NCBI GenBank assembly: GCA_028287305.1
Contig: JAQBPX010000038.1
Span: 1-64,000, forward strand
Length of the DNA: 64,000 nt
Direction of reading: 5' to 3'
Source of the DNA: Gemmatimonadota bacterium
Lineage (GTDB): Bacteria > Gemmatimonadota > Gemmatimonadetes > Gemmatimonadales > Gemmatimonadaceae
Shown here: piece after piece, positions 1 through 64,000 of the stretch
Numbering within the stretch: the first letter of the stretch is position 1
How the letters are laid out: the number at the start of each line of letters is the position of its first letter
The notes under the pieces: model-generated
Databases searched by the model: none
What the model saw: the letters and a program-made list of their open reading frames with translations, nothing else
What the model was told of the DNA's origin: nothing
Program-made: the position numbers and the translations under genes

Positions 1-1
1 C

Positions 2-292
2 GTCGGCAGGATCGTCACGGTGGAGGACTTCCCCGAGGCGCGCAAGCCGGCCTGGAAGCTGCGGATCGACTTCGGGTCCGAGCTCGGGGAGAAGCGCTCG
101 TCGGCGCAGATCACGAACTACGCCCGCGAGCAGCTCGAGGGCCGTCTCGTCGTCGCCGTCGTGAACTTCCCGCCGCGCCAGATCGGCCCGGTGCGCTCCG
201 AGGTGCTCGTGCTCGGGGCGATCGCCGATGACCATCCCGTGTTGCTGCTGGAGCCCGACGCCGGCTCGCAGCCGGGCGACCGGATCGCCTGA
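2..292 (+). CDS. csaA: CsaA-type tRNA-binding-domain chaperone, 5' end cut off by the window
   Basis: The reading frame is open from base 2 and ends at a TGA at 290-292, giving 96 visible residues. The run EDFPEARKPAWKLRIDFG, then SSAQIT, VVAVVNFPPRQIGP and SEVLVLG, is the typical signature of CsaA, a homodimeric OB-fold (tRNA-binding domain) protein of about 110 residues linked to export chaperone activity. About a dozen N-terminal residues are missing to the left. The downstream neighbour on the opposite strand ends 3 bases away, so the two genes converge with no room for a separate terminator. The family call is secure; the cellular role is known only by analogy with Bacillus CsaA. Confidence 0.9.
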   Translation, partial: VGRIVTVEDFPEARKPAWKLRIDFGSELGEKRSSAQITNYAREQLEGRLVVAVVNFPPRQIGPVRSEVLVLGAIADDHPVLLLEPDAGSQPGDRIA

Positions 293-294
293 GC

Positions 295-1125
295 CTACGG
301 GCGCGGCGTGACGCCGCCGGTGCCCGGGGCGGCCACGGCTGTGTCGGGGTTGGGCTCGACGGCGACCGGCGGCGGCGTCACGGGCGCGGCTGCAGCAGGG
401 GCCGCGGGGGCAACGGGAGCCGCAGCCGCCACCGCTGCGGGAGCAGGCGCACCACCCGACGTGGCCCGCGCGGCCGGTGCGACGTCAGCGTAGAAGCGGA
501 ACTCCTCGGTGCCCACGCGAATCACGTCCGCGCGCGCCAGCAGGCGCGACCCGGTCACTCGCTCGCCATTCACGAAGAGGCCGTTCGCGCTCTGGTCGGT
601 GAGGTGGTAGCCCTCGGCGCCTGGCGCGATGAGCGCATGCTTCCGGCTCACTTCGCTCTGCGCCACCACGATGTCGCACGACGCGTCGCGGCCGATGAAC
701 ACGCCCTCGTCGCGCACCGTGTATTCCTTGCCATCCACCAGCGACACCAGGCGTCCGCCGGTCGCGAGCGTGGCGCGCGCGGGACCGCTGCGCTTCGCCG
801 TCATCGCGGCAATCTCGGAGGCCGACACGTACTGCGTGGCGCCCCCCTTCTTGTCGTCGGAGTAGAGCAGCTCCTGCCCGCCGATCTCTACCTTGTCGCC
901 ATGCATCAGCGGCGTCGGCTCCACGCCCAGCGAGACGCCGTTGATCTTCACGGCGCTGTCGTCGGCGGTGCGACGGATCACGACCTGGTTGTCGGCGGCC
1001 ATCTCGAGGACGGCCTGCACGCCGCCCTCGTCCGAGACCCGAACGTCTGCGTCGGCGCCGCCGCCCAGCCGTGTCTGGCCGGGCTTCAGCGTGTACTGCG
1101 AATCGTTCAGCTGGATCGTTGGCAT
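295..1125 (-). CDS. Double FHA-domain protein with Ala/Pro-rich tail
   Basis: 276 residues. The second FHA domain (about residues 125-213) is clear: FIGRD at 143-147, SRKH at 160-163 and a SANG turn at about 179-182 are the conserved phosphothreonine-contacting positions. Residues 1-90 look like a degenerate first FHA fold, with LGGGADADVRVSD and HGDKVEIGG but no SRKH-like motif. From about residue 216 the chain is a low-complexity Ala/Pro/Val tail with no domain. FHA domains bind phosphothreonine peptides made by Ser/Thr kinases, but no such kinase is in this window, so the partner is unknown. No signal peptide is seen, so it is probably cytosolic. Confidence 0.85.
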   Translation of the reverse strand: MPTIQLNDSQYTLKPGQTRLGGGADADVRVSDEGGVQAVLEMAADNQVVIRRTADDSAVKINGVSLGVEPTPLMHGDKVEIGGQELLYSDDKKGGATQYVSASEIAAMTAKRSGPARATLATGGRLVSLVDGKEYTVRDEGVFIGRDASCDIVVAQSEVSRKHALIAPGAEGYHLTDQSANGLFVNGERVTGSRLLARADVIRVGTEEFRFYADVAPAARATSGGAPAPAAVAAAAPVAPAAPAAAAPVTPPPVAVEPNPDTAVAAPGTGGVTPRP

Positions 1126-1216
1126 GGCGGCGGAAGGCGCGTTTATGACGACTGGAATCGGCGCGCCCAGCCATCAGGGCCGCACCGCCCCTCGCAGTTC
1201 ATGCGATGGCCAGAAA

Positions 1217-3100
1217 CTACGCCGGCCCCGGTGCGGTGGCAAGCACACCGACCTGCAATCGCCAGAGTCGCTCGTAGAGTCCATTAAGTGTAAGCAGGGT
1301 GTCATGTCGCCCGCGCTCTCGCACCTCCCCGTGATGGAGCACGAGAATCTCGTCCGCGTCCACGATGGTGCTGAGGCGATGCGCCACGGCGATCGTGGTC
1401 CGCCCCGCCATCAGGACCGCGAGCGCCCGCTGGATGTCCGCCTCGATCTCGCTGTCCACCGCGCTCGTGGCCTCGTCGAGCACGAGCACGGCCGGGTCGG
1501 CGGCGATCGCGCGGGCGAATGACAGGAGCTGCCGCTCCCCCACGCTGATCGTGGCGCCCCGCTCCCCCAGCACATGCCCGTATCCTCCGGGGAAGCGACG
1601 GATGATCCGGTCCGCCCCCACGCGCGACGCCGCGAGCGCCACGGCCTCGTCGTCGATCGGGTTCGCCAACCGGATGTTCGAGGACACGTCTCCCGCGAAG
1701 AGGAAGATGTCCTGCTGGACGTAGCCTACGAGCGCGCGCAGCGACTCCACCGGCATGGCCCGGACGTCCACGCCGTTGAGCAGGATCCGTCCGCGCTGCG
1801 GCTCGTAGAAGCGCAGCAGCAGGCTGATGATCGTGGTCTTCCCCGCCCCGGTGTGCCCCACCAGCGCCACGGTCTTTCCAGGCTCCGCCACGAACGAGAC
1901 GCCGCGGAGGACCCACTCGGGAGCGGCGGCATCCGATGCTTCCGTCCGCCCGACGTCGCCGGCTTCATGCGGCCGGTCATAGTGAAACCAGACGTCGTCG
2001 AATTCGATCGTGATGCCGCGGTGTGAGGTGTGAGGGGCTGAGGTTTGAGGAACGACGGCGCTGTCCCCATCCCCCAATTCCCCAGCCCCCGTGCCCCCTC
2101 GCTCGTCGAGCAACGAAAATATGCGTTCGGAAGCCGCCATCGCCTGCTGCAGCGTGTTGAACTTGTCGCTCAGGTCCTGCAGCGGCTCGAAGAACCGGCG
2201 CAGCAGCTGGATGAATGCGGCCAGCGTCCCCACCGTGAGCGTCCCCACTTCCGCGCGCCGCGCCCCCGCCACGATCAGCGTCGCGAGCGCCACCGACGTC
2301 AGCACCTCGATCACCGGGAAGTACAGCGCGTAGACGGTGATCGACTTGAGGTGCGCGTCCAGGTGGCTGCGATTCAGCGCATCGAAGCGCGCCAGCTCCG
2401 GGCGCTCCATGCCGAACAGCTGCACCACGCGCATTCCCGTCAGTCGCTCCTGCAGGAACGAGTTGATCTTCGCGACGCGCGTGCGGATGTCGCGATACGC
2501 CTCGCGCACTGACTTCTGGAAGATGTGGCTCGTGAGCCAGATGAACGGGATCACCGCATACGCCGCGAGCGCCAGCCGCCAGTCGGTCACCAGCATCAGC
2601 ACGCCGATCGCGCCGAGCGTGAACAGGTCGCCGAGCCCCGCCACCACGCCCGAGGTGAACAGCTCGTTCAGCGCCTCCACGTCGCTCGTCACGCGCGTCA
2701 CCAGGCGCCCAACGGGATTGCGGTCGTAGAACGACACGGGCAGTCGCTGGAGCTGCGCGAAGATCGCCGTCCGCAGGTCGTGCATCACCCGCTGGCCGAG
2801 CAGCGACGTGAGCATCGTGTCGCCGTAGCTGCAGGCGAAGCTCAGCGCGAGTGACCCGAGGAAGAGGAACGCCGACCGCGTCGCCAGCCCCACGTCGCGG
2901 TGCGGGATGGCGACGTCGATCACGCGCTGGGTGAGGAGCGGCCCCACCAGCTGCAGCATCCCCTCGACGAGCAGCAGCGCCAGCGCGCCCACCACCATCA
3001 GCCGATAGGGCGCGACCCACGTGAGCAACCGGCGCGCGAGCCGCCGGTCGTACTTCTTCCCCTGGACCTCGTCGTCGGCCGGCGTCACCGCGCTCCCCAT
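1217..3100 (-). CDS. ABC exporter half-transporter (MsbA/MdlB-like, fused membrane and ATPase domains)
   Basis: 627 residues: six-helix membrane domain (about 30-325) followed by an ATP-binding domain. Visible motifs are Walker A GHTGAGKT near residue 415, a signature of the form SVGERQ near 520 (variant of LSGGQ) and Walker B VLVLDEATS near 540. Such proteins dimerise and export lipids, peptides or drugs; the substrate cannot be read from sequence. A non-conserved linker at about residues 330-360 is encoded by repeat-like DNA (2063-2097) that also occurs near 44.8 kb. The ATG lies 7 nt after a TAGCTT hexamer, consistent with a leaderless mRNA. No partner half-transporter is adjacent, so a homodimer is likely. 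Confidence 0.9.
   Translation of the reverse strand: MGSAVTPADDEVQGKKYDRRLARRLLTWVAPYRLMVVGALALLLVEGMLQLVGPLLTQRVIDVAIPHRDVGLATRSAFLFLGSLALSFACSYGDTMLTSLLGQRVMHDLRTAIFAQLQRLPVSFYDRNPVGRLVTRVTSDVEALNELFTSGVVAGLGDLFTLGAIGVLMLVTDWRLALAAYAVIPFIWLTSHIFQKSVREAYRDIRTRVAKINSFLQERLTGMRVVQLFGMERPELARFDALNRSHLDAHLKSITVYALYFPVIEVLTSVALATLIVAGARRAEVGTLTVGTLAAFIQLLRRFFEPLQDLSDKFNTLQQAMAASERIFSLLDERGGTGAGELGDGDSAVVPQTSAPHTSHRGITIEFDDVWFHYDRPHEAGDVGRTEASDAAAPEWVLRGVSFVAEPGKTVALVGHTGAGKTTIISLLLRFYEPQRGRILLNGVDVRAMPVESLRALVGYVQQDIFLFAGDVSSNIRLANPIDDEAVALAASRVGADRIIRRFPGGYGHVLGERGATISVGERQLLSFARAIAADPAVLVLDEATSAVDSEIEADIQRALAVLMAGRTTIAVAHRLSTIVDADEILVLHHGEVRERGRHDTLLTLNGLYERLWRLQVGVLATAPGPA
2063..2097. repeat. 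C-rich repeat inside the ABC transporter gene
   Basis: The stretch contains tccccatccccc and ttccccagcccccgtgcccc. Both strings recur, as parts of a hairpin, between ffh and lon at 44780-44815. Here the repeat is read in frame and codes a flexible linker between the membrane and ATPase domains. Confidence 0.55.
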
Positions 3101-3107
3101 CCCCGGA

Positions 3108-3113
3108 AAGCTA
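3108..3113 (-). promoter_or_regulatory. -10 element TAGCTT for the ABC exporter gene
   Basis: TAGCTT on the minus strand ends 7 nt before the ATG at 3100. No convincing -35 box is seen. The spacing implies transcription starting at or next to the start codon. Confidence 0.45.
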
Positions 3114-3172
3114 ACGGCCCGGCCTGCCGGCTTCCGCCCCTCCCGGCTGAGCGTGGTACGCGCGTTGCCTTA

Positions 3173-3202
3173 GGTGTGGGTGCACCACACCCCCAACGGA
3201 GG
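3173..3202 (+). promoter_or_regulatory. Leader hairpin and strong ribosome binding site of the GlsB/YeaQ gene
   Basis: A 7-bp stem (GGTGTGG 3173-3179 with CCACACC 3185-3191) is followed by GGAGG at 3198-3202, 9 nt before the ATG at 3212. This is one of the few strong Shine-Dalgarno sequences in the window and contrasts with the many leaderless-looking starts. Confidence 0.55.
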
Positions 3203-3211
3203 AATTACTGA

Positions 3212-3475
3212 ATGAGCATGCTAGCCTGGATCGTACTTGGCTTGATCGCGGGAGCGATTGCCAAGGCGCTCATGCCCGGCAAGGACCCGGGCGGCATCAT
3301 CGTGACCATGGTGATCGGCATCGTCGGCGCCTTCATCGGTGGCTTCATCGGCAACACCATCGCCGGCTCGGGACTGAACGGCTTCTCCGTCTGGAGCATC
3401 GTCCTGGCCGTCCTCGGCTCCATGCTGCTGCTGTGGATCTACCGCATGACCACGCGGAATCGCACCACGGCCTGA
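3212..3475 (+). CDS. GlsB/YeaQ/YmgE family small membrane protein
   Basis: 87 residues with three hydrophobic segments and glycine-rich turns. The start MSMLAWIVLGLIAGAIAK, the PGKDPGGI loop and the G-x-x-G-pattern second helix are typical of the transglycosylase-associated/GlsB family (about 80-90 residues). Members are inner-membrane proteins often induced by stress, but their biochemical role is unknown. The start is fixed by a good GGAGG site 9 nt upstream. A Rho-independent terminator follows within 20 bp, so the gene is probably a single-gene transcript. Confidence 0.9.
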   Translation: MSMLAWIVLGLIAGAIAKALMPGKDPGGIIVTMVIGIVGAFIGGFIGNTIAGSGLNGFSVWSIVLAVLGSMLLLWIYRMTTRNRTTA

Positions 3476-3490
3476 GCTCGTTCATGGGTT

Positions 3491-3530
3491 GCAGGGGGCG
3501 GGCCTTCGGGCTCGCCCCCTGCGGCTTTTA
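3491..3530 (+). terminator. Rho-independent terminator after the GlsB/YeaQ gene
   Basis: A 14-bp stem (3491-3504 with 3509-3522, one G-U pair) closes a TTCG tetraloop and is followed by ggctttta. It ends the small membrane protein transcript just before uvrA. Confidence 0.85.
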
Positions 3531-3548
3531 TTCGGGGGTTTTTCCGGC

Positions 3549-3554
3549 TAGATT
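3549..3554 (+). promoter_or_regulatory. -10 element TAGATT for uvrA
   Basis: TAGATT ends 6 nt before the ATG at 3561; the intervening bases are gaggtg. The spacing favours a leaderless transcript starting at the ATG rather than initiation at the GTG at 3558. Confidence 0.45.
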
Positions 3555-3560
3555 GAGGTG

Positions 3561-6407
3561 ATGAAGGACGCCATCGTCATCCGCGGCGCGCGGCAGCACA
3601 ACCTCAAGGGGTTCGATCTCGAGATCCCCCGCCGGACCTTCACGGTCATCACCGGCCCCTCCGGCTCCGGCAAGAGCTCCCTGGCGTTCGACACCATCTA
3701 CGCCGAGGGCCAGCGCCGCTACGTGGAGTCCCTCACCGCGTACGCGCGACAGTTCCTCGAGCGCATGGAGAAGCCCGACGTCGACTCCATCGACGGGCTC
3801 TCCCCGGCCATCGCCATCGAGCAGAGCAATCCCACCAAGACCAGCCGCTCCACGGTGGGCACCGCGACGGAGATCTACGACTACCTCCGCCTGCTCTGGG
3901 CCCGCGTCGGGCACACCATCTGCCCGCGCTGCGGCCGAGAGCTGCGCCCCGACACGGTGCAGACGGTCACCGACGCGGTGCTCGCGCTCCCCGCCGGCAC
4001 GCGCTTCCAGGTCACGTACCCGCAGCGCATCTCGAGCGTGGTCGAGCACGACGTGGTCGTGGAGAACCTTCGCGCACAGGGCTTCCTGCGCCTCGCGATC
4101 AAGGGCGTCGTGATGCACCTCGACGAGCTGGCCGCCGCGAAGGTGGACGTCACGAAGGTGAAGGAGCTGCTCGTCGTCGTCGACCGCCTCGCGGTGGGCG
4201 ACGAGGCGCGCGGGCGACTCGCCGAGGCGGTGGCCACGGCCTTTCGCGAAGGCGACAACGATTGCGTGGTGCTCGTGCAGGTGCAGGGTGCCGCAAGCGG
4301 CACCCCTGCACGACTTAATTTTACAGAACGCTTCGAGTGCCCCAACGACGGCTATCGCGCGCCGTCGCCCACGCCGCAGCTCTTCAGCTTCAACTCGCCG
4401 CGCGGCGCCTGCGAGACCTGCAACGGCTTCGGCGCGGTGCTCACGTACGACGAGTCGCTCATCGTCCCCTATCCGGAGCGCTCACTGCGCGACGGAGCCA
4501 TCGCGCCGTGGACCATGCCCCGCTACGAGAACAAGCGGCGTGCGCTCGCCGAGTTCGCGAAGCGAGAGGGGATCGCGATGGACAAGCCGTGGCAGCAACT
4601 CTCCGCAGCGGCGCGCGAGAAGCTGCTGCGAGGCAAGGCGAAGGGCTACAAGGGTATCTTCCCCTTCCTCGACGACCTGGAGGAGAAGAAGTACAAGCAG
4701 TATATCCGTGTGTTCCTCCGGCAGTACCAGACCGCGCAGACCTGCGCGACGTGTGGAGGCACCAAGCTGCAGCAGGCCGCGCTGCACGTGCGCGTCGGGA
4801 ACCGGCACATCGCCGAGATCTCGGAGATGCCGGTGGACCTGCTGCTCTCCTGGCTGGGAGACCTGACGCTCTCCGGCTTCGAGCAGCAGGTCGCGAGTCA
4901 CATCCTCAAGGAAGCGCGCGATCGGGTGCAGTTCCTCTGTGACGTGGGCCTCACGTACCTCACGCTCAACCGCGCGATGCGCACACTGTCCGGTGGCGAG
5001 GCGCAGCGCATCGGGCTCGCGAACTCGCTCGGCTCGCAGCTGGTGGACGCGCTGTACGTGCTCGACGAGCCGAGTATCGGCCTGCACTCGCGCGACATGG
5101 ACCGACTGCTCAAGCTGCTGCTGCGGCTGCGCGATCGCGGCAACACCGTGCTGGTGGTGGAGCACGACCTCGAGGCGATGCGCGCGGCCGACTTCATGGT
5201 GGAGCTCGGGCCCGCGAGCGGTGACAAGGGTGGGCAGCTGGTGTTCGCCGGCCCGATGAGTCGCGTGAGCGAGAGTGCGCTCACGGGCGGATACCTCACG
5301 GGGGAGAAGTCGATCCCGGTGCCGGAGGTGCGCCGTCGCCTCGGTCCGCAGTGGATCACGCTCACCGGCGCGCGCGAGCACAACCTCAAGGGCGCCACGC
5401 TGCGCATCCCGATCGGTGCGGTGACCGCGGTGACCGGCGTCTCGGGCTCCGGCAAGAGCACGCTCGTGTACGACGTGCTGCTGCGTGCCCTCGAGCAGAA
5501 GCTGCACGGGGAACACAGCGCCAAGCAGCACCTGGGCGAGCGCGTGGGACAGTACGAGTCGCTCACCGGGTGGGAGCAGGTGGACGACGTGGTGTGCATC
5601 GACCAGAGCCCGATCGGCAAGTCGCCGCGGTCGAACCCCGTGACGTACGTGAAGGCGTTCGACGAGATCCGTCGCATCTTCGCCGACCAGCCAGTCGCGC
5701 GACAGCGCGGGTACACGGCGGGCACCTTCTCCTTCAACGTGGCGGGCGGGCGCTGCGAGCACTGCGAGGGGGCGGGCTATCTCGAGGTGGAGATGGTCTT
5801 CATGGCGGACGTGTTCGTGCCGTGCGACCACTGCGCCGGCAGGCGCTTCCGTCCTGACGTGCTCGAGGTGCGCGTGGGCGGCAAGTCGGTGGCTGACGTG
5901 CTGGAGCTCACGGTGGACGAGGCGATTCGCTTCTTCCCGCGCGAGGAGAAGCTCGGCCAGGCGCTCTGGCAGTTGCAGCAGGTGGGACTCGGCTACCTGC
6001 GACTGGGACAGCCGGCGACCACGCTCAGCGGTGGTGAGGCGCAGCGACTCAAGGTGGCGCGCGAGCTGGCGACGGCGAATCGCAGGAGCGGCAAGAAGCT
6101 CTACGTGATGGACGAACCGACCACGGGGCTGCACATCGACGACATTCGCAAGCTGGCGCAGGTGTTCGATCGCCTCGTGGCCGCGGGGCACACACTGGTG
6201 CTGATCGAGCACAACCTGGACGTGATCAAGCTGGCCGACTGGATCGTGGACCTGGGGCCTGACGCGGGCGATCGCGGCGGCGAAGTGGTGGCGAGCGGCC
6301 GCCCGGAGGAGGTGGCGCTGGTGGAGGTCTCGCACACCGGCCGCTGGCTGCGTACCGTGCTGCCCGCTGCACCGAAACGCAAGCGCCAAGTGGCTGCGGC
6401 CAGTTGA
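3561..6407 (+). CDS. uvrA: UvrA, excinuclease ABC subunit A
   Basis: 948 residues, close to the usual 940-950. UvrA is the damage-recognition ATPase dimer of nucleotide excision repair and loads UvrB. Both ABC modules are complete: Walker A GPSGSGKSS near residue 33 and GVSGSGKST near 630, signatures LSGGEAQRIGLA and LSGGEAQRLKVA, and DEP Walker B motifs. The second zinc module (CEHC...CDHC) is intact. The first has CPND near residue 259 in place of the usual CPxC, so it lacks one cysteine. A near-perfect palindrome at 4281-4311 is translated in frame just before it. The ATG at 3561 is preferred over the overlapping GTG at 3558. The stop codon overlaps the -35 box of the tRNA-Asn gene. Confidence 0.98.
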   Translation: MKDAIVIRGARQHNLKGFDLEIPRRTFTVITGPSGSGKSSLAFDTIYAEGQRRYVESLTAYARQFLERMEKPDVDSIDGLSPAIAIEQSNPTKTSRSTVGTATEIYDYLRLLWARVGHTICPRCGRELRPDTVQTVTDAVLALPAGTRFQVTYPQRISSVVEHDVVVENLRAQGFLRLAIKGVVMHLDELAAAKVDVTKVKELLVVVDRLAVGDEARGRLAEAVATAFREGDNDCVVLVQVQGAASGTPARLNFTERFECPNDGYRAPSPTPQLFSFNSPRGACETCNGFGAVLTYDESLIVPYPERSLRDGAIAPWTMPRYENKRRALAEFAKREGIAMDKPWQQLSAAAREKLLRGKAKGYKGIFPFLDDLEEKKYKQYIRVFLRQYQTAQTCATCGGTKLQQAALHVRVGNRHIAEISEMPVDLLLSWLGDLTLSGFEQQVASHILKEARDRVQFLCDVGLTYLTLNRAMRTLSGGEAQRIGLANSLGSQLVDALYVLDEPSIGLHSRDMDRLLKLLLRLRDRGNTVLVVEHDLEAMRAADFMVELGPASGDKGGQLVFAGPMSRVSESALTGGYLTGEKSIPVPEVRRRLGPQWITLTGAREHNLKGATLRIPIGAVTAVTGVSGSGKSTLVYDVLLRALEQKLHGEHSAKQHLGERVGQYESLTGWEQVDDVVCIDQSPIGKSPRSNPVTYVKAFDEIRRIFADQPVARQRGYTAGTFSFNVAGGRCEHCEGAGYLEVEMVFMADVFVPCDHCAGRRFRPDVLEVRVGGKSVADVLELTVDEAIRFFPREEKLGQALWQLQQVGLGYLRLGQPATTLSGGEAQRLKVARELATANRRSGKKLYVMDEPTTGLHIDDIRKLAQVFDRLVAAGHTLVLIEHNLDVIKLADWIVDLGPDAGDRGGEVVASGRPEEVALVEVSHTGRWLRTVLPAAPKRKRQVAAAS
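4281..4311. repeat. Palindrome inside the uvrA coding sequence
   Basis: Left arm 4281-4294 and right arm 4297-4311 pair along about 14 bp with one bulged base and a 2-nt loop, followed by an unusually AT-rich tail (acttaattttaca). It encodes about 10 residues (GAASGTPARLN) that look like an insertion relative to typical UvrA. Confidence 0.7.
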
Positions 6408-6431
6408 CTTCGACCGTTTTTCCAATAATTT
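6404..6431 (+). promoter_or_regulatory. Promoter of tRNA-Asn
   Basis: TTGACT (6404-6409), 16-nt spacer, TAATTT (6426-6431); transcription would start just before the tRNA at 6442. The -35 box overlaps the uvrA stop codon. Confidence 0.65.
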
Positions 6432-6441
6432 TCGGGTCTAT

Positions 6442-6515
6442 TCCCCAGTAGCTCAGTTGGTTAGAGCATTCGACTGTTAATCGAAGGGTCGTAGGTTCAA
6501 GTCCTACCTGGGGAG
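6442..6515 (+). tRNA. tRNA-Asn (anticodon GTT)
   Basis: 74 nt. Acceptor stem TCCCCAG (6442-6448) pairs with CTGGGGA (6508-6514), with discriminator G at 6515. The D-arm (gctcagttggttagagc), the anticodon stem-loop around cgactGTTaatcg and the T-arm GTTCAA are all present. The anticodon GTT reads AAC/AAT. CCA is not encoded. The gene has its own promoter and is followed directly by a strong terminator. Confidence 0.97.
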
Positions 6516-6525
6516 CTGACGCAAG

Positions 6526-6560
6526 ACGGCGGGCCGCGCACTGCGCGGCCCGCCGTTTTT
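6526..6560 (+). terminator. Rho-independent terminator after tRNA-Asn
   Basis: A perfect 14-bp GC-rich stem (6526-6539 with 6543-6556), 3-nt loop, then a run of T residues. Confidence 0.95.
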
Positions 6561-6562
6561 GC

Positions 6563-6587
6563 GTCATCCTGAGCGCAGCGAAGGACC
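6563..6587. repeat. Short dispersed-repeat motif (gtcatcctgagcgcagcgaa type)
   Basis: The sequence gtcatcctgagcgcagcgaa followed by ggacc, read on the minus strand, encodes SFAALRMT. From memory this motif recurs in intergenic DNA of many unrelated bacterial genomes. A diverged relative (gtcattccgagg ... ggagcgcgac) forms the edge of the trmD-proximal inverted repeat at 41728-41757. Confidence 0.45.
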
Positions 6588-6643
6588 AGCCGTTCGCTGT
6601 TGCCAAGGCCCAAAGCCCAAAGCCCGTTGTTGCCCGGGGCTGG

Positions 6644-7132
6644 TTACAGCCCCGAAAGCACCATCCCCTGCCGGTTGCCGAGGTTCAGCCCCGACGTCCC
6701 CAGCATGTTGAGCACGATCAGCCCGAGCTTGGTGTCGTTGTTGTTCGGGCGCACCGAGATCATGATCAGCTGCGACTGCACCCACGTCCCGCCGGTGAAG
6801 GTGAACAGCGTCAGGTTGTCGTAGTCCAGGTTGTAGTCCGTGGTGGCGAACTTGAAGTTCTTCGGCAGGTACGGCGTGAGTCCCGTCGGCGTGACGCCCG
6901 AGCCTGACTCGGTGGGAAAGGCGTTCAGGTCGGAGTAGTAGGTGAACACGCCCACGCGCACGGCGGCCATTGCGCCGATCACCTTCGCGGCCTTCGCGTG
7001 GCGCACCACGTCCTGCAGCTTGGGCAGCGCGATGGACGAGAGCACCGAGATGATCGTGACCACCACGAGCATCTCCGCCAGCGTGAAGCCGCGGCGCGCC
7101 CGCAGCCGAAGGCCCCGTCGCGCGCGGTTCAC
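6644..7132 (-). CDS. Type IV pilin-like / GspG-like prepilin
   Basis: 162 residues. A 15-residue basic leader ending in RRG is followed by FTLAEMLVVVTIISVLSSIALP: prepilin peptidase cleaves before F16, the new residue 1 is methylated and Glu sits at mature position 5. The hydrophobic helix then forms the filament core. The mature part contains TYYSDLNAFP, typical of GspG/pseudopilin-type proteins, and a beta-rich C-terminus with few cysteines. It overlaps the upstream gene by 4 nt, so the two are translationally coupled. A prepilin peptidase lies at 51 kb. Whether it builds a pilus or a type II pseudopilus cannot be decided here. Confidence 0.9.
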   Translation of the reverse strand: MNRARRGLRLRARRGFTLAEMLVVVTIISVLSSIALPKLQDVVRHAKAAKVIGAMAAVRVGVFTYYSDLNAFPTESGSGVTPTGLTPYLPKNFKFATTDYNLDYDNLTLFTFTGGTWVQSQLIMISVRPNNNDTKLGLIVLNMLGTSGLNLGNRQGMVLSGL

Positions 7133-7626
7133 GGCTGCTTCACCGGCTCGCCGTGCAGGAACTGCGAGCCGCTGCGCAGGAAGTCACCGAGCTCCTCGGA
7201 GCGCAGCGTGAGCGGCATGCGGACGTCCGCGCTCTTCAGCTCGAACGTCGAGTCGCTCCAGCGGTGATAGATGAACGCGCCGTAGGGATCGCCCGCGTCC
7301 TGCAGCTTCTGCGGCAGCACGCCATTCTCGAAGCGATAGGTGAACAGGCGCTGCGCCTGCAGCCACATCACCGCGCGCGCCTGCGCCTCGTACTCGTCCT
7401 GCGCCGGCGCCACGCTTTCCGGCGCGGGCCCCCAGATGATCTCCGGGCGCGCGAGCACGCTCCACGCGCTCAGCACCAGCAGGATTCCGCTCGCGACGTA
7501 CATCCACGTCTGGGAACGTGGCCTCGGCGGCGGCAGTGGCCTCGACATCTCGATCGCCTGGTCCATGACCTCGGCGAGTGCCTGGGCACGCTCCAACTGC
7601 TCGGATGGGCGGGAATCTGGTTGCAA
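7129..7626 (-). CDS. Single-pass membrane protein coupled to the prepilin gene, function unknown
   Basis: 165 residues. The N-terminal 37 residues are charged and proline-rich (PLPPPRPR), then one transmembrane helix (about 40-60, MYVASGILLVLSAWSVLA) and a periplasmic domain of about 100 residues. The periplasmic part contains RLFTYRFENGVLP and DPYGAFIYHRW, a pattern reminiscent of pilin-like globular domains, but there is no prepilin cleavage motif. It overlaps the prepilin gene by 4 nt (ATGA), so it is probably a partner in the same filament or secretion assembly. No named family is recognised. Confidence 0.75.
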   Translation of the reverse strand: MQPDSRPSEQLERAQALAEVMDQAIEMSRPLPPPRPRSQTWMYVASGILLVLSAWSVLARPEIIWGPAPESVAPAQDEYEAQARAVMWLQAQRLFTYRFENGVLPQKLQDAGDPYGAFIYHRWSDSTFELKSADVRMPLTLRSEELGDFLRSGSQFLHGEPVKQP

Positions 7627-7711
7627 GACGGGGGGAGGGACGGGCGGACTGCGGGCGGCGTCGCCGGCGACCGGGGGGAGGGGCGCTGCACAACAATAGG
7701 GCGCGACGCCT

Positions 7712-7717
7712 TATCTT
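7712..7717 (+). promoter_or_regulatory. -10 element TATCTT for purE
   Basis: TATCTT ends 7 nt before the ATG at 7725. No clear -35 box. The spacing is compatible with leaderless transcription of purEK. Confidence 0.5.
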
Positions 7718-7724
7718 GCCACGC

Positions 7725-8246
7725 ATGACTTCTCCCATCGCCGGGCCGGGCCCGTGGGTTGGCGTGATCATGGGCAGCCGTTCCGACCTCGCGACCATGC
7801 GCGGCGCCGTGGACATCCTGCGGGAGCTCGAGGTGCCGCACGAGGTGCGCGTGGTCTCCGCCCATCGCACCCCCGACTGGATGATGCGCTATGCCGAGGA
7901 TGCGGAGTCGCGCGGCCTGGAAGTCATCATCGCCGCCGCGGGTGGCGCGGCGCACCTGCCGGGGATGGTCGCGGCCAAGACGGTGCTGCCGGTGCTTGGC
8001 GTGCCGATGCCCGCCACGGCACTGCAGGGCATCGACGCCCTGCTCTCCATCGTGCAGATGCCGAAGGGCATTCCAGTCGGGACGCTCGCGATCGGCGCGC
8101 CCGGTGCGGCGAACGCCGCGCTCCTCGCCGCCGCCATCGTGGGCACGGCCCATCCCGAGGTGCGCGAGCGGCTGCGCGCCTGGCGCACGCAGCGCACGAA
8201 CGACGTCATGCTCGACACGGACCTCAGCGGTGACGTGAGCGCGTGA
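7725..8246 (+). CDS. purE: PurE, N5-carboxyaminoimidazole ribonucleotide mutase
   Basis: 173 residues. Converts N5-CAIR to CAIR in de novo purine synthesis. The motifs VIMGSRSD near the N-terminus, VVSAHRTPDWM and AAAGGAAHLPGM are the class I PurE active-site loops, and the length is normal. The ATG at 7725 is chosen because homology begins directly after it and a TATCTT hexamer lies 7 nt upstream; the frame is open further upstream without conserved sequence. It overlaps purK by 4 nt (GTGA), the usual PurE-PurK coupling, which passes the unstable N5-CAIR between the enzymes. Confidence 0.97.
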   Translation: MTSPIAGPGPWVGVIMGSRSDLATMRGAVDILRELEVPHEVRVVSAHRTPDWMMRYAEDAESRGLEVIIAAAGGAAHLPGMVAAKTVLPVLGVPMPATALQGIDALLSIVQMPKGIPVGTLAIGAPGAANAALLAAAIVGTAHPEVRERLRAWRTQRTNDVMLDTDLSGDVSA

Positions 8247-9406
8247 CGGCGATCCTCCCGGGTGCGACGATCGGCATTCTCGGAGGGGGGCAGCTGGGGC
8301 GAATGACGGCAATGGCCGCGCGCAGCATGGGCTACGCGGTGCACGTCCTCGATCCCGATGCTGCGCCCGCCGCGGCGCCGGTGGCCGATCGCGTGATTCG
8401 CGCGAGCTTCGACGATGCCGACGCGGCCGCCGAGCTCGCGCGACACTGCGACGTGGTGACGCTCGAGATCGAGCAGGTCTCGCTCGCCTCCATCGCCGCG
8501 GCTGCAGCGTTCGCGCCCGTGCGCCCCGGCACCGCCGTGCTCGGCGTGGTGCAGGATCGTGCCGCGCAGAAGCAATGGATTTCGCAGCACGGCTTTCCAC
8601 TCGGCCCCTGGCGCCACGCGGAGACGGCCTCGCAACTCGCCGACGCACTTGGCGCGCTTGGCGCGTCGTTCGTGAAGTCGTGTCGTGGCGGATATGATGG
8701 ACGCAGCCAGCTGCGCGCCTCGTCGACAGCGGACGCGCCAGCCGCGTGGGCCGCGCTCGGCGGGCGACCGGTGGTGGTCGAGGCGTCACTGGAGCTGCAG
8801 TCGGAGCTGAGCGTGATGGTCGCGCGCAACTCGGGCGGTCACGTCGCGGTGTATCCGGCCGCCCTGAACCAGCACGAGCAGCAGGTGCTCGCATGGTCCG
8901 TGATTCCTGCGTCGCTCGAGCCCGGCGTCACGGCGCGCGGCGCGGAGATCGCGCGGGGAATCGCCGAGGCCATCGGGCTGGAGGGGATCCTCGCAGTGGA
9001 GCTCTTCCTGACCTCGAGCGGTGAGCTGCTGGTGAACGAGCTCGCGCCACGCCCGCACAACTCGTATCACGCGAGTGAGCGCGGCCTCGCCACGAGCCAG
9101 TTCGAGCAGCTGGTGCGCGCCGCCTGCGACCTGCCGCTGGGCAGCGTGGAGGTCGTGCGCCCGGCGGCAATCGTGAACCTGTTCGGCGACCTCTGGAGCG
9201 ATGCAGGCGACGGGACCTTCAATGCCCCCGACTGGAGCCGCGCGCTGGCGGTGGAGGACGTGCGGCTGCACCTCTACGGAAAGCGGGGCCCCCGAGCCGG
9301 CCGGAAGATGGGTCACCTCTCCGCCACCGGACGGACCGGCGACGAGGCGCTCGCGCGAGTGCAGCGCGCCTTCGCGGCACTGCACTTGCGCCCGCTGGGT
9401 GCATGA
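8243..9406 (+). CDS. purK: PurK, N5-carboxyaminoimidazole ribonucleotide synthase
   Basis: 387 residues, GTG start overlapping purE by 4 nt. ATP-grasp enzyme that carboxylates AIR to N5-CAIR with ATP and bicarbonate. The N-terminal GILGGGQLGRM nucleotide fold, VKSCRGGYDGRSQ lid, GILAVELFL and VNELAPRPHNSYH metal/ATP site and the VNLFGD segment are all diagnostic of PurK. The C-terminus ends with the typical GHLSATG element. It overlaps the following SRPBCC gene by 4 nt, so the three genes form one coupled transcript. Confidence 0.97.
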   Translation: MTAILPGATIGILGGGQLGRMTAMAARSMGYAVHVLDPDAAPAAAPVADRVIRASFDDADAAAELARHCDVVTLEIEQVSLASIAAAAAFAPVRPGTAVLGVVQDRAAQKQWISQHGFPLGPWRHAETASQLADALGALGASFVKSCRGGYDGRSQLRASSTADAPAAWAALGGRPVVVEASLELQSELSVMVARNSGGHVAVYPAALNQHEQQVLAWSVIPASLEPGVTARGAEIARGIAEAIGLEGILAVELFLTSSGELLVNELAPRPHNSYHASERGLATSQFEQLVRAACDLPLGSVEVVRPAAIVNLFGDLWSDAGDGTFNAPDWSRALAVEDVRLHLYGKRGPRAGRKMGHLSATGRTGDEALARVQRAFAALHLRPLGA

Positions 9407-10068
9407 ACGAGCCCCAATCTGACACCACAAATGTGATAGTGCCCGCCCTCGCTGCCCTTGCCCTGGTGCTCTACGGGCGCCGGCGGGGTGGCGCGTCAGG
9501 AGCCGTGCTCCAGGCGGGGGGCGTGGCGCTCGCCGTCGGAACACTGGTGGGTCCGGGCGGTTCGCTGCTGCGTCGCGCTGGCGCCCGGCGTCGCCGGGTG
9601 GACATCGCGCGCACCTTCACGATCCCCCGCTCAGTGGCCGAGGTCTTCGACTTCGTTCGCGACTTCCAGAACTTCCCGCGCCTGGTGAAAACGCTGGAAT
9701 CGGTCACGGACTCGCAGGACGGTCGCTCGCATTGGGTCGTGCGGTCACCGACCGGTGCGCGACTCGAATGGGATGCCGCGGTCACGAAGTACGTGCCGAA
9801 CCAGGTGATTGCCTGGCGAAGCCTGCCCGGTGCGGCCGTGACCAGCGAGGGCGTGGTGCGACTCGCATCGCGCGGCGCGAACGAGACGCAGGTCGAGCTG
9901 TGCGTGACCTACGAGCCGGCGGAGACCCAGCTGCGGGACGCCGTTCGCGCGCTCACCGGCCGCTCGAACACGGACCTCCTCTCGGACGACATCGCGCAGG
10001 CGATGGTGGAACTGCCGGGGCGGATGTCGGAGTTCAATCCACTCGAGCTGGGGTCGGTGCGCGGCTAG
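9403..10068 (+). CDS. Membrane-anchored SRPBCC (polyketide cyclase/coenzyme Q-binding-like) protein
   Basis: 221 residues. Two short hydrophobic segments near residues 10-25 and 35-55 precede an SRPBCC fold (about 66-205), recognisable from VDIARTFTIPRSVAEVFDFVRDFQNFPRL, WVVRSPTG, NQVIAWRSLPGA and the late VELCVTYEP strand. SRPBCC proteins bind hydrophobic ligands in a deep cavity; the ligand here is unknown. It overlaps purK by 4 nt (ATGA), but coupling to purine synthesis may only reflect gene packing. The C-terminal helix (residues 180-212) closes the fold. Confidence 0.8.
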   Translation: MNEPQSDTTNVIVPALAALALVLYGRRRGGASGAVLQAGGVALAVGTLVGPGGSLLRRAGARRRRVDIARTFTIPRSVAEVFDFVRDFQNFPRLVKTLESVTDSQDGRSHWVVRSPTGARLEWDAAVTKYVPNQVIAWRSLPGAAVTSEGVVRLASRGANETQVELCVTYEPAETQLRDAVRALTGRSNTDLLSDDIAQAMVELPGRMSEFNPLELGSVRG

Positions 10069-10076
10069 GGGAACTG

Positions 10077-10165
10077 CAACAGCTGGAACAGGACAACGGC
10101 GGAGAAGTGCTGGACCGGTGCGGACGAACAACAGGTTGATTTTTTTCGAACTTGTCCAGCTGTTG
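10077..10165. repeat. Inverted repeat between convergent genes
   Basis: CAACAGCTGG (10077-10086) pairs with CCAGCTGTTG (10156-10165) around a 69-nt interior that contains a run of seven T (10140-10146). The 15-mer aactgcaacagctgg (10072-10086) recurs inverted at 49642-49656, also at a gene 3' end. It may act as a bidirectional terminator. Confidence 0.6.
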
Positions 10166-10170
10166 TCCCA

Positions 10171-10189
10171 GTTGTCCTAGCGAGCAGTT
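10171..10189. repeat. 19-bp repeat (copy 1) containing the stop codon of the phosphoesterase gene
   Basis: gttgtcctagcgagcagtt is identical to 25938-25956. In both copies the minus strand reads TAR-stop and ends an unrelated gene. A 16/19 relative is at 38703-38721. Confidence 0.75.
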
Positions 10190-11034
10190 GAAGGTGCCCG
10201 CGCCGCCAGGTCACTCGACTCGCCAGTGGAACCCGGGTCCCCAGCGCGCCTCCCCTGCGCGCGACGCTCCGCTGGCGGCTCTACGGCGACCGCATCCCGC
10301 CGCAGTTCCAGAAGGTGATACGGCGGCCGGTCCGCGAATTTCTCCTTCAACAGCTGCATCGCCACGTTGTACACGGGGATCCCCGTGGACGTATGTCCCT
10401 CCGGCGATCCGCGATGCGCGTGTCCATGGAACACCGCCGTCACGCCGAAGCGCGCGAGCGGCTCCTCCATGCGACTCGATCCCAAGAAGGGAAAGATCTC
10501 GAGCGGTTCGCCCTCCACCGTCTCGCGAATCGGCGAGTAGTGCAGCAGCGCGATGCGATGCGCGGTGCGCAGGCGGGCCAGCGCGCTCTCGAGCTTCAGC
10601 GTCTCCTGCACGGCCTCCTGCACGAAGTCCTTGATCACCTTCTCGCCCCACGCGCCCAGCGCGCCGCGGCCGAACCCGCCGCAGAAGCCGCGTATGCCCG
10701 CGAAGCCGATCCCCTGCTCCTCCACCGCGTCACCATCGAGCAGGCGCATCCCGGCGTCGCCCAGGATCTTCGTGACCTCGCCCTCCTGCCCCGACTCGAA
10801 GTCGTGGTTGCCGAGCACCCCGATCACCGGGATGCGCACGGTGCTCGTGAGGTCCTTCGCCAGCAGCCGCGCTTCCTCCGGCAGCCCGTAGTCGGTCAGG
10901 TCCCCGCAGATCACCAGCACGTCGGCGCGCTCGGTGATCTCGCTGAACAGCGGCACGAGCGCGCCCTGCGAGCTCTTGCCGTAGTGGATGTCGCTCACGG
11001 CGGCGATGCGGACGACGTCGTTCGAGCTGGCCAA
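10177..11034 (-). CDS. Calcineurin-like metallophosphoesterase
   Basis: 285 residues. The five metallophosphoesterase motifs are in order: VSDIHYG (about 13-19), CGDLTDYG (about 43-50), GNHD (about 74-77), a His-containing IALLHYSPI (about 160) and FHGHAHRG (about 203). These bind two metal ions and hydrolyse phosphoesters; the substrate is not evident. No signal peptide, so cytosolic. The frame starts with TTG at 11034, with a weak GGAG about 7 nt upstream, and no better start is visible. The last residues (TAR) and the stop codon come from a 19-bp repeat, so the Arg/Ala-rich C-terminus after about residue 250 is probably not part of the ancestral fold. Confidence 0.88.
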   Translation of the reverse strand: MASSNDVVRIAAVSDIHYGKSSQGALVPLFSEITERADVLVICGDLTDYGLPEEARLLAKDLTSTVRIPVIGVLGNHDFESGQEGEVTKILGDAGMRLLDGDAVEEQGIGFAGIRGFCGGFGRGALGAWGEKVIKDFVQEAVQETLKLESALARLRTAHRIALLHYSPIRETVEGEPLEIFPFLGSSRMEEPLARFGVTAVFHGHAHRGSPEGHTSTGIPVYNVAMQLLKEKFADRPPYHLLELRRDAVAVEPPAERRAQGRRAGDPGSTGESSDLAARAPSTAR

Positions 11035-11153
11035 GGGGTGCTCCGGGGGCGTGGGTTCACCGGACCCGTCTACGAGAATTGGGCCACGGCGGAGGCGGGC
11101 CGCAGCTAGCCCCGCTCTTGCACATCAGCGCGCCACCACCGCCAACCTCATCC

Positions 11154-11963
11154 ATGGCCTACGAATCCACGCTCGACGAACCCGGGCGCGACACCAACAG
11201 CTTCTACCGGCGCACCCTCCACGTCCTCAGCGACGCGAGCGTGCCCTTCCTGGTCGGCGGCTCGCACGCCTTCCTGCAGTACACCGGCATCGTGCGGAGC
11301 ACCAAGGATTTCGACCTCTTCGTGCGCCGTGACGATCTCGACCGTGCGCTCGCCGCCCTGCGCGACGCCGGCTATCGCACCGAGGTCACCTTTCCGCACT
11401 GGCTCGCCAAGGCACACCAGGGCAGCGACCACGTGGACCTGGTCTTCGGTTCCGGCAACGGCATCTGCCGCATCGACGACGGCTGGTTCGAGAACGCGGT
11501 GGAAGCCGACGTGCTCGGCATGCCGGTTCGCATCGCGCCCCCCGAGGAGCTGCTCTGGCAGAAGGCGTTCGTCATGGAGCGCGAGCGCTTCGACGGAGCC
11601 GACATCGCGCACCTCATGCGCGTTGCCGCCGAGCGACTGGACTGGCCGCGCATCCTCGAGCGCTTCGGCAACCAGTGGCCGCTGCTCTACAGCTACATCG
11701 TGTACTTCAGCTTCGTGTACCCATCGGAGCGACATCGCATCCCGCGCGCCGTGCTCGACGACCTCACGCAGCGCTACGCCGGGTACATCGCATCAGCGCG
11801 CGATGACGAGGAGCCGATCTGCCAGGGGACGCTCACGTCGCGAGGCCAGTACATGATCGACATCGGCCAGTACGGATACCGCGACGCGCGCGTGCAGCCG
11901 CTCGGCAACATGACCCCGGAAGACGTGGTGTACTGGACGTGGGCAATCGATCACGTGAAGTAG
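11154..11963 (+). CDS. Nucleotidyltransferase-fold protein (MNT/AbiEii-like), function unknown
   Basis: 269 residues. FLVGGSHAFLQYTGIVRSTKDFDLFV near residues 31-56 carries the GG(x)n-D-x-D pattern of minimal nucleotidyltransferases, and DHVDLVFG near residue 96 can provide the third acidic residue. The remainder is helical and ends with EDVVYWTWAIDH. Related folds include aminoglycoside adenylyltransferases and MNT/AbiEii antitoxin-system enzymes, but no HepT- or AbiEi-like partner is adjacent, so a toxin-antitoxin role is not supported. The start at 11154 is chosen because upstream sequence in the same frame is not conserved-looking. It faces the NtrC-like gene tail to tail. Confidence 0.75.
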   Translation: MAYESTLDEPGRDTNSFYRRTLHVLSDASVPFLVGGSHAFLQYTGIVRSTKDFDLFVRRDDLDRALAALRDAGYRTEVTFPHWLAKAHQGSDHVDLVFGSGNGICRIDDGWFENAVEADVLGMPVRIAPPEELLWQKAFVMERERFDGADIAHLMRVAAERLDWPRILERFGNQWPLLYSYIVYFSFVYPSERHRIPRAVLDDLTQRYAGYIASARDDEEPICQGTLTSRGQYMIDIGQYGYRDARVQPLGNMTPEDVVYWTWAIDHVK

Positions 11964-11975
11964 CGGGTGTGCGGT

Positions 11976-13304
11976 TCAAACCGCCTCTCGGTACTCCCTC
12001 AGCTTCCGATACAGCGTCCGGCGATCGATCCCCAGCACTTCGGCGGCGCGGCTCTGGTTGCCATCCACGGTGTCGAGCACCTGCTCGATGTAGGCGCGCT
12101 CCAGGCGTTCGATCGTCCAGCCGCTCCCGAGCGCGGCCGTGAGCGGTGACTGCGACGCGGGTGCCGGTGTCGTGGCCCGCGTGGTCAGCAGGCGAATCAC
12201 GGCATGCTCGAGCTGGCGCACGTTGCCCGGCCATTCCTCGCCCATCAGGCGCAGCACTTCGTCGCGTGCCAGCTCCGGCAGGTGCACGCCCAGCTGCGGG
12301 CCGAGCCGCTCGCGAATGGCCGCGGCCATCAGCGGAATGTCGCTGCGCCGCTCGTGAAGGCTCGGCACGTGGATCGCGCCGCGCCGCCAGTGGCGGTGCA
12401 GCTCGTCGGTGATGCACTCGGTGGTCGCGGTGCCGCTGGCCCCACTGCGCTGCGTCGCGATCACGCGCGCATTCACCACCACGCCGGGGCGCACCGAGTC
12501 CTCGAGCGCGCGCGTGCGCAGCACGTCGGCCAGTCGTCGCTGCAGCGCCGGCGTCATGGCGCCCACCTCGTCGAGGACCACGGTGCCCTCGCGGGCAATC
12601 TCCCACACGGTCTGGCGGTCGGTCTCCTGGCCGAACAGCAGCCGCTCCAGCAGCTCACTCGACGTGGTCGCGCAATCCACGGTGATCACCTGCCCGGCCG
12701 CGCGTCGCGACAGCGCATGGATGGTGCGCGCCGCGAGGTGCTTGCCACTGCCGCTGTCGCCGGTGAGCAACACCGGGCGATCGGACTGCGCGGCGAGCAC
12801 CAGCTGCTCGCGCAGCTGCTGCGCGGCCGCCGAGCGTCCCACCACTGCGTCCAGCGCCGCCTGCGGCACGTATACGCGGAGCGCAGCCAGCTCGCGACGG
12901 TCGCGTGCCGAGCGTGCCGCGCGCTCGAGCACCAGGCGCAGCTCGTCCACCGTCCAGGGCGCGCGAAGCACCGCGGCGGCGCCAAGCTTGAGTGCCGCCA
13001 GGCCGTCGCCGGGGCGTGACTCGCTCTCGATCACCACGATCTCGGGAACCTGGTGCGCGGTGCCGAGGCTCTGCAGCGAAGCCACGCTCGCCAGCGGCGC
13101 GCCGTCGAGGTCCACGACCGCCACGTCGAATGGCTCCCCATCGGACCAGCGCTTCGCAGCCTCCACGCTCGCGGCGGCCACCACCCGAAAGCCGGCGAGG
13201 CGCAGCATCTGGTCGAGCGCCTCGCTGCACGGGTCGCCGCATCCCAGCAGGAGCAGCCGGGTGGGCGCGGTGTCGCTCGCGGGGTTCGGGAGGGGATTCG
13301 CCAT
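11976..13304 (-). CDS. NtrC-like AAA+ regulator without a GAFTGA loop and with a degenerate receiver
   Basis: 442 residues in the order receiver-like (about 15-130), AAA+ (about 150-370), Fis-type HTH (about 395-440). AAA+ has Walker A GDSGSGKH (182-189), Walker B VVLDEVG (242-248) and HERRSDIP like the bEBP HERREDIP sensor/finger region. The segment that should carry GAFTGA (after LLFG at 222-225) reads QETDRQTVWEIAREG, so the sigma-54-contacting loop is absent. The receiver has D65/D67 but CGD in place of the acidic pair and RAP in place of the conserved KP. It probably binds DNA as a Fis-type regulator without activating sigma-54. A GGAGGG site sits 3 nt before the ATG. It is 43 bp from the LuxR gene. 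Confidence 0.85.
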   Translation of the reverse strand: MANPLPNPASDTAPTRLLLLGCGDPCSEALDQMLRLAGFRVVAAASVEAAKRWSDGEPFDVAVVDLDGAPLASVASLQSLGTAHQVPEIVVIESESRPGDGLAALKLGAAAVLRAPWTVDELRLVLERAARSARDRRELAALRVYVPQAALDAVVGRSAAAQQLREQLVLAAQSDRPVLLTGDSGSGKHLAARTIHALSRRAAGQVITVDCATTSSELLERLLFGQETDRQTVWEIAREGTVVLDEVGAMTPALQRRLADVLRTRALEDSVRPGVVVNARVIATQRSGASGTATTECITDELHRHWRRGAIHVPSLHERRSDIPLMAAAIRERLGPQLGVHLPELARDEVLRLMGEEWPGNVRQLEHAVIRLLTTRATTPAPASQSPLTAALGSGWTIERLERAYIEQVLDTVDGNQSRAAEVLGIDRRTLYRKLREYREAV

Positions 13305-13347
13305 GTTCCCTCCAGTGTCGGCCCTGGAGGGCCCGGGCTTTAGCGCC

Positions 13348-16300
13348 TCAGGCGATGGCGAGCCCGTTCTCGCGCGCGAAGTCGGTCAGCTCACCCCGGG
13401 AAGCGACCCCGAGCTTTCCGAAGATGTTCGACAGGTGCGTACTCACCGTCCGCGCGGAGATATCGAGCGCCGAGCCGATCTCCTTGTTCGACCGGCGCGC
13501 TGCCACCAGGCGCACGATCTCCACTTCGCGCCCGGTGAGCCCGGCGAGCCCCTGCGTGGTGGACTTCACCGGTGGGCGCGCCCCGAGCTGTCGCAGGTGA
13601 TCGCGAGTCGCGTCCAGCTCGGGCTTCGCACCCAGCCGGGCGAACACCTCATGCGCCAGGCGAAGCTCGGCCACGGCCCCGTCGGTGTCGCCGGTCGCCT
13701 CGAGCGCGATCGCCAGCTGTCGCCGCACGCGCGCCGCATCCGGCACGAAGGGAATCGCCTCGAGCTCTCCAGCCACCCGGCGCAGCATGTCCACCGAGGC
13801 CTGCTTGTCTCCCCGCAGCATCTCGGCCACGGCAACGGTGGTGTCTGCCCACGCCATCCCCAGCGCGTGTCCCAGGCGCGACGAATCGCGATGCAGCCGC
13901 GTGGCCAGCGCCCGCGCGCCGTCCATGTCGGCGCGCCACAGCAGCGACTCCGCGATGATCGGCATCAGGCGATGAATGGCCCACACCACGTAGCCCGAGC
14001 GATCGGCGATCGCGAGCCCGCGCCGCCCCACCTCGATCGCGTTCTCGTAGTCGCGCATGGCCAGGTAGTACGCCGCGCGCCCGGTGTGCGCCGGCACCAC
14101 GGTGTGGACGTCCCGCGCCTCATCACCTCGCTCGGCGCCGGAGAGCTGCCATGCTTCGTCCACGCAGCTCTTGCCGCGCTCCAGTTCCCCGCGCGCCAGG
14201 TAGATGATGCCGGCCCACACCAGCAGTCTCGGCAGGATGGCCTTCTGCCCGAACGAGCGCGCGAGCGTGATCGTTCGCTCGGCGCGCACCAGTGCGGCGT
14301 CCCACTCACCGATGCCGGCCAGGTACTCGATCGCCACCTCGGCCGTCCACACGCGAAGCAGTGGCGACTGCAGCTCGTCCGCGAGTCGCTCGGCCTCGGC
14401 GAGGTGCACCGACACGTCCGTCGCGATGCCGGTGAGCCCCGCGAGCACGGCCAGCGCCCAGTGCGCGCTCCAGGCCACGCCACGCAATTCAGGCGCAGTC
14501 GCAAGGGCGATCGCCTGCCGCCCGTGATGGCGCGCCTTGTCGGGCGGACCGGTCCAGACGTGCAGCAGCATGTTCGCGCGGTGCGCGCGCGCGAGCAGTC
14601 CGGGCTCGCCGATCTCCTGGGCCGCCGCGAGCGCAGCAGCGACCTCGACCCCCGCGGCTTCGTGCCGGCCCAGGGTGATCAGCGCGCTCCCCTTCGCGAT
14701 GCGCGTGCGCGCCGCGATCGCCGGCGACGGGATGTGCCCCGCGGCAGCGATGGCCGCGTCGTAGTGCGCCAGCGCCTCGGACGGTTGCCCACTCCAGAAG
14801 CAGGCAAGGCCGATGCTGCGATGCAGCTGCGCGAGCGTCGCGTGATCCCCCGCCGCCTCGGCCACGCGGCGCGCGCGGTCCCAGAGGCGGAGCGCTCCCT
14901 CGTAGTCTCCCATGCGCTGCCGACCGCGCGCGAGGTCGCTCGCGAGCGCCGCCTGTGCGTCAGGGGCGAGCGCACCCGCGCGCTCGGCCAGGTCGAGCGC
15001 CATGCCCAGGTAGTTCACGGCCTCGCGGTTGGCATGCTGCGCCAGCGCCGCGCGCCCCGCCTCGCGCAGGTAGTGCACGGCCTTGCCGGCCAGGCGCTTC
15101 TGGTCGGCGCGCATCAGGTGATACGCGATCACGTCCGCGTGGCGCAGCGCGTCCGCGCCGTGAAACGACTCCAGTCGCTCGGCCACGTCCGCGTGGAGGA
15201 TGCGCGCGCGCGCCAGCCCGATCTCGGCGTAGATGGTGTCCCGGATCATGGGGTGCGCGAAGTCGTACACCACCACGCCCGCCTCCTCCGCCTCCACCAG
15301 CACGCCACCGCGGCGCAGCTCGTCGATCGAGGGCAGCACGTCGCGGGGGTTGGTGTCGGTCAGGTGCGCCAGGATGTCGAACGACGTGCGCGTGCCGAGC
15401 ACCGCGACCAGCTCCGCCGCCGTGCGCGAGGTGGCCGAGAGTCGCTCGAGCCTGAGGCGCAACGCTTCGCGCACGCTCGACGGCAGCGCGAACTCCTCGA
15501 GCTCCCACCCCGCCCACTGACCCTCGCGCTGCAGCAGGCGCCCCTCCTCCATCAGCGCCTTGAGCGTCTCCTCCACGAAGAACGGATTGCCCCGGGTGCG
15601 CGCATGCAGCGCGCGCGCGAAGCCGCGCACCGCCGCCTCGTCGGCACCGAACGCGCGACGCAGGAGCTGTTGCACGCCCTCGAGCGAGAGTGGCTGGATG
15701 CGCGTGGCGTGCGCCACGCCGAGCGAGAGCAGCGACTGTTCCGTCTGCGCGAGCACCGGGTTCGAGGCGCGCTCGGTCTCGTTGTAGGTGCCGACGATCA
15801 CGATCTTCTCGCTCGTCACCTGCCGCGCGACGAAGTGCAGCAGCTCGAGCGACGAGGGATCCGCCCACTGCAGGTTCTCGAGAATGATGAGAAGTTTCTG
15901 GCGCGCTGCCAGGCGCCCCAGAAACTGCGTGAAGTTCCAGAGCAGCCGCGCCTTGTGGTCGGCCGGGTCGCCGCGCGGTGCGGAGGCTGCGCGCTCGAGC
16001 GCCAGCGCCGGGAAGAGCTGCGCGAGCTCCGCGGTGCCGCCGCGCGAGAGCACCGTGAGCGCCTGCGGCTCGAGCGCGCGCAGCACCGGGAGCAGTGCGT
16101 CGCCGAAGACCGCGTACGGCACCCCGGTTTCCACGGGATACGCGCGCCCGATCGCGATGGAGAATCCCTTGCGCGCCGCGCTCTGGGCCAGCGCCTGCGC
16201 CAGGCGCGTCTTCCCGACCCCGCCCTCGCCGAACAGGATGTGCATGTTGCCGCGCCCCTGCTCCGCCTCGTCGAGCAGCCGCTCCAGCTCGCGGAGGGGC

Positions 16301-16386
16301 TCGGCGCGCTCGGTCAGTGGAAGCTGGTCGGGCGCGGCATCGAGCCGGCGCACGCCGGCTGGGGTGGATGTCCCGGGGCGGTTCAC
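13348..16386 (-). CDS. Large ATP-binding LuxR-family regulator (MalT/LAL type)
   Basis: 1012 residues from a GTG start. The N-terminus has an AAA/NACHT-like ATPase with Walker A GEGGVGKT (near 53) and Walker B-like LLIILENLQWADPSS (near 165). A long TPR-like helical region (about 430-930) is rich in repeated Ala/Leu helices. A C-terminal LuxR HTH (about 945-1005, LTGREVEIVRLVAARRSNKEIG then TVSTHLSNIFGKLGV) completes it. Such proteins are ligand-activated ATP-dependent activators; the inducer and targets are unknown. It lies 40 bp downstream of uppS and 43 bp upstream of the NtrC-like gene. A CAGATT hexamer lies 6 nt before the GTG, so it may also have its own promoter. Confidence 0.93.
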   Translation of the reverse strand: MNRPGTSTPAGVRRLDAAPDQLPLTERAEPLRELERLLDEAEQGRGNMHILFGEGGVGKTRLAQALAQSAARKGFSIAIGRAYPVETGVPYAVFGDALLPVLRALEPQALTVLSRGGTAELAQLFPALALERAASAPRGDPADHKARLLWNFTQFLGRLAARQKLLIILENLQWADPSSLELLHFVARQVTSEKIVIVGTYNETERASNPVLAQTEQSLLSLGVAHATRIQPLSLEGVQQLLRRAFGADEAAVRGFARALHARTRGNPFFVEETLKALMEEGRLLQREGQWAGWELEEFALPSSVREALRLRLERLSATSRTAAELVAVLGTRTSFDILAHLTDTNPRDVLPSIDELRRGGVLVEAEEAGVVVYDFAHPMIRDTIYAEIGLARARILHADVAERLESFHGADALRHADVIAYHLMRADQKRLAGKAVHYLREAGRAALAQHANREAVNYLGMALDLAERAGALAPDAQAALASDLARGRQRMGDYEGALRLWDRARRVAEAAGDHATLAQLHRSIGLACFWSGQPSEALAHYDAAIAAAGHIPSPAIAARTRIAKGSALITLGRHEAAGVEVAAALAAAQEIGEPGLLARAHRANMLLHVWTGPPDKARHHGRQAIALATAPELRGVAWSAHWALAVLAGLTGIATDVSVHLAEAERLADELQSPLLRVWTAEVAIEYLAGIGEWDAALVRAERTITLARSFGQKAILPRLLVWAGIIYLARGELERGKSCVDEAWQLSGAERGDEARDVHTVVPAHTGRAAYYLAMRDYENAIEVGRRGLAIADRSGYVVWAIHRLMPIIAESLLWRADMDGARALATRLHRDSSRLGHALGMAWADTTVAVAEMLRGDKQASVDMLRRVAGELEAIPFVPDAARVRRQLAIALEATGDTDGAVAELRLAHEVFARLGAKPELDATRDHLRQLGARPPVKSTTQGLAGLTGREVEIVRLVAARRSNKEIGSALDISARTVSTHLSNIFGKLGVASRGELTDFARENGLAIA

Positions 16387-16392
16387 GCCCCG

Positions 16393-16398
16393 AATCTG
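16393..16398 (-). promoter_or_regulatory. Possible -10 element CAGATT for the LuxR-family gene
   Basis: CAGATT on the minus strand ends 6 nt before the GTG at 16386. It is an imperfect match to TANNNT, so this is a weak call. Confidence 0.25.
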
Positions 16399-16426
16399 TC
16401 AATCGCCGGTGCGAGTGGCCAGTAGC

Positions 16427-17131
16427 TCAGCCCGCGGCGGCCTGCTGGCCCACCGCGCCGAAGCGACGATCCCGCGCCTGGAATTCATGGAGCGCGGCCA
16501 GGAAATCGTCCTCGCCGAAATCCGGCCACATGCGCCGCACGAAGTGCAACTCGGCGTATGCGCACTCCCAGAGCAGGAAGTCGCTCAGCCGCTGCTCTCC
16601 CCCAGTGCGGATCAGCAGGTCGACGTCGGGCACCGGCTCCGGGTCGTGATGCACGGCGGCGAGCAGCGCAGAGAAGCGCTCGCGGGTGAGCGGCTGCTCG
16701 GGAGACGCGGCTGCGGCGGCGGCGGCGCGCAGGATCGCGTCGCGTGCGGAATAGTCGACCGCCACGCGCAGGTGCAGGTTGGTGCCCGCGCGAGTGCGTT
16801 CCTCGGCATCCTCAACGGCCACGCGCAGCATGTTCGGCAGACGGTCGCGACGCCCCACGATGGTGAGGCGCACGCCGTTTTCCTCGCAGCGCTTCGCTTC
16901 CACGTCGAGCGAGCGACGCAGCAGCCGCATCAGCGCCGAGACTTCGGTGCGGGGACGTCCCCAGTTGTCGGCCGAGAAGGCATAGAGCGTGAGGACGTCG
17001 ACGTCGGCGCGCACCGCGCTCTCCACGATGCGCCGCGCGGCACGCACGCCCGCGTGATGGCCCGCCGTGCGCGGCAGCGCTCGCGCGGTGGCCCAGCGGC
17101 CGTTGCCATCCATGATGATGCCGATGTGCAT
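16427..17131 (-). CDS. uppS: UppS, undecaprenyl (isoprenyl) diphosphate synthase
   Basis: 234 residues from the ATG at 17131. A cis-prenyltransferase that elongates farnesyl diphosphate with IPP to make the C55 carrier lipid for peptidoglycan. HIGIIMDGNGRWA (catalytic Asp at about residue 9), GHHAGVRAAR, LYAFSADNWGR and the C-terminal LLIRTGGEQRLSDFLLWECAYAELHF are the family hallmarks. The frame is open further upstream, but the ATG at 17131 matches the usual N-terminus and lies just after the stop of the regulator gene. Cotranscription with the regulator and the membrane protein upstream is likely. Confidence 0.95.
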   Translation of the reverse strand: MHIGIIMDGNGRWATARALPRTAGHHAGVRAARRIVESAVRADVDVLTLYAFSADNWGRPRTEVSALMRLLRRSLDVEAKRCEENGVRLTIVGRRDRLPNMLRVAVEDAEERTRAGTNLHLRVAVDYSARDAILRAAAAAAASPEQPLTRERFSALLAAVHHDPEPVPDVDLLIRTGGEQRLSDFLLWECAYAELHFVRRMWPDFGEDDFLAALHEFQARDRRFGAVGQQAAAG

Positions 17132-17135
17132 GGGC

Positions 17136-17535
<400 letters not shown>

Positions 17536-17558
<23 letters not shown>

Positions 17559-18159
17559 TGAGCGTCCCGAACACCACGTGCAACCCGCCGAATGTCGCGA
17601 CCATCAAGGCCGTCTCCCACGTGGGAGGCGTGAAGAGCGCCGCCGCGCCCGCAAGCATGAACGCCGCGCCCATCACCGGCACGATGCGCACGGAGAAGGC
17701 GCCCGCGCTCACGACGCCGGCGCCATAGAGCAGCATCCAGAGCCCCGGCAACATGGACTGCAGCCCGTGCTCCAGGCACGCCACCGTGACGAGCGCGCCC
17801 ACGAGCATCGGCGGCGTGAAGCTCCAGAGCAGCTTGAGCGCCGGCCCCGACAGCAGCGACACGCGCGCCGCGCGCGCCTTGCGGGCCATGAAGCTGAGGG
17901 AGACCAGCGCCGCGAGGAGCGCCTCGGCCATCCAGACGCCCACCCAGCGGGCGGGAGTGCCCTGTCGCGCGGCGAGCAGCGCCGCGGCGATGGCGGTGAC
18001 GCCGATGAGGACCTCACCCCAGCCGGAGATCGCAGTGAACGTCCCCGCGCGCTCCATGGTGTCGCGGATGAACTTGAGGTTGTCCATCGCGCGCGCCTGC
18101 ATTTCTGGAGGCGCGGCGGGTTCCGGTGTGGGCCGGTGGAGGGGGGTGACGGTGGCCAT
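17536..18159 (-). CDS. Polytopic membrane protein paired with the winged-helix regulator
   Basis: 207 residues. After a hydrophilic N-terminus containing MDNLKFIRDTMERAGTFTA there are about five or six hydrophobic helices (GEVLIGVTAIAAALLAA, WMAEALLAALVSLSFMA, PPMLVGALVTVACLE and others). No catalytic motif is seen and no function is assigned. It heads a leftward operon with the winged-helix regulator and uppS. Its start codon lies 7 nt after a consensus -10 box, so the operon mRNA is probably leaderless. By context the regulator may control this operon, though no operator is visible. Confidence 0.8.
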
Positions 18160-18166
18160 GGATTGG

Positions 18167-18195
18167 AGTATATGCGTTGTACTTTGCGATGTAAA
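18167..18195 (-). promoter_or_regulatory. Sigma-70-type promoter with leaderless geometry
   Basis: On the minus strand: TTTACA (18195-18190), 17-nt spacer, TATACT (18172-18167), then 7 nt to the ATG at 18159. It is the best consensus promoter in the window and places the transcription start at or next to the start codon. Confidence 0.8.
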
Positions 18196-18216
18196 GTGCT
18201 TACGGAGGGCGGGGGG

Positions 18217-18436
18217 AGGGGCGGAACTGCAGGCCCGCAGGCCCGCAGGCCTGCGGGCTCCAACAGGGACACGGTACGCGGCGGCCCCCCGGCCGCCGCT
18301 TCGTCATCCGTGAACATGTTGACTGCAAACCAATGACAAAGGCGGGCGCCCGCAGGCGCCCGCCTTCCCTGTCACTGCTCGAGCCTGCGGGCCAGCGGGC
18401 CTGCGGGCCGTCAGTTACCCGTTTCTCAGCCGCCCC
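18217..18436. repeat. Complex inverted-repeat region between the membrane-protein gene and the DJ-1 gene
   Basis: This gap of about 290 bp holds no gene. Left arm (about 18217-18270) and right arm (about 18366-18436) are imperfect inverted copies built on gcccgcaggcccgcaggcc-type units and ending in caggga/tccctg. Inside are two perfect hairpins: a 9-bp stem at 18278-18299 and a 12-bp stem at 18339-18366. Confidence 0.65.
18339..18366 (-). terminator. Likely terminator hairpin for the DJ-1/PfpI gene
   Basis: A perfect 12-bp stem (18339-18350 with 18355-18366) with a 4-nt loop. On the minus strand it is followed only by a short T run (TTTGTC), so termination is probable but not certain. Confidence 0.5.
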
Positions 18437-18452
18437 TGGGCACTTCCGCAGT

Positions 18453-19079
18453 TCACCCCGCAGGCGCCCTCGGCCCCGGCGGCGGATCACTCGCCGGGAA
18501 GCTCTGCTCGCTCACCGCATCCACCGCCCGCTCGTCCGCATGCTGGGCGAACACCCGAACCATCCCCTCATTGAACTTCGGGATGTCCTCCGGCTTGCGG
18601 CTCGTCACCAGGTTCGTGTCGAACACCACCGCCTCATCGCTCCACTTCCCACCCGCATTCTCGATGTCCTTCCGCACGCTCGGCCAGCTCGTGAGCGAGC
18701 GTCCGCCCACGGCATCGGCTTCCACCAACAGCCACGGCCCGTGGCAGATGGCAGCGACCGGTTTCTCCGCGAGCATGAACTCGCGAACGAGCTGCACCGC
18801 CTTCTCCTCCAGGCGCAGCGCGTCGGGGTTGATCACCCCGCCCGGCAGCATCAGCGCGGAATAGTCGCCGGAGTGCACGTCATCGAGCGACGCATCCGCC
18901 TGCAGCACGTCGCCCTTCTCATGGTGGTTGTACGCCTGGATGGCCTTGCCCTTCGGCGTCACCAGGTGCGTGACTGCACCCTCCGCGTCGAGCGCCTTGC
19001 GCGGCTCCACCAGCTCCACCTGCTCCACGCCGTCGGTCGCGAGGATCGCGACCTTGCGTCCCTTGAGCGAGTCCCCCAT
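18453..19079 (-). CDS. DJ-1/PfpI family glutamine-amidotransferase-like protein
   Basis: 208 residues. The fold runs VAILATDGVEQVEL, DYSALMLPGG and AAICHGPWLL, where the nucleophile-elbow cysteine is in ICHGP (near residue 112). This matches PfpI/YhbO-type proteins, described as proteases, chaperones or glyoxal-adduct deglycases. The C-terminal tail (about 185-208) carries SEQSFPASDPPP, a short motif I recall at the C-termini of assorted bacterial proteins; its role is unknown. Six base pairs separate it from the small protein gene upstream, so the two are cotranscribed. A stress role is plausible by family. Confidence 0.9.
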   Translation of the reverse strand: MGDSLKGRKVAILATDGVEQVELVEPRKALDAEGAVTHLVTPKGKAIQAYNHHEKGDVLQADASLDDVHSGDYSALMLPGGVINPDALRLEEKAVQLVREFMLAEKPVAAICHGPWLLVEADAVGGRSLTSWPSVRKDIENAGGKWSDEAVVFDTNLVTSRKPEDIPKFNEGMVRVFAQHADERAVDAVSEQSFPASDPPPGPRAPAG

Positions 19080-19085
19080 CGCGCG

Positions 19086-19340
19086 CTACTCCGCGTCCTT
19101 CTTCGCCGCGCGCAGCTCCTCGAGCGCCGGGTTCACGCCGCGCGTCGGGATCTTCTGCTGCTGGTTGTGCGGGTTCTCGCTGAGGTGCTGCTTGTCCTCC
19201 TCGTGCGTGTGCTCGTCGTTGTCGAGCGACTTGTAGTCGGTTGCGCCGGCCTCGCCGGGATCGATCGCATACTGGTCGGGACGCTTGCCACCCATGATGT
19301 CCTCGTTGTGTGGGTCACTCCCGAGACTGTCACGAAACAT
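19086..19340 (-). CDS. Small hydrophilic GKRPDQY-type protein, function unknown
   Basis: 84 residues from the ATG at 19340, or 69 from an internal ATG at 19295 (MGGKRPDQYAIDPGEAGATD). The chain is acidic and very rich in Asp, Glu, His, Asn and Gln (DNDEHTHEEDKQHLSENPHNQQQ), then IPTRGVNPALEELRAAKK. It has no hydrophobic segment and is probably disordered. TACCGT lies 7 nt before the ATG at 19340, supporting the longer form. It is cotranscribed with the DJ-1/PfpI gene and divergent from holB, with overlapping -10 elements. No named domain is recognised. Confidence 0.7.
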   Translation of the reverse strand: MFRDSLGSDPHNEDIMGGKRPDQYAIDPGEAGATDYKSLDNDEHTHEEDKQHLSENPHNQQQKIPTRGVNPALEELRAAKKDAE

Positions 19341-19347
19341 GCCGCGC

Positions 19348-19357
19348 ACGGTATCTT
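19348..19357. promoter_or_regulatory. Overlapping divergent -10 elements
   Basis: On the minus strand TACCGT (19353-19348) lies 7 nt from the ATG at 19340. On the plus strand TATCTT (19352-19357) lies 5 nt from the GTG at 19363. The two would compete for RNA polymerase. Confidence 0.35.
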
Positions 19358-19362
19358 CCGTC

Positions 19363-20448
19363 GTGCCCCTGCTCCCCCTTCTCGGCCATGGCGCGCTGGT
19401 GGACCGGCTCGTCGAGTCCGCTGCCGCCGGAACCCTTCCCGCCTCGCTGCTGCTGCACGGGCCGCGCGGCGTCGGCAAGCAGCGCGTGGCGCTCGAGCTC
19501 GCACAGGCACTCCTCTGCGAGGGATCCACGCGCAAGCCATGCGGCGCCTGCCAGCAATGCCGCTTCGCGATGCAGCTCGTGCATCCCGACATCCACTGGT
19601 ACTTCCCGCAGGAGCGGAAGGAAGTGGAGGACACTCCAGACGTGGTGCGCAAGCAGTACCGCGACTGGCAGGCGGAGCGCGGCGCGAACGGCGGACTCTA
19701 CGCGCCGCCGAGCGGCAGCACCGGCCTCTTCGTGGAAGCGACGAAGGCCATCGTGCTCTCGGCCACCCTGTCGCCGGCCATGGCGAAGCGAAAGGTGTTC
19801 ATCATCGGCGACGCCGATCGCATGATCTCGCAGGAGGGCGCCGACCAGGCAGCCAATGCGTTCCTCAAGCTGCTCGAGGAACCCCCCGACGACACGACCC
19901 TCATCATCACCTCGAGCGAGCCCGGCGGGCTGCTGCCGACCATTCGCTCGCGCGTGGTCTCGATGCGCGTCCCGCCCATTTCCGACCAGCTCGTCTCCCA
20001 GTTCTTCGACGACGAGCACGTCCAGAAGTGGCTGAAGAAGCCTGACAAGGAAGCGGGGATGAAGATGGGTCGCGCCGAGCGCATCGAACGAGCGCACGGG
20101 GCGCCCGGCGAGTTGCTGGCCCAGCCGCAGAAGCAGGCCGCCCGGGATCGCGCCGAGCGACTGATGAGCGCCATCAGGAAGGGGGACCGGGCGGAGCTCA
20201 TCCGGGCCGCCTTCGCGCAGGGCACGTCGGGTGCGCGAGGCCCATACGCCGACACGCTCGATGCCCTCACCGAGCTGCTTCGCGACATGGCCCGGGATGC
20301 CGTGAGCCGCAACGACCAGCACGTCGCGCTCGGCGCCGCCCGCGCGGTGAACCGCGTGGAGATGGCCAAGGAGCGGGCCTCCAACAACGCCAACCCGCAG
20401 CTCGTGACGCAGGCGCTCCTGCGCGACATCGGGGGGATGCTCGCATGA
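19363..20448 (+). CDS. holB: DNA polymerase III delta-prime subunit
   Basis: 361 residues from a GTG start. Clamp-loader AAA+ subunit of the replicative polymerase. After PLLGHGALVDRLVESAAAG comes Walker-A-like GPRGVGKQ, the zinc-binding CGACQQC with an earlier Cys (LLCEG), ANAFLKLLEEPPDDTTLII and TIRSRV (SRC-type sensor motif). The C-terminal collar domain is about residues 230-360. The start is set at GTG 19363 because the family N-terminus begins there. The gene overlaps moaC by 4 nt (ATGA). Two functionally unrelated genes are thus translationally coupled. Confidence 0.93.
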   Translation: MPLLPLLGHGALVDRLVESAAAGTLPASLLLHGPRGVGKQRVALELAQALLCEGSTRKPCGACQQCRFAMQLVHPDIHWYFPQERKEVEDTPDVVRKQYRDWQAERGANGGLYAPPSGSTGLFVEATKAIVLSATLSPAMAKRKVFIIGDADRMISQEGADQAANAFLKLLEEPPDDTTLIITSSEPGGLLPTIRSRVVSMRVPPISDQLVSQFFDDEHVQKWLKKPDKEAGMKMGRAERIERAHGAPGELLAQPQKQAARDRAERLMSAIRKGDRAELIRAAFAQGTSGARGPYADTLDALTELLRDMARDAVSRNDQHVALGAARAVNRVEMAKERASNNANPQLVTQALLRDIGGMLA

Positions 20449-20936
20449 CCTCGCCCGAGGCAGCCGGCCTGAGCCATATCGATGCGGAGGGCAGCGCGAG
20501 GATGGTGGACGTCTCCGCGAAGGCAGCCACCTTGCGATCGGCCACGGCCTCAGGCTCCATCACGATGAAGCCCGAGACGCTGGCCGCCATCCAGTCGCAC
20601 TCATTGAAGAAGGGAGACGTAGTGTCCGTCGCCCGGATCGCCGGCGTGATGGCGGCCAAGAAAACGGCCGACCTCATCCCCCTCTGCCACCCGCTGCCGC
20701 TGGACGACGTGCAGGTCGATCTCGTTGTGGATCAAGCACTTCCGGGCCTTCGCTGCACGGCAACGGTGCGCACCACGGGGCGCACCGGGGTCGAGATGGA
20801 GGCCATCGTCGCCGTAACCATCGCCCTGGTCACGGTGTACGACATGGCGAAGGCGGTCGATCGGGAAATGTCGATAGGGCCGGTTAGCGTGCTCAGGAAA
20901 ACAGGTGGCGCATCAGGCGATTGGTCAAGCGGTTGA
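20445..20936 (+). CDS. moaC: MoaC, cyclic pyranopterin monophosphate synthase
   Basis: 163 residues, normal length. Converts the MoaA product into cyclic pyranopterin in molybdenum cofactor synthesis. LSHIDAEGSARMVDVS, AKKTADLIPLCHPLPLDDV, TTGRTGVEMEAIVAVTIALVTVYDM and the C-terminal VLRKTGGASG are family hallmarks, with the catalytic Lys in AKKTA and the downstream KTGG. No other moa gene is nearby. It overlaps holB by 4 nt. Its stop codon overlaps the -35 box of the next gene's promoter. Confidence 0.97.
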   Translation: MTSPEAAGLSHIDAEGSARMVDVSAKAATLRSATASGSITMKPETLAAIQSHSLKKGDVVSVARIAGVMAAKKTADLIPLCHPLPLDDVQVDLVVDQALPGLRCTATVRTTGRTGVEMEAIVAVTIALVTVYDMAKAVDREMSIGPVSVLRKTGGASGDWSSG

Positions 20937-20961
20937 TGGCATAGCCGTTGCCTTGTATAGT
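20933..20961 (+). promoter_or_regulatory. Promoter of the lytic transglycosylase gene
   Basis: TTGATG (20933-20938), 17-nt spacer, TATAGT (20956-20961). Predicted start near 20968 leaves a leader of about 48 nt before the ATG at 21016. The -35 box overlaps the moaC stop codon. Confidence 0.7.
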
Positions 20962-21015
20962 CCCAGGAGCAGGAGGTAGTACCGTAGTACTCAACCTGTT
21001 GCAAACCAAGGACTT

Positions 21016-21720
21016 ATGAAAAACCTCCGAGGGACGTACGTCCACCGGGGCGACGCGATGCGGGCTCGACAGAGACGCAAACGCCTTTTTATCGCCTTGG
21101 GATTCGTCGCCGCGCTGGGTGTCGTTGCTGCCGGTCACCGGCCAGCCCCGACTGATGCACTGGCCGCCGAGACCGAGGGGTCGACCTTTGGCTTCTCCCT
21201 CTCGTCGAAGGCCAGCATTCAATCCGAGCTCGAGTCCACCAAGGGACAGCTCGACCTGCTCCGCGCCCAGATGGACCGGGCCGAGCGCATCATCTCCTAC
21301 TCCGGCCGCTTCAACGTGGCGGCCAACATCGCAACTCCCGTTTACGACATCGCCCAGGCCGAAGGGATCGACCCGGAGCTCGCATTCCGGCTCGTCAGCC
21401 TGGAGAGTGACTTCAATCCGCACGCCCGGAGTGCCGTCGGCGCCATCGGGCTCACGCAGGTGATGCCCTCCACGGCGCACTTCTTCGACAAGAACCTGCG
21501 GGCGGAGCACCTGGCCGACCCGAAGACCAACCTTCGCATCGGCTTCCGCTACCTGCGGACGCTCATGCACAACTACAACGGGAACGTGAAGCTCGCGCTC
21601 CTGGCCTACAACCGCGGCGAAGTGGCGGTTGCCCGGGCGCTGAAGGACGGGATCAACCCGACCAACGGCTACGATCGCATCGTGATGAAGGGCTACAAGG
21701 GCAAGGGCATCGTCGACTAG
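21016..21720 (+). CDS. Membrane-anchored SLT-type lytic transglycosylase
   Basis: 234 residues. A basic N-terminus and one hydrophobic helix (about 24-40, LFIALGFVAALGVVAAG) serve as signal or anchor. Next come a short coiled-coil stretch (about 65-92) and a goose-type lysozyme/SLT domain (about 108-225) with LVSLESDFNPHA (catalytic Glu), SAVGAIGLTQVMPSTA and LALLAYNRGEVAVARA. These enzymes cleave peptidoglycan glycan strands to form anhydro-muropeptides in the periplasm. Its stop overlaps the stop of the next gene on the other strand by 3 bases, so two lytic transglycosylase genes converge with no spacer. Confidence 0.92.
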   Translation: MKNLRGTYVHRGDAMRARQRRKRLFIALGFVAALGVVAAGHRPAPTDALAAETEGSTFGFSLSSKASIQSELESTKGQLDLLRAQMDRAERIISYSGRFNVAANIATPVYDIAQAEGIDPELAFRLVSLESDFNPHARSAVGAIGLTQVMPSTAHFFDKNLRAEHLADPKTNLRIGFRYLRTLMHNYNGNVKLALLAYNRGEVAVARALKDGINPTNGYDRIVMKGYKGKGIVD

Positions 21721-23375
21721 CGCTTCGCCTTCGGCGTCGGCTTCTTCTTCGACGACTTCTTGTGGGGCGCCGGCTTCTTCTGAGCCGGCGCCTTCTTTTT
21801 CGCGGCTGACCTGGCCGGCGCCCTCGCCGACTTCGCAGCCCGCGGCTCTCCCGCCTGCTGGATCCCCGCCGACTTCCGCGCCTTCGCCTTGCGAGACGCG
21901 ACCTCTCCCTTCACCACCAGCTCCTGCCCCGGGAAGATCAGCGGCTTGCGCAGCCCGTTCAGCCGCATCAGCGACTTCGTGCTCGTGCCGTACTTCTTCG
22001 CGATGCCGCCCAGCGTCTCGCCGTGCTTCACCACGTGGAAGCTCGTGTGCGCGCGCTTCGAGTTCGGATACTTCTCGATGCTCGGGTCCGGAACGTCGAG
22101 CGACGCGGCGATCACCGCCCTCGTGGGCACCACCAGCTCCTGGCCGGCGACCAGCCGCCCCTTCTTCGACTTCTTCACGCCCGGGTTGTAGCGCGCCAGC
22201 TCGCTCGCGCCCAGCCCGAATCGCTCGGCGATTCCGCCCAGCGTCTCCTTCGCCTTCGTGGTCACCGATCGCGTGGCGACCAGCGCGTCCTTGGGCAGCG
22301 CGACGAATCCGCTGTCGAAGCCGGCCGAGCTCCCCACCGGAACACGCACCCACATCGCGTCCTTCGGCGGCGTCATCCCGCGCAGGATGTGCGGGTTGAG
22401 CTCCTTCACCTCGCCCACCGTCACGCCCGCCGCCTGCGCGATGGCCGCCAGCGGAGTGCGTGCCGGCGCGCGCACCGAGTCGTACGCGAATGGCGGCAGC
22501 GGCGTGAATTCCATGCCGTAGCGCTTCGGGTCCTTCGCCACGAGCGCGGCCGCGATCAGCTGCGGGACGTATCCCTTCGTCTCGCTGCGCAGGTAGTCCT
22601 TCTCGGCGAGCGCGAAGTAGACGTCCTCGCCGTTGGAGCCCTCGAGGTCGTCCGCATACTTGCTCAGCCCGCGCGAGATGCGACCGGGGCCGCCGTTGTA
22701 GGCCGCGGCGGCGAGATAGAGCGAGCCGAACTGGTCACGCAGCCCGCGAATGAACCGCACGGCGGCGCCGGTCGAGCGAACAGGGTCGCGTCGCTCGTCC
22801 ACCCACCAGTCCACGCGCATCCCCATGTCCCGCGCCGTGGAGCTCATGAACTGCCACATGCCGACCGCCGCCGCCTTCGAGTAGGCGTGCGGGTCGAAGC
22901 CGCTCTCGATCAGCGCCAGGTAGTACATGTCCTCGGGCAGCCCGCCCGCCTTCATGCGCGCGCGGATCATCGGCTCGTAGCGCGAGCCCACCTTCAGGCG
23001 CTCGGTGATGCGGCGGCGCGCCGGGCCGGAGAAGATCGTGACGTAGCGCGCCACGCGCTCCTGCGTCTCGTACGAGCGCACGTCGATGTCCCACCGCGGG
23101 CCCGACACGGTCGTGTCGGGCGAGGCCGGCGCGATGTCGCCGAACACTTCAGACGCGCGATTCGAGACTTCCGCCGCCGTGGGCAGCGCGACGACCATGC
23201 GTGCGGACGTGTCTGCGGCCGCGGTCGCGACCGGATGCGCAGCTTCTGGCGCAGTGGCCACGCGGATCGTGTCGGCACGCGCGGGCGCGGCAACCACGCG
23301 CGGGGCAACGGAGGGCCGCACCACGCAGCCGGTGAGAAACGCGGCGCAGGCGATCGTGGAGAGCTGGAACTTCAA
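21717..23375 (-). CDS. LysM-containing lytic transglycosylase lipoprotein (MltD-like)
   Basis: 552 residues. The N-terminus MKFQLSTIACAAFLTGC is a lipoprotein signal with the acylated Cys at 17. A disordered Ala/Val linker is followed by an SLT domain (about 115-260) with YLALIESGFDPHAYSKAAAVGMWQFM and AAAAYNGGPGRI. About three LysM modules follow (about 330-375, 378-425, 445-490), for example HVVKHGETLGGIAKKYGTS. The last 50 residues are a Lys/Ala/Pro-rich basic tail, unusual for this family. It is an outer-membrane cell-wall hydrolase. The start is TTG (23375), supported by the signal peptide. Confidence 0.93.
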   Translation of the reverse strand: MKFQLSTIACAAFLTGCVVRPSVAPRVVAAPARADTIRVATAPEAAHPVATAAADTSARMVVALPTAAEVSNRASEVFGDIAPASPDTTVSGPRWDIDVRSYETQERVARYVTIFSGPARRRITERLKVGSRYEPMIRARMKAGGLPEDMYYLALIESGFDPHAYSKAAAVGMWQFMSSTARDMGMRVDWWVDERRDPVRSTGAAVRFIRGLRDQFGSLYLAAAAYNGGPGRISRGLSKYADDLEGSNGEDVYFALAEKDYLRSETKGYVPQLIAAALVAKDPKRYGMEFTPLPPFAYDSVRAPARTPLAAIAQAAGVTVGEVKELNPHILRGMTPPKDAMWVRVPVGSSAGFDSGFVALPKDALVATRSVTTKAKETLGGIAERFGLGASELARYNPGVKKSKKGRLVAGQELVVPTRAVIAASLDVPDPSIEKYPNSKRAHTSFHVVKHGETLGGIAKKYGTSTKSLMRLNGLRKPLIFPGQELVVKGEVASRKAKARKSAGIQQAGEPRAAKSARAPARSAAKKKAPAQKKPAPHKKSSKKKPTPKAKR

Positions 23376-23432
23376 GACGGCAGGCCCCTGCCACGCAGGC
23401 GCGGCGGTTACGACGAAAAGTGTGTCTTGTAC

Positions 23433-23891
23433 TCAGGTGGTCGAGAAGTGGTTCCCGATCACTCGATTGGTGGCGTTCAGCACTGCGAGCGCGGCGCCGC
23501 GGGTGACGTCGCCTTCCGTCAGGTAGACGCCGAGCAGCTTGGCACCGGGCTGGTCCTTTCGCGTGAGGTGCACGATCACGAGGTTCGCGTCGAAGGCCCG
23601 CACGACCTTCACGCCGATCAGCTCGAGGGGCAGGGACGCACCCACGAAGTGCTCGATGGCGCGGACCGCCGCCTCAGCACAATAACGAAGGTCGCCCACG
23701 GGAGAAGTGGGTCCCTCGGCAACCGCGCGCATGCGCCGGCCCTCGAGCTCGAGCTCGACCTCCGCACGGCAGTGCCCGCTCGGGGTGCGGACGAAGGAGC
23801 AGTCGGTGAATCGCAGTCGCTCGCGGGCGGGAGCTGGCGAGGACTGGTCGGACGAGGCGTAGCTCTCGACCATAGGGGAGGACGTGATCAT
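23433..23891 (-). CDS. Conserved-looking protein with a LeuA-dimerisation-like domain, function unknown
   Basis: 152 residues from the ATG at 23891; the frame stays open to 24005, so the start is uncertain. The first 20 residues are Ser/Pro-rich. The rest (about 22-150) runs as beta-alpha-beta: LRFTDCSFVRTPSGHCRAEVELELEGRRMRAVAEG, LRYCAEAAVRAIEHFVG, LELIGVKVVRAFDANLVIVHL and TRGAALAVLNATNRVIGNHF. This pattern resembles the regulatory dimerisation domain of 2-isopropylmalate synthase, but the catalytic TIM barrel is absent. No neighbour suggests a pathway. It may be a free-standing ligand-binding domain; that is inference. Confidence 0.65.
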   Translation of the reverse strand: MITSSPMVESYASSDQSSPAPARERLRFTDCSFVRTPSGHCRAEVELELEGRRMRAVAEGPTSPVGDLRYCAEAAVRAIEHFVGASLPLELIGVKVVRAFDANLVIVHLTRKDQPGAKLLGVYLTEGDVTRGAALAVLNATNRVIGNHFSTT

Positions 23892-23959
23892 CGGCTTCAC
23901 GGTGGTGAGCTGCGGTGAGCCGGAGCGTCGTCGCCCCGCTGGCAGGCAAAGGGGAGACG

Positions 23960-23989
23960 CTGACATGCTCCCCGAGGTCACTCTATATT
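23960..23989 (+). promoter_or_regulatory. Promoter with leaderless geometry for the serine hydrolase gene
   Basis: CTGACA (23960-23965), 18-nt spacer, TATATT (23984-23989), then 7 nt to the ATG at 23997. Confidence 0.65.
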
Positions 23990-23996
23990 CGCCGCC

Positions 23997-24884
23997 ATGG
24001 CACACTCACTTTCGCTGCTCGCACTCGGCACCTCTGTGACCCTGCTCACGAACGCCCCCGATAGCACGCTGCTCGAGCGCATTCGCCTCGAAGTGGCGAC
24101 CGTGCCTGGCGCGGTGGTGGGCGTGTCGTATCACGACCTGGGGAGCTCACGCCGCTGGAGCCTGAATGGCGACAGCGTCTTTCACGCGGCGAGCACCATG
24201 AAGGTGCCGGTGCTCATCGAGCTCTTCCGGCAGGCCGACCGCCATGAGCTGAACCTCGATCAGGCCATCCTCCTGGTGAACCAGTTCGGGTCGATCGTGG
24301 ATGCGTCGCCCTATTCACTGGACCCCGCCGAGGACTCGGACAGCCTGGCATACACCCGCGTCGGTGAGCGCGTGCCCATCCGGTGGCTGGCGGACCGCAT
24401 GATCACCGAGTCGAGCAACCTCGCCACCAACGCGCTCATTGCCCTCGTGGGTGCCGCGCATGCGGATTCCAGCGCCAGGATGCTCGGGGCAACACGCACG
24501 CGCGTGCTCCGGGGCGTGGAGGACATCAAGGCATTCGATCGCGGACTGATCAACGTGACCACGCCGGATGACATGGCGGTGTTGCTCGTCGCGATCCAGG
24601 AACGCCGGGCGGCGAGTGCGGAGGCATGCGAGGCCATGCTCGCGATCCTCCTGCGCAACTCCGACAACGTCATGATTCCCGCCGGGCTTCCGGTGGGCAC
24701 GCGCGTGGCGCACAAGACGGGCACCATCACGGGCGTGCGTCATGATGCTGCAATCGTGTATCCCGCCGGTGGCAGCCCGTACGTGCTCACCATCTACACG
24801 CGGGGAATTCCGAGGACGGAGGTCGCCGAGCGATTGATGGCGTCCATCTCCCGGATCGTGTGGGAGGCACGAGGGGCGCAATGA
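23997..24884 (+). CDS. Class A beta-lactamase-like serine hydrolase
   Basis: 295 residues. STMK (near residue 66) is the SxxK nucleophile motif, ESSNLATN (near 138) replaces the SDN loop and HKTGTITG (near 241) is the KTG motif, so the penicillin-binding/class A fold is clear. In the omega-loop region the sequence is RGVEDIKAFDRG rather than the WEPELN of true class A enzymes. The general-base Glu is therefore not securely placed and an Asn is replaced by Lys. It more likely acts as a cell-wall hydrolase or esterase than a resistance enzyme. A weak hydrophobic N-terminus may be a signal. It overlaps the next gene by 4 nt. Confidence 0.85.
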   Translation: MAHSLSLLALGTSVTLLTNAPDSTLLERIRLEVATVPGAVVGVSYHDLGSSRRWSLNGDSVFHAASTMKVPVLIELFRQADRHELNLDQAILLVNQFGSIVDASPYSLDPAEDSDSLAYTRVGERVPIRWLADRMITESSNLATNALIALVGAAHADSSARMLGATRTRVLRGVEDIKAFDRGLINVTTPDDMAVLLVAIQERRAASAEACEAMLAILLRNSDNVMIPAGLPVGTRVAHKTGTITGVRHDAAIVYPAGGSPYVLTIYTRGIPRTEVAERLMASISRIVWEARGAQ

Positions 24885-25897
24885 GCGCGGCCGCGAGCGA
24901 CACCATGCGAGCCGTGGTCATCACGCGCTTCGGGGGTCCGGAGGTGCTCGAGGTGCGCACGGTGCCGCTGCCGCTGGCCGCCGCCGGCGAGATCCTGGTG
25001 CGGGTGCGCGCCACGGCGCTCAATCGCGCGGACCTGCTGCAGCGGCAGGGTCGCTACCCTGCCCCGCCGGGCGCGCCGGCCGACATCCCCGGGATGGAGT
25101 TCGCCGGTGAGGTCGCGAGCTGCGGACCAGGTGCGGAGCGGTGGAAGGAGGGAGACCGCGTGTTCGGCATCGTGGCGGGCGGCAGCTACGCCGAGTACCT
25201 CACCTGCCACGAGTCGGTGGTGTCGCGCGTTCCGGACTCGATGGACTGGGAGATGGCCGGCTCGATTCCCGAGGTCTTCGTCACCGCGCACGATGCGATG
25301 ATCACGCAGGCCGGGCTGCGCGCCGGCGAGACGGTGCTCATCCACGCGGCCGGCAGTGGCGTGGCGCTGGCGGCCATGCAGCTGGCGCGCGAGCTCGGCG
25401 CGCGCGTGCTCGGCACCGCGCGGACCGCGGACAAGATCGAGCGCGCGCGCGCCTATGGGCTCACGAGTGGGCTCACGGTGGGCGGCTCGCTCGAGGCGCT
25501 GCCCGAGTGGGTGAAGAGCGAGACCGAGGGCCGCGGCGCCGACGTGGTGCTCGACCTGGTGGGCGGCGACTATCCCGCCGCGAGCATCGCCGCAGCGGCG
25601 CCGCGCGCGCGCATCATGCTCATCGGCACCGTGGCCGGCCCCATGGCCACGCTTCCACTGGGCATGCTGCTCGGCAAGCGCATCACCATGCGCGGCACGG
25701 TACTGCGCGCGCGATCGGTGGAGGAGAAGGCCGCCGCGATGCGCGCCTTCGAGGCGGAGGTCGTGCCGCTGCTTGCGAGCGGCGCAGTGACCAGCGTGAT
25801 CGACCGCACCTTCACGCTGGATGATGCGGCCGCAGCACATCGTTACCTCGAAAGCAACGAAAGCTTCGGCAAGGTGGTGCTGGGGGTGATGCAGTGA
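24881..25897 (+). CDS. Quinone oxidoreductase-like zinc-independent MDR enzyme
   Basis: 338 residues. Medium-chain dehydrogenase/reductase without structural zinc cysteines: MRAVVITRFGGPEVLEVR, NRADLLQRQGRYPAPPG, GMEFAGEV, ETVLIHAAGSGVALAAMQLARELGARVLGTAR (NADPH-binding fold) and DVVLDLVGG. This matches the PIG3/QorA-like group that reduces quinones with NADPH. It overlaps the serine hydrolase gene by 4 nt (ATGA). The final codons and stop lie in a fourfold tandem TGATGCAG repeat, so the C-terminus and stop context could shift by replication slippage. Confidence 0.93.
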   Translation: MSAAASDTMRAVVITRFGGPEVLEVRTVPLPLAAAGEILVRVRATALNRADLLQRQGRYPAPPGAPADIPGMEFAGEVASCGPGAERWKEGDRVFGIVAGGSYAEYLTCHESVVSRVPDSMDWEMAGSIPEVFVTAHDAMITQAGLRAGETVLIHAAGSGVALAAMQLARELGARVLGTARTADKIERARAYGLTSGLTVGGSLEALPEWVKSETEGRGADVVLDLVGGDYPAASIAAAAPRARIMLIGTVAGPMATLPLGMLLGKRITMRGTVLRARSVEEKAAAMRAFEAEVVPLLASGAVTSVIDRTFTLDDAAAAHRYLESNESFGKVVLGVMQ

Positions 25898-25918
25898 TGC
25901 AGTGATGCAGTGATGCAG
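25887..25918. repeat. Tandem octamer TGATGCAG x4 at the oxidoreductase stop codon
   Basis: Four perfect copies. The stop codon TGA (25895-25897) is the first three bases of the second copy. Because the unit is 8 bp, gain or loss of a copy downstream of the stop would leave the protein unchanged, while loss within the first unit could alter the ending. Confidence 0.95.
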
Positions 25919-25937
25919 TTGTCCCTGGTTCTCCGCT

Positions 25938-25956
25938 GTTGTCCTAGCGAGCAGTT
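25938..25956. repeat. 19-bp repeat (copy 2) containing the stop codon of the VOC gene
   Basis: Identical to 10171-10189. The 15 bases just upstream (ttctccgctgttgtc) also match, inverted and with one change, sequence at 10092-10106, so both copies belong to a larger dispersed unit. Confidence 0.75.
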
Positions 25957-26849
25957 TTTTCAGAACGTACCCGGACCCGTGTCCCCCACGGATCCCGCAC
26001 CAGCGCATCATCCCCATCGCGCTCCACAGTCGCGCCACTGAGGGCCAGGCTCTGCGCGGCGGCTTGTACGTCGCTGGCAGCAGGCACCACTACCTGCCAC
26101 TCGTGCAGCCCGGCGTCCCCGATCGTCGCCGCCGGCGCGTGCGCCGCCCACGTGTTCGTGCCGAGGTGATGGTGATAGCCACCCGCGGCCAGGAACAGCG
26201 CGCCGGGATAGCTCCAGACCATCTTGTCGAAGCCCAGCCCTTCGTGGTAGAACTGCGTCGCCGCGGGAATGTCGCCCACGTGCAGGTGCACGTGCCCCAT
26301 GGTGGTGCCGGCCGGCGCGCCAGCCCACGCCTCGCCTCCCGCGGCGCGTACCAGGTCCTGCGTGTCGAGAGGGTTCGTGGCCATCTCGAGTTGCCCATTG
26401 GCCCACGTCCACGATCCGCGCGGCCGGTCCGCATACACCTCGATCCCGATGTTGTCGGGGTCCTGCAGGTAGAGCGCCTCGCTCACCAGGTGGTCGGACA
26501 TGCCGGCGCGCGCGCCGATGTCGGACAGGTGCACCAGGAACCGCCCGAGCGATGCGCGATCCGGCAGCAGGATCGCGAAGTGGTAGATACCGAGCAGGCC
26601 ACGGCGCGGGAGCGCCTTCGCACCCGGCGACTCGATGAGCTCGACCAGCTCATGGCCACTTTCGGTCACGCCGAGCACCGCGCGGCCGCTGGACTCGCTG
26701 AGCACCCCGAGCCCGAGCACCTCGCGATAGTAGCGCAGTGATCGCGAGAGGTCGCTGACGCGGAGCGACACGCGCCCCAGCCGCGTAGCGGCAGGAAGTC
26801 GGAAGCCGGCGGGCGCGACGCCGGATGGGGTGCCTGAATCGTTCGACAT
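25944..26849 (-). CDS. Two-domain VOC (glyoxalase/extradiol dioxygenase-like) protein
   Basis: 301 residues with two VOC modules: the first starts at LGRVSLRVSDLSRSLRYYREVLGLGV (about 24-50), the second at MGHVHLHVGDIPAATQFYHEGLGFDK (about 177-202). Metal ligands are plausible at YHFAILLPDR, the Glu in IGIEVY, MGHVHLHV and the late EWQVVVP. The arrangement resembles CatE/YfiE-type catechol-2,3-dioxygenase-like enzymes, but the substrate is unknown. Its ATG lies 6 nt after TAAATT, suggesting a leaderless mRNA. The last residues (TAR) and stop come from a 19-bp repeat also found at the end of the phosphoesterase gene. Confidence 0.9.
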   Translation of the reverse strand: MSNDSGTPSGVAPAGFRLPAATRLGRVSLRVSDLSRSLRYYREVLGLGVLSESSGRAVLGVTESGHELVELIESPGAKALPRRGLLGIYHFAILLPDRASLGRFLVHLSDIGARAGMSDHLVSEALYLQDPDNIGIEVYADRPRGSWTWANGQLEMATNPLDTQDLVRAAGGEAWAGAPAGTTMGHVHLHVGDIPAATQFYHEGLGFDKMVWSYPGALFLAAGGYHHHLGTNTWAAHAPAATIGDAGLHEWQVVVPAASDVQAAAQSLALSGATVERDGDDALVRDPWGTRVRVRSEKTAR

Positions 26850-26855
26850 GAAAGT

Positions 26856-26861
26856 AATTTA
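26856..26861 (-). promoter_or_regulatory. -10 element TAAATT for the VOC gene
   Basis: TAAATT on the minus strand ends 6 nt before the ATG at 26849; no good -35 box is seen. Confidence 0.45.
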
Positions 26862-26906
26862 GCGGGTTCGTTCTCCCTGCGGAATGGGCGAGCCGAAGGC
26901 GCCGAT

Positions 26907-26942
26907 CAGGGGCGCGCTTCCTGCACTGCGACCCCTGTTTTT
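26907..26942 (+). terminator. Terminator-like hairpin upstream of the KaiC-like gene
   Basis: CAGGGG (26907-26912) pairs with CCCCTG (26932-26937), followed by five T. No gene on the plus strand ends here, so it may be an attenuator in a kaiC-like leader, the end of a small RNA, or chance. Weak call. Confidence 0.3.
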
Positions 26943-27001
26943 GTGCGCTCGCCTACCTGCTGGTCGGTGAGCGCGCTCGTCCATTACTCCGATCCTGCGG
27001 C

Positions 27002-28534
27002 ATGCTCACTCGCAAAGCGCCGTTCGTTCCTCCCGTCGTGGAGCGCGCCTCCACGGGTATCCACGGCCTCGACCAGATCCTCGGCGGTGGACTGCCCACC
27101 AACCACATCTACCTCGTGGATGGCGAGCCCGGCACGGGCAAGACGACCCTCGCCCTGCAGTTCCTGCTGGCGGGGGTGGCACTCGGCGAGCGCGTGCTCT
27201 ACGTCACGCTTTCGGAGTCGGCGGACGAGCTGGCCATCGTGGCGGGCGCGCATGGATGGAGCACCGGGCAGATCGACGTCTACGAGCTCGGCGACCACGA
27301 GGGGATCGAGCGAGCCGAAGGGTACACCATCTTCCACCCGGCCGAGGTGGAGCTGCAGCACACGGTAGACGCGGTGTTCGATGCCGTGAAGCAGCACAGT
27401 CCCGCGCGGGTGGTCTTCGACTCGCTGTCGGAGATGCGGCTGCTCGCGCGCGACCCGCTGCGCTTCCGTCGCCAGATCCTCGCGCTCAAGCAGTTCTTCA
27501 TGGGGCGGCAGTGCACCGTGCTGCTGCTCGACGACAAGACCGCGCCGGAGGGCGACCTGCAGCTGCACAGCCTCGCGCACGGCGTGATCGTGCTCGAGCA
27601 TGTGGCGCTCGAGTACGGGGCGGAGCGCCGGCGCCTGCAGGTGACCAAGCTGCGGGGCATCCGCTTCCGCGGTGGCTATCACGACTTCCGCCTGCAGACG
27701 GGCGGCACGGTGGTCTTCCCGCGCATCCACGGCGTGGAGCAGGTGCAGTTCGAGCCCGGCCGCCTGATCACGAGCGGCTCCGACCAGCTCGACGCGTTGC
27801 TGGGCGGCGGGTTGCAGGAGGGCACCAGCCTGCTCATCACGGGGCCGGCCGGCACGGGCAAGTCGGTGCTCTGCTCGCAGTACGCATGCGCGGCGGTGAA
27901 CCGCAACGAGCGCGTGCTGTTCTACCTGTTCGACGAGCGCATGAGCACCTTCAAGCTGCGCGGTGACGGGCTGGGAATGGACCTCAGCGAGTCCGTTGCC
28001 GACGGCAGGCTCGACCTCCGCCAGGTCGAGCCGACGGAGCTCTCGCCCGGCGAGTTCGCGAACCAGGTGGTGCGTGCCGTGGAGGAGGACAATGCGCGCA
28101 TCATCGTGATCGACTCGATCAACGGCTACATGCAGTCCATGCCGGAGGAACGGCTGCTGCCGATCCAGGTGCACGAGCTGCTCAGCTACCTGGCGAACAA
28201 GGGCGTGACGTGCATCATGACGCTCGTGCAGCGCGGCATCTTCGGCAGCCCGGTGGATGAGGCAGCGGACATCTCGTACCTGGCCGACGCGGTGGTGCTG
28301 CTGCGCTACTTCGAGGTGAACGGCATGGTGCGCCAGGCGATCTCGGTCGTGAAGAAGCGCTCCGGCAATCACGAGCGCACCATCCGCGAGTGCCGGGTGA
28401 CGCAGGGTGGGCTCGACGTGGGCAACCCGATCAGCGAGTTCCAGGGAGTCCTCACCGGCGTGCCGACCTACACCGGCTCGCCGGCCCCACTCATGGCGAA
28501 CATCAACGATCGCCGAAAGCCCACGCTCGGGTGA
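27002..28534 (+). CDS. KaiC-like double RecA-domain ATPase
   Basis: 510 residues. Two tandem KaiC/RecA domains: TGIHGLDQILGGGLP with Walker A GEPGTGKT (41-48), and SDQLDALLGGGLQEG with Walker A GPAGTGKS (about 281-288). The first domain keeps one acidic catalytic residue (LSESADEL, where cyanobacterial KaiC has EE) and the second has DER. The autophosphorylation Ser-Thr pair of KaiC (in ISTITD) aligns with ISYLAD near 424-427, so Ser is kept and Thr is Tyr. KaiC-like proteins form hexamers that signal to kinases. It overlaps the kinase gene by 4 nt. No kaiA or kaiB is in the window. Confidence 0.92.
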   Translation: MLTRKAPFVPPVVERASTGIHGLDQILGGGLPTNHIYLVDGEPGTGKTTLALQFLLAGVALGERVLYVTLSESADELAIVAGAHGWSTGQIDVYELGDHEGIERAEGYTIFHPAEVELQHTVDAVFDAVKQHSPARVVFDSLSEMRLLARDPLRFRRQILALKQFFMGRQCTVLLLDDKTAPEGDLQLHSLAHGVIVLEHVALEYGAERRRLQVTKLRGIRFRGGYHDFRLQTGGTVVFPRIHGVEQVQFEPGRLITSGSDQLDALLGGGLQEGTSLLITGPAGTGKSVLCSQYACAAVNRNERVLFYLFDERMSTFKLRGDGLGMDLSESVADGRLDLRQVEPTELSPGEFANQVVRAVEEDNARIIVIDSINGYMQSMPEERLLPIQVHELLSYLANKGVTCIMTLVQRGIFGSPVDEAADISYLADAVVLLRYFEVNGMVRQAISVVKKRSGNHERTIRECRVTQGGLDVGNPISEFQGVLTGVPTYTGSPAPLMANINDRRKPTLG

Positions 28535-30081
28535 GCGCATCCCTGGCGCCGGAAGTGACGCCGGCCGTGGAGCGATCCTCAGCGGTTGCGCTCCTCACTC
28601 CCACCGGCCGCGATGCCGACGTTGCGGCGCTGGTCCTCGGCCGCGAGGGCGTCGAGACGCGCGCCTGCGCCTGCATCGAGGACCTCTGCGGCGCCATGGA
28701 GCACGGGCTCGGCGCGGTGCTCGTCGCCGAGGAGGCACTGGCGTCGCGTGCGCGGGACCAGCTGCTGCGCTCTCTTCGCGCGCAGCCCTCGTGGTCCAGC
28801 CTTCCGGTCGTGGTCCTCACCGGCGAGGGCGAACTCTCGAGACAAATTCCGGCGGGGCTCCAGGAGATCGCGACGCAGCCCAACGTCACGCTGCTCGAGC
28901 GCCCGGTACGCGTGGCCACGCTCCTCACCTCGCTGCGGTCGGCGCTGGAAGATCGTCGACGTCAGTTCGACCTCCGTGACCAGCTGGTGGAGCGCCAGCG
29001 TCGCGAGCAGGCGCTGGTGGAGAGCGAGTCGCGCCTCCGCGACGCGGTGGATGCGGTGCCTTATCCCATGATGCTGCACACCGAGGATGGCGAGATCCTG
29101 CAGCTGTCGAGCGCGTGGTTGCGGCTCACGGGATATCCGCCCCGCGCGCTCCGAACGATCGAGGACTGGACTTCGCGCGCGCTCGACGGAAAGCCGATGG
29201 CGGGTGATGCGTGGACCGTCCGCACGGAGGGCGGCGAGCTGCGCAGCTGGGACGTGCACAGCGTGCCGCTCGGCGCCCTTCCCGACGGACGCTGGCTGCA
29301 GCTTACCGCGGCGGTGGACGTCACGGACTATCGCGAGCTGCTGGAGAGTGAGCGTGAGGCGCGGGGAGCCGCCGAGTCGGCGAACAAGGCGAAGGCGGAA
29401 TTCCTCGCGATGATGAGCCACGAGCTGCGCACGCCGCTCAATGCCATCGCGGGGTACAGCGAGCTGCTGGCCATGGGCGTGCGAGGGCCCATCAACGACG
29501 CGCAGCTCGAGGACCTCCGGCGGATCGACCGGAACCAGCGACACCTGCTCTCGCTGATCAACGACATCCTCAACTACGCCAAGATCGAGGCGGGGCACGT
29601 GGAGTTCGACCTCGCGCCCGTGCGGGTGCGCGACATCCTCCGCAGCGTGGAGCCGCTCATCGCGCCGCAGCTCGACGCCAAGCGGATCTTCTACGAGGAC
29701 CGCGGGCGGGAGTGCGATGCCGTGGTGCGCACGGACGAGGAGAAGGCCAGGCAGATCGTGATCAACGTGCTCTCGAACGCGATCAAGTTCACCGGGCCGG
29801 GCGGGATCATCGTGGCGGAGTGCCGGACCACGCACGACACCGCGTGCGTCACCATCACGGACAGCGGCATGGGCATTCCCTCCGACAAGCTGGAGGCGAT
29901 CTTCGAGCCTTTCGTGCAGGTCGAGCGCGGATTCTCGTCCAGCCACGAGGGAACGGGACTCGGCCTGTCGATCAGCCGCGACCTGGCGCGCCAGATGGGG
30001 GGCGACCTCACGGCCGAGAGCGCGCTGGGCGAGGGCGCGACCTTCAGCTTCACGCTGCCGCTCGCCGAGTCGCGCGACTAG
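28531..30081 (+). CDS. Histidine kinase with N-terminal pseudo-receiver and PAS domain, partner of the KaiC-like ATPase
   Basis: 516 residues from a GTG start overlapping the KaiC-like gene by 4 nt. Residues about 15-140 have a receiver-like pattern (SSAVALLTPTGRDADVAALVL, AVLVAEEAL, LPVVVLTGEGE, VTLLERPV) but Glu or Ala where the phosphoacceptor Asp should be. A PAS domain (about 168-275), HisKA with SHELRTPLNAI (His near 296) and HATPase with NVLSNAIKF, DSGMGIP and GTGLGLSI follow. There is no transmembrane segment, so it is cytosolic. The design parallels CikA/SasA-type clock output kinases; the cognate regulator is not obvious. Confidence 0.9.
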   Translation: MSASLAPEVTPAVERSSAVALLTPTGRDADVAALVLGREGVETRACACIEDLCGAMEHGLGAVLVAEEALASRARDQLLRSLRAQPSWSSLPVVVLTGEGELSRQIPAGLQEIATQPNVTLLERPVRVATLLTSLRSALEDRRRQFDLRDQLVERQRREQALVESESRLRDAVDAVPYPMMLHTEDGEILQLSSAWLRLTGYPPRALRTIEDWTSRALDGKPMAGDAWTVRTEGGELRSWDVHSVPLGALPDGRWLQLTAAVDVTDYRELLESEREARGAAESANKAKAEFLAMMSHELRTPLNAIAGYSELLAMGVRGPINDAQLEDLRRIDRNQRHLLSLINDILNYAKIEAGHVEFDLAPVRVRDILRSVEPLIAPQLDAKRIFYEDRGRECDAVVRTDEEKARQIVINVLSNAIKFTGPGGIIVAECRTTHDTACVTITDSGMGIPSDKLEAIFEPFVQVERGFSSSHEGTGLGLSISRDLARQMGGDLTAESALGEGATFSFTLPLAESRD

Positions 30082-30109
30082 CGGAAGGCGCGTGGCGCCG
30101 CGCGCGAAG

Positions 30110-32821
30110 CTACTTCCCTCGCGACAGGATTTCGCGCACCGCGGCCACCAGCTCCGTGCCCACGAACGGCTTCTGCAGGAACGCGTCGCGCGGCGAGAGC
30201 ACGCCGCTGCGCAGCACCTCGTTGTCGGTGAACCCCGACATGAACAGCACGAGCAGCGCGGGATCGCGGCGGCGCAGCGCTGCGGCGAGGTCGGGTCCGT
30301 TCATCTTGGGCATGAAGGCGTCGGTGACCACCAGGTCCGGTCGCGCACCGTCCTGCACCAGTGCATACGCGCGCTCGCCATCCTCCGCCGCGACCACGGT
30401 GTAGCCCGCCGCGCGCAACGCGCGCGCGGCGAGCATTCGCACGGCGGGTTCGTCCTCCACCAGCAGGATCGTCTCCCACGCCGTCGGCACCACGCCCGTG
30501 ACCGGCGCGGAAGGCGCCGCCACCTGTACCGCGCCCTCGGCCTCCGGCAGCAGGATGCGGAATGTCGAGCCGAGTTGCGGCATGGACTCCACCGTAATGG
30601 AGCCGCCGCAGTCCTGCACTATGCCGTACACTGTCGCGAGCCCGAGGCCGGTGCCCTGCCCCGCCTCCTTGGTGGTGAAGAATGGCTCGAAGATCTGCGT
30701 GAGCGTCCCCTGGTCCATCCCCTCGCCGGTGTCGTTCACCTCCAGGCCCACGTAGCGCCCCGGAGCCAGCGAGCCCGCGCCGCCCCCTGGTTCGAGCAGC
30801 ACCTCGCATGTGCGGATGGACAGCACGCCGCCGCGTCGCATGGCGTCGCGCGCGTTGATGGCGAGGTTCATCACCATCGTCTCCAGCTGCGCGGAGTCGG
30901 CGTACACCGGCATCGAATGCGGCGCGAGCGTCTCACGAATCTCGATGTGCCCGCCGAGCAGCCGGCTGAGCAGCGCTCGCGTGCCGGCCACCACGGTGTT
31001 CAGGTCGATCACCGACTTCCGCACCACCTGCTGGCGGCTGAAGGTCAGCAGCTGGCGCGTGAGGTCGCCGGCGCGGCTCGCCGCGCGCATCGCCTCGGCG
31101 ATGTCCTGCGCCGCGACGGAGCCCGGCGGCAGCTCCGGCTGCGCGATCTCCAGGTTGCCGAGGATGGCCGTGAGCAGGTTGTTGAAGTCGTGCGCCACGC
31201 CACCCGCCAGTCGGCCCACCGCTTCCATCTTCTGCGCCTGCTGCAGGCTGCTCGTCAGGCGCCGTTCCGCGGTCACGTCGCGCGCGACCGACAGCACGGC
31301 CGTGCGCCCCTCGAACTCGAAGGGCACGGAGGAGACCTCGATCTCGAGCGAGCCCCCGTCGAGGCGACGGAAGCGCTGGAACATCCAGCTGGTGTTCTGC
31401 TTTTCCTCGCGCAGGCTGCGCAACCGCTGCGCGATCTCGTCGTGGTGCTCGTGCGACGAGAGCGCGAGCATGTTCACGCCCACGAACGCCTGCGTCGACT
31501 CGGCGCCGAAGGCGCGCGCGGCCGACGGGTTGGCGTAGAGCACCACGCCGTCGACGTGCACCACGATCGGCTCGGGGGACAGCTCCACCACCTGCCGGTA
31601 GCGTGCCTCGCTCTCGCGGAGCGCGAGCTCCGTGCGCCGTCGTTCCGTGATGTCCGACACGAGCGCCAGCGTTCCCGTCACCTCCCCCGAGGGACCGCGC
31701 AGGGCGCTCCAGGACATCAGCGTCCACAGTTCGCTCCCGTCGCGCCGGATGAAGCGGCGCTCGACGCGCTCGGCGATGCCCCGCTGCTGCCGCGCGAAGT
31801 TGTTGCGGATCTCGAACGACTCCTCGGGTGCCACGAACATGAAGATCGACTGGCCGACCAGCTCCTCGGGGGTGAAGCCGAGGTACGTCGCGAGGCGCGG
31901 GTTCGCATACGTCGTGACGCCGACTGCGTCGAGGGCCCAGATGCCCTCGTGCGCGCCCTCGATCAGCGAGCGATACCGTGCCTCCGACGCGCGCAACTCG
32001 CGCTCGGCACGCTTCTGCTCCGTGAGCACGCGGCTGGTGATCACGATGCCGCGCACCGCGGGATCCTCGAGCAGGTTGCGTCCCACCGCCATCGAGTCCA
32101 CCCAGCTGCCGTCGCGGTGGCGATAGCGGAACTCGACCTGCTGCGACTTCCCCGGCTCGCGAAGCAGGCGCTCGAAGGCGGCGATGGTCGCCGGCTGGTC
32201 GTCCCCGTGCACGCGCGCGAAGGCGGAGAGGCCGATGACTTCCTCGGGCAGGTAGCCATACACGCTGCGATAGGCCGGGCTCGCGTACAGCAGGGTGCCG
32301 TCGGCGGAGACGATCGAGATCGGGTCGCTCGCATCCTCGATCAGGGCGCGATAACGGCGCTCGCCCTGCGCCGCCAGTTCGTTCCCGGCGGCGCGCTCTT
32401 CCATGTCCTCGCTCTGGACCAGGAGCAGGCCGGGCGCTGCGCGCTGATAGGTGAGCCTTATGCGCCGCGTCTCACCGCTGCGATAGGTGTAGCTGCGCTC
32501 ATCCCGGATCGGCTCGGACGAGAGCAGCGCGAGGTGCATGCGCTCCACGATGTCGGGAGTGATGCTGCTCAACTCGGAGGCGGCGCATCCCAGGATGTCG
32601 CGGAGCGTGTCGTGGGAGGCGCGGTGAGCAGCCGCATTGCAGTCCACGAGCACCAGTTCGCCGTCGTCTCGCTGCTCCCAGGTGTACAGCGGATTGGGAA
32701 GCGCGTCGAACTGCGCGCGAAGGCGGGCCGCGAGTGCCTGGTGCGTGTCGGGCGATGCAGCGCTTCGTGCCTGGGACAGGTGCTTCCCTTCGTTCATGGT
32801 ACGCGAGCCCTCCGGCCGCAT
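30110..32821 (-). CDS. Hybrid PAS histidine kinase with C-terminal receiver
   Basis: 903 residues. About four PAS domains in series (roughly 28-135, 150-265, 275-390, 400-515), then HisKA with GVAHDFNNLLTAILGN, HATPase with NLAINARDAM, DTGEGMD and GTGLGLATVYGIV, and a receiver (about 785-900) with LLVEDEPAVR, phosphoacceptor in VVTDAFMPKMNG and FLQKPF. There are no transmembrane helices, so it senses cytosolic or redox signals. It is convergent with the KaiC-associated kinase, 28 bp apart. The start is the ATG at 32821 or the second Met 24 bp later. No DNA-binding partner is adjacent. Confidence 0.93.
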   Translation of the reverse strand: MRPEGSRTMNEGKHLSQARSAASPDTHQALAARLRAQFDALPNPLYTWEQRDDGELVLVDCNAAAHRASHDTLRDILGCAASELSSITPDIVERMHLALLSSEPIRDERSYTYRSGETRRIRLTYQRAAPGLLLVQSEDMEERAAGNELAAQGERRYRALIEDASDPISIVSADGTLLYASPAYRSVYGYLPEEVIGLSAFARVHGDDQPATIAAFERLLREPGKSQQVEFRYRHRDGSWVDSMAVGRNLLEDPAVRGIVITSRVLTEQKRAERELRASEARYRSLIEGAHEGIWALDAVGVTTYANPRLATYLGFTPEELVGQSIFMFVAPEESFEIRNNFARQQRGIAERVERRFIRRDGSELWTLMSWSALRGPSGEVTGTLALVSDITERRRTELALRESEARYRQVVELSPEPIVVHVDGVVLYANPSAARAFGAESTQAFVGVNMLALSSHEHHDEIAQRLRSLREEKQNTSWMFQRFRRLDGGSLEIEVSSVPFEFEGRTAVLSVARDVTAERRLTSSLQQAQKMEAVGRLAGGVAHDFNNLLTAILGNLEIAQPELPPGSVAAQDIAEAMRAASRAGDLTRQLLTFSRQQVVRKSVIDLNTVVAGTRALLSRLLGGHIEIRETLAPHSMPVYADSAQLETMVMNLAINARDAMRRGGVLSIRTCEVLLEPGGGAGSLAPGRYVGLEVNDTGEGMDQGTLTQIFEPFFTTKEAGQGTGLGLATVYGIVQDCGGSITVESMPQLGSTFRILLPEAEGAVQVAAPSAPVTGVVPTAWETILLVEDEPAVRMLAARALRAAGYTVVAAEDGERAYALVQDGARPDLVVTDAFMPKMNGPDLAAALRRRDPALLVLFMSGFTDNEVLRSGVLSPRDAFLQKPFVGTELVAAVREILSRGK

Positions 32822-32988
32822 CGCCGTCGTTCATCCCCGTTTCATGGAGCGAAACGTCTGTTTTTATGGGATATCTAACAAGATGATCCGCGGTCACGCA
32901 CGCGCAAGGCACTCGACGAACGCGACCGTTTCGCAGCGTCTCAAATGCAGCGAATCGCCGCGCGATCCTGCTAGATTTGGGGAGGACC

Positions 32989-33061
<73 letters not shown>

Positions 33062-33073
33062 CTGGATGCACGG

Positions 33074-34300
33074 CTAGTCCTTGTAGGGGTCGTACTCGTT
33101 CTCCCCTGCCATCACCACAACCAGCGGCTGCAGCCGGGTGAGCACCTCCACGGTCTCCCCCTGCGCCGAGATCACCTCGGGCAGGCGACGATAAGCCTGC
33201 GGCGCCTCGTCCAGCCCCCCGCCCTTCAGGATCACGCCCATGGGGCCGAGCCACTCGCTCACCATCGGCCACGTGACCTTGCCCGGCGACACGACCTTCG
33301 CGTTGCGGCCCCATCCCTTCACCTTGCCGCGCGCCTCGGTGCGCGACATCACGCGACCCGCGCCGTGCACGGTGGAGTAGAGCGCCGCGCGCTGCTGCTC
33401 GCTGTCGGCGCTCGAGCCTCGCAGGATCACCGACTGGTCGCCCATCGACCCGCCCACGAACCCCTCCTGTCCCGGGAACGCCGGCGTCGCCCCCTTCCGC
33501 ACCACCACGAACTCCTCGCCCTCGTGCCGCTCCTTCCACGCGAAGTTGTGGTGGTTGTGCACGAGCTGCTGCTCCCGCCCGCCGAGCAGGGCCACGACCT
33601 TGCGGGCGACCCATTCCCGGCCTGCGTACGCGTACTCGCCGGCCAGCGACATCAGCGACCAGTACGCGTCGCCGATCGGCGACTCGAGGTCCAGCAGCGC
33701 CTCGCGCTCCGGCACGCGCACGCCCCACTTCTGGTTCTGCGACAGCGCCAGGAAGCCGCTCGCCACGGTGTGCCCGAATCCGCGCGACCCGAAGTGCACG
33801 CCCACCCAGATCGTTCCGTCGGGATCCGCGAAGACGTCCACGTAATGATTGCCTGAGCCCACGGTGCCGAGCTGCGCGCGCGCCTTCGACTTGAGGTTGC
33901 CCGCCTTCGCGTCCTTCGGCAGCGCGCTCCACGCACCGCTCTCGAACAGCGGATGATCCACCGGCGCATCGTCGGTGGCATTCGAGCGGCCCACGCCGAA
34001 CGAGATGGTGGACTGTATCTCGCTCGCGACGTGCTCGAGCTCCGCCGGCTTGAAGTCGCGCACGTTACGGTCCGTGCGGATGGCGGCGTTCCCGCAGGCG
34101 ATGTCGAAGCCGACGCCCACCACGCTCACCTGGTTGCGATACGCGGCCACGCCACCGATCGGCATCACGTACCCCAGGTGCCCGTCGGCCATGAGGGCCG
34201 TCATCGCCGCGCGCGAGGCCACGTCGCGCAGCTGCACGAGCGTCTTCTCGTCGTGCGTGCCAAACACGGCGCGAATGCGCCCCGGTTCCGCGTCAGTCAT
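33074..34300 (-). CDS. rtcB: RtcB-type RNA 3'-phosphate/5'-hydroxyl ligase
   Basis: 408 residues from the ATG at 34300, preceded by an AAGGGGG ribosome site. RtcB joins RNA ends with 3'-phosphate or 2',3'-cyclic phosphate using GTP and Mn2+, for RNA repair. Seen are DIACGNAAIRT (the DxxCG metal motif), GTVGSGNHYVDVF, VHFGSRGFGH, NHHNFAW and STVHGAGRVMSRTEA, where the His is guanylylated, followed by KGGGLDEAPQAYR. The length is typical of the shorter bacterial RtcB class. No archease gene is visible. Translation could be read from an upstream in-frame start, but the sequence there is not conserved. Confidence 0.95.
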   Translation of the reverse strand: MTDAEPGRIRAVFGTHDEKTLVQLRDVASRAAMTALMADGHLGYVMPIGGVAAYRNQVSVVGVGFDIACGNAAIRTDRNVRDFKPAELEHVASEIQSTISFGVGRSNATDDAPVDHPLFESGAWSALPKDAKAGNLKSKARAQLGTVGSGNHYVDVFADPDGTIWVGVHFGSRGFGHTVASGFLALSQNQKWGVRVPEREALLDLESPIGDAYWSLMSLAGEYAYAGREWVARKVVALLGGREQQLVHNHHNFAWKERHEGEEFVVVRKGATPAFPGQEGFVGGSMGDQSVILRGSSADSEQQRAALYSTVHGAGRVMSRTEARGKVKGWGRNAKVVSPGKVTWPMVSEWLGPMGVILKGGGLDEAPQAYRRLPEVISAQGETVEVLTRLQPLVVVMAGENEYDPYKD

Positions 34301-34329
34301 GCTCCCCCTTCCTCGCGAGACGCGACTCG

Positions 34330-36417
34330 CTACGGAACGAGCGAGCCCTCCTGCCAGCGCATGGCCAGCTCGAGCGACGACGAGAGCATCGCGCGGCGCT
34401 GGCCGGCGAGCGCGGCCGACCACGGCGCATCTCCAAGCACGCCATGTGCCCAGGCGCCGCGCGACGACCACGCGGTGGACGCGGCCTGCGCTCGCATCCA
34501 GCCCTCGGCGCGCGCGCCGGCCGCGAGCGCCAGCGGTGAACCGGCGTCTCCACGAGCATTGCGCAGCAACGGCGCGAGCAGCACGGAATCCCCCAGGATC
34601 CTGTTCACCGCCCGCCGGTCGATCGGACGCTGCAGCGCGGAGCGCAGCGCGAGCATCGGGCTCGCGGCACCACGATCGCTCGCCTCGCGCAGCATCACCT
34701 CGCGAGTGAGCCTCGGCAGGTGCGCCAGCGCATCCACCGATTCCACCAGGAGCGAGGTGCCCCCGCGTCCCAGTCCGGGCACCGCGCCGGCGTGGCCGAG
34801 CACCAGCGCATCCTGTACGCCGCTGAGCATGGCGTCACTCACGCCGCTGCGGGCGAGCACGCTCGACACCAGCCAGTCCCCTCCCCGTGCGAGCGCCTCG
34901 GCGGGCCGCGCGCGTCGCGGGGCTGCAGCGCCGGTGGCGGGAGTTGGCGCGGGCTCCACGCCGGCAGCGCGCAGCGCCGCGGAGAGCCTGCCCCCCAGCG
35001 CAACGCCTGCGTCGCTCGCGTACCCGCTCGCGAGCGCACCATCGCGACGGCGCGCCAGCTGCCAGTCGAGGTCATGCATGAGCTCGTGCGCCAGCGCGCC
35101 CGACGCCGTGGCGATCGGCAGCTCGAGCGTGCGCGTGCGTGGGTCGTGCAGCGCGAGCGCCGAGTCCGAGATGGCGTGCGCGCGGAAGTTCACGTTGAGC
35201 CCCGCGAAGCGCGCATCGGGGAACACGCGCGCGAAGTCGCGCAGCGCGCGATCCAGCTGCGCGCGATACCACGGGCGCCACCGCTCGGGAATCGATGCGT
35301 CGAAGCGCACCGACGCGAGCCCCCAGGCCACGCGCAACGAGTCCGCGGTCGGCCCCACCTGGCCCGGCAACATCGCCGGCTCCTGCGCCCACGGGCGAAG
35401 CGCGCTGGCCAGCTCGACCGAGAACTGCGCGGCCTGCGCGTCGAGCGAGCCATGCAGCGCCCATCGCGCAATCACCGCTTCCTCGTTGGGAGCGCGCGCG
35501 GCGATCTCGTCGATCGAGCGCGCCCTTCCCGCCATCTCCCAGGTGCGTTGCGTGATGACCACCGCGGCCTGCGGGGGCAGCCGCAACGCACTTTCGAGCA
35601 GCACGGCGGCGTCGGCCTCGCCCAGGCGGAGCGCGAGCGGCGCGCGACGCGGTGCGGCGCCTTCGACTGCCACTGCGAGCGAATCCACCAGCGCCGCGGC
35701 GGAACCGGGCGACGCCAGCGACGCCATGGATGCACGCCCCTCGACGGCCGGCTGTTCGCTGGCGAGCGTGCCGGCCAGGCGCCGTGCCGCGAGCAGCGCA
35801 AGCGGATCGGAGTGCGACCGGCCCGCATCCTCGCGCAGGGCGAGCGCATCGGCCCGCGACGCCACGCGATCGCCTTCGAGCGAGGAGATGAAGATGCCCA
35901 TCCGGGCGACATCGCGCGGAATCGCTCGCGCGCTCGCGCCGAGCAGCAGCGCGGCGCGCACTGGCGTCGTGCCGGCGCGTGGATCGCGCTGCATGGCGCG
36001 CGTCACCGCTTCGAGCGTGGCCTGGTCCCCGGACGCTGCAACGAGCGACGCGACATCGGGGCTCCGCCCCGCTTCCGCCTGCAGCAGGAGCGCGTCGGCC
36101 AGTCGCATGCGCAGTGTCCATCCCATGCGCTGGTCGCGCGTGGCGAGGTCGGCGAGTCGCGTGGCGTTGCCGAGGCCGAGGCGCGCGCGCTCCGCATAGG
36201 CGAGGGCGACGGCGCGTTCCGGATCGCCGATCACGGCCTGGCGCGAGCGGAAGGCCAGCGAGTCGATCAGGCGACCGTTGGCCTGGGCGCCGCGCGGCGA
36301 GGATGCGGCGCGGCGGTGCGCCGCGGGAGCCACGAACGAGCGCGCCCCCAGCGCCACGCCGGCGATGGCCGTGGCACCCGCGAACCAGCGTATCACGTGA
36401 GCACGAAAGGCGCGCAT
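34330..36417 (-). CDS. Large secreted protein with a zincin-like HELMH motif, function unknown
   Basis: 695 residues from the ATG at 36417. Residues 8-25 (HVIRWFAGATAIAGVALG) form a signal or anchor helix. The long central part is Ala/Arg/Leu-rich and helical, without recognisable repeats. Near residue 450 the sequence TASGALAHELMHDLDWQLAR contains HExxH, the zinc-binding motif of metallopeptidases, and matches no family I know by name. A downstream acidic third ligand is not obvious. It is 29 bp upstream of rtcB (same strand), and could be cotranscribed. A peptidase role is inference from the motif alone. Confidence 0.65.
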   Translation of the reverse strand: MRAFRAHVIRWFAGATAIAGVALGARSFVAPAAHRRAASSPRGAQANGRLIDSLAFRSRQAVIGDPERAVALAYAERARLGLGNATRLADLATRDQRMGWTLRMRLADALLLQAEAGRSPDVASLVAASGDQATLEAVTRAMQRDPRAGTTPVRAALLLGASARAIPRDVARMGIFISSLEGDRVASRADALALREDAGRSHSDPLALLAARRLAGTLASEQPAVEGRASMASLASPGSAAALVDSLAVAVEGAAPRRAPLALRLGEADAAVLLESALRLPPQAAVVITQRTWEMAGRARSIDEIAARAPNEEAVIARWALHGSLDAQAAQFSVELASALRPWAQEPAMLPGQVGPTADSLRVAWGLASVRFDASIPERWRPWYRAQLDRALRDFARVFPDARFAGLNVNFRAHAISDSALALHDPRTRTLELPIATASGALAHELMHDLDWQLARRRDGALASGYASDAGVALGGRLSAALRAAGVEPAPTPATGAAAPRRARPAEALARGGDWLVSSVLARSGVSDAMLSGVQDALVLGHAGAVPGLGRGGTSLLVESVDALAHLPRLTREVMLREASDRGAASPMLALRSALQRPIDRRAVNRILGDSVLLAPLLRNARGDAGSPLALAAGARAEGWMRAQAASTAWSSRGAWAHGVLGDAPWSAALAGQRRAMLSSSLELAMRWQEGSLVP

Positions 36418-36491
36418 CCAGCCTCTACAGATGCAAGGTGGCGACCACCCTCTTACCCGCGCCGTGCGCGAGAGGTCCTGGCGCCGGCGTC

Positions 36492-37799
36492 CTAGCGCCA
36501 GCACTCCACCAGCGCGGACGATGCGCGTCCCCGCTCGCCGACGTCCGCCTTCGAGAGCAGTGCGCCCTGCGCGGCGCGCGCGTAGCGCACTCCCTGCGCA
36601 TCGAGGAAGCGCCGTACCACTCCCTCCTTGATCGCGAAGTTCACGTTCTGCGGAATGTCACCCGTGGCTTCGGCCACGACGCGCGCATTGAGCTTGGTCA
36701 CCACGACGCCCGCCACGCGGCCGTGATCGTCGAGCAGGGGGCCCCCCGAATTGCCGGGCTGCACGGGCGCGCTCATCTGCAGCAGGTTGGCGTCGTCGTA
36801 CATCCCCGCGAGTGCGTTCACCGTGCCCGCGGACACGTGCGCGCCGTGCGCGAGGATGCCGGAGAGCGGGTAGCCGACGACGAGCACGTCGTCTCCGGGG
36901 CGCAGCGCGATGCCCTCGCGGAAGGTGACCGCCGGGCTCACGCTGTTCGCCAGGCGCAGCAGCGCGAGGTCGCTGGCCGTGTCCACCGCCACCACCGATG
37001 CGACCCCCGACAGCCCGCCCTCCCCCCGCACCCGCACCGAACTACAGGCGCGCACCACGTGCGCGTTCGTGAGCAACCCGCCCGTGCTGTCCACGAAGAA
37101 CCCGGAGCCGGTCGCCTCGGGCTCGCCCTCGCCGGATGCGGCGCGCACGGTCACTACCCGCGGCATCGGCTCCGGCAGCGGCGCGGGCGCCTGCATGCCC
37201 ACGTCGCGCACGGACTTCTCCCAGCGCTTGCGCTCCGCGACGCGTGCGTCGAAGTAGCCGGGCTCGATGGCGATCGCGCGCTCCCAGAACGCCACGGCAT
37301 CGCGCGCGTGGCCTGCGGCGATCGCCTCGGTGGCAAGCTGGCTCCAGATCGAAACGTCGGTCGGCGCCACGCGCGCGGCGGAGAGCCATGCGCGAATGGA
37401 CTCCTCGTGACGGGCGAGCGCCGAGAGCGCGAGTGCCGCACCCTGCCATGCGCCGCCGCGCTCCGGCGCGATCTCGGACGCCTTGCGGAACGCGACGAGC
37501 GCGCGGTCATGGCGGTCGAGCTCCAGCGCCATCCAGCCGTAGAGCTCCTGGACCGCGGGGTCGTGGGGAGCGAGCTCCACGAGCTTCTCGTACGCCGTGG
37601 CTGCTTCCTTCTTGCGACCGGCATCGTCGAGCCGCCGGGCGGTCGCGAGCAGCGTGTTCAGCGAGTCGCGAGTCTGGGGCGCGACGCCCTGGAGGCGAAT
37701 GGCCGGGTCAGCTTGCTGCGCGCTCGCGGGAGCCAGCGCGGGAGCCAGCGCGGCGGCGAGCAGGAATGTGAGCGTGCAAGGCAATACGACACCACGCAT
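36492..37799 (-). CDS. Secreted TPR-trypsin-like serine protease (S1C/DegP-like, no PDZ)
   Basis: 435 residues. A signal peptide (about 1-27, ending ASAQQ) is followed by TPR-like helices (about 45-190, for example AATAYEKLVELAPHDPAVQELYGWMAL) and a trypsin-like domain (about 215-400). The catalytic triad is visible: His in LLTNAHVV, Asp in TASDLALL and Ser in QPGNSGGP. No PDZ domain follows. TPR fused to a S1C protease suggests a periplasmic enzyme that recognises protein partners through the repeats. The start ATG lies at the end of an Ala-rich signal; no promoter is recognised. Confidence 0.88.
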   Translation of the reverse strand: MRGVVLPCTLTFLLAAALAPALAPASAQQADPAIRLQGVAPQTRDSLNTLLATARRLDDAGRKKEAATAYEKLVELAPHDPAVQELYGWMALELDRHDRALVAFRKASEIAPERGGAWQGAALALSALARHEESIRAWLSAARVAPTDVSIWSQLATEAIAAGHARDAVAFWERAIAIEPGYFDARVAERKRWEKSVRDVGMQAPAPLPEPMPRVVTVRAASGEGEPEATGSGFFVDSTGGLLTNAHVVRACSSVRVRGEGGLSGVASVVAVDTASDLALLRLANSVSPAVTFREGIALRPGDDVLVVGYPLSGILAHGAHVSAGTVNALAGMYDDANLLQMSAPVQPGNSGGPLLDDHGRVAGVVVTKLNARVVAEATGDIPQNVNFAIKEGVVRRFLDAQGVRYARAAQGALLSKADVGERGRASSALVECWR

Positions 37800-37874
37800 C
37801 GGGACTGCACCGTCGGGGGGGGGATCCGCGGCGCCGCCGCGGCTACCCCAAGGACGACCCGGAGGCGCCCCGCG

Positions 37875-38696
37875 TTACTTGAGCCACTCGCCGCCATCCA
37901 CCACGAAGATCCCACCGGTGATCCAGTCGCCGGCGGGTGAGGCCAGGAAGGCGACCATCTGGGCGATGTCGGCAGGCGTGCCCATTCGGCCGAGCGGGAT
38001 GGTCTTCCTTGCGTGGTCGTCCATCGCCTGCTCCACGTCGAAGACGTCGGTGGCGGCAGAACCCGGGGGCGGCGTGAACGCCTTCCGCACGCCCTCGGTG
38101 GGAATGGGCCCCGGCGCGATGGCGTTGATGCGCACGCCGTGCTCCGCCCACTCGAGCGCGAGCGTCTTCGTCAGCGCGTCGACGCCCGCCTTCGCGGCGG
38201 TCGCGTGTGCCATCATCGGCCAGCCGCGATAGTGCAGCGTCATCGAGGTGCTGATGATCCGCCCGCCACCCTGCGCCTTCATCACCGGCAGCACCGCCTG
38301 CGAGCAGAAGAAGGTGCCGTAGAGGTCGATCTCGATCACCGACTTCCACGCGTTGGGCGACAGCGATGCACTCGGCGCGTAGAAGTTGCCGGCCGCGTTG
38401 TTCATGAGGATGTCGATGCGCGAGTGCTCATCCACCACCTGCGCCACCATGGCCTTCACGCGCTCCGGGTCGCGCACGTCCACCTGCACCGAACTCGCGG
38501 AGCGCCCGCGCGCGAGCAGGTCCGCAACAGCCGGCTCGAGGTGCTCGGGCTTCCGGCTCGCGAGCACCACGTGCGCGCCGAGCTGCGACAGCAGCTCGGC
38601 GATGCCGAAGCCGATCCCAGTCGCACCCCCCGTGATCAATGCCACCTGCCCGTCAAACAGTCCTGGAGCGAACACGGCGCGGGCGGCGGTGGTCAT
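37875..38696 (-). CDS. SDR oxidoreductase resembling 2,4-dienoyl-CoA reductase
   Basis: 273 residues. Rossmann motif ALITGGATGIGFGIA (about 19-33), the NNAAGNF motif (about 100-106) and a C-terminal GG-IFVVDGGEWLK are those of peroxisomal/mitochondrial-type 2,4-dienoyl-CoA reductases, which reduce unsaturated fatty-acid intermediates with NADPH. The usual YxxxK catalytic pair is replaced by HATAAKAG, as in that family (Tyr absent). It overlaps nnrD by 4 nt. It is the last gene of the long leftward ffh-trmD cluster. Confidence 0.9.
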   Translation of the reverse strand: MTTAARAVFAPGLFDGQVALITGGATGIGFGIAELLSQLGAHVVLASRKPEHLEPAVADLLARGRSASSVQVDVRDPERVKAMVAQVVDEHSRIDILMNNAAGNFYAPSASLSPNAWKSVIEIDLYGTFFCSQAVLPVMKAQGGGRIISTSMTLHYRGWPMMAHATAAKAGVDALTKTLALEWAEHGVRINAIAPGPIPTEGVRKAFTPPPGSAATDVFDVEQAMDDHARKTIPLGRMGTPADIAQMVAFLASPAGDWITGGIFVVDGGEWLK

Positions 38697-39595
38697 TTTC
38701 GTGTTCTCCTGGCGAGCAGTGAGGGCACTTCCTGGAGCAGTTCACGCGCGAGAAACCCGACCTCGCCCATGCGGCGCGCGAGCACGCGGCCGGCCGAGCC
38801 GTGCGCCCATACTGCCCAGCAGGCGGCGAGCATCGGCGAGGCGCCGCGCGCAGCGAGCCCCGCAACGATGCCCGCAAGTGTATCACCCGAGCCGGACGTC
38901 GCCAGTCCCACGGTGCCCTGCGCGTAGCGGGCGAGCGTCCCGCCCGGCTCGGCGATCCAGCTCTCACTGCCCTTGAGCACCACCACCGCGCCGAAGCGCG
39001 CGGCCGATTCGCGCGCGACGGCGGGCGCCTCGCGCTCCACCTCCCGCTTCGTGATGCCGAGCAGTGACGCCATCTCGCCGGCGTGCGGGGTGAGCACGGC
39101 GCGGCCCTCGAGCGAGGCGAGCAGCGCGCCGTCGTCGCGCAGCGCCATGAGCGCGCCCGCATCGAGCACCAGTGTGGCGTTCGCGGCGACCATTCGCGCA
39201 AGCGCGCCGATCATCGCATTCGTGCCCGCGCTCGCCGAGAGTCCCGGCCCAGCCAGGATGGCGTCGGCCGTTGACACGTGCGCGCGCAACAGCGGCGCGG
39301 CGCGGCGTCCCGCGATTTCCCCGGCGCGCGACTCCGGCAGCGCGATCACGAGCGCCTCGGGCACGCTCATGCCCAGGGGAATCGCGGCGCTTGCGACCGT
39401 GGCCATCTGCAGCTTGCCCGCGCCGGCGCGCAGCGCGGCGACGCCGGCGAGCAGCATCGCGCCCGCCACCTGGCGGCTGCCGCCGATCACGAGCACGCGG
39501 CCGCGCTCCTCCTTGTCGCCGTCGGCATCCAGCGAAGGCAGCGGCGTGCGCCGCAGCGAGGACTCCGTGATCTCGCGGTGCCGCGGCCGATTCAC
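38693..39595 (-). CDS. nnrD: ADP-dependent NAD(P)H-hydrate dehydratase
   Basis: 300 residues from a GTG start. Repairs damaged (hydrated) NADH/NADPH. The ribokinase-like fold shows GRVLVIGGSRQVAGAMLLAGVAALRAGAGK, LDAGALMAL, AVLTPHAGEMASLLG and GSGDTLAGIVAGLAARG, the conserved ADP/metal loop. The epimerase half (NnrE) found fused in E. coli YjeF is absent here, so a separate gene is expected elsewhere. It overlaps the SDR gene by 4 nt. The final codons (CTGCTCGCCAGG) resemble the 19-bp repeat seen at the ends of two other genes. Confidence 0.93.
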   Translation of the reverse strand: MNRPRHREITESSLRRTPLPSLDADGDKEERGRVLVIGGSRQVAGAMLLAGVAALRAGAGKLQMATVASAAIPLGMSVPEALVIALPESRAGEIAGRRAAPLLRAHVSTADAILAGPGLSASAGTNAMIGALARMVAANATLVLDAGALMALRDDGALLASLEGRAVLTPHAGEMASLLGITKREVEREAPAVARESAARFGAVVVLKGSESWIAEPGGTLARYAQGTVGLATSGSGDTLAGIVAGLAARGASPMLAACWAVWAHGSAGRVLARRMGEVGFLARELLQEVPSLLARRTRK

Positions 39596-39596
39596 G

Positions 39597-40400
39597 TCAG
39601 CGCGCTCCCGCGGGACGATCGGGGCTCGCGGTCACCGGCGCGCCGGCCTGTTCGAGCGGTGCGGCAAAGTTGTAGCGCACGAGCGACAGGCGCTGCGGAT
39701 CGGTGGCCGCGTCGCTGCTCGCGTCGAGCGCATACTCGGTGACGCCACAGTTGACCACGTCCGACTGGCGATCGATCGCCAGCACCTGCTCCTCCGTCAT
39801 CTCCTCCACCAGGTATCGGAAGCACAGCACGATCACCTGGTGCGCCACGATGAGCACGCGAGACCCCGGCTGGCTGTAGTGCAGGCTCACCGTATCGAGC
39901 ACGCTCCGCAGGCGGAGGATCACGTCGCACCAGCTCTCGCCGCCCGGCGGCCGATGATAGAACTTGCCGACGCGCGTGCGCGCCTCGGCCTGGTCGGGAA
40001 AGCGCTGCTCGATGCCGAGGCGCGTGAGGCGATCGAGGATCCCGAACTCCTTCTCGCGCAGCCGCTCGTCCAGCACCAGGGCCGCGTCGCGATGCGTGCC
40101 GCCTCGCTGAATCACCTGTTCCGCGGTCTGTCGCGCGCGCAGGTAGGTGGAGCTGAGCACCGCGGTCGGCTGCTCATCGGCGGGGAGCGCGGCGAACCAT
40201 CGAGCGAGCGCGCGTGACTGCTGCTGTCCCCGCGCGCTGAGCGGCACGTCCATGTCGCGCTCGGCGATGTCGATGAAGGCCAGGCCACCGGCGTCGGCCG
40301 CGTCGCGCGCCACGTTGCCGGAGCTCTCCCCGTGCCGCACGATCCAGAGGCGGTCAGGCCAGCGGCGCTTCGTGGTCGAGCTCGTCCCATTCGTCGTCAT
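39597..40400 (-). CDS. Histidine phosphatase (phosphoglycerate-mutase-like)
   Basis: 267 residues from the ATG at 40400. LWIVRHGESSGN (catalytic His) opens the domain and LSSTYLRARQTAEQV, EKEFGILD and VLIVAHQVIVL (second His) complete the phosphatase core. The family includes phosphoglycerate mutases and various phosphatases; the specificity is not evident. The start overlaps the end of rnhB by 47 nt, longer than usual, which either reflects coupling or means that a start slightly inside is used. The TGA stop is 1 nt from the nnrD start. Confidence 0.9.
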   Translation of the reverse strand: MTTNGTSSTTKRRWPDRLWIVRHGESSGNVARDAADAGGLAFIDIAERDMDVPLSARGQQQSRALARWFAALPADEQPTAVLSSTYLRARQTAEQVIQRGGTHRDAALVLDERLREKEFGILDRLTRLGIEQRFPDQAEARTRVGKFYHRPPGGESWCDVILRLRSVLDTVSLHYSQPGSRVLIVAHQVIVLCFRYLVEEMTEEQVLAIDRQSDVVNCGVTEYALDASSDAATDPQRLSLVRYNFAAPLEQAGAPVTASPDRPAGAR

Positions 40401-41082
40401 GACCCGCCGGAGGAAGCAAGTACAGCGCCTCGGAGAGGTCGAGCGACAGCTGCCTGACGGGGAGGAATGACTGGCGGTGGTGCGCCGTGGCCCCATGGCC
40501 TGCGAGCCCCGTGATGTGGGCCTTGGTGGCGTAGCCCACGTTGTTCTCCCAGCGGTAGTGCGGGTGCCGCTGGGCCAGCGCATGCATCACGCGGTCGCGC
40601 GTGACCTTGGCGATGATCGAGGCGCAGGCGATGGAGTAGCAGCGGCTGTCGCCGCCCACCACCGCCGAATGGAGCACGCCGAGGGTGCGAATGGCCTTGC
40701 CGTCCACGATCACGTGGTCGGGCGACACCGAGAGCCGGCTGATGGCGCGCCGCATGGCGAGCACCGAGGCGTGGTAGATGTTGAGGCGGTCGATCTCGCG
40801 CACCGAGGCGGCGCCGATGCCCACGGCGATCGCGCCCTTCCGGATGAGCCGCGCGAGGCGGGTTCGCTCCTCGGCGGCGACCTTCTTGGAGTCGTCGACG
40901 CCGGTGATCTTGCGCGCGTCGGGGGGCATGATCACGGCGCATGCGACGACGGGGCCCGCAAGGGGGCCCCGTCCGACTTCGTCCACGCCGGCGATCATGG
41001 GACCGACCGACAGGCGCAGGTTGCGCTCGATGGCGCTCCATCCGTGCCGCGAGAGACCGGTCGAGCGGTCGGCGGGCGGCAC
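40354..41082 (-). CDS. rnhB: RNase HII
   Basis: 242 residues. Removes ribonucleotides from DNA and RNA-DNA hybrids. IAGVDEVGRGPLAGPVVACAV (first catalytic Asp-Glu), DSKKV, DHVIVDGK and ACASIIAKVTRD (acidic residues of the DEDD set) are present. A 30-residue N-terminal extension precedes the core, so a start at a later Met is possible. It sits just downstream of rplS on the leftward transcript; rplS stop and rnhB start are 7 bp apart. Confidence 0.95.
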   Translation of the reverse strand: MPPADRSTGLSRHGWSAIERNLRLSVGPMIAGVDEVGRGPLAGPVVACAVIMPPDARKITGVDDSKKVAAEERTRLARLIRKGAIAVGIGAASVREIDRLNIYHASVLAMRRAISRLSVSPDHVIVDGKAIRTLGVLHSAVVGGDSRCYSIACASIIAKVTRDRVMHALAQRHPHYRWENNVGYATKAHITGLAGHGATAHHRQSFLPVRQLSLDLSEALYLLPPAGHDDEWDELDHEAPLA

Positions 41083-41089
41083 GGTGGGG

Positions 41090-41461
41090 TTACTGCGCGG
41101 CGGCGGCCTGCGGAGCCTTGACCTTCAGCTCCTTGATGCGGGTCGCCTTACCGGTGAGGCCGCGGAGGTAGAACAGCTTGGCGCGACGGACGCGACCGCG
41201 ACGGACCACCAGCAGCTCGGCGATCATCGGGCTCGAGAGCGGGAAGATGCGCTCGACGCCGATGCCGTTGGAGATCTTGCGGATGGTGAACGAGGCGCTG
41301 ACGCCGGAACCGCGACGGGCGATGCAGACACCCTCGAACGCCTGGACGCGCTCCTTCTCGCCTTCCTTCACGCGATAGTTGACACGAACCGTGTCGCCCG
41401 CGCGGAAGGCAGGGATGTCAGACCGGAGCCACTCTTTCTGCGTTTCGATGAAGGGATGCAT
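41090..41461 (-). CDS. rplS: Ribosomal protein L19
   Basis: 123 residues. The sequence [19 protein letters not shown], then [50 protein letters not shown] and [21 protein letters not shown] is unmistakable L19, at the 30S-50S interface. The C-terminus has a short Ala/Gln tail. The ATG at 41461 is chosen as the known N-terminus. The gap to trmD contains a long inverted repeat, so rplS may be separated from trmD transcription or read through it. Confidence 0.98.
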
Positions 41462-41577
41462 ATGACCGCCTGGAAGGATTTCTTGGTGAGCTTTGAAAAC
41501 TAGCCAATGGATGGCCGATCTGCAAGTCGTTGCTAACGCGGGGGTTTGCGCTGGTTCTGGAGCGCCGGGGCCGGTTT

Positions 41578-41738
41578 CCTCGGACTCACGCGGACTGAAG
41601 GGCGGACGACCGCGGAGACGGCAACTACAACTGCTTTGGGAACGGCACACCGGTCGGGTCCGGGTGCCCGCACAAGCATTCATCAATCAGTTGGCCGTAT
41701 CCGCGGTAGTCCGCCCTTCAGTCCGCGTCATTCCGAGG
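41578..41738. repeat. Long inverted-repeat element (copy A) between rplS and trmD
   Basis: Left arm 41578-41626 and right arm 41689-41738 are inverted copies, with 20 bp perfect (acgcggactgaagggcggac at 41588-41607 with 41709-41728). Between them is a small hairpin around ggcacacc...gggtgcc. The element shares cctcgga, accgcgga, acggcaac and gcacacc blocks with the element at 53527-53800. The right arm contains the trmD stop codon. Confidence 0.85.
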
Positions 41739-42395
41739 AGACTGGCCGGAGCGCGACAGTCTCTCTCCTTCGGCCTTTCGCCACGCCGCGATCTTGGCAT
41801 GATCGCCAGACAGCAGGATCTCCGGCACCACGTGCCCCCGATACTCGGGTGGCCGGGTATAACTCGGCGCGCTCAGCCCACCCTGCTCGGCCCAGTGCGA
41901 GTCGCCGTACGCCGAGTCCAGGTCGCTCATCGCGCCCTCGAGCAGGCGCACGGTGGCGTCCACCACGGCGAGCGCGGCCGGCTCGCCTCCGGTGAGCACG
42001 AAGTCCCCCAGTGACAATTCCTCTGTGGCCAAATGGTCGGCCACGCGCTGGTCCACGTCCTTGTAGTGACCGCAGAGGAGCGTGAGCTCGCTGCCCTGGC
42101 TGAAGCGCACCGCGTCGGCCTGCGTGAAGCGCTTTCCGCGCGCGCTCATCAGCACGATGGGGCTCGTGGCACCGAGCGACTCGACGGCCTCGAAGAAGGG
42201 ACCCGGCTTCATGACCATCCCCGGCCCGCCACCGTAGGGTGCGTCGTCCACGCTCTTGTGCTTGTCGTGCGTGAAGTCGCGCAGGTCCACCACGTGATAC
42301 TCCACCGCGCCCGCATCGCGCGCGCGGCTCGGGATGCTGATCGCGAGCGTCGCGTGAAAGAACTCGGGGAAGATCGTGACGATGTTGATCTTCAC
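41718..42395 (-). CDS. trmD: tRNA (guanine-37-N1)-methyltransferase
   Basis: 225 residues. SPOUT-fold dimer that methylates G37 next to the anticodon. MKINIVTIFPEFF, DDAPYGGGPGMVMKPGPFFEA, LLCGHYKDVDQRVADHL, LGDFVLTGGEPAALAVVDA and YTRPPEYRG cover the trefoil-knot SAM site and the catalytic region. It overlaps rimM by 4 nt. The last eight or so codons (SGQSPRNDAD) are read from the arm of the repeat at 41689-41738, so the natural C-terminus has been replaced or extended. Confidence 0.98.
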   Translation of the reverse strand: MKINIVTIFPEFFHATLAISIPSRARDAGAVEYHVVDLRDFTHDKHKSVDDAPYGGGPGMVMKPGPFFEAVESLGATSPIVLMSARGKRFTQADAVRFSQGSELTLLCGHYKDVDQRVADHLATEELSLGDFVLTGGEPAALAVVDATVRLLEGAMSDLDSAYGDSHWAEQGGLSAPSYTRPPEYRGHVVPEILLSGDHAKIAAWRKAEGERLSRSGQSPRNDAD

Positions 42396-42925
42396 TCGAG
42401 CAATCCCGCGGGCGGATCGAGCACGATCACGCGCGACTCCGAATCCACCTCGTGCACCGAGCTCTCGTGGAAGGGCACGAGGACGTCGGGCTTCCCTGCC
42501 CGCTCGATCTCGAGCAGCAGGCCCTGGGGAAGGTCGTAGACCTCCTTCACCACGCCGATGGACTCGCCGCCCATGTCGCGCACGGCCATGCCGTAGAGCG
42601 CGTGAATGAAGACCTGGTCCTCGCTGGGCGGCGCGATCTCGCTCTCGGGAACCAGCAGGTAGCGTCCCCGCCAGAGGTCCGCCTCGTTGCGGTCGGCGAT
42701 GCTGTCGAACTTGACGAGAAGACCTTCCTTGAAGTCGCTCGACTTCACGACCGTCAGCTCGCCGCGCTTGGGGTCGAGCGCGCCGGCAGAGTCACCGACA
42801 AAAACGCGAGCGCCGGACGCGAAGATCGCGTCCGGCGCATCGGTCAACGTCTCGACCACGACTTCCCCGCGGATGCCGTGGGCCTTCCGAACGCGTCCGA
42901 CCAGGACGTAGGAGACTTCGCTCAC
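42392..42925 (-). CDS. rimM: RimM, 16S rRNA processing/30S assembly factor
   Basis: 177 residues, GTG start. VLVGRVRKAHGIRGEVVVETLTD is the N-terminal RimM domain, and the PRC-barrel half ends with LVPFHESSVHEVDSESRVIVLDPPAGLLE. RimM binds S19 and helps mature the 30S head. It lies between rpsP and trmD in the classic rpsP-rimM-trmD-rplS order and overlaps trmD by 4 nt. Confidence 0.96.
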   Translation of the reverse strand: MSEVSYVLVGRVRKAHGIRGEVVVETLTDAPDAIFASGARVFVGDSAGALDPKRGELTVVKSSDFKEGLLVKFDSIADRNEADLWRGRYLLVPESEIAPPSEDQVFIHALYGMAVRDMGGESIGVVKEVYDLPQGLLLEIERAGKPDVLVPFHESSVHEVDSESRVIVLDPPAGLLE

Positions 42926-42946
42926 GTCCCGGCCGGTGGCGCTGGC

Positions 42947-43279
42947 TTACGCGTCGCTTGCCGCTTCTTCGCTGCGCTCGGGGAGCGCGACGGCGCTGTT
43001 CGTGAGCTTCTCGGCCAGGCGCGTCTCGTGACGCTTCTTGAGGATGCCGGCCTTGCGGAGCAGCGAACGCACGGTGTCGCTCGGAAGCGCCCCGTTGTCC
43101 ATCCAGTAGTTGATGCGCTCGGCGTCAACGTTGCACTGGTTCTCCGCCTGGCGCGGCGCATACTGGCCCACGATCTCGATGAAGCGGCCGTCGCGCGGGC
43201 TGCGCGAGTCGGCGACCACGATGCGGTACACGGGGCTCTTCTTGCGGCCCTGGCGGCGAAGGCGAATGCGAACTGCCAT
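42947..43279 (-). CDS. rpsP: Ribosomal protein S16
   Basis: 110 residues from the ATG at 43279. [42 protein letters not shown] is typical S16, followed by a C-terminal extension ([25 protein letters not shown]) a little longer than in E. coli. It has a CTGGAG site about 10 nt upstream. It is downstream of ffh (stop 43385) with a gap of about 105 bp, so both may share a transcript. Confidence 0.97.
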
Positions 43280-43384
43280 GATCGTACGCTCCAGATGGAG
43301 TGGTTTCTTGCTGCTCCGGGCTCCTCGCAACCCAGGGATATCCTGGGCGCACCCGGTCGAGCCTCTGAATCTAACTAAAAAGGC

Positions 43385-44719
43385 CTAGCGGAACATCCCG
43401 GGCTTGAACTTCCCCCCCGCCTGCTGGGCGCCCGACACCTTCTTCATCATCTTCTGCATCTCGCGGAACTGCTCGAGCAGGCGGTTGACCTCGCTCGTGG
43501 GCCGCCCCGCGCCCTTCGCGACCCGCGCCCGCCGCGAGCCGTTCATCAGGCTCGGATCCTTCCGCTCCTTGTTGGTCATCGACAGCACGATGGCCTCCAG
43601 GTGCTTCATGCGCTTAGGGTCCGCCTGCTTCACCTGCTTCATCATCTTCGCGTTCACGCCGGGCAGCATCTTCATCACGCCCTCCAGCGGCCCGAGCTTC
43701 TCGATCTGCTTCATGGCCACCAGGAAGTCGTTCAGGTCCATCCCTTCCTTGCGGACCTTCTTCTCGAGCCGCTTGGTCTCCTCGGCGTCGAACGCGCCCT
43801 GTGCCTTCTCGACCAGCGTGAGGACGTCACCCTGCTGGAGGATGCGTCCGGCCATGCGCTCGGGATGGAACTCCTCGAGCGCATCCACCTTCTCGCCGAC
43901 GCCGATGAACTTGATCGGCTTCTTCAGCACGCCATAGATCGAGAGCGCCGCGCCACCGCGTGCGTCGCCGTCCATCTTGGTGAGCACCACGCCGGTCACG
44001 TTCAGCGCATCGTTGAACCCCTGCGCGATCTTCACCGCGTCCTGGCCAGTCATGCCATCGGCCACGAGCAAAATCTCGTCGGGACGAATGGCCTCCTTGA
44101 GGCGCACCAGCTCGTCCATCATCTCGGCGTCGATCTGCAGGCGGCCCGCGGTGTCCACGATCACCACGCGGTCGCGCGCCTTGCGCGCCTCGTCGATGCC
44201 GTGACGCGCGATCTTCAGCACGTCCTGATGCCCGCGCTCGGCGTACACCGGGATCTCGAGCTGCGCACCGAGCGTCTCGAGCTGGTCGATGGCGGCGGGC
44301 CGGTAGACGTCGGCGGCCACGAGGCGCACCGCGCGTCCCTCACCCTTCAGCTTGCGCGCGAGCTTGGCGGCGGTCGTCGTCTTTCCCGAGCCCTGCAGGC
44401 CGACCATCATCACGATCGTCGGCGGCACGGTGCTCAGCTTGAGCCCCTCGCGGCGCTCGCCGAGCATGGCCGTCAGCTCGTCATGGACGATCTTGACGAG
44501 TTGCTGGGCCGGCGAGACGGTGCGCAGCTGCGACACGCCGACCGCCTTCCTCTCCACCCGCTCCAGGAACTCGCGGGTGAGCGCAAAATTGACGTCGGCC
44601 TCGAGGAGGACGCGACGCACCTCGCGCAGCCCTTCCTTGATGTCGGCGTCGGTGAGCACGCCGCGCCCGCGGAGGCGGGCGAAGGCGGCTTCGAGTTTCT
44701 CTGAGAGCTCGTCGAACAT
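43385..44719 (-). CDS. ffh: Ffh, signal recognition particle GTPase
   Basis: 444 residues, the usual length. N-domain, G-domain with MMVGLQGSGKTTTAAKLA (G1), DTAGRLQID (G3) and VLTKMDGDARGG (G4), then a Met-rich M-domain (about 300-440, with SLMNGSRRARVAKGAG, the RNA/signal-binding part). Ffh with 4.5S RNA targets membrane proteins to FtsY and SecYEG. Its ATG lies 8 nt after TAAGTT with a TTGCCG -35, so the mRNA is probably leaderless. The M-domain ends in KFKPGMFR. No 4.5S RNA gene is recognised in the window. Confidence 0.98.
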   Translation of the reverse strand: MFDELSEKLEAAFARLRGRGVLTDADIKEGLREVRRVLLEADVNFALTREFLERVERKAVGVSQLRTVSPAQQLVKIVHDELTAMLGERREGLKLSTVPPTIVMMVGLQGSGKTTTAAKLARKLKGEGRAVRLVAADVYRPAAIDQLETLGAQLEIPVYAERGHQDVLKIARHGIDEARKARDRVVIVDTAGRLQIDAEMMDELVRLKEAIRPDEILLVADGMTGQDAVKIAQGFNDALNVTGVVLTKMDGDARGGAALSIYGVLKKPIKFIGVGEKVDALEEFHPERMAGRILQQGDVLTLVEKAQGAFDAEETKRLEKKVRKEGMDLNDFLVAMKQIEKLGPLEGVMKMLPGVNAKMMKQVKQADPKRMKHLEAIVLSMTNKERKDPSLMNGSRRARVAKGAGRPTSEVNRLLEQFREMQKMMKKVSGAQQAGGKFKPGMFR

Positions 44720-44727
44720 AGCCTTTA

Positions 44728-44756
44728 AACTTAGGCTCGGTAGCGAGTTACGGCAA
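44728..44756 (-). promoter_or_regulatory. Promoter of the ffh operon
   Basis: On the minus strand: TTGCCG (44756-44751), 17-nt spacer, TAAGTT (44733-44728), then 8 nt to the ATG at 44719. Confidence 0.6.
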
Positions 44757-44779
44757 CCGTGAAGGGAGCTCAGGAGCTG

Positions 44780-44812
44780 GGGGGCTGGGGGATGGGGACT
44801 TCCCCAGCCCCC
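44780..44812. repeat. G/C hairpin repeat between ffh and lon
   Basis: GGGGGCTGGGG (44780-44790) pairs with CCCCAGCCCCC (44802-44812). The same words occur at 2063-2097 inside the ABC transporter gene. It lies between the two divergent promoters and may insulate or regulate them. Confidence 0.7.
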
Positions 44813-44837
44813 GTGCCCCTCACCCCCCGTGCCCCTT

Positions 44838-44843
44838 TAGTTT
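44838..44843 (+). promoter_or_regulatory. -10 element TAGTTT for lon
   Basis: TAGTTT ends 6 nt before the ATG at 44850. No clear -35 box and no heat-shock-type promoter are seen. Confidence 0.45.
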
Positions 44844-44849
44844 AGGTCC

Positions 44850-47312
44850 ATGGCGAAAGCGCAACGGAAGGAGGAGATCCTCAAGGCGGAGCTTCCGCCC
44901 ACGCTGCCCTTGATGGCGCTCCGCTCCACCATCGTCTACCCACTCGGCACCATCGCCGTGCAGATGGGCGCGCCCGAGAACCTTTCGCTGCTGCGCGAGC
45001 ACGAGGAGCCGGGGCTCATCGTCGCGCTGGTCGTCGCCAGCGGTGATCACGACGAGCCGATCGACAACGCGCGATTCGCCGGCCGCGTCGGAGTTGCCGC
45101 GCGCGTGCACGAGCGCATCAACCTGCCCGGCGAGACGGTGCAGATCACGCTGCAGGGCCTGCGTCGCATCGTGATCGAGGGGATGGAGGCGAGCGATCCC
45201 TATCCGATCGCGCGCATCCTCCCCGCTCGCGAAGTGCCCGCCGACGCTGCCGACGTCGACGACCTGGTCGCGCGCGTGGTCGCCGCCGCCGAGACGCTGG
45301 CCGAGCTGGTGGACCGCATCCCCGAGGAAGTGCCGGCCATCCTCAAGATGAACGTCTCCGACCCGGGACGCTTCGCGGACCTCGCGGCGACGAACATGAA
45401 CTTCCGCATCTCCGACAAGGACGAGGTGCTGCAGCGCCTCGATGTCGGCCAGCGGCTGCGCTTCATCCTCACGCGACTGGAGCGCGAAGTCGCCCGCGCT
45501 CGCGTGATGGAGGACGTGAAGAAGCAGACCGAGATCAAGATCGAGCAGCACCAGCGCGAGTTCTACCTGCGGCAGCAGCTGCGCGCGATCCAGAGCGAGC
45601 TGGGTGAGGCAGACCCGGGCGAGAAGGAAGCGGTCGACCTCCTCAAGAAAGTCGAGGAGGCGAAGCTGCCCGACAAGGTCGCGCAGGAAGCGCGTCGCGA
45701 GATCGACCGCATGCGCATGCTGTCGCCCGCGAGCAGCGAGTACCAGGTGGTGCGTACCTACCTCGACTGGGTGCTCTCGCTGCCCTGGCACACGCGCACC
45801 GGCGATGGCGAGATCGACCTGGTGAAGGTCAACGAGGCGCTGGATGGCCGGCACTACGGTCTCAGCGAGGCGAAGGAGCGCATCATCGAGTACCTCGCCG
45901 TGAAGAAGCTGCGCGGCGGCGATCCGCACGGGCCCATCCTCTGCTTCGTGGGACCGCCGGGCACCGGCAAGACCTCACTGGGCGAGGCGATCGGCGAGGC
46001 GATCGGGCGCGAGTTCTATCGCATCTCGGTGGGTGGTGTGCGCGACGAGGCGGAGATTCGCGGCCACCGTCGCACCTACGTCGGCTCGATGCCCGGCCTG
46101 TTCATCCAGGCCATGCGTCGCGTGAACGTGAAGGACCCGGTGCTGATGATCGACGAGATCGACAAGATGTCGGGGGGCGGCCCATCGGGCGACCCGACCG
46201 CGGCGATGCTCGAGGTGCTCGATCCCAGCCAGAACGACGAGTTCGTCGACCACTACCTCAACCTGCCCTTCGACCTCTCGCAGGTGCTGTTCATCTGCAC
46301 GGCGAACAACCTCTATGACATCCCCAGCCCGCTGCGGGATCGCATGGAGATCATCAAGATCGCCGGCTACACGGTGGAGGAAAAAGTCGAGATCGCGTGG
46401 CGCTACCTGCTGCCGCGGCTTTTCGAGGAGCACGGGATCACCGACAAGGACCTGCAGTTCACCGACGAGTCGCTCTCCTTCATCTCGAATCGCTACTCGC
46501 GCGAGGCGGGGCTCCGCAACTTCGAGCGCAACATCGCGGCGATCATGCGCCGGCGCGCGCGCCGCAAGGCGGAGGGCGAGGAGGGCGCCTGGGTCGTGGA
46601 CCTCGACAAGGTGGAGGAGGTGCTCGGCGTCCCCCGCTATGCGTTCGAGGAGGCCGAAACGGAGCCGGAGATCGGCGTGGTGACGGGCCTCGCATGGACG
46701 GCGAATGGCGGCGACATCATGGTGATCGAGGCGCTGCGCATGCCGGGCACGGGCCGCATGACCATCACCGGCCAGCTGGGCGACGTGATGCGTGAATCCG
46801 TGGAGGCCGCGTATTCGTACGTCCGCTCACGCGCTGCACAGCTGCACATCGCCGACAAGGACTTCAAGGAGTCTGACCTGCACATCCACCTTCCCGCCGG
46901 CGCCATTCCCAAGGACGGGCCGAGCGCGGGCATCACGCTCACCCTCGCGATCGCGAGCGTGCTGAGCCAGCGCCCCGTGCGTCGCGACCTCGCGATGACC
47001 GGGGAAGTCACGCTGCGCGGCAAGGTGCTGGAGATCGGTGGCCTGAAGGAGAAGGTGCTCTCGGCATACCGCTCCGGCCTGCGCGAGGTGATCCTCCCCA
47101 AGGCGAACGAGAAGGATCTGCGCGACATTCCCGACGAGGTGAAGCAGGCGATGACCTTCACCTTCGTCGAGAAGATGGACGAGGTGCTGCAGCACGCGCT
47201 GCTGCCCGCCGTGCCCGCGCTCCCGGCGGACAGGGCCGAGCTGCCGTCGGCGGCGACCGACGCCACCGACCATCCTCGCGAGGTCGAGACCGCGATCGAG
47301 CCACGTGGATAG
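44850..47312 (+). CDS. lon: Lon, ATP-dependent protease
   Basis: 820 residues, normal length. An N-terminal LAN domain (about 15-210) and coiled-coil lead to AAA+ with Walker A FVGPPGTGKTSLGEA (near 370) and Walker B DPVLMIDEIDKM. The C-terminal protease domain has catalytic Ser in KDGPSAGI (near 690) and Lys in GGLKEKVLSA (near 733). Lon degrades misfolded and regulatory proteins in the cytosol. An EAEG-type linker follows the AAA+ domain. It overlaps the DUF445 gene by 8 nt. The ATG is 6 nt after TAGTTT. Confidence 0.98.
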   Translation: MAKAQRKEEILKAELPPTLPLMALRSTIVYPLGTIAVQMGAPENLSLLREHEEPGLIVALVVASGDHDEPIDNARFAGRVGVAARVHERINLPGETVQITLQGLRRIVIEGMEASDPYPIARILPAREVPADAADVDDLVARVVAAAETLAELVDRIPEEVPAILKMNVSDPGRFADLAATNMNFRISDKDEVLQRLDVGQRLRFILTRLEREVARARVMEDVKKQTEIKIEQHQREFYLRQQLRAIQSELGEADPGEKEAVDLLKKVEEAKLPDKVAQEARREIDRMRMLSPASSEYQVVRTYLDWVLSLPWHTRTGDGEIDLVKVNEALDGRHYGLSEAKERIIEYLAVKKLRGGDPHGPILCFVGPPGTGKTSLGEAIGEAIGREFYRISVGGVRDEAEIRGHRRTYVGSMPGLFIQAMRRVNVKDPVLMIDEIDKMSGGGPSGDPTAAMLEVLDPSQNDEFVDHYLNLPFDLSQVLFICTANNLYDIPSPLRDRMEIIKIAGYTVEEKVEIAWRYLLPRLFEEHGITDKDLQFTDESLSFISNRYSREAGLRNFERNIAAIMRRRARRKAEGEEGAWVVDLDKVEEVLGVPRYAFEEAETEPEIGVVTGLAWTANGGDIMVIEALRMPGTGRMTITGQLGDVMRESVEAAYSYVRSRAAQLHIADKDFKESDLHIHLPAGAIPKDGPSAGITLTLAIASVLSQRPVRRDLAMTGEVTLRGKVLEIGGLKEKVLSAYRSGLREVILPKANEKDLRDIPDEVKQAMTFTFVEKMDEVLQHALLPAVPALPADRAELPSAATDATDHPREVETAIEPRG

Positions 47313-48855
47313 CGGCGTCACCCGCTTCCTGCTCAGCGTCCTGATCGGCACGGTGGCCGGCGGGATGTCGGACACCGTGGCCGTGTGGATGCTCTTCCAC
47401 CCGCGCAAGAAAGTGCTCGGCTTCCAGGGAGCCATCCCGAAGAACCAGGCGCGACTCGCGAAGAGCCTCGGCAAGACGGTGGGCGAACGCCTGCTCACCC
47501 CGGCCGACATCATGTCGGAGCTGCAGCGCGCCGGCTTCCGCGAGATGCTCGACGGCGCGCTTGCCACCGGCATCACCGCGCTGCTCGAGACCGAGCGTGG
47601 GTCGCTGCGCGAGGTGCTGCCCGCCGCGGTGCTGCCGGAGGTGGAGCGCGCGCTCGATGGCGCCATCCCCATGATCTCGACGCGACTCGGCGAGTACCTC
47701 GACTCGCCCGCCTTCGAGGAGCGGCTGCTCGGCTTCATCGCGAAGCAGCGCGCCGCGATGGCCGACACCCCAGTGGGCGAGGTGCTCACGCCGGAGCGTC
47801 GCGCGAAGCTCACGGCCCGCGCGAGCCAGTGGGCCGGGGAGCTGGCGCATTCGCCGGAGCTCGAGCGTGGGGTGCGCGAGTACATCGAGCGGCATGCATC
47901 GAGCGCGCTCGCGTCGGCGACTCCCATTGCGGAGAAGCTGCCGGTGCCGGTGGTGAAGGCGCTCGAGCAGTCGATCGACGCGTACCTCCCGCGCCTGGTC
48001 GAGATGCTTGCGCGATTCCTCCAGCATCCTGCGAGCCGCGAGCGCATCCGCAAGTCGCTGCACGAGCTCTTCGGGCGGCTGGTGGACGACCTGCGATTTC
48101 ACCAGCGCGTGATCGCGCGCCTGGTGGTCACCGAGGAGACGCTCGACCGCGCGCTCGACTCCATCGAGCAGGACGGCGTGGAGCAGCTCGCGACGCTGCT
48201 CGAGGATCCGGACGTGCGCACGGAGATCACGCACTCGATCCACGAAGCGGTGATGGGCTACCTGCGGAAGCCGGTGAGCGAGCTCGTTGGCGCCAGCGAG
48301 ACCGAGCGCGCGCGCGCGGTCGTGGACGTCGCCACCGATTACCTGCTCCGAGCCCTGCGCGCCGACGAGACGCGCACGCTGCTCGTGGAGAAGCTCGACT
48401 CGGCGCTCGAGCGCGCCGAGGACCGCACGTGGGGCGAGCTGCTGTCGCCACTCGACGACCGTACGATCGCGCGGTGGGTGCTAGGCGCCGCGCGCAGCGA
48501 CAAGGCGCAATCGCTGGTGGAAGACGCGGCACGCGCTGTAGCCCGCTCGATCCTCGACAAGCCGATCGGCCGCCCGGGTCGCTGGTTCCCTCCGGATTCC
48601 GCCGCGCGACTCGGCACAACCCTCGCGCCAGCGGTGTGGACGCTGATCGATCGCGAGCTGCCGCTGCTGATCGCGCGCCTCGACGTGCAGGCGATGGTCG
48701 AGCGCAAGGTGCTGGCGTTCTCGGTGGAGCGGCTGGAGGAGCTGATCAAGGGCGTGATCCAGCGCGAGCTGCGATTGATCATCTTCACCGGCTACGTGCT
48801 CGGCGGGCTGATCGCGATCATCGGTTTCGCGATCAGCGCGAAGTTCGGGTTCTGA
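47305..48855 (+). CDS. DUF445 family membrane-associated protein
   Basis: 516 residues, GTG start. N-terminal RFLLSVLIGTVAGGMSDTVAVWMLFHPRKK and a C-terminal transmembrane helix (about 492-514, LIIFTGYVLGGLIAIIGFAIS) frame a long amphipathic helical region with repeated R/E-rich segments, as in DUF445 proteins such as YheB/YtwF. Their function is unknown; a link to membrane or cell-surface homeostasis has been proposed. It overlaps lon by 8 nt, so coupling to Lon expression is likely. No enzymatic motif is seen. Confidence 0.88.
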   Translation: MDSGVTRFLLSVLIGTVAGGMSDTVAVWMLFHPRKKVLGFQGAIPKNQARLAKSLGKTVGERLLTPADIMSELQRAGFREMLDGALATGITALLETERGSLREVLPAAVLPEVERALDGAIPMISTRLGEYLDSPAFEERLLGFIAKQRAAMADTPVGEVLTPERRAKLTARASQWAGELAHSPELERGVREYIERHASSALASATPIAEKLPVPVVKALEQSIDAYLPRLVEMLARFLQHPASRERIRKSLHELFGRLVDDLRFHQRVIARLVVTEETLDRALDSIEQDGVEQLATLLEDPDVRTEITHSIHEAVMGYLRKPVSELVGASETERARAVVDVATDYLLRALRADETRTLLVEKLDSALERAEDRTWGELLSPLDDRTIARWVLGAARSDKAQSLVEDAARAVARSILDKPIGRPGRWFPPDSAARLGTTLAPAVWTLIDRELPLLIARLDVQAMVERKVLAFSVERLEELIKGVIQRELRLIIFTGYVLGGLIAIIGFAISAKFGF

Positions 48856-48869
48856 GGACATAGCGCGGC

Positions 48870-49577
48870 ATGTGCGGACGCGTCACGCGCACCGACCCGA
48901 AGCGGATCGAGGCGGAGCTGCGGCGGCTGGCGGCGATCTTCTCCGCCCCGATGCCGATCGAGCCGCGCTACAACGTGCCGCCCGGCGACGTGCAGCTCGT
49001 GGTGCGCGAGGTGCGTGACGATGCGACGGCGGCGCGCGAGGCCGCGTGGCTCAAGTGGGGGCTGGTTCCCTTCTGGGCGAAGGAGCCGTCCATCGGCAAC
49101 CGCTTGGTGAATGCGCGGTGTGAGGGCGCGGCCGACAAGCCCGCGTTCCGCGACGCGATGAAGCGACGACGCTGCCTGTTCGTTGTGGACGGTTTCTACG
49201 AATGGCGCAAGAATGCGAGCGGTCCCAAGACGCCGTTCTATTTCCACCGCGAGGATGGTGCGCCCTTCACGCTCGGCGGGCTGTATGAGCGCTGGCTCAC
49301 GCCCGGCGGCGAGCCGCTCGATACCTGCGTGGTGCTCACCACCGCGCCCAACGCGCTGATGCAGCCGGTGCACGAGCGCATGCCGGTGATCGTGCGCCCC
49401 GAGGACCAGGATCGATGGCTCGACCCCGACCTCAGGGATCCCGCGCAGCTCGGCGACATCGTGGCGCCGAGCGACCCGAACGGATTCGCGGCGCATGCGG
49501 TGTCACGGCGCGTGAACATTCCCTCGGCCGATGATGCGTCGCTGATCGAGCTCGAGGAGGAGCTCAGGCTGTTGTAA
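48870..49577 (+). CDS. SRAP domain protein (YedK/HMCES-like abasic-site shield)
   Basis: 235 residues. MCGRV gives the catalytic Cys2 that forms a thiazolidine bond with abasic sites in single-stranded DNA. The rest of the active site is visible: RYNVPPG (Asn), GFYEWRK (Glu) and HERMPVIV (His). Protein-DNA crosslinking protects abasic sites at replication forks. The methionine is removed in related proteins to expose Cys2. It follows DUF445 by 14 bp with no clear ribosome site. It is followed by a hairpin that separates it from the convergent peptidase gene. Confidence 0.96.
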   Translation: MCGRVTRTDPKRIEAELRRLAAIFSAPMPIEPRYNVPPGDVQLVVREVRDDATAAREAAWLKWGLVPFWAKEPSIGNRLVNARCEGAADKPAFRDAMKRRRCLFVVDGFYEWRKNASGPKTPFYFHREDGAPFTLGGLYERWLTPGGEPLDTCVVLTTAPNALMQPVHERMPVIVRPEDQDRWLDPDLRDPAQLGDIVAPSDPNGFAAHAVSRRVNIPSADDASLIELEEELRLL

Positions 49578-49589
49578 CGACAACGACTC

Positions 49590-49642
49590 GACACGAACGA
49601 GCACGAATGCCCGCGTTAGCGGCGTTCGTGCTCGTTCGTGTC
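49590..49642. terminator. 18-bp inverted repeat between SRAP and peptidase genes
   Basis: GACACGAACGAGCACGAA (49590-49607) pairs perfectly with 49625-49642. The 17-nt loop has no U-run. It lies between converging genes, so it can terminate both or block read-through. The sequence after it (49642-49656) shares 15 nt with the repeat at 10072-10086 and reaches into the peptidase stop codon. Confidence 0.7.
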
Positions 49643-49654
49643 CAGCTGTTGCAG

Positions 49655-50926
49655 TTACTGCGAAATCTTGACTGAGGAAATATCGAGTATCGCGGTCGAA
49701 GCGCCCGCGGGTACATCCACATACAGCACCACGTTCCTGCCATTGATCTCCTTCTGCGTAATGGAGACCGTGCGCGTGCTGCTGCGGTAGGTGCGCGCGC
49801 CATTCGCCTCGTCGGCCATGGTGACACCGTAGCGCTTCGATGTCACGCGTCCGAGCGCGTCCACGAATTCGGCCGCGTCCACCGCGGTGTCCCAGCCCGA
49901 CACCCACGCCAGGCTGTTGCCACCGGCGCCCGCGAGCACGCGAATGCGGTCGCCGCCCCAGCCCATGGCCGCCAGCGACGAACTGTTGACGTCCTTGAGG
50001 TGCTGGTAGAGGAACAGCCGCGTGCCGAACTCGCCCATCTCGTTCTCGTAGAGAACCTTGCCCTGCGCGGCCGGCAGCTCGATGTGCAGCGGCAGGTCCT
50101 TCGTCGCGCCGAAGAACGCCTTTTCGTGCAGCACCTGCTCGGTGGACGTCGGCATCTCGCCGAAGGGCAGCTTGCCGGGCCGCAGGTCGTGCCAGCGCTT
50201 CATGAACTCCGCGCCGCTCAGGTAGGGAAAGAGCAGCGACTCCTGGATGGCCATCGGCGCGTTCGAGAAGCGCGGCATGGCCGTCGAGTTCTCGCGGATC
50301 AGCTCGCGCACGCGATCCCAGCCGCCGGGAATCTTCGCGGCGATGTTGCCCTGCGTCACGATGTTCATCTGCTCGAAGGTCGCCTGCCCCTCGATCACCG
50401 CCTGCGCCGCACTCTGCCGGTCGCTGTAGCCATCGCCCGCCTTCTGCAGCGAGTCGAGGTTCATGTACTGGTCCTGCAGCGCGTGCACCAGCTCGTGCGT
50501 GATGGTCGTGTTGATCATCATGTCATCCGCGCCGCGCCCCTCCACCACGTACAGCACCTTGGTCTGCGGGTCGTAGTACCCGGCCACCTGCTCCTGCAGC
50601 AGGTCGAGGATGAACGGCTTGAGGTGCATGGTGTCGGGGATCAGCCCGAGCAGCTTGAACGTGACCTCCGTTCCCGCGAGCTCCTTCTGCGCCGAGCTCT
50701 CCTCGAACTGCTTCACGAGGTAGGCGCGCACCTCGGCGGCCGACCGCGCCTCGAGCTTGGGCTGCGTCTTGAACTTCACGCCCATCACCTTCTCGATGGA
50801 CGGAATCGCCTCCTCCACCTGGCTGGCATACGGCCCCTGCGCCGCGCCGCTGAAGCGCTTGTCGCAGGCGGCGGTGAGGGAGAGAGCCGCGAGGAGGAAG
50901 GCGATCTTGCGCTGTGCAGGAGTCAT
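49655..50926 (-). CDS. Secreted lipoprotein with HELVH zincin motif (peptidase-like)
   Basis: 423 residues. A lipoprotein signal (MTPAQRKIAFLLAALSLTAAC, Cys about 21) is followed by a mature protein of about 400 residues. THELVHALQDQYMNLD near residue 140 is a HExxH metal site and AQAVIEGQATFEQMNIV about 30 residues later supplies a Glu, as in gluzincin-like proteins. There is a C-terminal beta region (VRTVSITQKEINGRNVVLYVDVPAG). I do not recognise a named family, so peptidase activity is inference from the motif. Its ATG lies 6 nt after TAGACT. Confidence 0.8.
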   Translation of the reverse strand: MTPAQRKIAFLLAALSLTAACDKRFSGAAQGPYASQVEEAIPSIEKVMGVKFKTQPKLEARSAAEVRAYLVKQFEESSAQKELAGTEVTFKLLGLIPDTMHLKPFILDLLQEQVAGYYDPQTKVLYVVEGRGADDMMINTTITHELVHALQDQYMNLDSLQKAGDGYSDRQSAAQAVIEGQATFEQMNIVTQGNIAAKIPGGWDRVRELIRENSTAMPRFSNAPMAIQESLLFPYLSGAEFMKRWHDLRPGKLPFGEMPTSTEQVLHEKAFFGATKDLPLHIELPAAQGKVLYENEMGEFGTRLFLYQHLKDVNSSSLAAMGWGGDRIRVLAGAGGNSLAWVSGWDTAVDAAEFVDALGRVTSKRYGVTMADEANGARTYRSSTRTVSITQKEINGRNVVLYVDVPAGASTAILDISSVKISQ

Positions 50927-50932
50927 GCGTGT

Positions 50933-50938
50933 AGTCTA
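50933..50938 (-). promoter_or_regulatory. -10 element TAGACT for the HELVH lipoprotein gene
   Basis: TAGACT on the minus strand ends 6 nt before the ATG at 50926; no -35 box is seen. Confidence 0.45.
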
Positions 50939-50943
50939 ACGGC

Positions 50944-51027
50944 GGTTTGCGGTTTGCGGTGTGCGGGCTGAGGCACGGCGGACGTCAGTTGCTGGTTTGC
51001 AGTTCCGCAAACCTCGAACCGCAAACC
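50944..51027. repeat. Inverted repeat upstream of the HELVH lipoprotein gene
   Basis: GGTTTGCGGTT (50944-50954) pairs with AACCGCAAACC (51017-51027), with a second GGTTTGCGG/CCGCAAACC pair inside. It lies after the prepilin peptidase stop and before the lipoprotein promoter, so it may be the terminator of the peptidase gene. Confidence 0.6.
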
Positions 51028-51028
51028 C

Positions 51029-51874
51029 CTATCGATTCACCAGCCACTGGACCATCGACTCCCCCCACAACAGCGTCACCATTGCCGCCGGCGCCAGGAA
51101 CACCCCGAACGGGACGAGCGGCATCTCGACCGGATCCGGATTCCCGAGCGCCAGCTCCGTCTGCTCGCTGCCCCGCGACGCGCGCACGCGTGCGACCGGG
51201 TACACCACGCCAAGGAACACGATGATCCCGATGAAGGCGGCCACGAACACCGTGATGATCGCGCGCTCCGGGCCGAGGGCTGCGCCCGCGAACGCCATGA
51301 GGGTCACGTCGCCCATCCCCATCGCCTCGCGCTTGGTCACCACCTCGCCCAGCCACCCGGCGATCGCGATGAAGCCCGCGCCCGTGCACGCGCCGATCAG
51401 CGCCCCGTAGGGCGTGGCGAACGGGGTGGGTACGTCTTGCATCAGCGCGACGACGCTCGTGACCATCGCGAAGATCATCCCGAACACCGTGAAGCCATCG
51501 GGAATCACGTAGTGCCGCGCGTCCGTGATCGCCACGCCGAACAGGATCGTCGCCATCACCGACACGCGGAAGGCGACGAAGGGATCGGCCCACGCGCGGA
51601 AGAACGCGAACCACGCCAGCGCGACCACGAGCTCCACCAGCGGGTACTGGAAGGAGATCGGCTCATCGCAGCAGCGGCACTTGCCGCGCAGCACCAGCCA
51701 GCTCACGATCGGGATGTTCTCGAACCACGCCAGCGGGTTCTTGCATCGCGGGCAGCGCGAGCGCGGTCGCACGACCGACTTGTCGTGGGGCCAGCGATAG
51801 ACGCAGACGTTGAGGAACGAGCCCGCGCACGCCCCGAAGGCGAAGGCGACGAGCGGGATGAAGAAGTCGTTCAC
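51029..51874 (-). CDS. pilD: Type IV prepilin peptidase / methyltransferase
   Basis: 281 residues from the GTG at 51874. Inner-membrane aspartyl enzyme that cuts leader peptides from prepilins and N-methylates the new residue 1. FGACAGSFLNVCVYRWP, zinc-type CPRCKNPLAWFENIPIVSW ... CRCC (four Cys), ITDARHYVIPD with one Asp, and GMGDVTLMAFAGAALGP with the second catalytic Asp are present. Seven or eight hydrophobic helices are visible. It overlaps the methyltransferase gene by 4 nt. It could process the prepilin at 6.6-7.1 kb. Confidence 0.95.
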   Translation of the reverse strand: MNDFFIPLVAFAFGACAGSFLNVCVYRWPHDKSVVRPRSRCPRCKNPLAWFENIPIVSWLVLRGKCRCCDEPISFQYPLVELVVALAWFAFFRAWADPFVAFRVSVMATILFGVAITDARHYVIPDGFTVFGMIFAMVTSVVALMQDVPTPFATPYGALIGACTGAGFIAIAGWLGEVVTKREAMGMGDVTLMAFAGAALGPERAIITVFVAAFIGIIVFLGVVYPVARVRASRGSEQTELALGNPDPVEMPLVPFGVFLAPAAMVTLLWGESMVQWLVNR

Positions 51875-52632
51875 TGTGAGGGGCGCAGCTGGTAGAGGAA
51901 GATCCCGGTCGCCACGGCGACGTTGAGCGATTCGACGGTGGAGCTGATCGGCAGCGAGACGAGCGACTGGCAACGCGCGCGCGCCTGGTCCGAGATGCCG
52001 GCTCCCTCATTCCCCACCACGAGTGCGAGGTGATCAGGGGCGGCGTTGCCGAGCGGCTGGCCGCCGGCGTCCGTCCCCCATAGGACGAGTCCGGCGCCCG
52101 AACGGAACGCATCGATTTCGGCCCAGCTGGCCGCGAATGCGGGGTGCTGGAAGAGGGCTCCCATGGCGCTCCTCACGACCTTGGCATTCCAGAGGTCTAC
52201 GGTGCCGGGGAGTGCCAGTGTGGCAGTGGCGCCGAGGGCCGCTGCCGTGCGCAGGATGGTGCCCACGTTGCCCGGATCCTGGACGCCGTCCAGGATCACG
52301 ATCCGGGAAACGGACGTTTTCGCGAGCGCCGGTAACGACCGTTGCGGGATCTCCGCCACCGCGAGCACTCCCTGCGGCGATTCCGTCTCCGCGGCCGACC
52401 CGAATTCGGCGTCGGTCACCTCGGTGACCACCACGCCGGCGGCGTGAAGCGCCGCGCGAAGTGCGGCACCCCGCGGAGAAGTCGCCAGCGTGGGCGAGAC
52501 GAGCGCCCCCTCCACTGCCAGCGGCGACCGCAGCAGCTCCTCCACCGCTCGGATTCCCTCCGCCACGAACTGCGAGCCGCGCTCCCGCGCTTTCCGGCGC
52601 CGGAGGTCGCGAGCTAAGGTCAGGAGCTTCAA
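51871..52632 (-). CDS. TrmH/SpoU-family RNA 2'-O-methyltransferase
   Basis: 253 residues from a TTG at 52632 (MKLLTLARDLRRRKARERG), which is the family N-terminus. The SPOUT knot motifs are ILDGVQDPGNVGTILRTAAALG, VVGNEGAGI and LPISSTVESLNVAVATGIFLY. It methylates a ribose in 23S rRNA or tRNA; the exact target (RlmB- or TsnR-like) is undetermined. The first 90 residues are the substrate-binding domain. Start choice is uncertain; no stronger codon is available. It overlaps the prepilin peptidase by 4 nt and is divergent from the M48 gene. Confidence 0.93.
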   Translation of the reverse strand: MKLLTLARDLRRRKARERGSQFVAEGIRAVEELLRSPLAVEGALVSPTLATSPRGAALRAALHAAGVVVTEVTDAEFGSAAETESPQGVLAVAEIPQRSLPALAKTSVSRIVILDGVQDPGNVGTILRTAAALGATATLALPGTVDLWNAKVVRSAMGALFQHPAFAASWAEIDAFRSGAGLVLWGTDAGGQPLGNAAPDHLALVVGNEGAGISDQARARCQSLVSLPISSTVESLNVAVATGIFLYQLRPSQ

Positions 52633-52716
52633 AGTCTTACCCGGGTTGCCCGTGGTGTAGTGGCGGGAATGGTACTTGCTTTCACGCTCGTTGCCACCCT
52701 GAAGACGAGTGAACCA

Positions 52717-53523
52717 ATGAAACGATTTCTGGCCGGAGCGGCGATCGCCGTTGCAATCAGTGCATGCGGCATCTCCCAGCAGCAGGAAGTGCAGATGGGC
52801 GCCGACTACTCGGCGCAGATCGCGCAGCAGCTTCCCCTCGTGCAGGACCCCGAGATCAACCGCTACATCAATGTCATCGGCGACTCGATCGCCAAGCTGA
52901 CGGCTCGCGGTGACCTCGACTGGCACTTCTACGTGGTGGATGCCAAGGAAGTGAACGCGTTTGCGGTGCCGGGCGGATACGTCTACGTGAACCGCGGGCT
53001 CATCGAGCGCGCGCAGAACATGTCGCAGCTCGCCGGCGTGCTCGGCCACGAGATTGGCCACGTGGTGCGCCGCCACTCGGTGAAGCAGATGGAGCAGATG
53101 CAGGGCGCGCAGGTCGGCGTCGGGCTCGCGTGCGTGCTCACCAGCGTCTGCAACAGCCAGCTGGGGCAGACGGCCATCAACGTCGGCGGCACGGCGCTGT
53201 TCGCGAAGTTCAGCCGCGGTGACGAGGCGCAGGCCGATGAAGAGGGCGTGAAGAACACCATTCGCGCCGGCATCAGCCCCAAGGGCATCCCCGAGATGTT
53301 CCGCATCCTGCTCGACGAGCGCGCGACCAAGCCCGCGGCGGTGGAGGCGTGGTTCGCCACGCACCCGCTCGAGGAGGATCGCGTGACGGCGACGGAAGCG
53401 CAGATCGCGACGTACGACCCGAAGCTCATCAACTCGCTCACGCGCGACACGCAGGCCTTCCGCACCTTCAAGGCGCGAGTGGCCTCGCTCCCGCCGAGCC
53501 CGACGCCGCGCGCCGCGCCGTAG
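52717..53523 (+). CDS. M48-family metalloprotease lipoprotein (BepA/LoiP-like)
   Basis: 268 residues from the ATG at 52717. Lipoprotein signal MKRFLAGAAIAVAISAC, then an M48 catalytic domain with GVLGHEIGHVVRRHS (HExxH zinc site, about residue 112) and a third ligand Glu in DEAQADEEG (about 173). The stretch VNAFAVPGGYVYVNRGLIE is conserved in the family. These proteases act in the periplasm on outer-membrane proteins or act as quality-control factors. No TPR domain follows, so it is nearer to LoiP than to BepA. Upstream in-frame Met residues exist, but the signal peptide fixes the start. Confidence 0.93.
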   Translation: MKRFLAGAAIAVAISACGISQQQEVQMGADYSAQIAQQLPLVQDPEINRYINVIGDSIAKLTARGDLDWHFYVVDAKEVNAFAVPGGYVYVNRGLIERAQNMSQLAGVLGHEIGHVVRRHSVKQMEQMQGAQVGVGLACVLTSVCNSQLGQTAINVGGTALFAKFSRGDEAQADEEGVKNTIRAGISPKGIPEMFRILLDERATKPAAVEAWFATHPLEEDRVTATEAQIATYDPKLINSLTRDTQAFRTFKARVASLPPSPTPRAAP

Positions 53524-53526
53524 TTC

Positions 53527-53800
53527 GTCGCGCTCCACACGTAGGGGTCTCTCGGCGTAACGGCTGAGTTGGTTCCTCGGAGACTACCGCGGAACAAATG
53601 ATACGGAATTCCGCGGACACCGCAACGACAACTGATTTTGGTAAACAGCACACCCATCGAGCTCAAAGCTCGATGGGTGTGCTGTTTCAAAGGCTTTGAA
53701 GTTGCTGTATCCGCGGAGTCCGTATCAGTTCGTCCGCGGCCCTTTCCGTTGGAACCAAGGACGCGGCTACGCCACGAGACCCCTACGTGTGGAGCGCGAC
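53527..53800. repeat. Long inverted-repeat element (copy B), 274 bp
   Basis: Perfect 25-bp terminal inverted repeats (53527-53551 with 53776-53800) flank imperfect inner inverted blocks and a central 21-bp perfect hairpin (53643-53663 with 53667-53687, loop caa). It fills the gap between convergent M48 and PNP genes. It shares blocks and design with 41578-41738. There is no open reading frame of meaning inside. Confidence 0.92.
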
Positions 53801-53804
53801 AGGC

Positions 53805-54641
53805 CTACGGTAGCGTCCTCACGATCTCCCTCACCAGGCGCTGGAAGTCTCCCGTCACGCGATCGGTGGTCTCGATGACCTCCGCATGCGTGATCGGCTG
53901 GTCCGAGAGCCCGCACGCCAGGTTCGTGACGCACGTGATCCCCACCACGCGCATTCCCATCGCGCGCGCCACGATCACCTCCGGCACCGTGGACATCCCC
54001 GTCGCGTCGGCGCCCAGCGTCGCCAGCATCTTCACCTCGGCGCGCGTCTCGTAGGTCGGGCCGAGCAGCCCCGCATATACGCCCTCCTCGAGCTCGACCC
54101 CGACCGTCGCGGCGGCGCGCTTCGCGAGCTGCCTCAGCTCGCGATCATAGGGGTCCGACATGTCGGGGAACCTGGTGTCACCCTCCTCCTGCGCACCCGT
54201 GAGCGGATTGCGGAACATGAGGTTGAGGTGGTCCTCGATCAGCATCAACGTGCCGGGCCTGAAGCTGCTGCGAATCCCGCCCGCGGCGTTCGAGACCACC
54301 AGCACGGGCGCTCCGAGCGCGTGCAGCACGCGCGCCGGAAATCCCGCGAGCGCGGGGTCATGTCCCTCGTACATGTGAAACCGACCCGCGAGCGCAGCGA
54401 CCGCGCGCCCCTCGAGCGTGCCGACGATCAGTTCGCCAGCGTGTCCCACCACGGTGGCCGATGGGAAGCCGGGCACGTCTCGATACGGGATGCGCACCGC
54501 ACCCTCGATCGCCTTCGCCAGTCCACCCAGCCCGGAGCCGAGGATGATTCCCGCCACGGGAACGGTTCGGTCACCGGCGATCTTGCGGATCGCCTCCGCC
54601 GACGCCCTGGCGGCCGCCGCACCATACGAGTGGCCGATCAT
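53805..54641 (-). CDS. punA: Purine nucleoside phosphorylase
   Basis: 278 residues. Phosphorolysis of inosine/guanosine to hypoxanthine/guanine and ribose-1-phosphate. GIILGSGLGGLAK, GRFHMYEGHDP, VVSNAAGGIRSSFRPGTLMLIEDHLNL, LGPTYETRAEVKML and ATGMSTVPEVIVARAMGMRVVGITCVTNLACG are the trimeric PNP hallmarks. It overlaps adenosine deaminase by 4 nt, giving the two consecutive steps from adenosine. It is the last gene of the leftward salvage operon and ends 5 bp from the repeat element. Confidence 0.96.
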   Translation of the reverse strand: MIGHSYGAAAARASAEAIRKIAGDRTVPVAGIILGSGLGGLAKAIEGAVRIPYRDVPGFPSATVVGHAGELIVGTLEGRAVAALAGRFHMYEGHDPALAGFPARVLHALGAPVLVVSNAAGGIRSSFRPGTLMLIEDHLNLMFRNPLTGAQEEGDTRFPDMSDPYDRELRQLAKRAAATVGVELEEGVYAGLLGPTYETRAEVKMLATLGADATGMSTVPEVIVARAMGMRVVGITCVTNLACGLSDQPITHAEVIETTDRVTGDFQRLVREIVRTLP

Positions 54642-55678
54642 CGCCCGTTCCTCAGCTTCTCGATGTCTTCCATGGCGCAGGCGACGAGCTTCTCCTTCTC
54701 GGCCACTGGCAGGAAGCCGCTGTTGAAGCCGTTCATCGCGACCTCGGTGAGCTCCTCGAAGGTGAACGAGAGGTGCTGTGCGGCGCGCACGTACTCGTCG
54801 GTGAGGGTCACGCCGCTCATCAGCCGGTTGTCGGTGTTGAGCACCACGTTCATGCCGCGGTCGAAGTAGCGGCGGAAGGGATGCTCCTCGTAGCTGCTCG
54901 CCGCGTGCGTCTGCACGTTGCTCGTGAGGCAGATCTCGAGGGCGATGCGCCGATCGTTCACGTAATCGGTGAGCGAGTCGTCCTCGATCAGCCGCGTCGC
55001 GTGGCCGATGCGGTGCGCGCCGCAGAGGTGCACGGCCTGGCGGACCGAGCTCGCGTCGTCGCCCTCACCGGCGTGGCAGGTGCACGCCAGCTCGTGATTG
55101 CGCGCGTACGCGAACGCCTCGGCGTGCCGCGACGCGGGGTTCCCCGCTTCCCCACCTGCCAGGTCGAAGCCCACCACGCCCGTGTGGCGATACGACACTG
55201 CGAGCTTCGCCAGCTCGAGTGAGACCTCCGGCGCCATGCTCCGGAGCGCGGTGACGATCACGCGCCCCACCACGCCGTGCTCCTTCTCCGCGCGCGCCAG
55301 TCCGCGCAGCGGGGCCTCCACGGCCTCGCCGAGGGAAAGTCCCTCGCGCACGTTGAGCACGGGCGCATAGCGGACCTCGATATAGCGCACTCCTTCCGCG
55401 GCCGCATCCTCGGCGAGCTCGAACGCGATGCGCTCGAGCGACTCGGCGGTCTGCATCACCGAGAGCGTGACGTCGAAGCGCTGGAGGTATTCCTCGAGGT
55501 TGTTCGCGTCATCCACGCGCATGTAGTCGCGCAACGCGTCCACGTCGTCGGCGGGCATGTGGCGCTTGTACTCGCGGCCGAGCTCGAGGAGCGTGGAGGG
55601 GCGCAGCGAGCCGTCCAGGTGGCAGTGCAGCTCCGCCTTGGGCAGGCGGCGGAGGATGTCCGGTGTTGCGACAGGCAT
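54638..55678 (-). CDS. add: Adenosine deaminase
   Basis: 346 residues. Converts adenosine to inosine. The zinc motif KAELHCHLDGSLRPSTL, CHAGEGDDASSV (catalytic Glu), RIGHATRL and VVLNTDNRLMSG (metal-binding Asp) are present. It is a cytosolic TIM-barrel enzyme. Its start codon overlaps the stop of the 81-aa gene by one base (TGATG) and its stop overlaps the PNP gene by 4 nt, which indicates tight translational coupling and a fixed order of the pathway. Confidence 0.96.
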   Translation of the reverse strand: MPVATPDILRRLPKAELHCHLDGSLRPSTLLELGREYKRHMPADDVDALRDYMRVDDANNLEEYLQRFDVTLSVMQTAESLERIAFELAEDAAAEGVRYIEVRYAPVLNVREGLSLGEAVEAPLRGLARAEKEHGVVGRVIVTALRSMAPEVSLELAKLAVSYRHTGVVGFDLAGGEAGNPASRHAEAFAYARNHELACTCHAGEGDDASSVRQAVHLCGAHRIGHATRLIEDDSLTDYVNDRRIALEICLTSNVQTHAASSYEEHPFRRYFDRGMNVVLNTDNRLMSGVTLTDEYVRAAQHLSFTFEELTEVAMNGFNSGFLPVAEKEKLVACAMEDIEKLRNGR

Positions 55679-55923
55679 CAGGCCTCGGGCAGGTCCGCGA
55701 CGGACTGGCCGGCGCGGTTGGTGATGATGCGGAAGATCGAGCCGCCGGCGACCGGCGCATCGGCGCCGATCGGCAGTCCCCGGCTGTCCGTGATGAGGCG
55801 TGCACCCGACTCGACGCCGGCGGCCAGCGCGCCATCGAAGGCGCGGACGGCGTCGAGTACTGTGGCACCAGCGACGACGTCGAGCCCCTTGCCGTTCACG
55901 TACACGCGTACGGTGTCGCTCAT
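55678..55923 (-). CDS. 81-aa protein of the purine-salvage operon, function unknown
   Basis: 81 residues. MSDTVRVYVNGKGLDVVAGATVLDAVRAFD has the beta-hairpin-helix start of beta-grasp proteins (ThiS/MoaD-like or ferredoxin-like), then GARLITDSRGLPIGADAPV and SIFRIITNRAGQSVADLPEA. There is no C-terminal Gly-Gly and no Cys for an iron-sulfur cluster, so neither sulfur carrier nor ferredoxin is indicated. It overlaps the 5'-nucleotidase stop by 4 nt and the adenosine deaminase start by 1 nt. By context it may partner one of these enzymes; this is inference. Confidence 0.7.
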   Translation of the reverse strand: MSDTVRVYVNGKGLDVVAGATVLDAVRAFDGALAAGVESGARLITDSRGLPIGADAPVAGGSIFRIITNRAGQSVADLPEA

Positions 55924-58900
55924 CGCGGCGGGTCCACGATGAAGCGCGGTTCCTTCGGAGCCTGCAGGGGGCGCGGCTGCTTCTCTACCCAGGCGATGAG
56001 CGCGTCGAGGTCGACGATGTTCAGGTTCTTCACCGAGAGCGCCGGCTTGAGCTGCGGGCCCAGCGCGTCGCCGCCGGTGACGATGAAGTCACTCGTGATC
56101 AGCGCGTAGGTGGAATCGTCGACGAGCGGCTGCCCGCCGGCGAGCGTGATGCTGTTGACGCGGCTCCCCACGGCGCGCGTGGTGTCGTAGTGCACCGTGA
56201 TGCCGCTCACGTGGAACTTGAGCCGGCGATCGGCCACGATCCGCTCGACCAGCGCGCGCACGTCGCGTCCCTTGAAGGTGAGCCGGTAGAGGATGTTGGC
56301 GAACGGCTCGATCTCGAAGAACGCTCCGTAGTCCTGCGGGCCGGCGCCCAGTGCCACCCGCACCCCGCCGTTGTTCATGAGCGATATGTCGCCCTGGCCG
56401 GCGTCGCGCTGCCCGTCCGCCACGAGGTTCGCCAGCGCAAACTGCTCGACGAGCTTCGGCATGGGCTCCGCCACCACCGTCACGACCCGCGACACCTTCG
56501 CTGCAACTTTCGCCTGCGCGGCATCGACGATCTTCTGCACCGCTGGATCCGGGACCAGCGAGTCGGCGAAGATGTCGGTTACGTTGGCGACCGCCGTTCG
56601 CCCCGACGTCGCGCCGGCCGGGACGTCGAGCGTCTCCACGGCCTGCCCGCGATGCCGCGCCTGCACGATGGGGATGCCGTTGATCACCGTGTTGATGAGC
56701 GTGTGCGTGTGGCCGCTGACGATCGCGTCGATGTGCTCCGTGACGGAGTTCGCCAGCTTGATGATCTCGCCGTCGCACGGCTTGCCCGGATCGCAGAACG
56801 CGCCCGCGTGGGCGATCACGATCACGATGTCGGCGCCACGCGCCCGCAGGCGACGGGCGAGCGTGTCCACGATTGGCGCCGGGTCCACGAAGCGAAGCCC
56901 CGCCACGTTCGCGGACCGCGTGGTGGTCGGCGTCTCGACGGTCGCCACGCCAATGATGCCGATCTTGTAGCGTCCACGCGTCACGAGCGTGTCGTTGCGA
57001 ACCCACGGAATGTCCCTGCCCAGGCTGTCGCGCACGTTCGCCGCGAGGAAGGCGAACTTCGCCTGCTTCATGCGGGCGCGGAGCACCTCGCGCCCCCAGT
57101 CCCACTCGTGGTTGCCCACCGCTGTGGCGACGTAGCCCACGGCATTATAGTAGTCCACCACCGGGCGCCCTTCCGCAAGGTTCGACGCGGGCGTCCCCTG
57201 GAACAGGTCACCGCCGTCCACGAGCACCGACTCGCATTCCGGGGGCGCGCACTCGGCGCGAGCCTTCTGGATCATGGTCGCCACGTTGGCGGCGCCGCCA
57301 CGAATCGCCGGACCGTTGTATGCGCGCGCCACGAGCGCCCCATGGAAGTCGTTCGTGCCGATGATGCGAATGCGCGGGCCGGTGAGCGGTGGCACGCGCA
57401 CCTTGTTCGTCACGGCGCTGTCCCTGCCGGGCGTGGTGATACGGGGTGGCGTGGTGGCGCCTTCACTGTTCCGCGACATGTCGCGGCGCATGGCTGAATA
57501 CGCCGCGCCGATCGCCGCGTCCGGCACGATGCGCCAGTTGGGGTGGAAATAATCCGCGGGGCTGATCGTGCCGCGACGGCGCACCTCGTCGATCAGCAGC
57601 TGGCGGATCTCCTGCTGCTTGTCGTATACGAGCGGCGCGCCGGCGAGCATCGCGAAGCCGCCACCGCCCGTCTGTCGATAGTTGTTGAGCGCCATGGTGA
57701 GCGAGTCGCCCGCCTCGAGCGTCCTCCCCTTCCAGGTGAGGGTCGTGACCCGCTGGCCGAGGGGCTTCGAGAGGTCCAGCGTATAGTCCACGCCCGAGAC
57801 GACGTCGAAGTTGTAGCCCGGCACCGAGCGATCCACGATGCCACTGTCGGCGCCCACGCCGCGATAGTAGCGCGCGCTGTGCTCGAGGTACGCGCGAAGC
57901 TGCGCCCCGGAGATCTTCACCGCGCGCAGGGTGTTGTCGTAGGGATAGAGGGCCGCGATGCGCGCCACCGAGATGGCGCCGGAGTCGAGCGTGGCCGAAA
58001 TGTCGAACGCCGCCGAACTCGCGATGTCCGCACCGCTCGCCGCGCGCTCCACCTCGAGGATGAAGTCGATCAGGGGCGTGTCGACCACTCGCGCCGAGTC
58101 CGCGCGCCAGGTGACCGCGGTGCGCCCGATCGTGGCCGTGGCGTACGCCACCGTCGCCCGGTGCACTGCATCCGTGGCTGCCAGCACGGCCGCCTGCTCG
58201 GCGTGGCCCGCGGCCCGAACGAGCGTGCCCGTGTGCCCGGTGCGGGTGTACGACCCATCGGCACCGCGCGTGAAGTGCAGCGCGGCCACGCCGACCGACG
58301 TCGCCCAGTTCTTGGGCTGTTGCAGCACCACGCCGTTGATCACCGTGGCGGCGACTTCCTTGTGCGAATGCCCGTAGACGATGAACGCGATCCCCGGCAC
58401 GTCGCGCGCAATTCGGGCAGCCACGTTCTCGCTGCCCACGCCACTGCTCACGGTGTCGTAGCTGGCGGGTTCGTCGAGCCCCGAGTGGACGGACACGATC
58501 ACCACCTGCGCACCGGCGGCCTTCACCTCGGCCACGGCCGTGCGCACTTCGGGCACCACGTCGTGCATCACCACCTGGCCCGCCACGTTGTCGCGATCCC
58601 AGAGGTTCACGCCCGGCGTGGTCGCGCCAACGATGCCCACCTTCACCCCGCCACGCTCCACGATCGTCCACGCCTTGAAGGCGCGGGCCCCGGCCGGCGT
58701 TCGTGCATTGGCGGACAGGAACGGGAACTGCGCCTCGGCCACCGCGCGCCGCAGCGTGGGCATCCCGTAGTTGAACTCGTGATTGCCGATGGCGGCTGCG
58801 TCGTAGTGCATGGCATTCATCGCCGCGCTCACGGGATGCGGCTGGTCGGTGGCGACGCGCGCCGCCACGAACGCCAGCGGGTTGCCCTGCAGCAGGTCGC

Positions 58901-59162
58901 CCGCGTCGAGCAGGATCACCTGGCCGGGATGCGCGGCGCGCACCGAGTCCACGATGGTCGCCGCCCGCGTGAGGCCTCGCAGCGTGTCCGGCGCATTCGT
59001 GTAATAGTCCCAGCCGCGCAACCGCCCGTGGGTGTCGGTCGTGGTCACGACCACCAGGTCCAGCTGGTCGGGGGCGGTGCTCGCGGGCACCGACTGGGTC
59101 TGCGGCTGGCAGGCGCCAGCCGCGAGCGAGGCCGCCGCGGCCATGATACGAAATCGTGACAT
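55920..59162 (-). CDS. Tandem (duplicated) 5'-nucleotidase lipoprotein
   Basis: 1080 residues, about twice UshA length. Signal with lipobox-like SLAAGAC (Cys about 18). Module 1: TTDTHGRL, DAGDLLQGNP, GNHEFNYG, VHSG, GHSHKE (about 38-280), then a C-terminal 5'-nucleotidase domain with NYRQTGGGGFAML (about 490). Module 2: GTNDFHGAL, DGGDLFQGTP, GNHEWDWG, AHAG, GHTHTL (about 595-830), then ISLMNNGGVRVAL and FIVTGGDALG. Both metal sites look complete. It hydrolyses extracytoplasmic nucleotides to nucleosides. It overlaps the 81-aa gene by 4 nt. Its ATG is 6 nt after TAACTT. Confidence 0.92.
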   Translation of the reverse strand: MSRFRIMAAAASLAAGACQPQTQSVPASTAPDQLDLVVVTTTDTHGRLRGWDYYTNAPDTLRGLTRAATIVDSVRAAHPGQVILLDAGDLLQGNPLAFVAARVATDQPHPVSAAMNAMHYDAAAIGNHEFNYGMPTLRRAVAEAQFPFLSANARTPAGARAFKAWTIVERGGVKVGIVGATTPGVNLWDRDNVAGQVVMHDVVPEVRTAVAEVKAAGAQVVIVSVHSGLDEPASYDTVSSGVGSENVAARIARDVPGIAFIVYGHSHKEVAATVINGVVLQQPKNWATSVGVAALHFTRGADGSYTRTGHTGTLVRAAGHAEQAAVLAATDAVHRATVAYATATIGRTAVTWRADSARVVDTPLIDFILEVERAASGADIASSAAFDISATLDSGAISVARIAALYPYDNTLRAVKISGAQLRAYLEHSARYYRGVGADSGIVDRSVPGYNFDVVSGVDYTLDLSKPLGQRVTTLTWKGRTLEAGDSLTMALNNYRQTGGGGFAMLAGAPLVYDKQQEIRQLLIDEVRRRGTISPADYFHPNWRIVPDAAIGAAYSAMRRDMSRNSEGATTPPRITTPGRDSAVTNKVRVPPLTGPRIRIIGTNDFHGALVARAYNGPAIRGGAANVATMIQKARAECAPPECESVLVDGGDLFQGTPASNLAEGRPVVDYYNAVGYVATAVGNHEWDWGREVLRARMKQAKFAFLAANVRDSLGRDIPWVRNDTLVTRGRYKIGIIGVATVETPTTTRSANVAGLRFVDPAPIVDTLARRLRARGADIVIVIAHAGAFCDPGKPCDGEIIKLANSVTEHIDAIVSGHTHTLINTVINGIPIVQARHRGQAVETLDVPAGATSGRTAVANVTDIFADSLVPDPAVQKIVDAAQAKVAAKVSRVVTVVAEPMPKLVEQFALANLVADGQRDAGQGDISLMNNGGVRVALGAGPQDYGAFFEIEPFANILYRLTFKGRDVRALVERIVADRRLKFHVSGITVHYDTTRAVGSRVNSITLAGGQPLVDDSTYALITSDFIVTGGDALGPQLKPALSVKNLNIVDLDALIAWVEKQPRPLQAPKEPRFIVDPPR

Positions 59163-59168
59163 GGCCCG

Positions 59169-59174
59169 AAGTTA
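59169..59174 (-). promoter_or_regulatory. -10 element TAACTT for the nucleotidase operon
   Basis: TAACTT on the minus strand ends 6 nt before the ATG at 59162. It is 32 bp from the divergent -10 of udk. Confidence 0.45.
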
Positions 59175-59205
59175 TTCCCCGTCGCCCCCGCTGTCATCTG
59201 GATGG

Positions 59206-59211
59206 TAGCTT
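59206..59211 (+). promoter_or_regulatory. -10 element TAGCTT for udk
   Basis: TAGCTT abuts an ATG at 59212 and ends 6 nt before a GTG at 59218. The ATG would lie upstream of transcription, so the GTG is the likely start. Confidence 0.45.
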
Positions 59212-59217
59212 ATGGGC

Positions 59218-59844
59218 GTGAAGCCCTTCATTATCGGCATTGCGGGTGGCTCCGGCTCGGGCAAGTCCACGGTCGCGCGGCGGGTGGCCGAGGCCATCGC
59301 CACCGACAGCGTGGCGTTCATCGACATGGACGCCTACTACAACGACTACTCGCACCTGCCCTTCGAGGAGCGCCGCCGCATCAACTGGGACCACCCCGAC
59401 GCCTTCGACTGGGACTTCTTGGTCTCCCAGCTCGGCGCGCTGGTGAACGGGGAGGCGATCGAGAAGCCCTCGTACGACTTCGTGCACCACACCCGCGCCG
59501 CGGAGACGCGCACCGTGCAGCCGGCCAAGGTCGTGGTGGTGGACGGCATCCTGCTCTTCGTGGACCCTCGCCTGCGCGAGCTCTGCGACGTGAAGGTCTT
59601 CGTGGATGCCGATGCCGACATCCGGCTGATCCGCCGCATCCGCCGCGACATGCGCAAGCGCGGTCGCCCGCTGGAGGAGATCCTCGAGCAGTACCTCACC
59701 ACCGTGCAGCCCATGCACCTGCAGTTCGTGGAGCCGAGCAAGCGCTACGCCGACGTGATCGTGCCGCGCGGCGGCCACAATGCCGTCGCGATCGAGATGA
59801 TCGTGGCCAAGATCCAGCGGCGCATCAACTCCGCGCCGCGGTGA
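59218..59844 (+). CDS. udk: Uridine kinase
   Basis: 208 residues from the GTG at 59218 (210 from the ATG at 59212). Phosphorylates uridine/cytidine in pyrimidine salvage. Walker A IAGGSGSGKST, FIDMDAYYNDYSHL, INWDHPDAFDWDFL, KPSYDFVHHTR and VVVVDGILLFVDPRLREL with RRIRRDMRKRGR (lid) are typical. The GTG start is favoured by the -10 position. It is divergent from the nucleotidase operon, which would supply uridine. It overlaps the response-regulator gene by 4 nt, an unusual pairing. Confidence 0.93.
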   Translation: MKPFIIGIAGGSGSGKSTVARRVAEAIATDSVAFIDMDAYYNDYSHLPFEERRRINWDHPDAFDWDFLVSQLGALVNGEAIEKPSYDFVHHTRAAETRTVQPAKVVVVDGILLFVDPRLRELCDVKVFVDADADIRLIRRIRRDMRKRGRPLEEILEQYLTTVQPMHLQFVEPSKRYADVIVPRGGHNAVAIEMIVAKIQRRINSAPR

Positions 59845-60551
59845 CGCTCGCCGCGGCCGGCGAGCGAGTCCTCGTGGTGGATGACGAGGCCGACATCGTG
59901 GCCCTCGTGGCCTATCACCTTGCCAAGGCCGGCTATCGCGTCTCCACCGCCGCGAGCGGCCCCGATGCGCTGGCAGCGGCGCGCGAGGAGCGGCCGGCCC
60001 TCATGGTGCTCGACCTGATGCTCCCGGGACTCTCGGGCCTGGAGGTGCTAGAGCAGCTCCGGGCAAGTCCGGAGACCGCCGACATCGCAGTGCTGCTGCT
60101 CACGGCACGCCGCGAGGAGCAGGACCGCATCGAGGGACTCTCGCTCGGCGCCGACGACTACCTCACCAAGCCGTTCAGCCCCCAGGAGCTGGTGCTTCGC
60201 GTCGGCGCCATCCTGCGACGCCTTGGCACGCGCACCGCGCCCGGCGACGTGCTGCACTTCGGGATCCTCGCCATAGACCGCACGCATCATCGCGTGCTCG
60301 TCAACGATGCCGAAGTGGAGCTCACGGCCACCGAGTACAAGCTGCTGCTCACCCTCGCGGAGCGTCGCGGACGGGTGCAGGCGCGCGCTCACCTGCTCGA
60401 GACGGTCTGGGAGGCCGCACCGGACATCCAGACGCGCACGGTGGACATGCACGTGCAGCGGCTGCGCACGAAGCTGGGCGAGGCGGGCCCCCTGGTTGAA
60501 ACGGTCCGCGGCTTCGGCTATCGCCTCCGCACGCCGAACACGAAGTCATGA
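59841..60551 (+). CDS. phoB: PhoB-like response regulator
   Basis: 236 residues from a GTG start overlapping udk by 4 nt. Receiver (about 9-125): [11 protein letters not shown], phosphoacceptor in [12 protein letters not shown], and [10 protein letters not shown]. The winged-helix DNA-binding domain (about 135-232) has [21 protein letters not shown] and [19 protein letters not shown] with a PhoB-like [11 protein letters not shown]. With the downstream sensor kinase and the Pit/DUF47 genes it likely forms a phosphate-starvation system, although no Pho box could be recognised. It overlaps phoR by 4 nt. Confidence 0.9.
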
Positions 60552-62248
60552 ACCTCGCGCAGCGGTTGCTGCTCGGCTCCGCCCTCGTGATCGCGGCGCT
60601 GGTGACCGCGATCGTGCTGCTCGCCGGCGGCAGGCTGCAGGCGCGCCTCACCCAGGACACCATCGCCGAGCTTCGCCGCTCCGCGCAGCTGGTGGGGTCG
60701 CAGTGGTCTCCCGGCCGCGATGCGGATTCGGTCGCCGATGCAGCGGGCCGTGCGCTGGGTGAGCGCGTGACGCTGATCGGCAGCGACGGCGTGGTCCGCG
60801 GCGACTCGCGCTTCGACGGCACCGAGCTGCGGGCACTCGAGAATCATGCGAGGCGCGAAGAAGTCATGTCGGCGCGGGCCACCGGCTGGGGCTCCTCCAC
60901 GCGCGAGAGCGCGTCGGCGCACGATGAGGAGCGCTACGTGGCCGTCCAGCACCCGCTCGGCTTCGTGCGCGTCTCCATCAGCACCGCCGCGCTTCACGAG
61001 ACCATTGCCGGCGCCCAGCGGGACGTGGTCGTGGCGGGCATCATCGCCATGCTCGGCGCGCTGCTCGTCGCGTGGGCGTTCTCGCGCACGGTGAGCCGGC
61101 CGGTGATCGAGCTGCGTGACGTCGCGCGTGCCCTGGCCGCGGGAGAGCTCTCGCGTCGCCCCTCGCTCAGCGCGCCGGGCGAGGTGGGGGACCTGGCCAC
61201 CGCCCTCCATCGCATGAGCGAGCAGCTGGGATCACGACTCGCCGCGCTGGAGGACCAGCAGGGGCTGATGAGCGCAATGGTGGATGCGCTCAATGAGGGC
61301 GTGGTGGCGGTGGATGCGCAGCGTCGCGTGTTCCGCACCAACGAGAGCGCGCGCCGCTTGCTGTCGCTTCCGGCGCCGCTTCCCTTCTCCGCGGACCTGC
61401 TGCCGCAGGAGCGCCCGATCCGGGAGGCACTCGCCCGCGCGATGCACGGCGACTCCACGGAGGGCAGCGAGGTGGTGCTCGACGGCCGCGTGTTCGTGGT
61501 GGCCGCGCGGACGCTGCGCGAGGGCGGTGCGGTGCTCGCATTCCTCGACGTCACCGCCCAGCGCCGGCTCGAGATCGTGCGCCGCGACTTCGTCGCCAAC
61601 GTCTCGCACGAGCTGAAGACCCCGCTCACGGTGATTCGCGGGTTTGCCGAGACGCTCACCGATCCCGAGCTGCCCGTGGCGGAGCGCACCGCCTTCGCGG
61701 CCAGCATGCTGTCCAATGCGCAGCGCATGCAGCGGGTGGTCGACGACCTGCTCGACCTGTCGCGCTACGAGTCGGGAGCGTGGCAGCCAGCCCGAGCCGC
61801 GCTCGACCTGCGGGCGCTCGCGAATGAGTCGCTGTCGGGCTCACGCATCGCGGCCGATGCACGAGGCGTGACGCTGACGCTCGACCTCGCCCCCGATGCC
61901 ACTACGCTCGACGCCGACTGGACGGCGGTTCGCCAGATGCTCTCCAACCTGGTGGAGAACGCGGTGCGCTACACGCGCGCGGGGTCGGTCACGATCTTCT
62001 CGGTGCGCGAGGCGGGCGGAACGCGCTTCGGCGTGCGTGACACGGGCGTCGGCATCGGCGCGGAACATCTCTCGCGCGTCTTCGAGCGCTTCTACCGCGT
62101 GGACGCGGCGCGATCGCGCGAGGAAGGCGGCACCGGCCTCGGCCTGGCGATCGTGCGGCACCTGGCCGACGCGCACGGCGGCACGGTATCGGCGGAGAGC
62201 ACGCTGGGCGAAGGCACGACCATCTCGGTCTGGCTGCCGCAGGGCTGA
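60548..62248 (+). CDS. phoR: PhoR-like sensor histidine kinase
   Basis: 566 residues. Two transmembrane helices (about 8-27 and 158-182) flank a periplasmic domain of about 130 residues, followed by HAMP (about 183-235), PAS (about 245-340), HisKA with [22 protein letters not shown] (His near 355) and HATPase with [17 protein letters not shown] and [12 protein letters not shown]. This is the PhoR architecture, although PhoR usually has little periplasmic sequence. It overlaps phoB by 4 nt and ends one base before the pit stop codon of the opposite strand. Confidence 0.9.
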
Positions 62249-62249
62249 C

Positions 62250-63287
62250 TTACATGCCGGTGGCGGCCGCCAGCGCCCAGTAGCTCACCGCCGCCATCAA
62301 CGCCGCCGCAGGGATGGTCACCACCCACGCCCAGACGATGCGCCCGGCCAGTCCCCAGCGCACCGCGGAGAGGCGATGCGTGGCCCCCACGCCGACGATC
62401 GAGCCCGTGATCGTGTGCGTGGTGGACACCGGGATGCCGAAGTGCGTCGCCATGAGGATTGCCGCCGCTCCACCGGTCTCCGCGGCGAAGCCGCCGACGG
62501 GACGGAGCTTCGTGATGCGCGAGCCCATCGTGTGCACGATGCGCCATCCGCCGAAGAGCGTGCCGAGCGAGATCGCGGTGTACGCGCAGATCTCCACCCA
62601 GTACGGGATGGTCTTGTTGTCGGCCAGGTAGAAGTGGTGCAGGAAGCCGGTCTCGTTCACGAACAGCCCCTTCGACGCGACCAGCAGCCCCACGATGATG
62701 CCCATGGTCTTCTGCGCGTCGTTGCTGCCGTGCGAGTAGGAGAGCAGCGCCGAGCTCGCGAGCTGCGCGGGGCGGAAGATCCGGTCCACCTTCTTGGCCG
62801 ACACCTTCTGGAAGAGCCAGTACACCAGGATCATCAGCGTGAACCCGGCAGCGAGGCCGACGAGCGGGGAGATCACGATGAACGACAGCGTCTGGATCCA
62901 CTTGGTGCCCCACGTGATCGCGGAGAGCCCGGCCTTCGCCACCGCCGCGCCGGCATACCCGCCGATCAGCGCATGCGACGAGCTCGAGGGGATGCCGTAG
63001 TACCAGGTGATCAGGTTCCAGATGATCGCACCGAGCAGGGCGCCGAAGATCACGTTCGGCGTGACGATCGACTGCTCGATCATCCCGCCACCGATCGCCT
63101 TCGCCACCGCGAGCGTGCCGGTGAAGGCCGCGGCGAAGTTGAACACCGCCGCCCAGATCACCGCGGCCAGGGGGCTGAGCACCCGCGTGCCCACGATGGT
63201 GGCGATGGAGTTCGCCGAGTCGTGGAAGCCGTTGATGAAGTCGAACAGGAACGCGAAGACGACGATCGCGAGGACGTAGTAGATCAC
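62250..63287 (-). CDS. pit: Pit-type phosphate permease
   Basis: 345 residues, about ten hydrophobic segments. The duplicated PiT signature is clear: FDFINGFHDSANSIATIVGTRVLSP near the N-terminus and FGIPVSTTHTITGSIVGVGATHRLSAVRWGLAGRIVWAW near the C-terminus, with YGIPSSSSHALIGGYAGAA between them. It imports phosphate with a cation or metal-phosphate complex. It follows the DUF47 gene by about 13 bp on the same strand, the usual pairing. It converges on phoR. Confidence 0.95.
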   Translation of the reverse strand: MIYYVLAIVVFAFLFDFINGFHDSANSIATIVGTRVLSPLAAVIWAAVFNFAAAFTGTLAVAKAIGGGMIEQSIVTPNVIFGALLGAIIWNLITWYYGIPSSSSHALIGGYAGAAVAKAGLSAITWGTKWIQTLSFIVISPLVGLAAGFTLMILVYWLFQKVSAKKVDRIFRPAQLASSALLSYSHGSNDAQKTMGIIVGLLVASKGLFVNETGFLHHFYLADNKTIPYWVEICAYTAISLGTLFGGWRIVHTMGSRITKLRPVGGFAAETGGAAAILMATHFGIPVSTTHTITGSIVGVGATHRLSAVRWGLAGRIVWAWVVTIPAAALMAAVSYWALAAATGM

Positions 63288-63300
63288 GCGCGCGCCGCCG

Positions 63301-63918
63301 TCAGCCGTTCTTCAGCGCGATGCTCTGCAGCGCCTGGGCGACGCCCATGCACTGGTCGATGGTCCGCTCGAGCGTGTCGAACATCTCCTTCCAGCGGATG
63401 ACGTCGATCGCGTCGATGTGCCCGTCGAACAGTGCGCCGACCGCGGTGTGATAGATGGCGTCGCCCTCCTCCTCCAGCCGCTTGATCTCCGAGACGAAGC
63501 GATTCACCTCGGTGGGCTTCTTGAGCGAGCGCACGGCCTGCTGGATGTGCTGGCCGGCGTCGCAGAGGATGCGCGCGAGCTCCCTCGCCTCCGGCTTCAC
63601 CTCCGTGATGCGCAGCATCTCGTAGCGGCGCGCGGTGCCGTCGATCAGGTCGATCACGTCGTCCAGGCGTACGGACAGCGTGTGGATGTCCTCGCGATCG
63701 AACGGCGTGATGAACGTCTTGTCCAGCCGCTGGTTGATCGAGTGCATCAACTCGTCGGCCGCATGCTCGACGTCCTTGATCGCCTTCACCTGCTCGGCCT
63801 GGCGCGCGGGCTCCGCGAACAGCGTGGCCAGCAGTCCGGCGGACTTCGTCAGGTGCGCGGCAAGTTGGTCGAACGAGTCGAAGAACGAATCGTCGGAGGG
63901 GATCAGGCGACCGAGCAT
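63301..63918 (-). CDS. DUF47/PhoU-like Pit accessory protein
   Basis: 205 residues, all helical. SFFDSFDQLAAHLTKSAGLLATLF, VKDVEHAADELMHSINQRLDKTFITPFDREDIHTLSVRLDDVIDLIDG and FVSEIKRLEEEGDAIYHTAVGALFDG are the TIGR00153/DUF47 hallmarks, with PhoU-like helical bundle and acidic metal-binding residues (ExxxD patterns). Such proteins regulate or stabilise Pit phosphate transport. The ATG at 63918 has a CCTCCCG-rich upstream region and no clear -10; 82 bp remain to the window edge, with an ATAGCT hexamer at about 63970 as a possible promoter. Confidence 0.93.
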   Translation of the reverse strand: MLGRLIPSDDSFFDSFDQLAAHLTKSAGLLATLFAEPARQAEQVKAIKDVEHAADELMHSINQRLDKTFITPFDREDIHTLSVRLDDVIDLIDGTARRYEMLRITEVKPEARELARILCDAGQHIQQAVRSLKKPTEVNRFVSEIKRLEEEGDAIYHTAVGALFDGHIDAIDVIRWKEMFDTLERTIDQCMGVAQALQSIALKNG

Positions 63919-64000
63919 GGCGGGAGGCGTGGGGTGGTCGTGACACGATCGTGGGGCAACCGTGACGCAGGCTGCCTTGCGGCCGGAAAGCTATCCTGCC

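Follow-up and report, generated by a model that had tools for sequence, protein, structure and literature searches.

The non-coding element at positions 53527-53800 belongs to a family of long hairpin repeats that is specific to the source genome and is found at gene ends. The window in which it lies is 64,000 nucleotides of DNA from a Gemmatimonadota bacterium. We consider it reasonably probable (about 60%) that these repeats form a REP/MITE-like family acting as a two-way 3′ boundary, a role that we infer from the position of the copies alone. The dispersal of the family is shown by its many copies in the source genome and by the empty site in relatives.

The element is flanked on the left by an M48-type metallopeptidase gene (52660-53523, plus strand; alternative start 52669), homologues of which adjoin the purine nucleoside phosphorylase (PNP) gene in relatives, and on the right by the PNP gene itself (53805-54641, minus strand), whose product has its closest matches in Gemmatimonadaceae. 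Because the M48 gene ends at 53523 and the minus-strand PNP gene at 53805, the element fills the convergent gap between the two stops, where a first, sequence-only reading had placed it. The perfect ends, imperfect inner arms and perfect central hairpin described in that reading are all present. The left 25-bp terminal inverted repeat (53527-53551, plus strand; GTCGCGCTCCACACGTAGGGGTCTC) matches the right one (53776-53800, minus strand) perfectly. The outer arms (53527-53576 and 53751-53800) are matched at 84%, and the middle arms (53578-53607, plus strand, carrying the type A words CGGA, CCGCGGA, ACTGA and ACGGA; and 53719-53748, minus strand) at 77%. The central hairpin (53643-53687), which is common to types A and B, pairs 21 bp without mismatch (53643-53663 with 53667-53687; AAACAGCACACCCATCGAGCT / AGCTCGATGGGTGTGCTGTTT). 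The best-conserved end of the hairpin family is GCGCTCCACACGT, and the ends GTCGCGC/GCGCGAC of this element are fully paired. Like a MITE, it combines terminal inverted repeats with a lack of coding capacity.

Nearly all of the 274 bp had been predicted to be foldable, and the element with its flanks (331 nt) indeed folds into a single end-to-end hairpin of −212.7 kcal/mol, a stability reached by none of 100 shuffled sequences (z −18.7). A fold-back scan of the window gave it a score of 78; the next best stretches, the trmD-side element among these, scored 46, and the best stretch in a Markov copy of the window scored 32.

The trmD-side element (41557-41759; z −10.0) is a second family member in the window and belongs to a subtype with the outer arms GCGCCGGGGCCGGTTTCCTCGGAC. 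The blocks said to recur in it were found in part: CCTCGGA, ACCGCGGA and GCACACC are common to both elements in the same order, but ACGGCAAC is present literally only in the trmD-side element, and 53527-53800 has ACCGCAAC instead. The whole genome (4.37 Mb in 39 contigs) was searched with 53527-53800, a second subtype and the trmD-side element as queries, each of which matched dozens of places. The merged hits form 65 intervals, 50 of which are at least 80 bp long and have a called gene on each side. That the element is no isolated case but belongs to a family is thus strongly supported, as there are about 50 such places and not only the two copies. Long palindromes can be produced by assembly chimeras, and an assembly artefact or a chance palindrome might be suspected here; some 50 diverged copies in many contigs, each between different genes, already refute this explanation, independent relatives display the same phenomenon, and the probability left to it is negligible.

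Full-length copies measure 265-317 bp and are modular: the outer arm (GCGCTCCACACGTAGGGGTCTC..GGCGTA) is conserved, the middle module exists in two or more versions, and the central stem (..ACAGCACACCCATCG..) is common to the copies. In type B copies, a different middle module is present on both sides at once, so that both arms switch together. The best explanation is that the unit is the palindrome, that is, two copies of an arm of about 137 nt, opposed across a short loop. Shorter copies in the source genome (L028:3001-3192 and L033) look like internal deletions. A 59-bp minimal palindrome in L033 was considered as an empty ancestor and rejected, since an internal deletion accounts better for its asymmetric loop.

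Several other features of the window fold back on themselves. A separate strong hairpin at 49574-49658 (38-bp arms, 84%; z −6.7) occupies the 77-bp gap between the convergent genes 48870-49577 and 49655-50926, and BLAST gave no membership of it in the family of 53527-53800. The 108-bp convergent gap at 10069-10176 contains fold-back repeated words (GCAACAGCTGGAACAGGACAAC ... CCAGCTGTTGTCCCAGTTGTC) with a central T-run, and main-family arms contain ACAACTG words resembling those in this gap. Another convergent gap, at 25898-25943, is built from short repeated words (TGCAGTGATGCAGTGATGCAGTTGTC), and inverted tandem GCAGGCCC repeats at 18225-18416 form 75-nt arms that are 76% complementary.

The copies of the main family are palindromic, interspersed and placed at gene 3′ ends, as REPs are. 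Of the 50 copies that reach 80 bp, 26 lie in convergent, 21 in co-directional and 3 in divergent gaps, compared to 23, 161 and 48, respectively, of the element-free junctions in the same DNA (Fisher test of convergent versus divergent gaps with and without the element, p = 1.3e-7). Co-directional copies start a median of 7 bp past the upstream stop and lie 109 bp ahead of the next start; the gene calls come from a home-made script based on codon usage, so that individual distances may be inaccurate, although the pattern is a large one. Ten flanking proteins inspected by eye, including SecA, several histidine kinases, a SusD-like and a sortilin-like protein, contained no transposase. The most recurrent flanking gene family, found beside seven elements, includes histidine kinases, which commonly form a large family. 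Selection against insertions at other sites could by itself have left the bias toward 3′ ends, and the chief rival to the boundary reading is a selfish repeat whose copies simply persist at gene ends.

The family appears to be confined to its genome. Its sequence was found neither in 58 relatives nor in a sample of 147 other genomes from the same taxonomic family (a set that partly overlaps the 58), and the 20-mer GACCCCTACGTGTGGAGCGC from its end was absent from 84,980 species genomes, a scan outside which the records nearest to the source genome may fall. The element was not found in plasmid or phage collections; single 15-mer hits in viral contigs were taken as chance, and a plasmid or phage origin was dismissed.

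The convergent PNP-M48 pair is kept in many Gemmatimonadota. In 30 relatives' loci the gap measures only 0-74 bp, so the site is either empty or holds a small stem-loop; a site empty in relatives is a feature of MITEs. L053 (MAG RYN_362), the closest relative and the one whose PNP match is best, has a 394-bp gap with an unrelated 280-bp hairpin (z −13.3). This hairpin is present at no fewer than 30 places in its own genome, was not found in three other relatives tested, and has copies in 11 convergent, 10 co-directional and no divergent gaps. Similarly, L069 carries in the same gap a 132-bp hairpin found at more than 30 places in its genome, and only its GTTCAC-type tandem part, not the whole hairpin, is present in one other genome. 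In L100, where the gap is longer, a hairpin at the M48 end occurs at about ten places, only in that genome. Different genomes, as these three families show, fill the same type of site with unrelated hairpin repeats, and this suggests that gene-end hairpins turn over between genomes. The cross-genome comparison was systematic for the PNP-M48 junction only. Junctions shared by the source and L053 genomes were limited to the PNP-M48 pair plus one other gene out of 20 compared, an overlap too small to be claimed as more than chance.

Repeats of short words, which mostly fold back on themselves, occupy the PNP-M48 gap of five further relatives (L113:4214-4334, L077:4817-4882, L127:4754-4845, L131:1348-1481 and L132:3565-3647), with the words AGACGGT, AGAGAGT, GGATGGTAGAAGG, GGCGGAT and CCGTCCA. 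They possibly represent a widespread, undescribed class of gene-end repeats. The unrelated families represented by 53527-53800 and L053:4920-5178 both reuse CGGA / CGCGGA words in their arms, which may reflect chance, GC content or a shared binding motif.

Classic MITEs carry the same ends as an autonomous transposon and generate a short target duplication. Compared to these, the present family has neither a same-ended autonomous partner nor a target duplication that could be found. First, direct repeats in the flanks were no better than those in swapped flanks (p = 0.63) in 23 pairs, all of the first subtype and a few of them perhaps chance pairs; a looser outer-arm search for the second subtype caught many chance pairs and does not enter this result. 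Palindromes in the flanks were likewise no better than in swapped flanks, with the exception of L023. There, the copy L023:2987-3285 lies between perfect 13-bp inverted repeats (GGAGTCCGGCTCC / GGAGCCGGACTCC), as if lodged in the loop of an older stem-loop. Second, a RAYT/Y1 transposase (Y1_Tnp, PF01797) was rejected as mobiliser, since it had no match in the source genome or in three relatives with analogous families, with positive controls. Third, no reverse transcriptase that could act as a copier is present in the source genome. Fourth, some IS110 elements target REPs, and the source genome has one copy of an IS110-type transposase; this candidate was also set aside, since the element arms were not found near it. 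A larger element with the same ends was seen neither among the genome hits nor near the IS110-type transposase, the families covered being Y1 and IS110-type. The checks that had been proposed thus gave a divided answer: the search of the genome and relatives returned many dispersed copies and an empty PNP-M48 site, which agrees with a MITE-like element in dispersal, whereas neither target-site duplications nor a matching transposase end was detected. Since no mobilising enzyme was identified, the term "mobile" is used here on the strength of copy number and empty sites.

These observations bear directly on the possibility that the family is a functionless MITE, purely selfish and dependent on a transposase, whose 3′ bias reflects the loss of insertions in genes and promoters. 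Its 25-bp terminal inverted repeats, lack of coding capacity, dispersed copies and empty sites in relatives would all be expected of such an element, and the flanking genes that were checked are ordinary. We nevertheless regard it as unlikely, given the 23 flank pairs without target-site duplication, the lack of a Y1 transposase, of a larger same-ended element and of element arms near the IS110-type transposase, and the conservation of arm words far above a uniform-decay model.

That conservation is seen in the arms as fully conserved words interspersed with variable spacers. Columns conserved at 95% or more number 66 against 12 under a uniform-rate model in the source family, and 52 against 2 in the L053-type family; the excess is indicative only, because the model ignores the relatedness of copies. 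In type A, identity is 77.8% between the arms of a single element and 74-76% between arms of different elements; permuting the right arms among elements gave 74.4% (p < 1e-4, or p = 0.003 when the module columns are left out), and part of this within-element excess is expected because the elements form subtypes. The L053-type family has no excess (74.7% within versus 74.8% between elements). Near-equal identities within and between elements imply that every arm is drawn almost independently from a common palindromic consensus, and that pairing is a property of the family which is not tightly repaired in each copy. Such weak maintenance makes it less likely that a perfect RNA hairpin is strongly selected for in every copy.

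A structural RNA had been suggested as another identity of the element, and this suggestion was not supported. A non-coding RNA family acting in trans would accord with the very stable fold and the conserved words; on the other side, the only Rfam matches above the gathering score in the window are two tRNAs, none of them at the element, and no promoter-like site was found for it. Mismatches in the arms comprise 63 G-U and 77 A-C pairs, about equal numbers that give no sign of selection for pairing at the RNA level of one strand; strand-specific RNA selection, tested through this asymmetry, was discarded for both strands. We consider a trans-acting RNA very improbable.

The third suggestion, a bidirectional terminator, agrees with the position of the element but not with its sequence, as the U-tract is absent here in a standard scan and in 14 of 19 copies in a lenient one. 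In its expanded form, this explanation holds that a central GC-rich stem with A/T tracts terminates transcription in both directions and that the arms are accessory. The site between convergent stops and the symmetric central stem (AAACAGCACACC...GGTGTGCTGTTT) speak for it, as do findings in the same gap of relatives, where a classic hairpin of A-tract, GC stem and T-tract lies inside the L053 element, and simple stem-loops accompanied by short T-tracts are seen in L070 and L068. Yet the standard scan detected no intrinsic terminator in 53527-53800, and the lenient scan found weak T-tracts in only 5 of 19 copies of the source family and 6 of 18 of the L053 family. We therefore rate it as a rather improbable account. 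The idea that the central stem is a terminator common to relatives was abandoned, as no such stem occurs in 598 kb of their DNA.

The placement of the copies points to a role at 3′ ends, of the sort established for stem-loops and REPs generally (PMC1590033, PMC3733652). Because a U-tract is missing from 53527-53800 and from most copies, a structural two-way boundary is favoured over U-tract termination. In its place the element would act as REP/BIME repeats do, without being a REP mobilised by RAYT. Under the boundary reading, copies would have spread by a process that leaves no target-site duplication and would persist where they are harmless, directly behind stop codons. Transcripts arriving from both sides would fold into a stem of about 120 bp, which would constitute the two-way 3′ boundary. 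The stem may protect or trim the 3′ end of the mRNA (3′-end protection or RNase III processing), and it may also block antisense read-through between facing genes.

Compared to known systems, the family is REP/BIME-like in place and shape and MITE-like in size and ends. REPs are 20-40 bp long, mostly with stems of 6-9 bp, and occur as singlets, dimers and clusters; those of the GTAG type go with a RAYT (Y1) transposase, and REPs lie mainly between convergent or co-directional genes, less than 20 bp from the upstream stop (PMC3733652, PMC8049555). The family shares with REP/BIME/REPIN sequences its palindromic, interspersed and genome- or species-specific character and its preference for convergent and co-directional gaps near the upstream stop. 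It differs in a unit of about 270 bp that is modular and paired nearly end to end, in place of a 20-40 bp unit with an unpaired GTAG or CGTC tag, and in a genome that has no Y1 transposase. With bacterial MITEs and other small repeats (ERIC, RUP, Correia and RU; PMC2229807), it has in common a short, non-coding and foldable sequence, terminal inverted repeats and intergenic dispersal. It lacks defining marks of REPs (RAYT, tag and size), and of the defining marks of MITEs neither a target duplication nor a partner was found. Stem-loops in general prefer convergent gaps and the first 50 bp past the stop codon, and terminator-like ones are mostly 30-50 nt long, heterogeneous and without a sequence family (PMC1590033). 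The element resembles such intergenic 3′-end stem-loops and bidirectional terminators in these preferences, while here the gap is filled by a repeat family of about 270 bp, usually without a U-tract. The accessible literature contained nothing specific on such repeats in Gemmatimonadota or on long hairpins between convergent genes.

A broader and more tentative idea, which we regard as a possibility with the odds against it, is that Gemmatimonadota genomes each grow their own long-hairpin families at convergent-stop gaps. These would replace one another through a copying process that acts on the palindrome, as the swapping of modules in both arms suggests, and not through a conventional transposase or RAYT. 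REPs have long been established at gene ends, and the palindromic repeats with a known engine depend on the RAYT transposase. Here, hairpin families of about 270 bp are present in dozens of copies per genome, in genomes free of RAYT, and the ends of orthologous genes carry unrelated sequences from one genus to another. Comparing these families offers a clean way to find out if repeats of this kind are selfish, serve as 3′ boundaries or do both, and by what they are copied.
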